Virus record (IMG/VR): IMGVR_UViG_3300036770_003572
Span: 1-33,398 of that record
Direction: 5' to 3' (one strand)
From: a virus
Length of the DNA stretch: 33,398 nucleotides
Shown one piece after another: positions 1 to 33,398 of the stretch; within the stretch, counting starts at the first letter, position 1; the number at the start of each line of letters is the position of its first letter. Under the pieces are notes generated by a model. That model did no database searches. It was not told the DNA's origin and worked only from the letters and a program-made list of their open reading frames with translations. A program made the position numbers and the translations under genes.

Positions 1-161
1 GCGGGGGTGGTGCTGGGGCTTCTGGAACTACAACAGGCGCTGTTGAAGGCACCGCAAATACTGGTGGCGGTGGTGGAGGCGGAACGCAAGCATCTCCGGC
101 GGGTTTTGATGGAAAAGCAGGCGGTTCCGGTATCGTCATTCTCAAGGTCAACTTCACATGA
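1..161 (+). CDS. Tail-fibre-type glycine-rich protein, C-terminal end (partial)
   Basis: The reading frame is open from the window edge (codons begin at base 3) to a TGA at 159-161, giving the last 52 residues. The visible part is very rich in Gly, Ser, Thr and Ala, with a run of seven glycines, and ends in GGSGIVILKVNFT. The GGSG(I/V)V(I/L) ending is typical of glycine-rich domains at the C-terminus of phage tail fibres and adhesins. Its stop overlaps the start of the next gene by ATGA. Receptor binding or tail decoration is inferred from this ending and from the position beside tail genes; the N-terminal part that would define the protein is outside the window. Confidence 0.7.
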   Translation, partial: GGGAGASGTTTGAVEGTANTGGGGGGGTQASPAGFDGKAGGSGIVILKVNFT

Positions 162-406
162 AAACCTATCAACTCATGGGCATTGATACGGCGATGCACT
201 TGCTTCGCCCCGGCGCAAAGTGGGAGATCAGCAACCGCGAGATTACCCGCTGGGAAGATCCGCGACCGAAGCCGTCGTGGGACGAAATCATGTTCACGAT
301 TGAAAAGATCAAGGAACTTGAGGACGCGGTGCCGACGATCCTGTTGCCCGAGCAGCAGGCTGCGTTTGACGATTACGTTGCCCAGATTGAAAAGGCGGTT
401 GCGTGA
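158..406 (+). CDS. Small protein after tail-fibre gene, possible tail-fibre accessory/XkdW-like
   Basis: This 82-residue protein starts at an ATG that overlaps the stop of the glycine-rich tail gene by 4 bases and ends by overlapping the GTG of the oxygenase gene. The middle reads ITRWEDPRPKPSWDEIM, followed by a predicted helix. A W-x-DPRP-x-P-x-W-x-EI pattern is common in small proteins encoded directly downstream of tail-fibre genes, including XkdW-like proteins, which suggests a role in fibre assembly. I see no catalytic motif, signal peptide or membrane segment. The function is inferred from position and a short motif only. Confidence 0.55.
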   Translation: MKTYQLMGIDTAMHLLRPGAKWEISNREITRWEDPRPKPSWDEIMFTIEKIKELEDAVPTILLPEQQAAFDDYVAQIEKAVA

Positions 407-1020
407 TTACATACAACCTCTTTCCTACGGCTGTCGCCAAGTTTGAACTTGGACGGGACTACACCGCCGAGGAAATGGCGTTTGTGGACGAGCAGCCGAC
501 GCACAGCAACATGGGCAACACGACGAGCGATGATCGCTATGTACTGCGTCACGACACGATGGCAAGCCTCAAGGCGTTTGCCGAGGCCAGCGTCAACGAG
601 TATCTGCGCTCTATCTACGCGCCGAAACACGACGTTACGCTGCGCTTGACGCAATCGTGGCTGAACTACACCAAGGCCGGTCAGTACCACCACAAACACG
701 CGCATCCAAACTCGTTTGTGTCTGGAGTGCTGTACCTCAAGGCTGCCCGTGAGCGGGACAAGATTTACTTTTACAAAGACGGCTATCAGCAGATCAAACT
801 GCCGACCGACAACTACAATCTCCACAACAGCGATTCGTGGTGGTTTGAGGTTGGCGCTGGCGATTTGATGTTGTTTCCGTCAAGCCTGACGCACATGGTG
901 GAAACCGTGCAGGGCGATGATCGAGTATCTTTAGCGTTCAATACGTTCCCGGTGGGATACGTCGGGGACGAGAGCAGTTTAACGGCGTTGCATCTTGAGA
1001 ATACTCAAGGCGCAGCGTAA
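403..1020 (+). CDS. 2OG-Fe(II) oxygenase, phage prolyl-hydroxylase-like family
   Basis: This 205-residue protein resembles the putative 2OG-Fe(II) oxygenases of the TIGR02466 type, which couple oxidation of a substrate to decarboxylation of 2-oxoglutarate. Residues 96-111 read HHKHAHPNSFVSGVLY, supplying candidate metal ligands (H99, H101) before the conserved SGVxYL strand. Residues 158-181 contain FPSSLTH, with distal ligand candidate H164, then DRVSLAFNTF with R174 as the likely 2OG carboxylate partner. The start is GTG, chosen because it overlaps the upstream stop as GTGA. It lies between a tail-fibre end and structural genes, so a virion or cell-surface protein is a possible substrate, but the true substrate cannot be told. 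Family is clear; substrate is unknown. Confidence 0.85.
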   Translation: MITYNLFPTAVAKFELGRDYTAEEMAFVDEQPTHSNMGNTTSDDRYVLRHDTMASLKAFAEASVNEYLRSIYAPKHDVTLRLTQSWLNYTKAGQYHHKHAHPNSFVSGVLYLKAARERDKIYFYKDGYQQIKLPTDNYNLHNSDSWWFEVGAGDLMLFPSSLTHMVETVQGDDRVSLAFNTFPVGYVGDESSLTALHLENTQGAA

Positions 1021-1372
1021 CGATTTTCCACAGTTTTATGCGGAGTATGCGTTATCGGATTTAGGAATCTTCATGCACAAACTGCCGGAAGCCTTTATGC
1101 CCGTCATCAAGGCCGACATCCAGCAGCGAGGCATGGTGCATCCGATCATCGTTTACTCACCTTACGAGCAGTACCAGACCGACCCCAATCCGGTGCTGCC
1201 CGATAAGGAAAGTTGGAGGAGAGAGATACTACGGGTGTACATGGGACACAAAAGGGTGTGGGTGGCGACCAAACTAGGTTACTCGCACATTTCTGCGTAC
1301 CATGTACGGACTGATAAACAGGCTAGGGCGTTGTGCGCCCATACGACGATTAAAGAGTTTTGCCCAAATTGA
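995..1372 (+). CDS. ParB/sulfiredoxin-fold-like phage protein
   Basis: The 125-residue reading opens at TTG 995, overlapping the oxygenase by 26 bases. An alternative ATG at 1073, preceded by TTAGGA, would give 99 residues. The segment IKADIQQRGMVHPIIVYSP followed after a variable loop by GHKRVWVATKLGYSHISAY matches the ParB-N pattern (helix, G-x-x-x-P-I-I-V strand, then GxxRxxAxxxLG). The fold is seen in partition CTPases, nucleases, sulfiredoxin and some phage DNA-modification enzymes. No helix-turn-helix or second domain is attached, so a plasmid-partition role is unlikely. Fold assignment is moderately sure; activity is unknown. Confidence 0.6.
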   Translation: MRILKAQRNDFPQFYAEYALSDLGIFMHKLPEAFMPVIKADIQQRGMVHPIIVYSPYEQYQTDPNPVLPDKESWRREILRVYMGHKRVWVATKLGYSHISAYHVRTDKQARALCAHTTIKEFCPN

Positions 1373-1381
1373 GGATTGGTT

Positions 1382-1768
1382 ATGGCACATTTTGCTGAAT
1401 TGGACGAGAACAACGTCGTTAAGCGCGTCATCGTTGTAGACAACAAGGATACGTCTGACGCCAACGGCAACGAGATCGAGAGCATCGGCGTGGCGTTCTG
1501 CCAGAAATTGCTCGGCGGTAACTGGGTACAAACTTCGTACAACGGTAACTTCCGCAAGAACTATGCTGGTGTTGGCTACACCTACGATGCTTCTCTTGAC
1601 GCTTTTGTGGCGCCGCAGCCATACCCGTCATGGGTGCTGGATGCTAATGCGCAATGGCAAGCTCCGGTGCCGATGCCGTCTGATGCTGGTACGGGCGAGC
1701 CACCAAAGATGTACTCGTGGGATGAAGCCACGCAGTCGTGGGTTGAGGCACCTGTTCTGGGAGTCTGA
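1382..1768 (+). CDS. Conserved phage structural-region protein (MAHFAELDE family)
   Basis: The protein has 128 residues. ATG 1382 is preferred over an in-frame TTG at 1376 because GAGG at 1371-1374 gives a good ribosome-binding site. It opens MAHFAELDENNVVKRVIVVD and contains GGNWVQTSYNGNFRKNYAG and YTYDASLDAF. This family is widespread in marine and freshwater phages next to tail genes, where it is generally annotated as a virion or tail-associated protein of unknown role. Trp- and Pro-rich segments near the C-terminus suggest a small beta-rich domain. I infer a structural or tail accessory role from family distribution and context. Confidence 0.65.
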   Translation: MAHFAELDENNVVKRVIVVDNKDTSDANGNEIESIGVAFCQKLLGGNWVQTSYNGNFRKNYAGVGYTYDASLDAFVAPQPYPSWVLDANAQWQAPVPMPSDAGTGEPPKMYSWDEATQSWVEAPVLGV

Positions 1769-1770
1769 TT

Positions 1771-2256
1771 ATGATGACAATGGTCTCGACCTTCCTGTCG
1801 TTCTTAGCAGGCGGGTTGCCCAAAATCCTGCAAATCTTCCAAGATCGACAGGATAAGAAGCATGAGTTGGCCCTCGTTGCGGCACAGAAAGAGCGCGAGT
1901 TGGCCCTTGCCGAACGGGGCTTTCTCGCGCAGGCGCGCGTGGAAGAGATCAAGCTCGAACAGATCCAGGTGCAGACCGCAGCCGAAGAGCGTGTGGCGCT
2001 GTATCAGCACGACATGGAGATTGGCAAAGGCGCAAGCCAATGGATGATTAACCTCCGCGCCAGCGTCCGTCCAGTTGTGACCTACATCTTCGTGCTGGAG
2101 CTGGTAGCCATCAACATCGCTGGTGTGTGGTACGCCTACAACACGGGTGTTCCGTTTGCCGCTGCGATGGCAGAAGTATTCTCAGATGACGAGATGCTGA
2201 TCCTGTCTTCAATTATCGCCTTTTGGTTTGGTACCCAAGCATTCGGCAAGAAGTGA
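1771..2256 (+). CDS. Holin of the three-transmembrane GTA type
   Basis: This 161-residue protein has a hydrophobic N-terminus (about 3-22), a long charged coiled-coil helix (about 24-85) and two further membrane segments (about 101-122 and 142-158). The RASVRPVVTY entry to the second segment and this layout match the 3TM holin family described from gene-transfer agents (PF11351). It would form lesions in the inner membrane and release the endolysin encoded two genes downstream, which has no signal peptide. Two ATG codons stand in tandem at 1771 and 1774. The stop overlaps the GTG of the following homing endonuclease. Confidence 0.75.
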   Translation: MMTMVSTFLSFLAGGLPKILQIFQDRQDKKHELALVAAQKERELALAERGFLAQARVEEIKLEQIQVQTAAEERVALYQHDMEIGKGASQWMINLRASVRPVVTYIFVLELVAINIAGVWYAYNTGVPFAAAMAEVFSDDEMLILSSIIAFWFGTQAFGKK

Positions 2257-2801
2257 CAGCGGTATACCACATTAGGGAACGATCAAGCCTTGCGCTTGAT
2301 GAAGGGTACGTTGGAATCAGCGTAAACCCTGCTGTTAGGTTTTACCAACACAAAAATGCTGCAAAGACTCGCCGCAATCATTTATCAAACGCTATTAAAA
2401 AGTATGGCGACGAGATATGTGTTGATGTTATTGCGTCGGATCTTAATGAAGATCTTGCGCGGTTTTTAGAAAAAATGCTTCGTCCATTTGAAAACATGGG
2501 GTGGAATACATGTATTGGAGGTGGCATCCCTCCAAACCCAAAAGGCAAGGAAAGGCCAGAGGCTTACCGTAAAAACATATCTATTGCCAAACTTGGTAGC
2601 AAGAATCCGATGTTTGGTAAAAAGATTGTATTTTCGGACAGTCACAAAAAAAAATTATCTACTGCATTGAAAGGCAAGCCAAGCAAACTAAAAGGGGTTT
2701 TAAGGTCAAGAGTGGCTTGCCCTAAATGTGGGGTAACTGGCGGTGATGGTGCAATGTACCGCTGGCATTTTGAAAATTGCAGATATGAAAGTAAGCCCTG
2801 A
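2253..2801 (+). CDS. GIY-YIG homing endonuclease with NUMOD3 motif and C-terminal zinc module
   Basis: The 182-residue protein uses GTG 2253, overlapping the holin stop as GTGA; an upstream TTG at 2223 would lie inside the holin gene. The GIY-YIG nuclease domain shows Y5, YVGIS at 19-23, NPAVRFYQH with R29, and E73, in the places expected for catalytic residues. A NUMOD3 DNA-binding repeat (SIAKLGSKNPMFGKK) lies near 110-124, and C156, C159, H172 and C176 form a probable zinc site in CPKCG...WHFENC. Base composition is clearly more A+T-rich than the neighbours, a sign of transfer. It sits between holin and endolysin and overlaps both, so it inserted without breaking their expression. Confidence 0.88.
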   Translation: MTAVYHIRERSSLALDEGYVGISVNPAVRFYQHKNAAKTRRNHLSNAIKKYGDEICVDVIASDLNEDLARFLEKMLRPFENMGWNTCIGGGIPPNPKGKERPEAYRKNISIAKLGSKNPMFGKKIVFSDSHKKKLSTALKGKPSKLKGVLRSRVACPKCGVTGGDGAMYRWHFENCRYESKP

Positions 2802-3276
2802 TCTTATTAAACTTGTGAAATGCCATGAGGGTGTCCGAACCCGCCCGTACCAATGTCCGGCGTTAATCTGGAGCGTGGGGGTGGGTCACGTAATAGATCC
2901 TGCTCACTTGGCGGTGAAGTATGAGGAGCGCCGGAATCTACCGATACCCGAGGGCTGGGACCGGATTCTCACGATGGACGAGGTGGACCGGATACTTTCT
3001 CAAGACCTTGGCCGGTTTGAGCGTGGTGTGGTTCGACTTTGCCCTGCTGCTGTTGGCCGTCAGGGAGTCTTCGATGCTCTCGTATCTTTTGCCTTCAACG
3101 TGGGCCTCGGCAATCTCCAACGCTCTTCCCTTCGGATGAAGACCAACCGGGGGGAGTTTGACAAGGCGGCGGAAGAGTTCATGAAATGGACCAAGGCCGG
3201 TGGTAGAGTATTGCCTGGATTAGTGAAGCGGCGTAATGACGAGCGTGCGCTGTATCTATCGGGAGTGGGCGAATGA
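2785..3276 (+). CDS. Endolysin, glycoside hydrolase family 24 lysozyme
   Basis: This 163-residue protein cleaves peptidoglycan glycan strands. ATG 2785 is chosen because MKVSPDLIKLVKCHEG then begins as family members do; the frame is open further upstream. The catalytic glutamate is E15 in HEGVRTRPY. The second position of the T4-type triad (E, D at +9, T at +15) is Cys24 here and the third is Ser30 in IWSVGVGH. E-C-T is known from phage P1 lysozyme, so Cys is tolerated; Ser is a further change. The C-terminal PGLVKRRNDERALYL is typical of the family. No signal peptide or SAR helix is seen, so export depends on the holin. Confidence 0.88.
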   Translation: MKVSPDLIKLVKCHEGVRTRPYQCPALIWSVGVGHVIDPAHLAVKYEERRNLPIPEGWDRILTMDEVDRILSQDLGRFERGVVRLCPAAVGRQGVFDALVSFAFNVGLGNLQRSSLRMKTNRGEFDKAAEEFMKWTKAGGRVLPGLVKRRNDERALYLSGVGE

Positions 3277-3488
3277 AAGTGTCCCTTGAACCACGGACCA
3301 CGGACCTTGGTCTAATCGAACCCGCGCACGTAATAGAAGTCTATTGCGGCGCCTGTGGGTACGATCTGGACGAGGCGGAACTCAATGCCGACACCTGTTC
3401 GGACTGTGGGCAGGCGTTGAACCTGCGACAACATGTATCCATTCAGGTGACAACCATCCCCGCTGCCAGCGGAGCCACGTTGCCATGA
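3273..3488 (+). CDS. Small zinc-ribbon protein
   Basis: This 71-residue protein starts by ATGA overlap with the endolysin stop. Two CxxC pairs (C25/C28 in CGACG and C42/C45 in CSDCG) form a likely zinc ribbon, in an otherwise acidic domain. The N-terminal stretch EPRTTDLGLIEP is encoded by the repeat CCACGGACCACGGACC, which belongs to the dispersed repeat family described in the findings. Nucleic-acid or protein binding is possible; no enzymatic motif is present. The next gene overlaps its stop by ATGA. Confidence 0.7.
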   Translation: MKVSLEPRTTDLGLIEPAHVIEVYCGACGYDLDEAELNADTCSDCGQALNLRQHVSIQVTTIPAASGATLP

Positions 3489-3676
3489 GAAAGGCCAAAG
3501 CAAAGAGCAAGGTCAACGCTGCTGGCAACTACACAAAGCCGAGCATGCGCAAGCAGTTGTTCGAGTCCATCAAGGCTCGGGCGGTGCAGGGCACGAAAGC
3601 AGGACAGTGGTCCGCGCGCAAGGCACAGCTATTAGCAAAGAAGTACAAGGAGAAGGGCGGTGGATACCGGGACTGA
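3485..3676 (+). CDS. Small basic protein, DUF5872-like N-terminal half
   Basis: ATG 3485 overlaps the previous stop as ATGA and gives 63 very basic residues. The core KPSMRKQLFESIKARAVQG then GQWSARKAQLLAKKYKEKGG resembles the segment of phage and algal-virus DUF5872-like proteins that contains GQWSARKAQL and ends in GGGY. In proteins of that kind I recall this module being followed by a second one like the product of 4070-4303, so the two genes here may be a split version. DNA binding is plausible from the charge but not shown. The family name is from memory and should be tested. Confidence 0.55.
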   Translation: MRKAKAKSKVNAAGNYTKPSMRKQLFESIKARAVQGTKAGQWSARKAQLLAKKYKEKGGGYRD

Positions 3677-4073
3677 TCTTGAACTATTCAAGGCACAGGT
3701 TCAGGCGGAACTGAACCGCTTGGAAGCGAAGTCCTCTGCCAAGGAAGTGGCCGGAAAAGCCATCGGCAAGGACGGCCTGAAGTACATCACGGCGATCGTC
3801 GTGATCGGTGTGTTGTCGAGTCTTGCTTTGGATGGCGAGAAGATCGCTGCGGTGATGGGCCTTCTTGGCGCGTCGCTCACGGCCCTTATCTCAATGCTAG
3901 CCAGCATCGCCGGTGCCAGCGAGAAGGAAGAGAAGCCTGAATTTGGCGTGATCAAGGATCTGATTGCGAAGCTCGACAAGCTCGATCGTAAGGAACAGCC
4001 CATGCGCGTGGACGTGGAAGGCGATCACGTGACCGTGACCAAGGGCGATGACGTTGTGCAGGCCAAGCGATGA
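3660..4073 (+). CDS. Small two-helix membrane protein, holin-like candidate
   Basis: The 137-residue protein starts at GTG 3660, preceded by AAGGAGAAGG inside the previous gene. An N-terminal amphipathic helix is followed by membrane segments at about 41-58 (KYITAIVVIGVLSSLAL) and 62-85, then a charged C-terminal tail with a short coiled coil. This hairpin topology and the place in the lysis region suggest a second holin, antiholin or other membrane-active lysis factor, but small membrane proteins diverge fast and no family is certain. It lies between two genes that look like halves of one protein family, and its stop overlaps the next start as ATGA. Confidence 0.6.
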   Translation: MDTGTDLELFKAQVQAELNRLEAKSSAKEVAGKAIGKDGLKYITAIVVIGVLSSLALDGEKIAAVMGLLGASLTALISMLASIAGASEKEEKPEFGVIKDLIAKLDKLDRKEQPMRVDVEGDHVTVTKGDDVVQAKR

Positions 4074-4303
4074 GGGCCCCGCAACAGTCACTGAAGAACT
4101 GGACCGCTCAAAAGTGGAGGACGAAAAGTGGTAAACCGTCTAGCAAAACTGGTGAGCGATACCTCCCAGAGGCTGCGATCAAAAGTCTCAGCCCTCAAGA
4201 ATACGCTCGTACAACGGCTGCAAAGCGTAAAGGCAAAGCTAAAGGGAAGCAGTTCGTAAAGCAGCCGAAGTCGATTGCTCGCAAGACCGCTCAGTATAGG
4301 TGA
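4070..4303 (+). CDS. Small basic protein, DUF5872-like C-terminal half
   Basis: The 77-residue, Lys/Arg-rich protein starts by ATGA overlap. It contains SLKNWTAQKWRTKSGKPS, TGERYLPEAAIKSLSPQEYA, and KGKQFVKQPKSIARKTAQYR. This arrangement of W-x-x-x-x-WRTKSGKPS, GERYLPExAIKxLS and GKQFVxQP is one I associate with DUF5872-type proteins of aquatic phages and large algal viruses, usually C-terminal to the GQWSARKAQL module found here in the gene at 3485. It is possibly DNA-binding or virion-packaged because of its charge. No catalytic residues are evident. Confidence 0.55.
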   Translation: MRAPQQSLKNWTAQKWRTKSGKPSSKTGERYLPEAAIKSLSPQEYARTTAAKRKGKAKGKQFVKQPKSIARKTAQYR

Positions 4304-4306
4304 GTC

Positions 4307-4744
4307 ATGGCTAGTGTGAAGAAGAATGCGATTGGGCAGGAAATCCGCAAGTCGTACGAGCGTGGCCAGAAGGGCTGCCCGGAGGCGACGATGGATATCC
4401 ACATCAACCTCAAGAATCGCAACAACGCCATCAAGGAGTACGGCTACGGCCCCCTAAACCCGGAAGCCGAGTCACGTGCGTTCTGGGACAAGAAGGCCGA
4501 GCTCTGGGCGACCACCGTGCGGGAGGCCAAGAAGGCGCGCTGCGGCAACTGCGCCGCCTTCATCCAAACCCCGCAGATGATGACATGTATCGAGAACGGC
4601 ATCGAGGATCCAAGCGAGGAACACGAAAACTACGCTCCGGATGTGGCCGCTGCGGCCAACTTGGGCTACTGCGAGCTCTTTCACTTCAAGTGCGCAGGCG
4701 ATCGCACGTGCGACGCGTGGCTCGTCGGCGGTCCAATCAAGTAA
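4307..4744 (+). CDS. Cysteine-rich conserved phage protein, probable metal-binding
   Basis: This 145-residue protein begins MASVKKNAIGQEIRKSYERG. Its C-terminal half carries a conserved-looking Cys pattern: CGNCAAF, MMTC, LGYCELFHFKC and RTCDAW. The spacing suggests bound metal or an iron-sulphur site, and the Trp/Gly-rich ending (CDAWLVGGP) resembles small phage proteins of unknown role found before tail genes. The start follows a weak AGGTGAG Shine-Dalgarno. No membrane segment or signal peptide is seen. I do not recognise a characterised homologue. Confidence 0.6.
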   Translation: MASVKKNAIGQEIRKSYERGQKGCPEATMDIHINLKNRNNAIKEYGYGPLNPEAESRAFWDKKAELWATTVREAKKARCGNCAAFIQTPQMMTCIENGIEDPSEEHENYAPDVAAAANLGYCELFHFKCAGDRTCDAWLVGGPIK

Positions 4745-4753
4745 TATGCAGCC

Positions 4754-6607
4754 ATGGCATACTTCAGACTGTTTCTCAAGCCGGGTGTAGACAAGCAGAA
4801 CACCGAATACGGCGCAGAAGGCGGCTGGATCGACTCCGATTACATCCGTTTTAGGTATGGCTTGCCCGAAAAAATGGGCGGCTGGACGCAGTTTGGGGAT
4901 TCCCCGGTCTATTTGGTCGGAATGCCCAGCGAAGTGTATGCCTGGAACGACCTCGAAGGCGTTCCTTACCTTGTGGTGGGTACCAACCGCAAGGTTTACA
5001 TCTATTACGGGGGTAATTGGTCGGACATCACCCCTATCCGAGACACCGAAACTGGCGTTACCTTCGACACCGTGGACACCGAAACCCGTGTCGTGGTCAA
5101 CGACACGGCACATGGGTGTATTGTCGGGGATTTCGTCACCCTTTCTAGCGTTACTGGCGACCCAGGCGGCATTCCAAACGCCAGTTTGACCGGTGAGTTT
5201 GAGATCACCGAGGTCATCAGTACGGGGGAGTACGTTATTCAATCCCCCGTTGCAGCGACCAGCACGGCAACGGCGGCGGGAACGGCCGATGCGGCCTACC
5301 AGATCACGGTAGGGTCGGATGTAAGCTATTTTGACTTTGGTTGGGGCACCGGCACGTGGGGGCTTAGTACATGGGGAACACCTCGACCGGCATCTGCCGC
5401 CCTTGCATTAAACTCTAGTGTTTGGCAGTTCGATAACTTTGGCGAAAAGCTCATATTGCAGCTAGTGGACGGGGGAATTTACGAGTGGGACCCCAACTCA
5501 GGTGTCAGCACTCGTGCTTCGGCTATTTCTGGCGCTCCGACCAAAAGCAAGTACGCGTTGGTGTCTACCCCAGACCGGCACTTGGTGTGTTTTGGTACTG
5601 AATCAACGATCGGCACCCCAAGCACGCAGGACACCATGTTTGTGCGCTTTTCGAACCAAGAAGACCTTAATACATTCGCTGCAACCGCTACTAACACGGC
5701 CGGCGGCCAGCGGTTAACCGACGGAAACGAGATTATTTCCGCATTACGGTCGCGTGGCCAGATTTTGATCTGGACGGACACGGCTTTGCACAGCATGCAG
5801 TACGTCGGGCCGCCGTATACGTTTGGGTTTCAACAGTTGGGTGCAAATTGCGGCCTTATTGGTCCTCATGCGTCGGCAGACGTAAACGGCGTGGCGTATT
5901 GGATGGGCAAGGACGCGTTCTTCGTCTTTGACGGTACCGTCAAGAAGCTCGCATGTTCTGTTCAGGACTACATATACGACGACATCAACCTTATTCAAGC
6001 CGAAAAAGTACATGTCGGAATTAATACACAGTTCAACGAGGTTACTTGGTGGTATTGCACGGCGGATAGCGACTACATCAATCGCTTTGTCACGCTTAAT
6101 TACCTAGAAAACGTATGGTCCGTGGGCACGATGCCTCGCACGGCATGGCTGGACCTTGGTGTGTTCAACAAGCCACTTGCAACCACGTATGACCCGGACG
6201 GGACCGAAGCGACGTTGACCACGATCCACGGACTAACGCCGGGGCGCTCTCGGATTTACAACCAAGAGGACGGGAAGAACGCCGATGGCGCGCCCATCAC
6301 GTCCTACGTTAAGTCTGGTTACTTTGATATCGGCGATGGCGATCAGATGCTGTACATGCGTCGATTTATCCCGGACTTCAAGAATCAGGAGGGCGATCTG
6401 GTTGTTCACTTGCTCCTCCGACCCTACCCGCAGTCCTCTGCGGTTCCGAGCTCACTGGATCCTTATGTGATCACTCCTACGACGGATAAAGTCGATACTC
6501 GGGCGCGTGGACGGCAGATTAGTCTGCGGATTGAAAGTACGGATGTTGACACGAACTGGCGCTTTGGCACGATGCGTGTCGATATCCAGCCGGACGGCTT
6601 GCGATGA
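4754..6607 (+). CDS. Virion protein, candidate P22 gp10-like neck/stabilisation protein
   Basis: The 617-residue protein opens MAYFRLFLKPGVDKQNTEYG and continues WIDSDYIRFRYGLPEKMGGW, a start typical of a large beta-rich tail or neck protein of podovirus-like aquatic phages, often annotated as a packaged-DNA stabilisation protein like P22 gp10. Repeated short beta segments with Trp-Gly and Asp-Gly turns (GWGTGTWGLSTWGTP, DAFFVFDGTVKK) suggest a propeller-like fold. An inserted Thr/Ala/Ser-rich domain lies at about 95-180. It ends with ATGA coupling to the next structural gene. Structural assignment is strong; the exact gp10 equivalence is inferred. Confidence 0.65.
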   Translation: MAYFRLFLKPGVDKQNTEYGAEGGWIDSDYIRFRYGLPEKMGGWTQFGDSPVYLVGMPSEVYAWNDLEGVPYLVVGTNRKVYIYYGGNWSDITPIRDTETGVTFDTVDTETRVVVNDTAHGCIVGDFVTLSSVTGDPGGIPNASLTGEFEITEVISTGEYVIQSPVAATSTATAAGTADAAYQITVGSDVSYFDFGWGTGTWGLSTWGTPRPASAALALNSSVWQFDNFGEKLILQLVDGGIYEWDPNSGVSTRASAISGAPTKSKYALVSTPDRHLVCFGTESTIGTPSTQDTMFVRFSNQEDLNTFAATATNTAGGQRLTDGNEIISALRSRGQILIWTDTALHSMQYVGPPYTFGFQQLGANCGLIGPHASADVNGVAYWMGKDAFFVFDGTVKKLACSVQDYIYDDINLIQAEKVHVGINTQFNEVTWWYCTADSDYINRFVTLNYLENVWSVGTMPRTAWLDLGVFNKPLATTYDPDGTEATLTTIHGLTPGRSRIYNQEDGKNADGAPITSYVKSGYFDIGDGDQMLYMRRFIPDFKNQEGDLVVHLLLRPYPQSSAVPSSLDPYVITPTTDKVDTRARGRQISLRIESTDVDTNWRFGTMRVDIQPDGLR

Positions 6608-7317
6608 GCAAGATCTTTAACGTCCGTCTTCCCAACGCAGCGACAGCAGGGTACAGCGCAGAACAGTTCAACCAGCTCGTGCGTTCGCTCGAACAGGTTA
6701 TTTTTCAGCTTAATAATAGCTACACGCCGACCGTTAGTGACGACAAAGCGGGAGCCGGTTCGTGGTTCGCGGCGGGTTCTGGCGCAGGCGGGGGCTTTGC
6801 TGGTGGCGTGCGCGGCTTTCAGATCAGTAACGGTATCAGCCTGCCGAATGCGATGCTGATCTCTGACGCAGATCAGTCCAACGCTGGGATCACCAGCGAA
6901 AACCTATTGACGTACTCATCTGTTGACTCGTCCTCTGGTATTCGGGTGGTCGATAACAGCAAGATCTATGTTCCTTGCTCGGGTCGTTACCTAGTCACGT
7001 TCACTCTTCAGGTGACTAACCGTGGCAACACAGCGGCAGAGTTCGAGGTTTGGGCCAAAGATACCGGCGTGAATTACGCATTGAGCAATACGCGATTTGA
7101 TATCCCTGTTCGTAAGAGCTCGACGATTTGGGCCCACATAGTGCCTGCAATCACGGGCATTTTTACGGTGACGGACCCCTCTGCAAACTACCTACAGATT
7201 GCATGGTGGTCCGATAGCCTTGATGTGTACTTAGAGCACTACGCTGCGGGTACGTCACCAACGCGCCCTGCGATCCCTTCGGTCATCATGACCGTTAACT
7301 TCGTCTCAGCGGTGTAA
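6604..7317 (+). CDS. Virion protein with C-terminal jelly-roll-like domain
   Basis: The 237-residue protein starts by ATGA overlap with the upstream virion gene. Residues 1-45 contain a short helix (AEQFNQLVRSLEQVIFQLNN), followed by a Gly/Ala/Ser-rich linker at about 48-70 and a beta-rich C-terminal domain with SGRYLVTFTLQVTN, FEVWAKDTGVNYALSNTRF and PSVIMTVNFVSAV. The latter resembles TNF/C1q-like jelly-roll domains on phage fibres and head decorations. An N-terminal docking helix plus receptor-type domain suggests a small fibre or decoration protein. No characterised homologue is claimed. Confidence 0.6.
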   Translation: MSKIFNVRLPNAATAGYSAEQFNQLVRSLEQVIFQLNNSYTPTVSDDKAGAGSWFAAGSGAGGGFAGGVRGFQISNGISLPNAMLISDADQSNAGITSENLLTYSSVDSSSGIRVVDNSKIYVPCSGRYLVTFTLQVTNRGNTAAEFEVWAKDTGVNYALSNTRFDIPVRKSSTIWAHIVPAITGIFTVTDPSANYLQIAWWSDSLDVYLEHYAAGTSPTRPAIPSVIMTVNFVSAV

Positions 7318-7318
7318 C

Positions 7319-7651
7319 GTGGCAAACAAATACCTTCGCCAATACTTAACTCCGAGTGCTGCTACCGAAAGCGCCATCTACACGGCACCGGCCGCCAACA
7401 ACGCGGTTCTTTCGTCGTTGCGAGTCACAAACGACAATGCCAACGCGGCCACGGTCAGTGCGGCTGTTTATCCAGCAGGTGGAGCAACGCCGTACAAACT
7501 CCTGAAGTCGTACGTATTGCCGACAAGCCAGACGCTTGACATCTTCTCTGGTGTGCCATGTGTGCTGATTGCAGGGGATGTTTTGAAGGTGACGGCTAGT
7601 GTCTCGGACGTCGACTTCTACCTCTCTTACCTAGAGATCGACCGCTCGTGA
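7319..7651 (+). CDS. Small beta-rich virion protein
   Basis: GTG 7319 begins a 110-residue protein two bases after the previous stop. The sequence MANKYLRQYLTPSAATES, then LSSLRVTNDNANAATVSAAVY and ending DVDFYLSYLEIDRS, alternates short beta strands in an Ig-like pattern with few charged helices. This kind of small protein recurs beside tail and neck genes of aquatic podovirus-like phages, where a decoration or fibre-accessory role is assumed. It is the last gene before the gap at 7652-7759 that carries the promoter for the large virion-protein block. Confidence 0.6.
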   Translation: MANKYLRQYLTPSAATESAIYTAPAANNAVLSSLRVTNDNANAATVSAAVYPAGGATPYKLLKSYVLPTSQTLDIFSGVPCVLIAGDVLKVTASVSDVDFYLSYLEIDRS

Positions 7652-7655
7652 CAAG

Positions 7656-7685
7656 TGGACAACGCTTGACAACTTGGCCCATAAT
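7656..7685 (+). promoter_or_regulatory. Sigma70-like promoter for the large virion-protein block
   Basis: TGGACA (7656-7661) and CATAAT (7680-7685) are separated by 18 bases in the 108-base gap between two structural genes. Each hexamer matches the host consensus at five of six positions. A perfect TTGACA at 7666-7671 lies inside the spacer but has no suitable -10 at 16-18 bases. The gap also holds a short hairpin at 7718-7733. Expression of 7760-18429 as one transcript from here is inferred. Confidence 0.5.
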
Positions 7686-7717
7686 CAGCGCCATATCCGC
7701 GTCCTTTCCCGGCGCGC

Positions 7718-7733
7718 GACCCCTTGTTGGGTC
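7718..7733 (+). other. Short hairpin in the leader of the large virion gene block
   Basis: GACCC and GGGTC pair across a 6-base loop. No T-run follows, so it is a poor intrinsic terminator; it could be a leader structure protecting the late mRNA or a weak terminator of the upstream transcript. Confidence 0.35.
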
Positions 7734-7759
7734 TTCGGCACAAACTGGAAAGGACACCT

Positions 7760-9769
7760 ATGGAAAATGAAGGCATCGTGGGTCTGCCTCCGGGGCAGGA
7801 CATGCAAAATCCGGCTCCTCCCCAGCAGCTCCCGTTCGTTTCTAGTGCGGACTCATACGATGCCGCGCTTTCGGCGTTGGGGCTGACCCAAAACGGGCCT
7901 GCACAAGTTGCCGAAGTCAAAAGGGCCGTTCAAGACGCGCTGGGGGATCTTGACCTCAGCGCCGCAGAAGTTGCTTCGTTGCTCGATGTTCTCGAGTACA
8001 TGTCTCAGAACCCCCAGGAGTATCCACAGCTCCGTCAGCGCTTGATTGAATCGGGCATGATGGAAGAGGATGACCTACCGGAGGCCTACGATCCGGCCTA
8101 TCTTGGCATGGCGATCATGGTGCTCAACGAGTACCGTGACATGCGTTCGGCTGGCGCTCAAGCGCCTATGCAAATGGCACCAGAGGTCGCGGACCTCGGA
8201 CCAATGCCCATGGCTGAAGGCGGGTTGGCCGATGTGGCCAAGTACCTGGCCTCCCAGGGCCGCAATGGCGACACAATGCTGGCGCACATTACGCCGGTCG
8301 AAGCTCGATTGCTTAAAGCCTTTGGCGGATCTGGCACGGTCAACCCCCGTACTGGCCTTCCTGAGTTTTTCCTCAAGAAACTCTTCAAGAGCATTAAAAA
8401 GGCAGTTAAGAGTCTTCTTAAGAATCCGATCGTACGTGTCGTGGCGACCGTTGCATTGGCCACGGTCCTCGGCCCAGCAGGCATTGGCGTAATGTCTTCG
8501 GCAGCGGCTGCCGCGACGGCCTCCGCTGCGACCACGCTCGGTGCGGGCGGTAACGTAAAGGATGCCCTGATCTCCGCCGCGACCTCGTACTTCGGTGCGG
8601 GCGGTAAAATCGGCAACTTTAATCCTGTTGAGACCGTGGCAAAGTTTGCGAGCAAGATCCCCGGTGTCACCGAGGGCGGTAAGCTCGCGCAAGGCATTGG
8701 TGCGGGTGTGACGAGCGCGGCTCTTGGTAAGGCGGCTGGCATGAGCACCCAGGACGCTCTTCGCATGGGCTTGCAGCAGGGTGCCATGACCGGGCTTACA
8801 TTTAAGCCAGAGCAGACTCCCGTTGAAAGCGCCACTGGCCAAGCTCCGACACAGGCCGCCCCTTCCGAACAAGCTCCCATCCAGCGTGGCATCGGAGAGC
8901 TTCCGCCGAGCGACTACACGACTGCTCCGGCGGCCCAGCAAGTCGCCGCTGGCGCTCCGGGAGCCGTGGGCACCGCTGCTTCTGGCCAAGTGGCCGGTAA
9001 GAGCTTCTTTGATCGACTGAATCCATTCAGTAAGTTGCCTGATGACTACCCTGTCGACGCGGCAACGGGGCTACCGATTACCCCTGCGCAGACGATTGGC
9101 GGCCGTTTGAACGAATTCGCCAACATGCCGTCTTTCCAGACGTTCAAAGACGCATTCCTGGTCAACCCGAACGCCACTACTACGCTGGGTCGTTACGCTC
9201 CGGCGGCACTTACTGCTGTGGGCGTTGGCGCATTGACGGGCGGCTTTAAGACTGAGCCCGTCAACGAAAACCCATTGTTTGATCGCGCCTACGGCGGTTC
9301 GCAGTTTATTCGCGACAACCCGCAGCTCTTTGGTGGTACGTTGGGCCGTGTTGAAGGCATGCCACGAGCGTATGATCCGTTCGTGCCGACGGCTTCGCCA
9401 AGCATGCCTCCCGGAACACGCATTCCGGTGTACACCCCGCGCGGCATTACGATGATGCCGACGGGCGTGCCGCAGCCATACAACGTCGAAGACCTTTACG
9501 GTATTCCTGATTTGTCTGCCCCAGTGCAGCAACCGGTATACATGAACAAGGGCGGCGACCCAAAGCCAACGCATTTCCCCCGTAAAACAGGCCCGATTAA
9601 CGGTCCTGGCACGGGCACTTCTGACTCTATTCCGGCGATGCTGTCGGATGGTGAGTTTGTATTTACGGCCAAGGCCGTTCGCAACGCCGGAGGCGGTAGC
9701 CGCCGCAAGGGCGCAAAACGCATGTACGCCTTGATGAAAAAGCTCGAAGGCGGACCGGTGAAGGGGTAA
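7760..9769 (+). CDS. Large internal-virion/ejection-type protein A
   Basis: ATG 7760 follows AAAGGA and yields 669 residues; an in-frame start at 7724 would read through the leader hairpin and is less likely. An acidic, Pro/Gln-rich N-terminus is followed by NGDTMLAHITPVEARLLKAF (about 170), a basic amphipathic helix and a long hydrophobic Ala/Gly/Val-rich stretch (about 221-265) that could enter a membrane. The C-terminus contains GTSDSIPAMLSDGEFVFTAK (about 619-638) and RRKGAKRMYALMKKLEGG, motifs common to internal-virion or tape-measure-like proteins of aquatic phages. It is first of four large genes. An ejection or internal core role is inferred from size, order and the hydrophobic segment. 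Confidence 0.65.
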   Translation: MENEGIVGLPPGQDMQNPAPPQQLPFVSSADSYDAALSALGLTQNGPAQVAEVKRAVQDALGDLDLSAAEVASLLDVLEYMSQNPQEYPQLRQRLIESGMMEEDDLPEAYDPAYLGMAIMVLNEYRDMRSAGAQAPMQMAPEVADLGPMPMAEGGLADVAKYLASQGRNGDTMLAHITPVEARLLKAFGGSGTVNPRTGLPEFFLKKLFKSIKKAVKSLLKNPIVRVVATVALATVLGPAGIGVMSSAAAAATASAATTLGAGGNVKDALISAATSYFGAGGKIGNFNPVETVAKFASKIPGVTEGGKLAQGIGAGVTSAALGKAAGMSTQDALRMGLQQGAMTGLTFKPEQTPVESATGQAPTQAAPSEQAPIQRGIGELPPSDYTTAPAAQQVAAGAPGAVGTAASGQVAGKSFFDRLNPFSKLPDDYPVDAATGLPITPAQTIGGRLNEFANMPSFQTFKDAFLVNPNATTTLGRYAPAALTAVGVGALTGGFKTEPVNENPLFDRAYGGSQFIRDNPQLFGGTLGRVEGMPRAYDPFVPTASPSMPPGTRIPVYTPRGITMMPTGVPQPYNVEDLYGIPDLSAPVQQPVYMNKGGDPKPTHFPRKTGPINGPGTGTSDSIPAMLSDGEFVFTAKAVRNAGGGSRRKGAKRMYALMKKLEGGPVKG

Positions 9770-9775
9770 GAATCC

Positions 9776-12307
9776 ATGGCAGAAACTTCAGTTACCCAAC
9801 AAATTGTCTCCGAATCACCGGAGATTGAAGCCTATAAGCTTGATCTTTTGAGACAAGCACGCGACTTGGCGTTTAACGTCAAGCGCGATCCTGTCACCGG
9901 TGAAGTCATTGGTACGACAACCCCGCTTTCGCAGCAGCTTCCGGGCTACCAAGTAGCCGGCTTTTCGCCTGCGCAGTTGGCGGCGATGGGCGCGGCCGAG
10001 GGACTCGGCGTCGGCTCATACATGCCGTATATACAGGCGGCGAATCAGGGCGTCGGCGCTGGCGTGCAAACGACCGCTGAAGCGGCCGATGTGCTCCGTG
10101 GAGCGGATACCCGAGCTCAATTTACTGATGCACAGCGTGCAATGCAGAACGCCGCGCTGGCCGGAACCGGAATTACCTCTGGTGTAGGCCAACTTGGTGT
10201 TGGTTTAGGCTACTTAGACGAGGCTGCCAAGCGTGCGGCGGCCTCCGACGTCACTGCTCGTCTGGGCGGGGCATATCAAGACGTTGAAACGGGCCTTGGA
10301 GCACTGGCCACGGCCCAAAACATGGCTGCGCTCTCGTCGCAAGCCGATTTGGAGCCTGCTACTGCCGCTATTGGACAGGGTATTGCGGGACTTACAGGCG
10401 CACAGCGCTTGGCATTGGGCGCTGCGGGTGCGGATTTTGCCGCTTCGCAGGCAATGTTGGGCCGCGCAGCGCAACTTGGGCCGGCTCCGACCGTTACGGC
10501 CGCGCAAATGGCAGGTCCTGGGGCCGTCAATGCCCAACAAGTATCCGCGAGAGACATTCAGGCCGCGCAGACCAACTATCGTCCCGATTTGGAGTTTTTC
10601 CAACGCGGTCCGGTGCGGGATGTTGCTGGACGAGAGATCACAGCCCCTCAAATGGCGGCTGCACAGACCGGTTTTGCGCCGAGTTTGTCCGCTTATCAGT
10701 TAGCTAACGCGCCACAGGTCAGAACGGGCTCTGTTACTGGCGGAGACGTCTTAAATCGTTACATGTCACCCTATGTTCAGGGTGTTTTGGACATTCAGCT
10801 TCGCGAAGCAGAGCGTGCGGATCAAATTGCTCGGCAGGGACGTGCGGCACAGGCCGTTCGTACCGGCGCCTTTGGTGGCGAGCGCGAAGGTGTCGTAGAA
10901 GCCGAGGCGGCTCGTAATCTGGCTCAACTTCAGTCAGATATCCGCGCGCGTGGGCTGCAAGAGGCCTATCAACAGGCGCAACAGCAGTTCAACGTCGAAC
11001 AGCAGGCGAGTCTTGCTGCACAACAAGCAAACCAGCAGGCCGGACTTACCGTCGGCCAGCAAAACCTCGCATCGGCGCTCGGTGTGCAGCAGTTGGGCGC
11101 GCAAACGGGCCTTCAGGTCGCTTTGGCCAACTTGTCTTCGCAGCAACAGGCCAATGTTCAAAACCAAGCGGCCGTGTTGCAAGCGCAGGGCATGTCTGCG
11201 GAACAGGCGTTGCAGGCAGCCCTTGCTAACCAGCAAGCCGAATTAAACGTAGGCCAGCAGAATCTTGCTGCCAAGCTAGGTGTGCAGGAGCTCGGCACGC
11301 AGGTCGGATTGCAAACGGCGCTTGCCAACCTCAATGCCGATCAACAGGCGCGCGTGCAGAGTGCCGCTAACCAGTTGCAAGCGCAGGGCATGAACCAATC
11401 AGCCGCGCTCCAGGCGGCGTTGGCGAACCAGCAAGCCGAAATGGCCACGGCACAGCAAAACGCCCAGCTTGCACAACAAGCGGCGTTGGCGAACCAGCAG
11501 GCACAATCACAGTACGGCATTACTGGTGCTCAACTGGGCATGCAGGCCGGCACTACGATCGGTCAGCAGGCCGTACAACAGGCACAGCTTGGGCAGGCCG
11601 CAGCAGGCCTTTACGGCAATCTTGCGCAGAACCAGGTCGCTGCAGGCCAAGGCCTTGGTCAGTTAGGTGTGCAACAAGCACAGCTTGGCCAATCGGCCGC
11701 GAACATCTATCAGCAAGCCGCTCAAAACTACGGCAACCTTGCTGCACAGACAGGCGCGCTTGCTGGCCAAGAAGCCAACATCCAGCAAAACATCTCCAAC
11801 CTACTGGCGTCGCAAGCGGCGCAGCGTGGGCAGGTGGCACAGACGGCCGCAGGCATCTACGGACAGCAGGCGAACACGTTCCAAAACCTAGGACAGGGCA
11901 TCGGCGCTCTCGCCGGCCAGCAGTTCGGTATTGGTCAAAGCATGGCTCAAGGCCTTGGCGCATTGGGCGGTCAGCTTGGCCAACTTGGCGTGCAACAGGC
12001 GGCTTTGGGCCAGACGGCGCAGGCCATGAACCAAAGCGACATCAACATGCTCTACAACGTCGGTCAGGCGCAGCAGGCACTGGCACAACAGGGCATCGAT
12101 GCGCAGCGTGCAACGCAGCTTCAGCAGATCTATGCTCCGTACCAGCAAATCGGGTTCTTGTCGGACATTTATCGCGGCGCACCGTCGACGCAGATGTCGA
12201 CGCAGGTCTCGAGCGTTCCATCAGCAAGCCCGTTCCAACAGGCCGTGGGCATTGGACTTGGCGCAGTAGGTACTCTAGCGGGTGCCCAGAAGGCCGGAAT
12301 CATCTAA
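9776..12307 (+). CDS. Large Ala/Gln-rich internal-virion protein B with 22-residue repeats
   Basis: The 843-residue protein opens MAETSVTQQIVSESPEIEAY and is almost entirely predicted helix. A conserved block near 322-400 includes YMSPYVQGVLDIQLREAERA and RTGAFGGEREGVVEAEAARN. From residue 418 an Ala/Gln-rich region repeats with a 22-residue period for at least eight units, followed by further degenerate AQLGQxAAxxY repeats. The C-terminus (YAPYQQIGFLSDIYRGAPST, then a hydrophobic GIGLGAVGTLAGAQ) is typical of this protein in aquatic phages. A long, low-complexity helical protein fits an internal core or ejection role; there is no enzymatic motif. SD AAGGGG lies in the end of the preceding gene. 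Confidence 0.65.
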   Translation: MAETSVTQQIVSESPEIEAYKLDLLRQARDLAFNVKRDPVTGEVIGTTTPLSQQLPGYQVAGFSPAQLAAMGAAEGLGVGSYMPYIQAANQGVGAGVQTTAEAADVLRGADTRAQFTDAQRAMQNAALAGTGITSGVGQLGVGLGYLDEAAKRAAASDVTARLGGAYQDVETGLGALATAQNMAALSSQADLEPATAAIGQGIAGLTGAQRLALGAAGADFAASQAMLGRAAQLGPAPTVTAAQMAGPGAVNAQQVSARDIQAAQTNYRPDLEFFQRGPVRDVAGREITAPQMAAAQTGFAPSLSAYQLANAPQVRTGSVTGGDVLNRYMSPYVQGVLDIQLREAERADQIARQGRAAQAVRTGAFGGEREGVVEAEAARNLAQLQSDIRARGLQEAYQQAQQQFNVEQQASLAAQQANQQAGLTVGQQNLASALGVQQLGAQTGLQVALANLSSQQQANVQNQAAVLQAQGMSAEQALQAALANQQAELNVGQQNLAAKLGVQELGTQVGLQTALANLNADQQARVQSAANQLQAQGMNQSAALQAALANQQAEMATAQQNAQLAQQAALANQQAQSQYGITGAQLGMQAGTTIGQQAVQQAQLGQAAAGLYGNLAQNQVAAGQGLGQLGVQQAQLGQSAANIYQQAAQNYGNLAAQTGALAGQEANIQQNISNLLASQAAQRGQVAQTAAGIYGQQANTFQNLGQGIGALAGQQFGIGQSMAQGLGALGGQLGQLGVQQAALGQTAQAMNQSDINMLYNVGQAQQALAQQGIDAQRATQLQQIYAPYQQIGFLSDIYRGAPSTQMSTQVSSVPSASPFQQAVGIGLGAVGTLAGAQKAGII
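11027..11554 (+). repeat. Tandem 66-bp (22-codon) repeats inside virion protein B
   Basis: Codons GCN-AAC-CAG-CA(A/G) for ANQQ begin at 11027, 11225, 11423 and 11489, that is, 198, 198 and 66 bases apart. Reading every 22 codons gives eight units; within the 198-base superunit three different 22-mers alternate (ANQQA..., LGAQT..., QNQAA...). Twenty-two residues equal two 11-residue turns, a period known from right-handed or extended helical bundles. The second copy differs from the first at many silent sites, so the array is old rather than recently expanded. Confidence 0.8.
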
Positions 12308-12316
12308 GGGGTCGAT

Positions 12317-14383
12317 ATGGCAAAGGCAAGAGAAATGTTGGACGACGTAGAGAACGTCGGCATCATGCAGGGCTTCCTCGATGAGATGGAAGACGAGATG
12401 GGCGAGGAGGAGGATGCGGACGAGGAAAACTCGGCTGCCGAGGTCCTCGATCGCCGTCCCGATTCGCCTGAGATCCTCATGAACAATCTCCGTGGCGATA
12501 TGCGCTCTATCGACGCGCGTCGCGAAGAATTGGCTGATCTCGTGGGGTACCCGGCCGCTGCCGAGACCCCCGAGTCTGTGCTTGCGATGCTCCAGCCAGT
12601 GCTGGCGCAAGGCGCTGGGCTTGGCGCGTTGCCGCAATCACAGCCCATGGTCCAAGGGCCACAGCCTCCAATGCCGCCGCCTCCGGGAGCTGCTATGGGA
12701 GCTCCGCCTCCGGGCGCTCCGCCAATTCCTCCTGGCGCAGCCGCGCCGCCACCCGGCGATATGGCCGCGCTTCTTGCCGCCGCCGGTCCTGCTCCCGGAG
12801 GCGGTATGGCTCCTGGTCCCATGATGGGACCGGACGGTCAGCCGATCCCGCCGGAAGGCATGCCGCCCATCCAGATGAAGGATGGTGGGTACGTTCAGCG
12901 TTTTTACCAGGGGTCCGGTGAGGAAGGCGTGACCTCGGATGACGAAGAACCTTCCTTAGACGAGGACACTTCCTCCCTTGGCATGCGCCTGCCGCCAGAG
13001 CTTCTTCAATATGCCCAAACGGGCTATTCGAAGATGCTAACGCAGCCGACAGCGGCGATGCCGGATCTGAAGGCGACGACAATGGAGCGCGAGCAGATGT
13101 ATCGCGACCTGCTTGGCGAGGACAAAGAATCCCGTCAGGCGCAGTTGCTGTTGATGCTCGGCCAGAAGGGCTTGCAGCTTGCCGGTAACGTCGACGCGCA
13201 GGGCCGCCCTTTGCGCGGTTCAACACTGAGCCGTCTTGCGACCGTTGCCTCGGAGATTCCGGGTGCAGTGGGTCAATTTATTGCTGAAGAGGACAAGAAC
13301 AAGCGCGCGATCCGCATGGCGGCTATCCAAGCTGCCGAGAAGGAGCGTGAGCAGGTTCGCGAGGGCAACATCAAGCTCGTCGAGTCGCAACGCAAGGCGT
13401 TTGGCGACATCCTCAAAAATGCCGGCAAGAGCCCGAGCAGCATGTTCGGTAAGGGTTCGTGGGACTGGAGCGTGATCAATGCTCCTGGACTCTTGCAGGC
13501 CTATGCCGACGGTGAAACGACTCCGGAAGAGGACAACCTCATTGCGAGCGCGGCTTCTCGTCTGCTTCGCCCGACGACGGAGATGTACAAAAACGAGCAG
13601 GGCCAGAACGTAATTCGCACTATTCCAGGCTACAACCTCCCGTTCCTGACGGATGCGTTGGCCGCGCGTCGTGCGCTTGATGCGTCTGGGCGTCGTCCGG
13701 GTCCGCAGACTCCAGGCACGGTGCCTGCGGGACCGGGCACCGTTCGACCGGATGCGGTCGTGGGCCCTGAAGTCGCTCCGCCGGCTGAAGCTGCACCGAC
13801 CACGGACCAAGGGCCAGTAAGTGCTGGCGAACGTGCGTTTGGTGAGCCGACGATTTGGCAAGCGGCGCAAGAAGGCATCGGCTTTGTGCCGAAGCTCACT
13901 TCGGAGCTTGCTCGCCGCATACCCGCGAACATTGCAGGCGAGCTCGGTCGTACGCAACAGCAGGCTGCATCGACGATCTCAAAGCTCGCGCCTCGTGTAG
14001 CGATTGCACTTCGCGAGACCACCAGATTGGCGGAAGCCGAGCGTAAGGACATTAACCTATACCTAAACCTCGAACCGCAATTCTTGGAAAACCGTGTCGG
14101 TTACCTCAACAACCTAATCAGCCTCGGCCAGGTGCTGTATCGCATCCGAAACGATGCGCTTACTAAAGCGGCCGATCGCACGTTGGATGTTAAGGACTCG
14201 AACGACCAACGCCTTAAGGCGCGCGAGGTTCAAGCAATTATCGACATCGTGGGCATTCCGCCCGTGGTTTCGACGCAAGAGGAATACCTTAGACTTCCCA
14301 TCGGAGCGCAATTCTTGGTATTTAATCGCAAGCAGAATGCCTGGGTGCCTGATACCCGCAAGGCTCTCCCGAACGAGCAGTAA
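12317..14383 (+). CDS. Large internal-virion-type protein C with proline-rich linker
   Basis: This 688-residue protein has an acidic N-terminal helix (MLDDVENVGIMQGFLDEMED), the block RRPDSPEILMNNLRGDMRSI at about 46-65, and a Pro/Gly/Ala linker (about 110-185). A central helical region follows, rich in Glu, Gln and Lys at about 250-360, and then another Pro-rich linker. That linker contains PTTDQGP, encoded by a copy of the dispersed repeat. Helix-rich domains joined by disordered linkers fit a virion-internal, ejected or scaffold-like protein. It sits 9 bases after protein B and 11 before protein D. I see no catalytic motif and no membrane segment, and I do not recognise a characterised homologue. 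Confidence 0.6.
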   Translation: MAKAREMLDDVENVGIMQGFLDEMEDEMGEEEDADEENSAAEVLDRRPDSPEILMNNLRGDMRSIDARREELADLVGYPAAAETPESVLAMLQPVLAQGAGLGALPQSQPMVQGPQPPMPPPPGAAMGAPPPGAPPIPPGAAAPPPGDMAALLAAAGPAPGGGMAPGPMMGPDGQPIPPEGMPPIQMKDGGYVQRFYQGSGEEGVTSDDEEPSLDEDTSSLGMRLPPELLQYAQTGYSKMLTQPTAAMPDLKATTMEREQMYRDLLGEDKESRQAQLLLMLGQKGLQLAGNVDAQGRPLRGSTLSRLATVASEIPGAVGQFIAEEDKNKRAIRMAAIQAAEKEREQVREGNIKLVESQRKAFGDILKNAGKSPSSMFGKGSWDWSVINAPGLLQAYADGETTPEEDNLIASAASRLLRPTTEMYKNEQGQNVIRTIPGYNLPFLTDALAARRALDASGRRPGPQTPGTVPAGPGTVRPDAVVGPEVAPPAEAAPTTDQGPVSAGERAFGEPTIWQAAQEGIGFVPKLTSELARRIPANIAGELGRTQQQAASTISKLAPRVAIALRETTRLAEAERKDINLYLNLEPQFLENRVGYLNNLISLGQVLYRIRNDALTKAADRTLDVKDSNDQRLKAREVQAIIDIVGIPPVVSTQEEYLRLPIGAQFLVFNRKQNAWVPDTRKALPNEQ

Positions 14384-14394
14384 AGGATAACAGC

Positions 14395-17300
14395 ATGGCC
14401 GTACCTCCAGAGCAGCTTCCAAGGACGACGGACCAAGGGCCTGGGACAGAGCCTGCGCCGCCCTCGTTTACCTACGAGGATTTGCAGGCGTTGATTGCGA
14501 GGGACACTCCACCGGACGTCACGGTGACTCGGATTGGTGATCGGCCTATCTCTCAGCAAGATACGTCTGTTCCGACGGAGCCGGTTTCCGCTAACCTTCT
14601 TTCACAAGAAGATCTTGCGGCCTTCGGTCATACGCCCGACAAGGCGCCTTCTTTATCAGAAATCGGCGTAGAAAGTAGCCGTGGCGTAAGTTCATCGTTG
14701 TTGAGCGACGCTCCTGCGATATACGGTGCGATACAGGGTGCCACTTACGGCGCGCGACTCTCCCCCTTTATGCCTCCGGGCTATAACTTAGCGCCTCCTG
14801 CGCTAGGTGGCGTCCTGGGCTTTGGTTTCGGTCTTTTGAGCGGCAAACAGCTCTCCGATGCCATCATCGGTGGCGCAACAAGCCAAGATCTCGCGCCGGC
14901 GTTTGAGTTTGGTAGGACTTTGGGCAGTACAATCGCGTTCGCTCCGGCGGCGTTCTACTTGCCCGTGGCCACCGGAGACAAGATTGGCAAGTACGTCACG
15001 GCCATTGGGGAGTTCGCGCGCAAGTCGCCGAAGTCCTATCTGGCAGGCGAGACCATGTATGGCATCGGCTCTGGCACAGGCGCGTATCTTGCCGAAGAGT
15101 ACGATCCGGGGGATCCGCTAACGCGACTGGTCGCTGAAACAGTGGGCGGGACCAAGGTACTAAACCCTCTTTTTATTATTCCGACGTTGACCTCAAACGC
15201 AGGCCCACGACTCAGTTCGCTCTGGTCATTGCGTAGTGCGGAGACACGTGCAGCCGCAAAACAGCGCGGCAGCGAGCGTTCACGCGATGAAGCAACGCGG
15301 CGGATTATCAAAATCCTTGAGGAGAATGGGGAGGATATTCCGGCGTTGATCAAGCGACTCGAGGCGGAGATGCCTCCTGGGGTCGCGGTCACGTATCCGC
15401 GCCCTGATCAAACAGGTGTGGCGGCTACAGGGCCTACTGCGGCGCAAAAAACGGGGTCTTTGACTTTAGCGCAGCTTGAATCGGCGCTCAGTGCGCTGGA
15501 TCCTAATTTTTCTACGTCAGTCCAAGCGCAAGGCAAGGATGCGTTGAAAGCGTTTACCAAAACGCTCGCCGCGCTTCAGGATACTGGATCCCCCGAGGCC
15601 CTTCGTGTCGCGGCGGAGATGCGGGAGAAGTTCTTCTCAACGGCGATTGATGCGCGACTCGAGCGGGCTAATGTGCGCGCTGCGGAGCGCATCTCAAAGA
15701 TCACCAGAGACACGCCGCAAAATCGCATCGAGATCGGCCGTATTTACTACGACGAAATAGAAAAAGCGCTGGAAAACGCTCGTACAGCCGAGCGTTATTA
15801 CTGGGATGCCGCCGATCGCGAAGCGATGAAGCCGGCAGGGCAGGTGCGCCTCCAGGTGCAGCCGTCTGATACGTTGGTCAACAAGACGTATCTTGATTGG
15901 GCGAATCGATTACTGCCTGATTTGAAGCGCATGCGCGCTAACGACGTTGACCTTAGAAACCCAGATAAGGTCTCACGTTTGTTGAAAATGAAGGCGGTTC
16001 CGTTGTCTGTGTTCATCAAGAACACAGGCGGTATTGCCAATGACAGTGAGCTTCTTGCTCGCGACATCACCAACAAGTCGCTTCCGGGCCTTGTTCGTCA
16101 GAACATCCCGCGCAACGTCTTGGGTGAGCGTGGCACTGCCAGTATCGATGCGGTGAAGCAGCGCGTCTTTGACGCCGGCTACTTCCCGATGAAGGAAGAC
16201 TACAACGCCATCAGCGACACGGAGTTGTACGACGCTATCGCACGCGATCTGCAAGGCGATGAGCGCGTATGGACGATGAAAGTCCGTGCGGCGTTAGATC
16301 CTTATATTAACGAGCGCGAAGTACTCGATTCGTGGTCTGCAGAGGGCTTCGATGCCACGATGACGGCGGATCAGATTGCTAACCGTGCGCGAGTGCTCGA
16401 CGAACTGCGCCGTAAGGAAGGCAGAGACGGCTTTTACGTTTCGCAGAACCAACTGCCTGGTCCGACCGAGAAGCTCGTGCCACGGCCCAAGCAGCTCACT
16501 GCCGAAAACACTGTCCGTGCGTATCTCGAGCGCGTCGCTCAGATCGGTCCTGCGCTCGTTGACTCAATGGTGCCGCCTGATGTGCGACGGATCATGGAGA
16601 GCTTTGGCGTCAACAACAGCGCCATTGAACTCTATCGACGTGGCCGCGCTACGGATCAATTCGCCAAGACCGGTACTGTTCACTATCGATATCTGCCGGA
16701 CAAAAAGGCGCTTGAGAAGACCAAGCCTGGCGACCTGATCAACTACCGCTCAAACCTTTTGACGCTTGCGCGTCAGGCCCGAGCGCGTGGCGAAGTCTCC
16801 GATGCGAGCTTCTATACGTATCTTGCCGATGCAATGTTGCAGGACTTGTCGAAACTCGACAATCCGGCGTATGACAAGGCGCGCGAATTCTCTAGTGCAC
16901 TGAACGACACGTTCACTCGTACGTTTGCGAACGAAATGCTCGGCACGGCACGTACGGGAGCGCCTCGCTACCCCGTAGAGACATTGGTTGATAGTGCTTT
17001 CGGCGTAGGCACAGATCTCGTTGCCCTTCGCATGAAGGAGATCGAGAACGCCGTCGGCTTCATGCGCGATCGCCTGACGAAGGCTGCTTCTGAGGCGGGT
17101 CCGGTTGCTCCAGGCCTGATGCCAGAGTCACTCCGTAAAGAAGCGGACATGCTTCGCGAGTTTGCGAAGGTTTCGACCGCTGGCGTGGCGTCGATCCAGG
17201 ACGCTCAGAACCGCGTGTTGCGGCTGATGGCCTCCAAAGCACTCTTTACTGACCCGAAAACCAACTCGCTTCGCGTCAACACTCGTCAGCTCAACAAGTT

Positions 17301-18429
17301 CGTAGCAGAGAACAAGGCCCTGCTCGATCAGATGGGTATTACGGGGGATCTGACCAATGCCGTGCAGGCCGAAAACCTGCTCCGTGGCGTCATCGAACAG
17401 AACAGTGCGCTTAATAGTACTGTTCGTAAGCAGATGGCGTTTTCCAGGCTTTTGGCTTTTGAAAACCCAACAGATGCCATTGCTAATGCTCTGCGCAGCC
17501 GCGCGCCGATGCGCAGCATGGCGCAGATCGCGCGTTTGGCACAGCGCGGTGGCCCGGATGCCATGGCGGGGCTGAAAGCAAGCATCTATGACTACGCGTT
17601 CACCAAGGCAACGGGCGGCAAAGAGGTGCTTGACCCGCAGAAATTCCGTGACGCGTTCTTCAAGAAGTCTGCGTTAGACCAGCCGGCACTGGCCGATATC
17701 CTGCGTACGCAGGGCATCATGACCCCGCAGGAGTTAAAGAACATCCGCACTCTGACTGATCGGATGATGGTCATCGAAGATGCGATGGCCAATAAACGAG
17801 CTCTGGAAGACGTCCTACAGGGTGCGGATATTGTCGGTGAGCTCGCCATGCGCGTCGTCGGTTCGCGTATTGGTACGACCGCCTCGGGCGGCGGCACTGG
17901 CTCGCTGATTGCCGCATCAGCCGGTTCAAAGGCCATACGTCAAATCTTTGACAAGATGCCGATGATGATGGTCCGCAAGACCATGCAGCAGGCCGTACAA
18001 GATCCGGCGTTTATGGCGATGCTGCTGCGTCGCAACCTCTCTGAACAAGAGAAGTTCCGCTTGGCAAAGTCGATGCACTCGTACTTATGGGCCGCCGGCT
18101 TGAATTATGCGACTTACGAAGAGCCGCCCGAGGCGAAAGCAGTGACGGGGGGACCGACTGCTTCGCGAGACTTCCAGTCGCTACAGGATGTCTACAACGC
18201 CATGCGTCCGAAGCCGGTCCCGCCGGCCCCGACCACTCGTGGCGTACCGGGCATGCCGAAGCCGCCAGCTACGCAAGGTGGCGCTCCTGCCGGAGGTCCG
18301 CCTCCAACAACGGGGGCTCCGACGCAGAGCCGGTTGATGATGCAGCAGCTCTTCCCGAACGACGCCATCATCGGAGCGGCAGGCGTAGCCTCCAATCCAG
18401 CGATGGTGCCGCCACCGGCGATGGGTTAG
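14395..18429 (+). CDS. Very large internal-virion/ejection-type protein D
   Basis: At 1344 residues this is the largest gene, starting at ATG 14395 after AAAGGA. Near the N-terminus is PRTTDQGPG, another copy of the repeat-encoded linker. A Gly/Pro/Ala-rich hydrophobic zone lies at about 100-200 (APPALGGVLGFGFGLLSG), followed by roughly 1,000 residues of charged, mostly helical sequence and a Pro/Gly-rich tail ending near PAMVPPPAMG. Size, gene order at the end of the structural block and helical content resemble the large ejection proteins of T7-like phages (gp16 role). No lytic transglycosylase motif could be seen by eye. Function is inferred; D is the last gene of the block and converges on the nuclease gene. 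Confidence 0.6.
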   Translation: MAVPPEQLPRTTDQGPGTEPAPPSFTYEDLQALIARDTPPDVTVTRIGDRPISQQDTSVPTEPVSANLLSQEDLAAFGHTPDKAPSLSEIGVESSRGVSSSLLSDAPAIYGAIQGATYGARLSPFMPPGYNLAPPALGGVLGFGFGLLSGKQLSDAIIGGATSQDLAPAFEFGRTLGSTIAFAPAAFYLPVATGDKIGKYVTAIGEFARKSPKSYLAGETMYGIGSGTGAYLAEEYDPGDPLTRLVAETVGGTKVLNPLFIIPTLTSNAGPRLSSLWSLRSAETRAAAKQRGSERSRDEATRRIIKILEENGEDIPALIKRLEAEMPPGVAVTYPRPDQTGVAATGPTAAQKTGSLTLAQLESALSALDPNFSTSVQAQGKDALKAFTKTLAALQDTGSPEALRVAAEMREKFFSTAIDARLERANVRAAERISKITRDTPQNRIEIGRIYYDEIEKALENARTAERYYWDAADREAMKPAGQVRLQVQPSDTLVNKTYLDWANRLLPDLKRMRANDVDLRNPDKVSRLLKMKAVPLSVFIKNTGGIANDSELLARDITNKSLPGLVRQNIPRNVLGERGTASIDAVKQRVFDAGYFPMKEDYNAISDTELYDAIARDLQGDERVWTMKVRAALDPYINEREVLDSWSAEGFDATMTADQIANRARVLDELRRKEGRDGFYVSQNQLPGPTEKLVPRPKQLTAENTVRAYLERVAQIGPALVDSMVPPDVRRIMESFGVNNSAIELYRRGRATDQFAKTGTVHYRYLPDKKALEKTKPGDLINYRSNLLTLARQARARGEVSDASFYTYLADAMLQDLSKLDNPAYDKAREFSSALNDTFTRTFANEMLGTARTGAPRYPVETLVDSAFGVGTDLVALRMKEIENAVGFMRDRLTKAASEAGPVAPGLMPESLRKEADMLREFAKVSTAGVASIQDAQNRVLRLMASKALFTDPKTNSLRVNTRQLNKFVAENKALLDQMGITGDLTNAVQAENLLRGVIEQNSALNSTVRKQMAFSRLLAFENPTDAIANALRSRAPMRSMAQIARLAQRGGPDAMAGLKASIYDYAFTKATGGKEVLDPQKFRDAFFKKSALDQPALADILRTQGIMTPQELKNIRTLTDRMMVIEDAMANKRALEDVLQGADIVGELAMRVVGSRIGTTASGGGTGSLIAASAGSKAIRQIFDKMPMMMVRKTMQQAVQDPAFMAMLLRRNLSEQEKFRLAKSMHSYLWAAGLNYATYEEPPEAKAVTGGPTASRDFQSLQDVYNAMRPKPVPPAPTTRGVPGMPKPPATQGGAPAGGPPPTTGAPTQSRLMMQQLFPNDAIIGAAGVASNPAMVPPPAMG

Positions 18430-18451
18430 CTAAGGTACTTAGCTAAAGTAC
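18426..18451. repeat. Two 13-bp tandem repeats forming a hairpin at convergent stops
   Basis: TTAGCTAAGGTAC (18426-18438) and TTAGCTAAAGTAC (18439-18451) stand in tandem, with a partial third copy after them. TTAGCTAAG and CTTAGCTAA pair as a 9-bp stem around GTA. The repeats contain the TAG stop of virion protein D and the minus-strand stop of the nuclease. The hairpin may serve as a two-way transcription brake at the convergent junction, but neither side has a T-run. Confidence 0.6.
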
Positions 18452-19149
18452 TTAGCCATCTGTTCGCACTCGGGCGAGTGATAGCACTCGACGCGCTTCA
18501 TCCACTCTTCCTTGTATCGCTCAAATTCTGATCCGGTGGTACTGAACTCCTGAGTACCACCGGATTGGAGAGCGACTAAAACATAGCCGTGTTTGATTGT
18601 GGTGCCATGCACCACATCGTGCGCGAGCGCGTAGGCAGCAAGCTGATGAAAGTAATCCTGGATCCACTCGTGCTTCTTCGGCTTCAGCGACTGCTTGAAG
18701 TCGACAATCGCAGGGTTGCCACGGTAGACCCCTACAAGATCCGTCGTCCCAGCGTACTTAGCTGGGTAGTACAGCGGTACTTCTGAGCCCCAGATCTCTT
18801 CGAGGTTCATGAAGTACTCGTTCACGAGCCGATAACCCATCTCATAGCCTTTGACCATGAGCCAGTTGGTCGGGCGGGGCAGGTCACGGTACGCGATCAT
18901 TCGCTCAATGACGTTGTGCATGTGCGTGCCGACCGTGGCCGCTTCATTTTTGATCCGGTTCGCTTCTGCCTCACCAACCCTCGCGGCCCACGCGTCAAGG
19001 GCCTTCTTGTCTTTGGTCGCCGAGAGCACGGTCGTGACGCTAGGCAGGGCGTTTTCGTTGCCGTCGACGTACTTGCGGCCGTCTGGGCTATCGATGCGCT
19101 TGAGGCGCTCGTACTGGTACAGGCGTTTGATAGGAATCAGATCAACCAT
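18439..19149 (-). CDS. PD-(D/E)XK exonuclease, RecB/Cas4-like phage nuclease
   Basis: The 236-residue protein has the RecB-family motif order: GTHMHN (H76/H78), E123 in SEVPL, GTTDLVG with D137, IVDFKQS with D150 and K152, and Q169 in YFHQLAAYAL. These residues coordinate metal and form the PD-(D/E)XK nuclease site. The start is preceded by GGAGG on the minus strand. It is shorter than cellular RecB nucleases but of the usual size for the phage Cas4-like group. Its start lies inside the end of the SNF2 helicase gene (13-base overlap), so helicase and nuclease are probably made together, acting in recombination, end processing or host-DNA breakdown. No Cys cluster for an iron-sulphur site is evident. 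Confidence 0.85.
   Translation of the reverse strand: MVDLIPIKRLYQYERLKRIDSPDGRKYVDGNENALPSVTTVLSATKDKKALDAWAARVGEAEANRIKNEAATVGTHMHNVIERMIAYRDLPRPTNWLMVKGYEMGYRLVNEYFMNLEEIWGSEVPLYYPAKYAGTTDLVGVYRGNPAIVDFKQSLKPKKHEWIQDYFHQLAAYALAHDVVHGTTIKHGYVLVALQSGGTQEFSTTGSEFERYKEEWMKRVECYHSPECEQMAKYFS
18531..18565. repeat. Perfect 13-bp inverted repeat inside the nuclease gene
   Basis: ATCCGGTGGTACT (18531-18543) and AGTACCACCGGAT (18553-18565) are exact reverse complements separated by 9 bases. They fall within the coding sequence for QSGGTQEFSTTGS near the nuclease C-terminus. There is no T-run on either side. A 13-bp perfect stem in coding DNA is unusual and could fold in either strand's RNA. Confidence 0.85.
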
Positions 19150-20588
19150 TTCTTTACCTCCTCTCCGAGCACTTGGGTCGAGATGTCGATCTTATCCCGC
19201 AGTGCCTTTACGATCTTCTCGTCGATCGTCTTGACGGCGATCAAGTCTATGTACGTCACGTTTTTGGTCTGGCCGATACGGTGCGCGCGATCCTCTGACT
19301 GCAACCGCTTCTCAAGGTCAAAGCTATTGCTGTAGTACACGACCACGTTGGCCGCCGTCAGCGTCAGGCCGTAGCCGCCGGTGCTGGGGTTACCGACAAA
19401 GAAGCGCAGTTTGCTCTCGGGGTCCTGGAACTCAGCCACGACCCGCTGCCGCTCGTCTTCCTCGGTATCGCCGTAGTACGTGCCGACACTTTCCATGCCG
19501 TAGTCTTTCTGGAGTGCGATCTTGATGGCGTCAATGTCGTGCCGGTACGTGGCCCAGATGATCATCTTGCCGTCGGTCTCTTCGACGATGGCCAGGAGCT
19601 CATCGATGCGCTTGTTCGGCAAGGACATGATCGTGCCGTTGTCGAGCTTCACGTGACCACAGGTGATCTGATGCAAACGCATCAACTGCGTCAGTGCGTT
19701 AACTGTGGACATCATTCCCTGCTCAAACTGCGCCAGTGCCATGACCTTCATCTGCTCATAGGCACGAGCCTGCTCGTCAGTGAGATCGACCTCACGCTTG
19801 ACGTATAACTTGTCTGGAAGGTCCAGGCACTCTTCCTTCTTAACACGGAAGCTGAACCGGTCGAGCTTCTCTTTGAGCTCATCTAGCTTTCGGTAGCCGA
19901 CGATTTGTTTGAAGCTGTGGCTCGCCAAGCGTCGCTCGACGACGACCGCATAGCGTGCCTGGAACGCATAGTACGAAGGTGAGTCAAGGCAGGCATCGGA
20001 TAGGAAGGCGCATTGCTGGTACAGGTCCATCGGTGATTTGGTCACCGGAGAGCCTGTCATAATGCGGCGATACTTCGCCATTTTGCCTGTTTTTTCAGTG
20101 TTTTTGCTTCGTTTGCTGTTTGGCGTTTTGATGGTCGTCGACTCGTCGATCGCCATCATCGCGTTATGCACGAACAAAAACCTTTGAGCGAACTTCGTGC
20201 CGCGTGGCGTTGAGAACGCCTCAATGTTCATCACCAGAATCTTCAGGTCTTCGGTGATCTCGAACATCGAATCAAGCGCCTGCTGCTCCGCCTTGCGTGG
20301 CGTTGCTGACCACAGCGCTACACGGTAGACCACGTGCTCTGGCATGTGCTTGGGTATTTCGGTGTCTACCCAGTTGCGGTACACGCCCTTTGGTGCGACG
20401 ATCAGGACAGCATTGATGCGGCCTTGGTCGTAAAGCATTGCTATATTATTGATGAGCATGAAGCTCTTACCAGTTCCCATATCGGCGAACAGTGCCGCTA
20501 CTTGGTGATCCCAAAAGCGTTGAAGGTAAGCAGCTTGATGCGCAAACGGCTTGTTTTTGAATCGATATGTCTGTAAAAATTGGCTCAT
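19137..20588 (-). CDS. SNF2/DEAD-type superfamily II helicase
   Basis: ATG 20588, behind an AGCGAG site, gives 483 residues; further upstream sequence on this strand is the divergent promoter region. Motif I is MGTGKS (37-42), motif II is the DExx box AIDESTT, motif III is TGSP, and the C-terminal RecA-like domain has GGYGLTLTAANVVVYY and QSEDRAHRIGQ (motifs V and VI), the hallmark of SNF2 translocases. It would hydrolyse ATP and move on duplex DNA in the cytoplasm, in phage replication or recombination. The next gene on this strand is a RecB/Cas4-type nuclease, suggesting a helicase-nuclease pair. It is transcribed opposite to the replication genes that begin at 20667. Confidence 0.9.
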   Translation of the reverse strand: MSQFLQTYRFKNKPFAHQAAYLQRFWDHQVAALFADMGTGKSFMLINNIAMLYDQGRINAVLIVAPKGVYRNWVDTEIPKHMPEHVVYRVALWSATPRKAEQQALDSMFEITEDLKILVMNIEAFSTPRGTKFAQRFLFVHNAMMAIDESTTIKTPNSKRSKNTEKTGKMAKYRRIMTGSPVTKSPMDLYQQCAFLSDACLDSPSYYAFQARYAVVVERRLASHSFKQIVGYRKLDELKEKLDRFSFRVKKEECLDLPDKLYVKREVDLTDEQARAYEQMKVMALAQFEQGMMSTVNALTQLMRLHQITCGHVKLDNGTIMSLPNKRIDELLAIVEETDGKMIIWATYRHDIDAIKIALQKDYGMESVGTYYGDTEEDERQRVVAEFQDPESKLRFFVGNPSTGGYGLTLTAANVVVYYSNSFDLEKRLQSEDRAHRIGQTKNVTYIDLIAVKTIDEKIVKALRDKIDISTQVLGEEVKKWLI

Positions 20589-20612
20589 GTTGATCTCGCT
20601 TTCTAGCAGGGG

Positions 20613-20641
20613 TTGCAATCCCTGAAACGCGAGTCTACACT
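20613..20641 (+). promoter_or_regulatory. Sigma70-like promoter for the replication genes
   Basis: TTGCAA (20613-20618), a 17-base spacer and TACACT (20636-20641) make a good host-type promoter directly upstream of the replication gene series. ACTG and CAGT, an inverted pair around ATCA, follow at 20639-20650 and could be an operator. The helicase gene is divergent; a weak minus-strand TTTCTC-17-TAGACT can be drawn in the same interval. Confidence 0.65.
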
Positions 20642-20666
20642 GATCACAGTTTTTGAGAAAGGAGAA

Positions 20667-21017
20667 ATGTCAGTGCCCAAGGTTTATGTCGTTTCTGAGA
20701 CCTTGCAACACAATATTGCAAGTGCCCAGGATTACGGCCAGATTGAGACGATTTTGCCGCCTAACGCTCAGATTGCGTTTTCTGTCGTTCCGACCGTTCG
20801 ACGGATCCAGCGCAAACTGGACAAGTTCACCGATAACGATTATTTGTTGTTGATCGGTGATCCGTCTGCAATAGGTATCTGTTGTGCGGTAGCGGCATTC
20901 AAGAACAACGGTCGATTCAAGTGCCTCAAGTGGGACAAACGCGAACGTCGCTACATCCCGTTAGAGGTTGATCTTTTCAAGAAAGGAGAACTAGATGAGC
21001 CTTACGAGCTTATTTGA
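20667..21017 (+). CDS. Conserved phage early protein of unknown function
   Basis: ATG 20667 is preceded by GAAAGGAGAA and gives 116 residues. The sequence contains KVYVVSETLQHNIASAQDYG, then YLLLIGDPSAIGICCAVAAF and GRFKCLKWDKRERRYIPLEV. The pattern of alternating strands and helices with GDPxAIG is a small alpha/beta domain that recurs in aquatic phages, usually near replication genes. No catalytic motif can be assigned. It is the first gene after the replication promoter and overlaps the next gene by 23 bases. Confidence 0.6.
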   Translation: MSVPKVYVVSETLQHNIASAQDYGQIETILPPNAQIAFSVVPTVRRIQRKLDKFTDNDYLLLIGDPSAIGICCAVAAFKNNGRFKCLKWDKRERRYIPLEVDLFKKGELDEPYELI

Positions 21018-21549
21018 GCAAGAAGCCGATGCGCTGCGCGTCCAAGACGACCAGATCACCGGTATCGCAGCCCTAGCCCGTCGTGCCAAGTCACTCGAGA
21101 AACAAATCGAGGACGAGGAAACGACGCTCAAGGGTCTGAAAGAGCAGTATCGCAAGCTGACCGAGGAAGCTATCCCGGAAGCCCTCACCGAGATGGGCAT
21201 GTCATCCTTCCGTATGGAAGATGGCAGCTCGATCGACGTGAAGCCCTTCTATAGCGCCTCGATCAGCGAAGCCCGACGTGCCGAAGCCTTCCAATGGCTC
21301 AGGGACCACGGCTTTGACGACATCATCAAAAACACCGTCAGCGTGCGCTTCGGGCGTGGCGAGGACGAGTTGTGCAACCGTCTCCTCGGTATGCTTGGTC
21401 AGCAGGGTTTCCCTGCCGAGCAGTCCGAGAAAGTAGAAGCCTCGACCCTGAAGGCCTGGGTCAAGGAACGGGTGACACGTGGCGAGGAGTTCCCAACGGA
21501 ACTGTTCGGCGCGTACATCGGTAAAAAGGCCGTAATCAAGTCAGCTTAA
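20995..21549 (+). CDS. Coiled-coil early protein, possible replication accessory
   Basis: The 184-residue protein starts after GAAAGGAGAAC. An N-terminal coiled coil (about 25-60; KSLEKQIEDEETTLKGLKEQ) precedes a compact alpha/beta domain with FQWLRDHGFDDIIKNTVSV and a C-terminal segment with LKAWVKERVTRGEEFPTELF, GAYIGKKAVIKS. Proteins with this layout are common next to the phage ssDNA-binding protein gene; the DUF7173 family is a possible match from memory. A DNA-recombination or replication accessory role is inferred from context only. Confidence 0.55.
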   Translation: MSLTSLFEQEADALRVQDDQITGIAALARRAKSLEKQIEDEETTLKGLKEQYRKLTEEAIPEALTEMGMSSFRMEDGSSIDVKPFYSASISEARRAEAFQWLRDHGFDDIIKNTVSVRFGRGEDELCNRLLGMLGQQGFPAEQSEKVEASTLKAWVKERVTRGEEFPTELFGAYIGKKAVIKSA

Positions 21550-21565
21550 TAAAGGACCACGAATC

Positions 21566-22339
21566 ATGGCTAAAACAGCTTTAGCAGAGAAGAACGAATC
21601 ATCCACCGCGTTGGCGATTGCCACGGCATTCGAAGAGGATGCCAGCAGCAGTTTTGCCGGAATGAACCAGGACGACTTCGCCCTGCCGTTCCTGCGACTC
21701 TTGACCAACACGTCACCGGAAGTTGGTGAGGTCGACGGGGCACTCCCCGGCATGATCTACAACAGCGTCACCGGTCAGCTCTACGATGGTAAGAAGGGCA
21801 TTGTGGTGGTTCCGTGCGCATACGTGCGTCAGTACATCGAGTGGGCTCCCCGTGGGAGCGGCTCCGGTGCGCCGATTCACATCTACCCGGCCACGTCCGA
21901 CATCCTCTCCCGTACGCACCGCGAACCGGGCGAGAACAAGGACTACCTCGACAACGGTAACTACATCGAGAACACTGCCAACCACTACGTGATGGTGATT
22001 GACGAGGACGGTACGCCGTCGCCGGCGATGATCGTCATGAAGTCCACGCAGCTCAAGAAGAGCCGCAAGTGGAACAGCATGATGCAGTCGGTGAAGTTGC
22101 AGGGTAAGAACGGTTTGTTCACCCCGCCGATGTACAGCCAAATGTACCGCTTGACCACGCAGCCTGAATCAAACGACAAGGGCAAGTGGTTCGGTTGGGA
22201 AGTTGAGCGTATTGGTACAATTGATCGAGACGACGTTTACGCCGCGTGCAAATCCTTCGCACTGTCTGTATCTTCGGGTGCAGTGCGTGGGAAGCACGAG
22301 AGCGAAGGTGACGCTGCTTCTGCCGCTGCACCGTTTTAA
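21566..22339 (+). CDS. Candidate single-stranded DNA-binding protein
   Basis: The 257-residue protein begins MAKTALAEKNESSTALA after an AAAGGA site. Central sequence (FALPFLRLLTNTSPEV, GALPGMIYNSVTGQLYDG, KKGIVVVPCAYVRQYIEW) suggests beta strands, and the C-terminus is Ser/Ala-rich with acidic residues and ends in Phe (SEGDAASAAAPF). An acidic tail with a terminal aromatic residue is a hallmark of phage and bacterial ssDNA-binding proteins, where it recruits replication partners. Position between two early genes and the primase fits this. Sequence similarity to a known SSB family is not clear, so the assignment is inferential. Its stop overlaps a small ORF by TAATG. Confidence 0.5.
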   Translation: MAKTALAEKNESSTALAIATAFEEDASSSFAGMNQDDFALPFLRLLTNTSPEVGEVDGALPGMIYNSVTGQLYDGKKGIVVVPCAYVRQYIEWAPRGSGSGAPIHIYPATSDILSRTHREPGENKDYLDNGNYIENTANHYVMVIDEDGTPSPAMIVMKSTQLKKSRKWNSMMQSVKLQGKNGLFTPPMYSQMYRLTTQPESNDKGKWFGWEVERIGTIDRDDVYAACKSFALSVSSGAVRGKHESEGDAASAAAPF

Positions 22340-22422
22340 TGTCTTGGGGCCGAAAGCAATTACAGGCGACGATCCATCCACCCTATGCAAGTAGGCCCCA
22401 TCTTTCGAGAAAGCAGAAATGA
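22339..22422 (+). CDS. Micro-ORF of 27 codons coupled to the primase gene
   Basis: ATG 22339 overlaps the preceding TAA stop (TAATG) and the TGA at 22420-22422 overlaps the primase ATG (ATGA). The product, MSWGRKQLQATIHPPYASRP followed by HLSRKQK, is short and basic. No Shine-Dalgarno precedes it, so it would be reached by re-initiation. It fills the whole gap between the genes. The primase's own site, AGCAG, is weaker than the AGGAG used elsewhere in this genome, so the micro-ORF may deliver ribosomes to the primase. Whether the peptide has a function is unknown. Confidence 0.6.
   Translation: MSWGRKQLQATIHPPYASRPHLSRKQK
22345..22407 (+). promoter_or_regulatory. Competing RNA helices upstream of the primase start
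   Basis: TGGGGCC (22345-22351) can pair with GGCCCCA (22394-22400), and the adjacent CGAAAG (22351-22356) with CTTTCG (22402-22407). The two share base 22351 and cross each other, so they are probably alternatives rather than both at once. The second helix ends just before the primase ribosome-binding region. A translational switch is a hypothesis. Confidence 0.35.
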
Positions 22423-23951
22423 CCGACATCACACGGTTCAAAGCGATATTTACGGGCTTAGATATCGCCTATGGGACCTACAAAATCGAAGGCGAGAAGG
22501 GCAATGGCAAGCAAGCCGGTAAAGCCGTCGTCGTTCGAAAGCCCCCGACCGATGATCTTTGGCAGAAGCATCTGGAAGGTGTCGAGCCGTCGCTTGGCAT
22601 CATTCCCATTCGTGCCGATAACTCCTGCATTTGGGGATGTATTGATATTGATCAGTACCCCTTGGATCATGCCGGCCTAATCAAAAAGATTCGCAGCCTT
22701 GAGCTGCCCCTTGTCGTGTGCCGCAGCAAGTCAGGCGGCGCACACGTGTTCCTGTTCGTCAAAGAACCGATCCCCGCTGCCGAGATGCAGCGTTACCTCA
22801 AAGGCGCTGCTGCGCTTCTGGGCGAGGCCGGTCGCGAGATCTTCCCGAAGCAGGCGGAGATTCTGGTAGACCGTGGCGACACGGGTAACTTCCTCAACTT
22901 GCCGTACTTTGGCGGCGATGACACCATGCGTTACGCCTTTAACGATGACGGCAAGGCCGCCACGTTGGAGGAGTTCTATGTGCTGTACGACACGTTCGTG
23001 CAGGACAAAGACCTGAAGTTCCCCGAGGAACCAAAGGCCCCTGAGTCACCCATAAAGGACGGACCACCATGCCTACAGGCCATCTGCGCTCAAGGCGTCC
23101 CCGAAGGGACAAGAAACAACGCGCTGTTCAACATCGGCCTCTATCTGAAGAGGGCGCATCCAGCGACGTGGGACAACGTGCTAGTGGAGTACAACTACAA
23201 GTACGTAAGCCCTCCGCTGCCAAACAACGAGGTGCAACTGCTCATAAAGCAGATAAACAAAAAGGAGTACCGGTACAAGTGCAAGGACGCGCCGCTGAAC
23301 AGCTTCTGCAACAGCGGCCTGTGCAGGACTCGGAAATACGGGATCGGGGCCCATGGGCCAGATTCACCGCAGCTATCCGCGCTCTCAAAATATGCGAGCG
23401 AGCCGCCGCTTTGGTTTCTCGACGTAAACGGTAAGCGCATCGAATTGGATACGGAGAGCCTCTTTAACCAGATGGCTTTCCAGAAGTCTTGCGTCGAGAA
23501 GCTGAACGTGTTGCCGCCGGCTATCAAGAAGGCGGACTGGGAGCAGATGCTGAACGCGCTGCTCACCGAGATGGTCGAGACGGAGCAGATCACCGTCGCG
23601 AGCGAGGACACGACGGTCACCGGTCGCTTCAACGACTTGCTCGAAGAGTTCTGCACGCACTTGCAGCAGGCGCTCGATCGTGACGAGCTTCTGCTTGGTC
23701 GCCCGTGGACCAATGACGACGAAGGCCGCACGTACTTCCGCATGAAGGATCTCGAGGCGCACTTGAACCGCAACAACTTCAAGGGCATGACGCTCCCGAA
23801 GATTGCGCAGCGCATCCGCGAGATCGGTGGCGAGCCGATTAGTCTGTTCCTCAAGAATCGTGCGACACGTTGTTGGCGCATCCCCAGGTTTGAGCGGCAG
23901 GATTCGCCGTTCGAGACACCGGAACAAAAGAAAAATGGGAGTCCATTCTAA
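22419..23951 (+). CDS. Archaeo-eukaryotic-type primase-polymerase, TOTE-like
   Basis: This 510-residue protein carries the AEP motifs: the metal-binding pair D76 and D78 in CIDIDQYPLD, SGGAH at 105-109 in SKSGGAHVFLF, and EIFPKQ (140-145) followed by GNFLNLPYF, all typical of the primase of TOTE conflict systems and related phage primases. A C-terminal helical domain begins near CAQGVPEGTRNNALF, and a Cys-rich segment YKCKDAP-x5-CNSGLC may bind zinc. It would synthesise primers for the polymerase encoded three genes on. No replicative DnaB-type helicase is fused or adjacent. The stop overlaps the next gene (TAATG). Confidence 0.88.
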   Translation: MTDITRFKAIFTGLDIAYGTYKIEGEKGNGKQAGKAVVVRKPPTDDLWQKHLEGVEPSLGIIPIRADNSCIWGCIDIDQYPLDHAGLIKKIRSLELPLVVCRSKSGGAHVFLFVKEPIPAAEMQRYLKGAAALLGEAGREIFPKQAEILVDRGDTGNFLNLPYFGGDDTMRYAFNDDGKAATLEEFYVLYDTFVQDKDLKFPEEPKAPESPIKDGPPCLQAICAQGVPEGTRNNALFNIGLYLKRAHPATWDNVLVEYNYKYVSPPLPNNEVQLLIKQINKKEYRYKCKDAPLNSFCNSGLCRTRKYGIGAHGPDSPQLSALSKYASEPPLWFLDVNGKRIELDTESLFNQMAFQKSCVEKLNVLPPAIKKADWEQMLNALLTEMVETEQITVASEDTTVTGRFNDLLEEFCTHLQQALDRDELLLGRPWTNDDEGRTYFRMKDLEAHLNRNNFKGMTLPKIAQRIREIGGEPISLFLKNRATRCWRIPRFERQDSPFETPEQKKNGSPF

Positions 23952-24229
23952 TGCTGAAGATTGACGGGTTTGACGGAGCCTTGATCGGCATCTCGACTGT
24001 ATGGCAGCGCGTCGATGACGGCAGCGCAAAGCGTGTGGACACGCTGATCTACGACGGTGATGCGATCGTTACGATCCTCATGCATCAATCTGGCTTGTCT
24101 GAAGAAGAGGCGATCGAGTACATCAGCTACAACATCGAAGGCGCGTACGTCGGCGAGAACACGCCGATCATCGTCTGGCCGTGCACGATGAAGTCGATCA
24201 CCGACATGGCTGATGAGTTACAAGAATGA
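23951..24229 (+). CDS. Small conserved phage protein between primase and helicase
   Basis: The 92-residue protein shares a TAATG junction with the primase and an ATGA junction with the helicase. It contains DGFDGALIG, a short strand/helix pattern, EEEAIEYISYNIEGAYVGEN and TPIIVWPCTM. The motif of an EEA-x-EYxxxNIxGAYxGExTPI segment is frequent in small early proteins of diverse phages, whose function is unknown. Its acidity and fixed place beside replication genes suggest a partner or regulator of them, but nothing in the sequence proves it. Confidence 0.6.
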   Translation: MLKIDGFDGALIGISTVWQRVDDGSAKRVDTLIYDGDAIVTILMHQSGLSEEEAIEYISYNIEGAYVGENTPIIVWPCTMKSITDMADELQE

Positions 24230-25725
24230 GCGTCGAGAAAGTGTTCGGCCCTCCAGGGGCCGGCAAGACAACCTATTTGCTTTCCGTCGTCGAGCGTGAG
24301 CTTGAGGCCGACGTGCATCCGATGCAGATCGGCTACTTCGCGTTCACCCGCAAGGCCGCGACCGAAGCACGCGATCGTGCCATACAGAAGTTTCCGGCAC
24401 TGAATCCGGATCGGGACTTCCCGTGGTTCCGTACGCTGCACTCACTCGCCTATCACTGCCTCGGCGTGACGTCGAAGGACATGATGGGGCCAGAGCACTA
24501 CGCAGAGTTTGCCAAGGAAGCCGGCATCGAGCTTGGCGTCGAGAAGGGCGAGGAAGAGTTTGCCATCAAGGCCGACCATCCGATCCTGAACGAGGTCAAC
24601 ATCGCTCGCATCAAGGGCAAGGATCTGCGGCAGCACTACAACGAAAGTCAGATGACCATCGAGTGGCATCACTTCGAGTACGTCGATCGCGCGTATCGGC
24701 ACTTCAAGGCATCGCGTGGCTTGCTCGACTTCACCGACTTGTTGGAGAGAGTCTTAGACGAGCCAGATAGATTTCCGTCATTAAAAACATTAATCATTGA
24801 CGAGGCTCAGGATTTATCAAAATTACAGTGGGGCATCGTCAAGGAACTCATTGCCCGTGCAGAACGTACGTTTATCGCAGGCGATGACGACCAGGCGGTC
24901 TACACCTGGGCCGGTGCGGACGTCGACTCGTTCCTGACGCTTGAGGGCGATATCAAAGTCCTCGATCAGTCTTACCGCGTACCGTCAAAGATCCACGCGC
25001 TCGCCGACCAGGTGGTCAACCGCATCCGCAAGCGACAGCCGAAGATCTGGAAGCCGCGCACCGAAGGCGGTGCGATCACTTACTACAACGACTTTCACCA
25101 CGTTGACATCACACAGGGCGAGTGGCTCGTGCTTGCCGCTACGAACTACATGCTCACTGAGATGCACGAGTGGCTAAAGTCGCAAGGCTTACTCTTCGAG
25201 CGCCACGGACAACGGAGCGTCCCAGAGTCGATGCTGACCGCCGTCATGGGGTGGGAGCGCCTACGCAAGGGCGGTGACGTGCCGTTCCCCGTCGTGAAGC
25301 TGATTTACAAGTACCTTGGCACCGAGTTCGTCAAGCACGGACACAAGGGCTTGAAGACGGCAAGCGTAGATACAATGTATACACACGCCTCGCTGACCAA
25401 GGACCACGGCTTACTGACCGATGCGATCTGGCACGAGGCGCTAAACAAGATCGGGGAGGACAAGCGCAACTACCTGATCGCGCTGCTGCGCCGAGGAACA
25501 CGGATCACGGGCAAGGTTCCGATCAAGCTCTCCACCATCCACGGTGCGAAGGGCGGCGAGGCAGATAACGTCCTGCTGATCGGCGATCTGTCGACCAAGT
25601 TCGCGCAGGAGTACGACAAGAACTCCGATGACATCAACCGATTGCTCTACGTCGGGATCACCCGCGCCAAGCAGTCGCTGCATTTCGTATTACCTAAGAA
25701 TTCGTACAAAGGCTTTCGTTTATGA
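24226..25725 (+). CDS. UvrD/PcrA-like superfamily I DNA helicase
   Basis: The 499-residue protein shows SF1 motifs in order: GPPGAGKTT (8-16), TRKAATEARD, LIIDEAQD (motif II), GDDDQAVYTWAGAD (motif III), DQSYR (IV), STIHGAKGGEADNV (V) and LLYVGITRAKQ (VI). These form an ATP-driven 3'-5' ssDNA translocase. It is compact beside the cellular UvrD (about 720 residues). It lies directly before DNA polymerase (ATGA junction) and after the primase group, so it may unwind DNA for phage replication or recombination. There is no nuclease domain. Confidence 0.93.
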   Translation: MSVEKVFGPPGAGKTTYLLSVVERELEADVHPMQIGYFAFTRKAATEARDRAIQKFPALNPDRDFPWFRTLHSLAYHCLGVTSKDMMGPEHYAEFAKEAGIELGVEKGEEEFAIKADHPILNEVNIARIKGKDLRQHYNESQMTIEWHHFEYVDRAYRHFKASRGLLDFTDLLERVLDEPDRFPSLKTLIIDEAQDLSKLQWGIVKELIARAERTFIAGDDDQAVYTWAGADVDSFLTLEGDIKVLDQSYRVPSKIHALADQVVNRIRKRQPKIWKPRTEGGAITYYNDFHHVDITQGEWLVLAATNYMLTEMHEWLKSQGLLFERHGQRSVPESMLTAVMGWERLRKGGDVPFPVVKLIYKYLGTEFVKHGHKGLKTASVDTMYTHASLTKDHGLLTDAIWHEALNKIGEDKRNYLIALLRRGTRITGKVPIKLSTIHGAKGGEADNVLLIGDLSTKFAQEYDKNSDDINRLLYVGITRAKQSLHFVLPKNSYKGFRL

Positions 25726-27590
25726 GAACTGTTCCCATGTTTGACCGCCCATCTGAATGGGTACCCCCTTCGTCTTTCCCAGACCTTTCCGCCGCAACGG
25801 AGATTGCGATCGACCTCGAAACATGTGACCCCAACATGGAGTCGATGGGGCCAGGATGGCCCCGGAAGGACGGGTTCATCGTCGGCTACGCCGTCGCCGT
25901 AGACGGGTGGAAGGGCTACTACCCGATCGCCCACCAGGGCGGGGGCAACCTAGATGAGCGCATCGTGAACCGTTGGATGAAGAAGGTTCTCGAGTTGCCG
26001 TGCGACAAGATCATGCACAACGCCGCGTACGACCTCGGTTGGCTACGCGCGTCTGGCTTCAAAGTAAACGGTAACATATACGATACTATGCTCGCGGCTC
26101 CGCTCATCGATGAGAACCGCTTCAGCTACGCGCTCAATAGCCTTGGCTTCGACTATCTCAAAGAAGTGAAGTCCGAGCAGGGCCTCAAAGATGCCGCTTC
26201 CGACTTCGGTGTGCACGCCAAGAAGGAGCTCTGGAAGCTCCCGGCTATGTACGTCGGCGATTACGCCGAGCAGGACGCGGCGCTTACGCTCAAGCTCTGG
26301 CACCACCTGAAGGCGCTGATCAAGAAGGACGAAGTAGAGTCCATCTTCACGCTCGAAACCGAGCTATTGCCGGTGCTGATTGATCTGACGTTCCAAGGCA
26401 TTCGCTTCGATCGCATCAAGTGCGAGATGCTGATCGATGATTTCAAACGTAAAGAAAACGAACATATCAAACAGATCAAGTTAATTTCTGGCGAAAAAAT
26501 TGACATATGGGCCGCTGCGAGCATCGCCAAGGCCTTCGACAAACTCGGGATCCCCTACCCCAAGACCACGACCGGCTTGCCGAGCTTCACGAAGACCTTC
26601 CTCGATGGGCACCCGCACGAGATCGCCAAGCTCATCATCGAAGCGCGTGAGTTCAATAAGACTCACGGCACGTTCCTCGAGCCTTACCTGCGCCACAGCG
26701 CGGCCGACGGACGCATCCACCCGCACGTGAACCAGATGCGGTCAGAAGACGGTGGTACAGTCACGGGCCGCCTCTCGATGAACAACCCCAACCTGCAACA
26801 GGTGCCTGCTCGCCATGAGATTATCGGACCGCTGGTACGCTCGCTTTTCCTGCCTGAAGAAGGACAACTCTGGGCAGCGAATGACTTCAGCTCACAGGAG
26901 CCTCGGCTTCTCGTCCATTACGCAACCCTACTCGATCTCCCAGGCGCAGAGCGCATGGCAGAGGCATATCGAAACGACCCCAACACAGACTTCCACCAAA
27001 TGGTGGCAGATATGGCGGGGATCAAACGCAAAGCCGCCAAGACCATCGGACTCGGATTGATGTATGGGATGGGCAAGCAGAAGCTCGCCAACTCCCTAGA
27101 CCTCCCGCTCGATGAAGCGGCAGAGCTCATCAATACGTTCCACCTCAAAGTCCCCTTCCTCAAGGGCACGGTGAACTCCGTCATGAAGCGCATCGATCAC
27201 CCCGCCTCGGGTGGCTCGATCCGTACGCTATTGGGCCGTAAATGCCGCTTCCCGCTTTGGGAACCGGTGGAGTACGGCATCAACAAGGCACTCCCTCGCG
27301 AGCAAGCGATCGTGGAATACGGACCACGGATCAAGCGTGCGATGACGTACAAAGGCTTGAACCGCCTGATCCAAGGCTCCGCTGCCGATCAGACCAAAGC
27401 CGCGATGGTCGCGCTTAACAAAGCCGGCTTCCGCCTGCTGCTACAGGTGCACGACGAAGTGGCCGTGAGCGTGAACAACAAGGAAGAAGCCTTAGCCGCT
27501 GCCGAGATCATGCGCAACGCCGTGCAGCTCGAAGTCCCATCAAAAGTGGACACCGAGATCGGCCCGTCGTGGGGCGAGGCCAAAGGGTAG
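25722..27590 (+). CDS. Family A DNA polymerase with 3'-5' exonuclease, Leu at the 762 position
   Basis: The 622-residue polymerase has an exonuclease domain with D31 and E33 in IDLET (Exo I), D104 in HNAAYD (Exo II) and YAEQD with D185 (Exo III). The polymerase domain has motif A NDFSSQEPR (D388, E393), motif B KAAKTIGLGLMYG with K440 and Y448, and motif C VHDEV (H577, D578). Position 444, aligned to E. coli Pol I Phe762, is Leu. There is no 5'-3' exonuclease domain, as usual in phages. It begins by ATGA overlap with the helicase. The enzyme is the obvious replicase. Confidence 0.96.
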   Translation: MRTVPMFDRPSEWVPPSSFPDLSAATEIAIDLETCDPNMESMGPGWPRKDGFIVGYAVAVDGWKGYYPIAHQGGGNLDERIVNRWMKKVLELPCDKIMHNAAYDLGWLRASGFKVNGNIYDTMLAAPLIDENRFSYALNSLGFDYLKEVKSEQGLKDAASDFGVHAKKELWKLPAMYVGDYAEQDAALTLKLWHHLKALIKKDEVESIFTLETELLPVLIDLTFQGIRFDRIKCEMLIDDFKRKENEHIKQIKLISGEKIDIWAAASIAKAFDKLGIPYPKTTTGLPSFTKTFLDGHPHEIAKLIIEAREFNKTHGTFLEPYLRHSAADGRIHPHVNQMRSEDGGTVTGRLSMNNPNLQQVPARHEIIGPLVRSLFLPEEGQLWAANDFSSQEPRLLVHYATLLDLPGAERMAEAYRNDPNTDFHQMVADMAGIKRKAAKTIGLGLMYGMGKQKLANSLDLPLDEAAELINTFHLKVPFLKGTVNSVMKRIDHPASGGSIRTLLGRKCRFPLWEPVEYGINKALPREQAIVEYGPRIKRAMTYKGLNRLIQGSAADQTKAAMVALNKAGFRLLLQVHDEVAVSVNNKEEALAAAEIMRNAVQLEVPSKVDTEIGPSWGEAKG

Positions 27591-27619
27591 TTGCACTGGC
27601 ATAGCTGCTGCGCTACATT
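27591..27619 (+). promoter_or_regulatory. Sigma70-like promoter for the small accessory genes
   Basis: TTGCAC (27591-27596), a 17-base spacer and TACATT (27614-27619) begin immediately after the polymerase stop, which ends at 27590. The next gene starts 23 bases beyond with GAAAGGAGAAC at 27628-27638. Similarity to the promoters at 20613 and 30032 supports the call. Confidence 0.65.
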
Positions 27620-27641
27620 TGGCCCAAGAAAGGAGAACGGG

Positions 27642-28079
27642 ATGAAGAAGCCTTTGGCAAAAGGTCGTCAGTGGACAAAGATGTACTACGACGACTTCAA
27701 CAGAAAGTTTCCGCGCCTCGGTATGGCGCGGCTCGCTGCTCGCGAGGACGAAGAGGGCAAACAGAAACTCCGTGAACTGAAGGAGTATGTGTTTCGTTAC
27801 AGGCGAAAGCGTAAGTACCGCTATCCGGGCCGCTACTCGCCCGATCGTCGCAAAGGCGCGAAGTTTCACAGTGTGATGGTGCCGCTCGAGACGCACCAAA
27901 AGCTCAAAGAGATCGCCAAGTTCTACAAAAAGAGCATGGCTACGATCATCCGAGAGCACATCGACGAGCTCTTTGACAAGACATACAAAGAGGCCGAGCT
28001 GCTCGCACGCATCGAGGCCAACAGGAAGAAAGATGAAACACCAGACCCAGATAAGCCTCGACGTCGATATAACGTATGA
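27642..28079 (+). CDS. Basic ribbon-helix-helix-like protein
   Basis: ATG 27642 follows GAAAGGAGAAC; upstream codons fall inside the promoter. The 145-residue product has a very basic N-terminal half (RYRRKRKYRYPGRYSPDRRK) and, at about 74-113, a segment KFHSVMVPLETHQKLKEIAK followed by FYKKSMATIIREHIDELF, which fits the strand-helix-helix pattern of Arc/MetJ-type DNA-binding proteins. The tail is charged and disordered. As first gene of an accessory operon with its own promoter it could regulate that operon, which is inference. It overlaps the next gene by 47 bases. Confidence 0.6.
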   Translation: MKKPLAKGRQWTKMYYDDFNRKFPRLGMARLAAREDEEGKQKLRELKEYVFRYRRKRKYRYPGRYSPDRRKGAKFHSVMVPLETHQKLKEIAKFYKKSMATIIREHIDELFDKTYKEAELLARIEANRKKDETPDPDKPRRRYNV

Positions 28080-28263
28080 CGTCCTGGAGCCGATACAAGT
28101 GGAGGATTACGTCCTGCCGCCGATGATCGAGCTAACGTCCGCGTACGTATCGCTCGAAAAGCCTGACGGCAAGGTCGCGCGCGTGAATATACTCAAGGTA
28201 TTGAGTGAGTCGCAGCGCATGTTGATTGAAGATGACATCATCGAGGAGTTAGTAGGCGAATGA
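28033..28263 (+). CDS. Small acidic hypothetical protein
   Basis: ATG 28033 follows an AGGA site and lies within the end of the preceding gene; the 76-residue product is acidic (EEL, EDD, VEDY). Sequence includes TYDVLEPIQVEDYVLPPMIE and VNILKVLSESQRMLIEDDII. A strand-rich N-terminus and helical C-terminus are suggested. No known motif was recognised. The stop overlaps the next start as ATGA, the first of eight such junctions in a row. Confidence 0.55.
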   Translation: MKHQTQISLDVDITYDVLEPIQVEDYVLPPMIELTSAYVSLEKPDGKVARVNILKVLSESQRMLIEDDIIEELVGE

Positions 28264-28454
28264 ATATCTTTCCGGAACGTGTAGTTGACGATAAGGGCGA
28301 AGCGAAGATCGAGGGGGGCCTCACGCTACGGGATTACTTTGCAGCACATGCCTTAGCTGGCATCGTGACTCGCGACGATATCGAGTCGGTGTACTCGGCC
28401 GTACAGAAGGCCTACCGCCTGGCTGATATCATGCTTGAGACTCGTGACCAATGA
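28260..28454 (+). CDS. Small conserved phage protein (LTLRDYFAA family)
   Basis: The 64-residue product contains GLTLRDYFAAHALAGI and, further on, AYRLADIMLETRD. A LTLRDYFAAxA ... AYxxADxML pattern is widespread in phages and prophages, as a small helical protein of unknown function often found in accessory operons. It is joined to both neighbours by ATGA overlaps. No enzymatic or DNA-binding motif is apparent. Confidence 0.6.
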   Translation: MNIFPERVVDDKGEAKIEGGLTLRDYFAAHALAGIVTRDDIESVYSAVQKAYRLADIMLETRDQ

Positions 28455-28630
28455 GCGTCGTCTCCAAAGTCCGCCGGTGCACGGAATGTAAACAGGTGTT
28501 TGTCACACCCGAGAGCTTCCGAACGCACAAGCGTCTAGGCGGGGAATGCCGCACCGTCGAGGCCATGGTCTCGATTGGCTTTGTACAAACCCCAAAAGGA
28601 TGGAAGCACTTACCTCCGAGAAACAAATGA
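28451..28630 (+). CDS. Small C2HC zinc-finger phage protein
   Basis: This 59-residue gene starts at ATG 28451 (ATGA overlap) and ends at TGA 28628-28630 (ATGA into the next gene). C10 and C13 in CTECKQVF, H26 in RTHKRLG and C33 in GGECRT give a C2HC finger, followed by VEAMVSIGFVQTPKGWKHLP. A Cx2C...Hx6C finger followed by a VEAMxxxGF stretch and GW is characteristic of small phage zinc-finger proteins. It is likely to bind nucleic acid or a protein partner. It is a real gene despite its small size because it fills its space exactly and is coupled on both sides. Confidence 0.7.
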   Translation: MSVVSKVRRCTECKQVFVTPESFRTHKRLGGECRTVEAMVSIGFVQTPKGWKHLPPRNK

Positions 28631-28830
28631 ACGAAACCACCACGTCACTCGGTAACTGGCTATACGAGAAAGCGTCCTCTGTGGCGGACGTGTACGTGCA
28701 GGATTGGGCACGAGGGCAGAAGGCTTACGGACGACGGCCCACGGAGCTTGAGATGCAGGAAGTTCGGATGGCCTTTTACCGTGGCTATATCGAAGGCGTT
28801 CAACGATACATACACGACAAACAGTTATGA
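28627..28830 (+). CDS. Small helical hypothetical protein
   Basis: ATG 28627 is coupled to the zinc-finger gene stop; an earlier in-frame start at 28546 would run through that gene and is rejected. The 67-residue product is mostly helical and amphipathic, with WLYEKASSVADVYVQDWARG and EMQEVRMAFYRGYIEGVQRY. No family or motif was recognised; size and place match small host-interaction or accessory proteins of phages. Confidence 0.55.
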   Translation: MNETTTSLGNWLYEKASSVADVYVQDWARGQKAYGRRPTELEMQEVRMAFYRGYIEGVQRYIHDKQL

Positions 28831-29054
28831 AGAAAGTCTACACACGCCCCTCTCGTTACAACCCCAGCATCACCTTCGAGCAGTACAAGACGCTGCTTGA
28901 GCGCAGGGCAAACGCCAGGGCTAACAAGAAGCGCATCAACTACAGACCCCTCGCCCAGGAGTGGGGCCGCAATCCCATGCACCTGGCCTCTGCTCTGCAC
29001 CGGGGGATCAAACAATACGACTACATCTTATGGAAGAAAGGAGAGCTACAATGA
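28827..29054 (+). CDS. Small helix-turn-helix-like protein
   Basis: The 75-residue product begins MKKVYTRPSRYNPSITFEQY and has two helices, NYRPLAQEWGRNPMHLASAL and HRGIKQYDYILWKKGEL, with LAQEWGRNPMHLASAL resembling a helix-turn-helix (LAxxxGxxxxxLxxxL). A GIxxYD ending recurs in phage HTH proteins. DNA binding is plausible. The SD of the next gene (GAAAGGAG) lies in its tail, and it is joined to both neighbours by ATGA. Confidence 0.55.
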   Translation: MKKVYTRPSRYNPSITFEQYKTLLERRANARANKKRINYRPLAQEWGRNPMHLASALHRGIKQYDYILWKKGELQ

Positions 29055-29299
29055 CCCGCGACGACATCATCCGACTGGCGCGAGAGGCGGGGATTGTAGA
29101 TTGGAGTTTGCATGGACGACTTGAGTCAAAAGAAGAAGCCCTTGAACGCTTCGCCGCCCTCGTTGCCGCAGCCGAGCGGGAAAAGGTAGCCGCGTGGATG
29201 ATTGAACGTGACTATGCCACCGGCCACGGCGACACCATTGAGGGTTTGTTGAAGGCATTGGAATGGCAGGCTAAGGAACGTGCGAGAGGTTTTTTATGA
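29051..29299 (+). CDS. Small protein of the ERFAALVAAAERE type, copy 1
   Basis: ATG 29051 overlaps the previous stop; the 82-residue product starts MTRDDIIRLAREAG and contains LERFAALVAAAEREKVAAW. This helical, acidic module is extremely common in phages and prophages, often in accessory operons, without known function. The following gene is a diverged second copy with the same ends. Its tail (DTIEGLLKALEWQAKERARG) is different from copy 2. The pair is a local duplication or serial recruitment. Confidence 0.6.
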   Translation: MTRDDIIRLAREAGIVDWSLHGRLESKEEALERFAALVAAAEREKVAAWMIERDYATGHGDTIEGLLKALEWQAKERARGFL

Positions 29300-29532
29300 C
29301 CCACGACGACATCATCCGACTAGCGCAGGAAGTTTGGTCTGCTGGCGATGTTTACATTGGCCCAAGCACCGAATCACTTGAACGCTTCGCCGCCCTAGTT
29401 GCCGCAGCCGAGCGGGAGGCGTGTGCGAAGTTGTGTGAGGAAATCGCAAGGCGCAATGAGGAGGAATGCGACATTGATTGGGTGACGGGCAATATGGAAT
29501 GCGCCGACTATATCCGTGCGAGGGGAACATGA
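29296..29532 (+). CDS. Small protein of the ERFAALVAAAERE type, copy 2
   Basis: The 78-residue product starts MTHDDIIRLAQEVW and shares LERFAALVAAAEREA with copy 1, the DNA of that block differing at only a few silent positions. The C-terminal part (KLCEEIARRNEEECDIDWVT, ECADYIRARG) is Cys-containing and resembles the usual ending of this protein type. It is coupled by ATGA to both neighbours. Role unknown. Confidence 0.6.
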   Translation: MTHDDIIRLAQEVWSAGDVYIGPSTESLERFAALVAAAEREACAKLCEEIARRNEEECDIDWVTGNMECADYIRARGT

Positions 29533-29750
29533 AGACCGTCATACACGTGAACCAACACGCCATAAAGCGCAACGTCAAAAACGGGACCGACGAACCGGTC
29601 ATCACCGTCAAGAACTACAAGTCCAACACCTACGCACATGAGGTCGAGGTAAAGGGCCCGTCGAAGGTGGTCTACTCCCCCGACAAGCCGCTCGCGTGCG
29701 GAGCGAGAGTGTGGATCGAGACAGAGGCCGAAGTGGAGATCAAAAAATGA
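29529..29750 (+). CDS. Small conserved phage protein (VNQH...CGARVWIET family)
   Basis: ATG 29529 is the start (ATGA overlap); the 73-residue product reads MKTVIHVNQHAIKRNVKNG, then HEVEVKGPSKVVYSPDKPLA and CGARVWIETEAEVEI. This strand-rich pattern occurs in many phages and is annotated as hypothetical. It may form a small beta-barrel. An HNH/nuclease function is not supported. The next gene follows with ATGA. Confidence 0.6.
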   Translation: MKTVIHVNQHAIKRNVKNGTDEPVITVKNYKSNTYAHEVEVKGPSKVVYSPDKPLACGARVWIETEAEVEIKK

Positions 29751-30040
29751 GCCGCAAAGCTGTACTAGAGCGCACACTCGGCAAGAAGGCCGCAAAGCGG
29801 TTCCTGCCCAAGGTGACGCAGGAACTGAAGCTCGAACTATCGTGCGAGCTCGTCGAGCAGATCATGCAAGTGGAACTTCGCAGTATCCACGGCTCACTGA
29901 CCAAGGACCTTAAAACTCGTAAGGCTGGCAAAGGCATCGCCATCTTCGATCCCGATAAGGATCGTGATATCGCCGAGATATCCGCCCATTTGAGCGCTAT
30001 TGAAACAGTCGCCAGGTACTACGGCGTCACATTGAAATAA
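29747..30040 (+). CDS. Small helical hypothetical protein at end of coupled chain
   Basis: ATG 29747 overlaps the upstream stop. The 97-residue product is basic at the N-terminus (MSRKAVLERTLGKKAAKRFL) and helical throughout, ending DIAEISAHLSAIETVARYYG. No motif was recognised. It is the last member of the eight-junction ATGA chain begun at 28033; the -35 element of the next promoter lies at the end of its coding sequence. Confidence 0.55.
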   Translation: MSRKAVLERTLGKKAAKRFLPKVTQELKLELSCELVEQIMQVELRSIHGSLTKDLKTRKAGKGIAIFDPDKDRDIAEISAHLSAIETVARYYGVTLK

Positions 30041-30059
30041 CACAAAGATTTCGTACACT
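30032..30059 (+). promoter_or_regulatory. Sigma70-like promoter for acetyltransferase and following genes
   Basis: TTGAAA (30032-30037), a 16-base spacer and TACACT (30054-30059) stand just before ATG 30068. The -10 is identical to that at 20636. The ATG is only 8 bases after the -10, so the transcript would start at or near the start codon and could be almost leaderless; this weakens the call somewhat. Confidence 0.5.
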
Positions 30060-30067
30060 GACGACCC

Positions 30068-30493
30068 ATGAAGGTCGTCTGTACACAGGTCGACCCTTCA
30101 GATCCGGGGACCAAAGAGACTCTAGTCGCGCTGCAACGGGCTTGTCTGCCGCACGACTCTCTGTACTTTCCGGAAGAGGGGGTCTGGTGGCTCGCTTACC
30201 ATCGGCGCACGCCGGTGGCGTTCGCGTGCCTGTCCCCCTCGCAGCAGATACCACTCGGTATCTACCTCGGCCGGTGCGGGGTCACCCCCGCCGCTCGGGG
30301 CAAGGGGGTTCAACGAAAACTCATCCGCGTTCGTCTGGCATGGGCCAAGCGCCATGGTTACAAGTGGGCCGTATCCGATACGACCGATAACGTACCCAGC
30401 GCCAATAACCTCATCGCCTGTGGTTTCAAAACCTACGAACCGGCCGTCCGTTACTCCTTTGCCAGAGCGATATATTGGAAAAAGCGGCTGTAA
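30068..30493 (+). CDS. GNAT-family N-acetyltransferase
   Basis: The 141-residue protein has the GNAT core: a strand LGRCGVTPAARGKG with the acetyl-CoA-binding RGKG at 77-80, helix VQRKLIRVRLAWAKRHGY, and the later NVPSANNLIACGFKTYEP, the usual N-x-x-x-x-xxCGF ending. It transfers an acetyl group from acetyl-CoA to an amine of unknown identity. Similar small GNATs are common in phage accessory regions. The gene is just downstream of its own promoter and is followed immediately by an HNH endonuclease gene. Confidence 0.85.
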   Translation: MKVVCTQVDPSDPGTKETLVALQRACLPHDSLYFPEEGVWWLAYHRRTPVAFACLSPSQQIPLGIYLGRCGVTPAARGKGVQRKLIRVRLAWAKRHGYKWAVSDTTDNVPSANNLIACGFKTYEPAVRYSFARAIYWKKRL

Positions 30494-30865
30494 GTGCCGT
30501 ACAAGGACCGCGAGACACGGCTCGAGAAACAGCGGGAATACTCGCGGCGTTGGTATCTCAAGAATCACGCGCATGCGCTGAAGCAATCAGCGCGCACGAA
30601 ACAAGAATCACGGGCCAGGTGGTTCGAGTACAAGTCCAAGCACCCTTGCGCGAACTGCGGCTATTCTCACCCTGCCGCGATCGACTTCCACCACGTCATC
30701 AAAAAGGGCAAGCGTTCGGTGAACTGGCTCGCCGTGAAACAAAATAACCTCACCGCCGCGATCCGAGAGGCGGAGGAGAAGTGCATACCTCTCTGCTCGA
30801 ACTGCCACCGGGTGTTGCACTGGGAAGAACAGCGGGGTATAAAGGCCAGGAGAAAGAAGAAATGA
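30494..30865 (+). CDS. HNH endonuclease with zinc-ribbon core
   Basis: GTG 30494 directly abuts the acetyltransferase stop. The 123-residue product has a basic N-terminal helix and then CANCGY (C52, C55), the IDFHHV segment with D64, H66 and H67, and CIPLCSNCHRVLHW with C101, C104 and H105, the standard H-N-H fold. It would cut double-stranded DNA using a divalent metal. No NUMOD or AP2 DNA-recognition repeat is attached, so specificity is unclear; homing or an auxiliary nuclease are both possible. It overlaps the next ORF by ATGA. Confidence 0.85.
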   Translation: MPYKDRETRLEKQREYSRRWYLKNHAHALKQSARTKQESRARWFEYKSKHPCANCGYSHPAAIDFHHVIKKGKRSVNWLAVKQNNLTAAIREAEEKCIPLCSNCHRVLHWEEQRGIKARRKKK

Positions 30866-31017
30866 AGGAGATTTTGATGAACGGCCTAACGCTACTATTG
30901 TTTTTGTTGGCCACTGTTGTTATAACTTTGATCCTGCGGTATAAACGCAGGCCGCTCGATAAACACCTCCCACCACCTAATTGGAGATGTTCGAGAGGCG
31001 GAAGAGACTACTTTTAA
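30862..31017 (+). CDS. Small single-pass membrane protein
   Basis: ATG 30862 overlaps the HNH stop as ATGA (AGGAG 9 bases upstream); a second in-frame ATG at 30877 has AGGAG at 6 bases and is equally good, giving 46 instead of 51 residues. A hydrophobic segment LTLLLFLLATVVITLIL is followed by basic RYKRRPLDKH and a short Pro-rich tail. Topology would be N-out, C-in. The function is unknown; phage early operons often encode such small membrane peptides. Confidence 0.55.
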   Translation: MKEILMNGLTLLLFLLATVVITLILRYKRRPLDKHLPPPNWRCSRGGRDYF

Positions 31018-31046
31018 CTGTTAGAAAGCATAGAAAGGAGAACTCG

Positions 31047-31277
31047 ATGAATACAGATAAGACTGATAGTTACGCGTTTATAGCGTTGATTGCGTTACTT
31101 GTCGGCCTGGCGTTCAGTATCGCAGGCACGATCGTTTACAAAAGCTATCTGCGCACTACCTACCTCGAAGGGTCCCCAGATCCTATCGAAGCCGCCTGTG
31201 CGTTTGATTCAGGCGAACAGCAGATCCCGCCCTCCTGCATGGCTTACATGCTCCAACAAAAGGAAAACATCCGATGA
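31047..31277 (+). CDS. Small membrane protein with cysteine-bearing tail
   Basis: ATG 31047 follows GAAAGGAGAAC. The 76-residue product has a membrane segment AFIALIALLVGLAFSIAGTI followed by a polar tail with two cysteines (CAFDSGEQQIPPSC), which could form a disulphide if it faces the periplasm. It is not a lipoprotein (no lipobox) and no signal-peptidase site is clear. Function is unknown; it ends in an ATGA overlap with the next gene. Confidence 0.55.
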   Translation: MNTDKTDSYAFIALIALLVGLAFSIAGTIVYKSYLRTTYLEGSPDPIEAACAFDSGEQQIPPSCMAYMLQQKENIR

Positions 31278-31801
31278 AAGCTCGTACTAAAAAGTTCAAA
31301 AAGTCTGACTTCACCACCAAGGCCTACCAGTGGTTCCTCGATAACCCCGGTGCGAAGGTCCGTAGCGTCGCCGAACGCTTCAATATCTCCATTCCCTACG
31401 CCTACAAGCTGCGGGACAAGGCGGCTGGCAAGCCCACCAAGACGGCCGAGGGCGTGAAGTTCCTCACCGAACGCGGGAAGCTTCTGGACAAGGTGCTGAA
31501 GGAGATGGACGCGATCGCACCGAAGACCGATACAGTGGACACGATCCTCGACTCACGGGCCAAGGACTACGGCGCGTTCGCCGATAACGCCCGGCTCGCC
31601 CAGGCACTGAAGCGCGCCATGGCCGACCACGCCGACGAAATGGGAAGCCTCTTCTCTGACGAACAGTGGGAAGCCCTCGAGATGATCGCGACCAAGATGT
31701 CACGAATCGTGAACGGCAACCCCGACAAGATCGACAACTGGGACGATATCGCCGGCTACGCCAAGCTCGTGGCTGACAAACTCCGAGGAACTATCAGATG
31801 A
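31274..31801 (+). CDS. HTH fused to DUF6378-like (MazG-like) domain
   Basis: The 175-residue product has a basic N-terminus, a helix-turn-helix-like part at about 17-50 (AKVRSVAERFNISIPYAYKL), and a C-terminal helical domain from about 90. That domain has ILDSRAKDYGAFADNARLAQ, EALEMIATKMSRIVNG and DNWDDIAGYAKLVADKL. This pattern (E/DxRxxxYG, K-x-xRIxxG, DNWxDIAGYAxL) resembles DUF6378, a MazG-like all-helical group. Known MazG proteins hydrolyse NTPs or (p)ppGpp; whether the residues for that are present here is not proven. The HTH suggests DNA binding or sensing. Confidence 0.65.
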   Translation: MKARTKKFKKSDFTTKAYQWFLDNPGAKVRSVAERFNISIPYAYKLRDKAAGKPTKTAEGVKFLTERGKLLDKVLKEMDAIAPKTDTVDTILDSRAKDYGAFADNARLAQALKRAMADHADEMGSLFSDEQWEALEMIATKMSRIVNGNPDKIDNWDDIAGYAKLVADKLRGTIR

Positions 31802-32229
31802 TCGGCATCAACGTCTTGCTGCGGCGGATGTACGGGGGCGACGAGAGCGTCCAGGCGTACACCAACGCCCTGAACAAACCCCTCACCCGGCTTTGGCTGG
31901 GTGAGGACGACGCCCTGCATCTACGCTTTGCCGACGGCACGGGACTGCGGTTCCGTGACGAGGGGCAGAACTGCTGCGAGCACCGCTACATGCGGACCGA
32001 TGACGATCTCTCCCATTTCGTGGGGGCGACGTTCACCGGGGCGGAAATCAAGGACGCCTCTCTGCTGCAGCGGATGGACGAGTGGGGTAGTGAGCACGAA
32101 GTGCAGTTCCTCGAGATCCACACGGACCGAGGGTCGTTCACCATGGCCAGCCACAACGAACACAACGGCTACTACGGTGGCTTCTCGTTGGAGGTGAGCA
32201 CAGAGACGGATGAGGAGGCCGAATGTTAA
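31798..32229 (+). CDS. Small conserved phage protein, DUF7448-like
   Basis: The 143-residue protein starts by ATGA overlap. It contains LHLRFADGTGLRFRDEGQN and CCEHRYMRTDDDLSHFVG, then EVQFLEIHTDRGSFTMASHN and HNGYYGGFSLEV. The NEHNGYYGGF ending and LxIxTDxGxxTxxxHN strand pair are conserved in phage proteins of the DUF7448 kind. A beta-rich fold with several His and two adjacent Cys could bind metal. No enzyme activity can be assigned; its stop lies 7 bases inside the next gene. Confidence 0.6.
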   Translation: MIGINVLLRRMYGGDESVQAYTNALNKPLTRLWLGEDDALHLRFADGTGLRFRDEGQNCCEHRYMRTDDDLSHFVGATFTGAEIKDASLLQRMDEWGSEHEVQFLEIHTDRGSFTMASHNEHNGYYGGFSLEVSTETDEEAEC

Positions 32230-32462
32230 GACCTGCCATAAACAGCACAGAGGACCCGCCACAGCCGGTGGAAGACCTGGCTATGCGGGAGTACATCTTC
32301 GCACTGCGTCGCCGTATCGAGGTCCAGGACTGTCTCGTAGAGGCGCTCACGGAGGAGATCAAGCAGCTCAAGGACGAACGGGATGGCCTGAAGGCACAAG
32401 TCGAGAGCCTGCTCCTCGACTTGCACTGGATGGATTCCAAGCGCAAGATCCAGACTGTATGA
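32223..32462 (+). CDS. Small coiled-coil hypothetical protein
   Basis: The 79-residue product has a disordered start and a long helix with heptad spacing, MREYIFALRRRIEVQDCLVE to LTEEIKQLKDERDGLKAQVE, followed by SLLLDLHWMDSKRK. It is likely to self-associate. It overlaps both neighbours (7 and 4 bases). No function can be assigned. Confidence 0.55.
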   Translation: MLRPAINSTEDPPQPVEDLAMREYIFALRRRIEVQDCLVEALTEEIKQLKDERDGLKAQVESLLLDLHWMDSKRKIQTV

Positions 32463-32692
32463 AACACATCAACTTCGTCACGACCGATGACATGCCGCTC
32501 GTACAGATGGTGGTCGTCACCATCAACGGGACGCGCTACGGGCTCGTAGGCCCCGTGGTCCACGTGCCAGGGACCATGGACCAGGACCTCGACGTGTCGG
32601 AGATCGAGTTCGGCGAGATCATGCCGGCCCATGCGGCCGCCAAGATGCTCCAAGGTGAGTTTCGGAAAGTCATGGGAACAGAAGTTCAGTAG
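32459..32692 (+). CDS. Small hypothetical protein closing the accessory operon
   Basis: ATG 32459 overlaps the preceding stop as ATGA; the 77-residue product has beta strands (LVQMVVVTINGTRYGLVGPV) and an acidic helical end (EIEFGEIMPAHAAAKMLQGE). No family was recognised. The DNA for PVVHVPGTMDQ contains the reverse complement of the dispersed repeat (CCGTGGTCC, 32553-32561). The stop is followed by a structured untranslated region and the terminator. Confidence 0.55.
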   Translation: MKHINFVTTDDMPLVQMVVVTINGTRYGLVGPVVHVPGTMDQDLDVSEIEFGEIMPAHAAAKMLQGEFRKVMGTEVQ

Positions 32693-32700
32693 CTAGCCTA

Positions 32701-32746
32701 GGCGGCGCTCCCTAGAGAGGGTTTAACCCAGCCCTTACCTGCCGCC
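32701..32746 (+). other. Structured 3' untranslated region before the terminator
   Basis: GGCGGC (32701-32706) can pair with GCCGCC (32741-32746), enclosing CCCT/AGGG and the perfect 11-base palindrome GGGTTTAACCC (32719-32729). The gap from 32693 to 32773 has no ORF worth calling. The fold may protect the operon's 3' end or form a small RNA; this is inference. Confidence 0.4.
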
Positions 32747-32747
32747 A

Positions 32748-32775
32748 CCCCGCATCGAAAGGTGCGGGGTTTTTT
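32748..32775 (+). terminator. Strong intrinsic terminator of the accessory operon
   Basis: CCCCGCA (32748-32754) and TGCGGGG (32763-32769) form a 7-bp G+C-rich stem with an 8-base loop, followed by TTTTTT (32770-32775). This is a textbook Rho-independent terminator for plus-strand transcripts and stops them before the convergent HNH gene, whose stop codon overlaps the T-run. Confidence 0.9.
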
Positions 32776-33112
32776 ATGGGGACGACACAAGATGTCTAAG
32801 AATTTCGTATCGTAACGACCGTGGGTACTTGGTCTCGGTCAGGTTTTCAATCCGATTATCAAAGGGCTTGTCGTTTACGTGACGTAACACGTTCTTTGGC
32901 CACTCCCCATGGCAAAAAAGCCACGCTAGGTCTTCTGCCTTATACCGATAACCTTGGATGTGTATGATCCGGTGCATCCTGCCTGTGTAAGATCCAGCAG
33001 GCTTGTTGATGAATTTACGGCGGCGCGGGGAAGTGTCCTTCCAGTAAAAGGTGCCTGTCTTCGGGTTATAGCTCAACAGGCGTTGTAAGCGCTCCAAATC
33101 AGATTGGCTCAT
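32774..33112 (-). CDS. HNH homing endonuclease of the HNH_3 type
   Basis: ATG 33112, preceded on the minus strand by GAGGAG at 8 bases, gives 112 residues; the frame is open upstream through the structured region and that extension is rejected. The order FYWKDTSPRRR, NKPAGSYTGRMHRIIHIQGY, LAWLFCHGEWP and LRHVNDKPFDNRIENLTE matches the HNH_3/AP2-linked family of phage homing nucleases. RHVND carries the catalytic His; the usual Asp before this His is replaced by Arg. C-terminal DNA-contact sequence looks short (ending LRHLVSSP). Activity is uncertain; mobility is inferred from the family. Confidence 0.82.
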   Translation of the reverse strand: MSQSDLERLQRLLSYNPKTGTFYWKDTSPRRRKFINKPAGSYTGRMHRIIHIQGYRYKAEDLAWLFCHGEWPKNVLRHVNDKPFDNRIENLTETKYPRSLRYEILRHLVSSP

Positions 33113-33141
33113 CGTCGAATCTCCTCGATAGATGGGAAGTG

Positions 33142-33169
33142 GCTCTCCGGGATGTCCGTCCCGGAGAGC
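33142..33169. repeat. Perfect 11-bp inverted repeat upstream of HNH gene
   Basis: GCTCTCCGGGA (33142-33152) and TCCCGGAGAGC (33159-33169) pair around TGTCCG. It begins 30 bases before the HNH start codon on the minus strand, so it would lie in its mRNA leader. No T-run is found, so it is not a standard terminator. Confidence 0.8.
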
Positions 33170-33184
33170 TGCGACATTGTTGCA

Positions 33185-33201
33185 TGGTCCGTGGACCACG
33201 G
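33185..33201. repeat. Overlapping palindromes made from the dispersed GGACCACGG repeat
   Basis: TGGTCC-GT-GGACCA (33185-33198) and CCGTGG-A-CCACGG (33189-33201) are both perfect, sharing bases 33189-33198. The right part is an exact GGACCACGG (33193-33201). Such nested dyads are typical of protein-binding sites. Confidence 0.75.
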
Positions 33202-33261
33202 GCAAATCGGTTAGGGTGGTTCACTTGTCGAGTGATTAATGAGTCAACCTCTATTGTTAGT

Positions 33262-33323
33262 TAAGTGGGTAACGGGGTAAGTGGGTCACGGGGTAAGTGG
33301 GTCACGGATCAAGGACCACGGGG
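33262..33323. repeat. 16-bp tandem repeat array, iteron-like
   Basis: TAAGTGGGTAACGGGG (33262-33277), TAAGTGGGTCACGGGG (33278-33293) and TAAGTGGGTCACGGAT (33294-33309) are three consecutive 16-bp units. A degenerate fourth, CAAGGACCACGGGG (33310-33323), contains GGACCACGG. Regular direct repeats in non-coding phage DNA often mark a replication origin or a terminase/regulator binding site; which applies here cannot be told. Confidence 0.85.
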
Positions 33324-33327
33324 CAAA

Positions 33328-33398
33328 ATGACCTGCTGGTGGCCAAAAAGGCCCAAAAACACGGTCCTAGTAGAGGCTGGGAGGGGTCTAAAGAAAAT
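33328..33398 (+). CDS. Possible start of a rightward gene, truncated by window end
   Basis: ATG 33328, preceded by GGGG at a short distance, opens a frame without stop to the last base: MTCWWPKRPKNTVLVEAGRG and LKK. It lies after the non-coding repeats and may be the 5' end of a gene that continues beyond the window. Twenty-three codons are too few to judge coding status. Confidence 0.25.
   Translation, partial: MTCWWPKRPKNTVLVEAGRGLKK

Follow-up and report, generated by a model that had tools for sequence, protein, structure and literature searches.

The right end of the window, by which we mean the whole 33,398-bp IMG/VR fragment analysed here (the complete record IMGVR_UViG_3300036770_003572), forms the left shoulder of a cis-acting element, conserved and most likely a replication origin, a reading in which we place about even confidence. 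Origin function is favoured over a terminase recognition site of the pac or cos type, which is possible but the less probable of the two. The element has the same parts in a fixed order, is conserved among relatives and is unique within the genome. It measures about 211 bp (about 211-250 bp) and could be read complete in contig L003, in which positions 804-3001 are identical to window positions 31201-33398 and which runs on past the right end of the window. A first-pass annotation had suggested a functional site from a 16-bp repeat array, a hairpin and dyads concentrated near this end, and had guessed first at an origin or a terminase site; a cis site is indeed present nearby, but the array is not that site, and both guesses remain the leading candidates for the conserved element and not for the array. 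The features are as follows, in window coordinates unless L003 is named:

32747..32770 (L003 2350-2373), + strand: intrinsic terminator, closing the rightward replication-gene operon
32774..33112, - strand: optional HNH endonuclease gene, 112 aa (PF13392 1.5e-6, phrog_99 8e-25)
33142..33169, no strand assigned: perfect hairpin of 11 pairs with a 6-nt loop, within the 5' leader of the HNH gene
33186..33201, no strand assigned: overlapping dyads GGTCCGTGGACC (33186-33197) and CCGTGGACCACGG (33189-33201), reverse-strand heptads
33262..33309, + strand: three direct repeats of 16 bp (TAAGTGGGTMACGGGG), expanded next to the heptad tract in this lineage only
33299..33321, + strand: heptad tract GGGTCAC GGATCAA GGACCAC GG, the portion of the observed repeats that is conserved
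33368..33398 (33368-33397 being L003 2971-3000), + strand: left arm of the conserved inverted repeat, from the arm alignment
L003 3025-3056: iterons, three GTAAT units of about 9 bp
L003 3122-3130: GCGCGCGCG, the CGCGCG box
L003 3152-3181: right arm

In L003, the gap between the start of the HNH gene and the next gene covers 2716-3234. The next gene, encoding 71 residues, starts at 3235 and precedes the small terminase gene, TerS (3447-4127). What had been described as the largest non-coding stretch of the window is not a whole intergenic region, since the window ends inside this gap. The fragment stops inside the left arm or at its inner edge, and this A/T-rich inverted repeat presumably broke the assembly there. 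Relatives such as DSL-LC04 (circular, 61.5 kb) show that about half of the genome, including the terminase, portal and capsid genes, is absent from the window. Phage records gave no direct DNA match to the sequence, a tRNA search found none, and the single Rfam match (H19_3, E 0.32) was below threshold and was taken as chance.

The order of parts in L003 is left arm, T-tract, iterons, GCGCGCGCG, T-tracts and right arm. The inverted arms of the element are 30-60 bp long, with an arm alignment score of 16.8 against a shuffle maximum of 12.2, and about 0.3 kb separates the element from the small terminase gene downstream of it, a distance that is nearly constant in relatives. For the comparison, a TerS search with 408 confirmed loci supplied 80; together with earlier loci and DSL-LC04 this gave 98 TerS-carrying loci, of which 90 had more than 700 bp upstream (8 were too short and were dropped), and these 90 upstream regions collapse to 58 distinct regions. 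An iteron pair is present in 57 of the 58 (0.9% of shuffles) and CGCGCG in 54 (2.8% of shuffles); the 58 regions are not independent, and counted per cluster the iteron pair occurs in 28, CGCGCG in 26 and the heptads in 21 of 29 clusters. Iteron pair, CGCGCG and heptad tract are nearly always found at one place. In eight of 11 genomes or long contigs the exact iteron trio is found a single time, in every case 418-456 bp upstream of TerS; the other three lack it. An A+T-rich tract beside the iterons is seen in the alignment of 11 relatives and in the element cores.

In 11 of 14 genomes or long contigs, no spaced inverted repeat is stronger than the one at the element; the exceptions are G001, G008 and HTVC027P, in which it is not seen. 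In HTVC023P the repeat is weak (13.8, shuffle maximum 15.2). In 29 of the 58 regions (read from the table), the spaced repeat outscores every other self inverted repeat and exceeds all 20 shuffles. The pelagiphage 023Pt_psg01 has the same plan with other iterons (TGGCACA, five copies), and HTVC023P has five copies of CTAGGAA; such differences would be as expected if the iterons track a diverging initiator. Perfect DnaA boxes TTATCCACA occur in L003 at 3094 (+), inside the element core, and at 4547 (-). The DnaA box was ruled out as a part of the element, being absent in near relatives.

The three exactly spaced 16-bp repeats reported at first are real. TAAGTGGGT starts at 33262, 33278 and 33294, a spacing of exactly 16 bp, TRF gives this as the top array in the window (period 16, 2.9 copies, 96% matches, score 85), and the array lies beyond every shuffle, its self-match score being 27 where 2000 simulated regions reached at most 12. 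When three mismatches were allowed, 2 of 100 shuffles also gave three array hits, so that single-unit matches are weak evidence and the significance lies in the tandem order. The 16-bp unit itself is built as 7+7+2 (GGGTCAC GGGGTAA GT), as in the second unit, the first having GGGTAAC instead of GGGTCAC. The degenerate fourth copy is present as sequence, but is a run of 7-bp units (33299-33321), and the window contains no other tract of this kind (chance 0.017 per window).

Apart from the window, only two IMG/VR records carry the 16-bp array, both identical over it, and it is therefore fixed in this virus. Among the 11 nearest distinct regions it occurs in L003 alone; as it is missing from the ten others (TerS identity at least 98.7%), the unit is not conserved. 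Conservation in related phages, the check put forward in the first-pass annotation, thus failed for the array, with only the 7-bp tract shared, and the array was ruled out as a conserved iteron set, being lineage-specific. The heptad pair (GGNYCAM)2 is found in 46 of the 58 distinct regions (shuffle rate 0.5%), in 44 of these 46 on the + strand and 479-579 bp upstream of TerS, and the place of the tract, left of the left arm, is fixed. We read the array as a heptad tract that has recently expanded locally; in relatives, the element does not need it.

For the array alone, a functionless slippage expansion of a heptanucleotide microsatellite is probable, and it is compatible with origin function of the element. 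The array is restricted to one virus, and GGNYCAM heptad arrays are spread over many bacterial phyla, the majority of them being uniform repeats (60 of at least 85 arrays, from a search whose pattern pre-selected such heptads, so that 60/85 gives no share among all repeats). Slippage does not account for a heptad pair that keeps its place in the 46 relatives, however. Heptads were also found in 108 stretches of viral contigs, and they are uninformative about the host, with many phyla among the matches listed. Heptanucleotide tandem repeats such as the Geobacter metallireducens elements, as presented in an excerpt of PMC2700814, likewise consist of tandem 7-bp units of the form GGNNNNN, but with a GGACCGG consensus instead of GGNYCAM, and the phage heptads form one short tract at a fixed site.

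The 11-bp perfect hairpin is likewise real and longer than any simulated stem (longest in 400 simulations, 9). It was found in two of the 58 distinct upstream regions, L003 and L058 (L058/L019), and a paired T-to-C/A-to-G stem change in the second copy suggests that it is a leader structure of the optional HNH gene. The overlapping GGACCACGG dyads are present as described at 33186-33201; with at most one mismatch, GGACCACGG gives 30 hits against 9.1 expected, and none of 100 shuffles reached as many. A protein search for relatives of the HNH gene returned the same contig only. In close relatives, the site left of the element carries various HNH-like genes or none and may be a homing hot spot. 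A second HNH-like frame lies at 30494-30865, and the start of the frame at 2223-2801, which overlaps a lysozyme-like gene at 2743, resembles by eye a GIY-YIG/NUMOD homing endonuclease.

We propose that a phage protein, perhaps an AEP-type primase or another partner, would bind the three GTAAT iterons and an inverted copy, that the T/A tracts flanking them, together with the CGCGCG box, could serve as a melting and bending zone, and that the inverted arms, like the heptad tract outside them, may provide extra binding or structural sites. The rightward fork would then copy the terminase and structural genes and the leftward fork the replication genes. Every protein role in this scheme, and origin activity itself, we infer; no RepA or O-like initiator protein was found. 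The origin of phage lambda is of the iteron type. With iteron-type origins such as the RepA origin of the ICP1 satellite PLE and those of plasmids, the element shares 8-9-bp direct iterons beside A/T tracts in a non-coding gap, and an excerpt of PMC7145576 describes PLE/RepA_N iterons as converging on a poly-A tract. Unlike these, it has long inverted arms that enclose the iterons and a CGCGCG box.

The GC-skew check proposed for an origin gave a mixed outcome, with a sharp change at the site in six of 14 genomes or long contigs. Six of 12 (G001, G002, G003, G005, G007 and G009) have a change at the element that ranks within the top 4% of positions, and no such change in sign and rank is seen in G004, G006, G008, G010, DSL-LC04 and HTVC023P; nor is it seen in HTVC027P, and in psg01 the skew is strongly reversed. 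The combined p is 0.014 over nine lineages, with psg01 and HTVC027P left out, inclusion of which would weaken it. For + strand genes, third-position skew shows a clear rise from one side of the element to the other in 8 of 12. Taken together, the skew results give moderate support for an origin. In psg01, the direction of the element follows the replication genes, though TerS is inverted.

A pac or cos site, with TerS bound to the iterons or the A-tract/CG box and packaging initiated by a TerL cut nearby, is possible, though we consider it rather unlikely. Closeness to TerS (about 265 bp from element to TerS start in L003, and nearly constant in relatives) fits packaging and an origin equally. 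The 226-aa gene has its matches among terminase small subunit families (phrog_51 1.5e-5), a PDB search with TerS giving no match, and the adjoining HNH gene is reminiscent of HK97-type cos loci, which have an HNH gene alongside. This gene is optional here, however; an HK97-type cos with a packaging HNH was rejected because constant linkage is lacking, the gene being absent in four of the 11 nearest distinct regions. Packaging also sits poorly with the lack of enrichment of contig ends (about 2 of 30 upstream ends inside the element, counted by eye, against about 2.6 expected), with an element direction that is not tied to that of TerS in psg01, and with arms that differ among phages with 99% identical TerS. 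According to excerpts of PMC9611059 and PMC11331095, published terminase recognition sites are located inside TerS or close to it, and that of HK97 has an A-tract. Judged by the same excerpts, the element resembles P22 pac, SPP1 pac and HK97/lambda cos in its position next to TerS and its A-tracts, and differs in lying outside TerS and in having inverted arms about 210-250 bp across.

The arms of one phage match each other better than swapped arms do (mean 18.9 and 12.1, permutation p 5e-5, 29 clusters), and yet the own partner arm ranks first in only 12 of 29. A foreign right arm is a far better match in L029, L030, L037, L063, L075 and others, and the left arm of L024 also fits another phage's right arm better than its own, which suggests exchange of arms among phages. 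That one element serves both the start of replication and packaging, its arms evolving in concert within a genome as exchangeable modules that recombination or structure keeps paired, is improbable; if true, it would be a form of phage origin without earlier description.

A purely regulatory role, with operators, promoters or inward terminators between the replication and terminase operons, is likewise improbable. The element does sit between a terminator-closed operon and the TerS operon, and some left arms form a hairpin with T's after it, but hairpin folding is not consistent across the arms (mean z -0.6, 38 arms), on which ground a pair of intrinsic terminators, with stable folding of both arms, was rejected. 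Moreover, a sigma-70-like promoter match is absent in L003 2250-3500, the HNH gene is optional, and the GC-skew shifts and the paired evolution of the arms are left unexplained. A switch between divergent transcripts, also suggested at first, is unlikely because the leftward HNH gene is missing in the same four of 11 nearest regions while the element stays, and a divergent promoter switch was ruled out by this and the missing promoter match.

The element is common to many related bacterial viruses and probably marks the start of genome copying or of loading into the shell. Relatives of this virus include the HTVC023P-type pelagiphages, reported in an excerpt of PMC9599517 to be widespread in the ocean; the literature searched gave no description of an origin for these phages or of the element. 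A defined element of about 250 bp makes direct origin and packaging tests possible in cultured phage, and the paired, swappable arms raise the question of how phage cis sites evolve.

Finally, some other repeats were observed. Dense GATCCGTGGCGCG-like repeats lie upstream of the large terminase gene at L003 9200-9500, and in G001 and G008 the best inverted repeat, of the adjacent type, lies about 5.8 kb beyond TerS, roughly at the counterpart of this region. Blocks of 16-20 bp in 29059-29170 and 29304-29406 of the window are repeated about 236-245 bp apart, resembling a duplicated small gene pair, and a tail gene contains a 16-bp perfect palindrome, TTGACGGTACCGTCAA, at 5928-5943.
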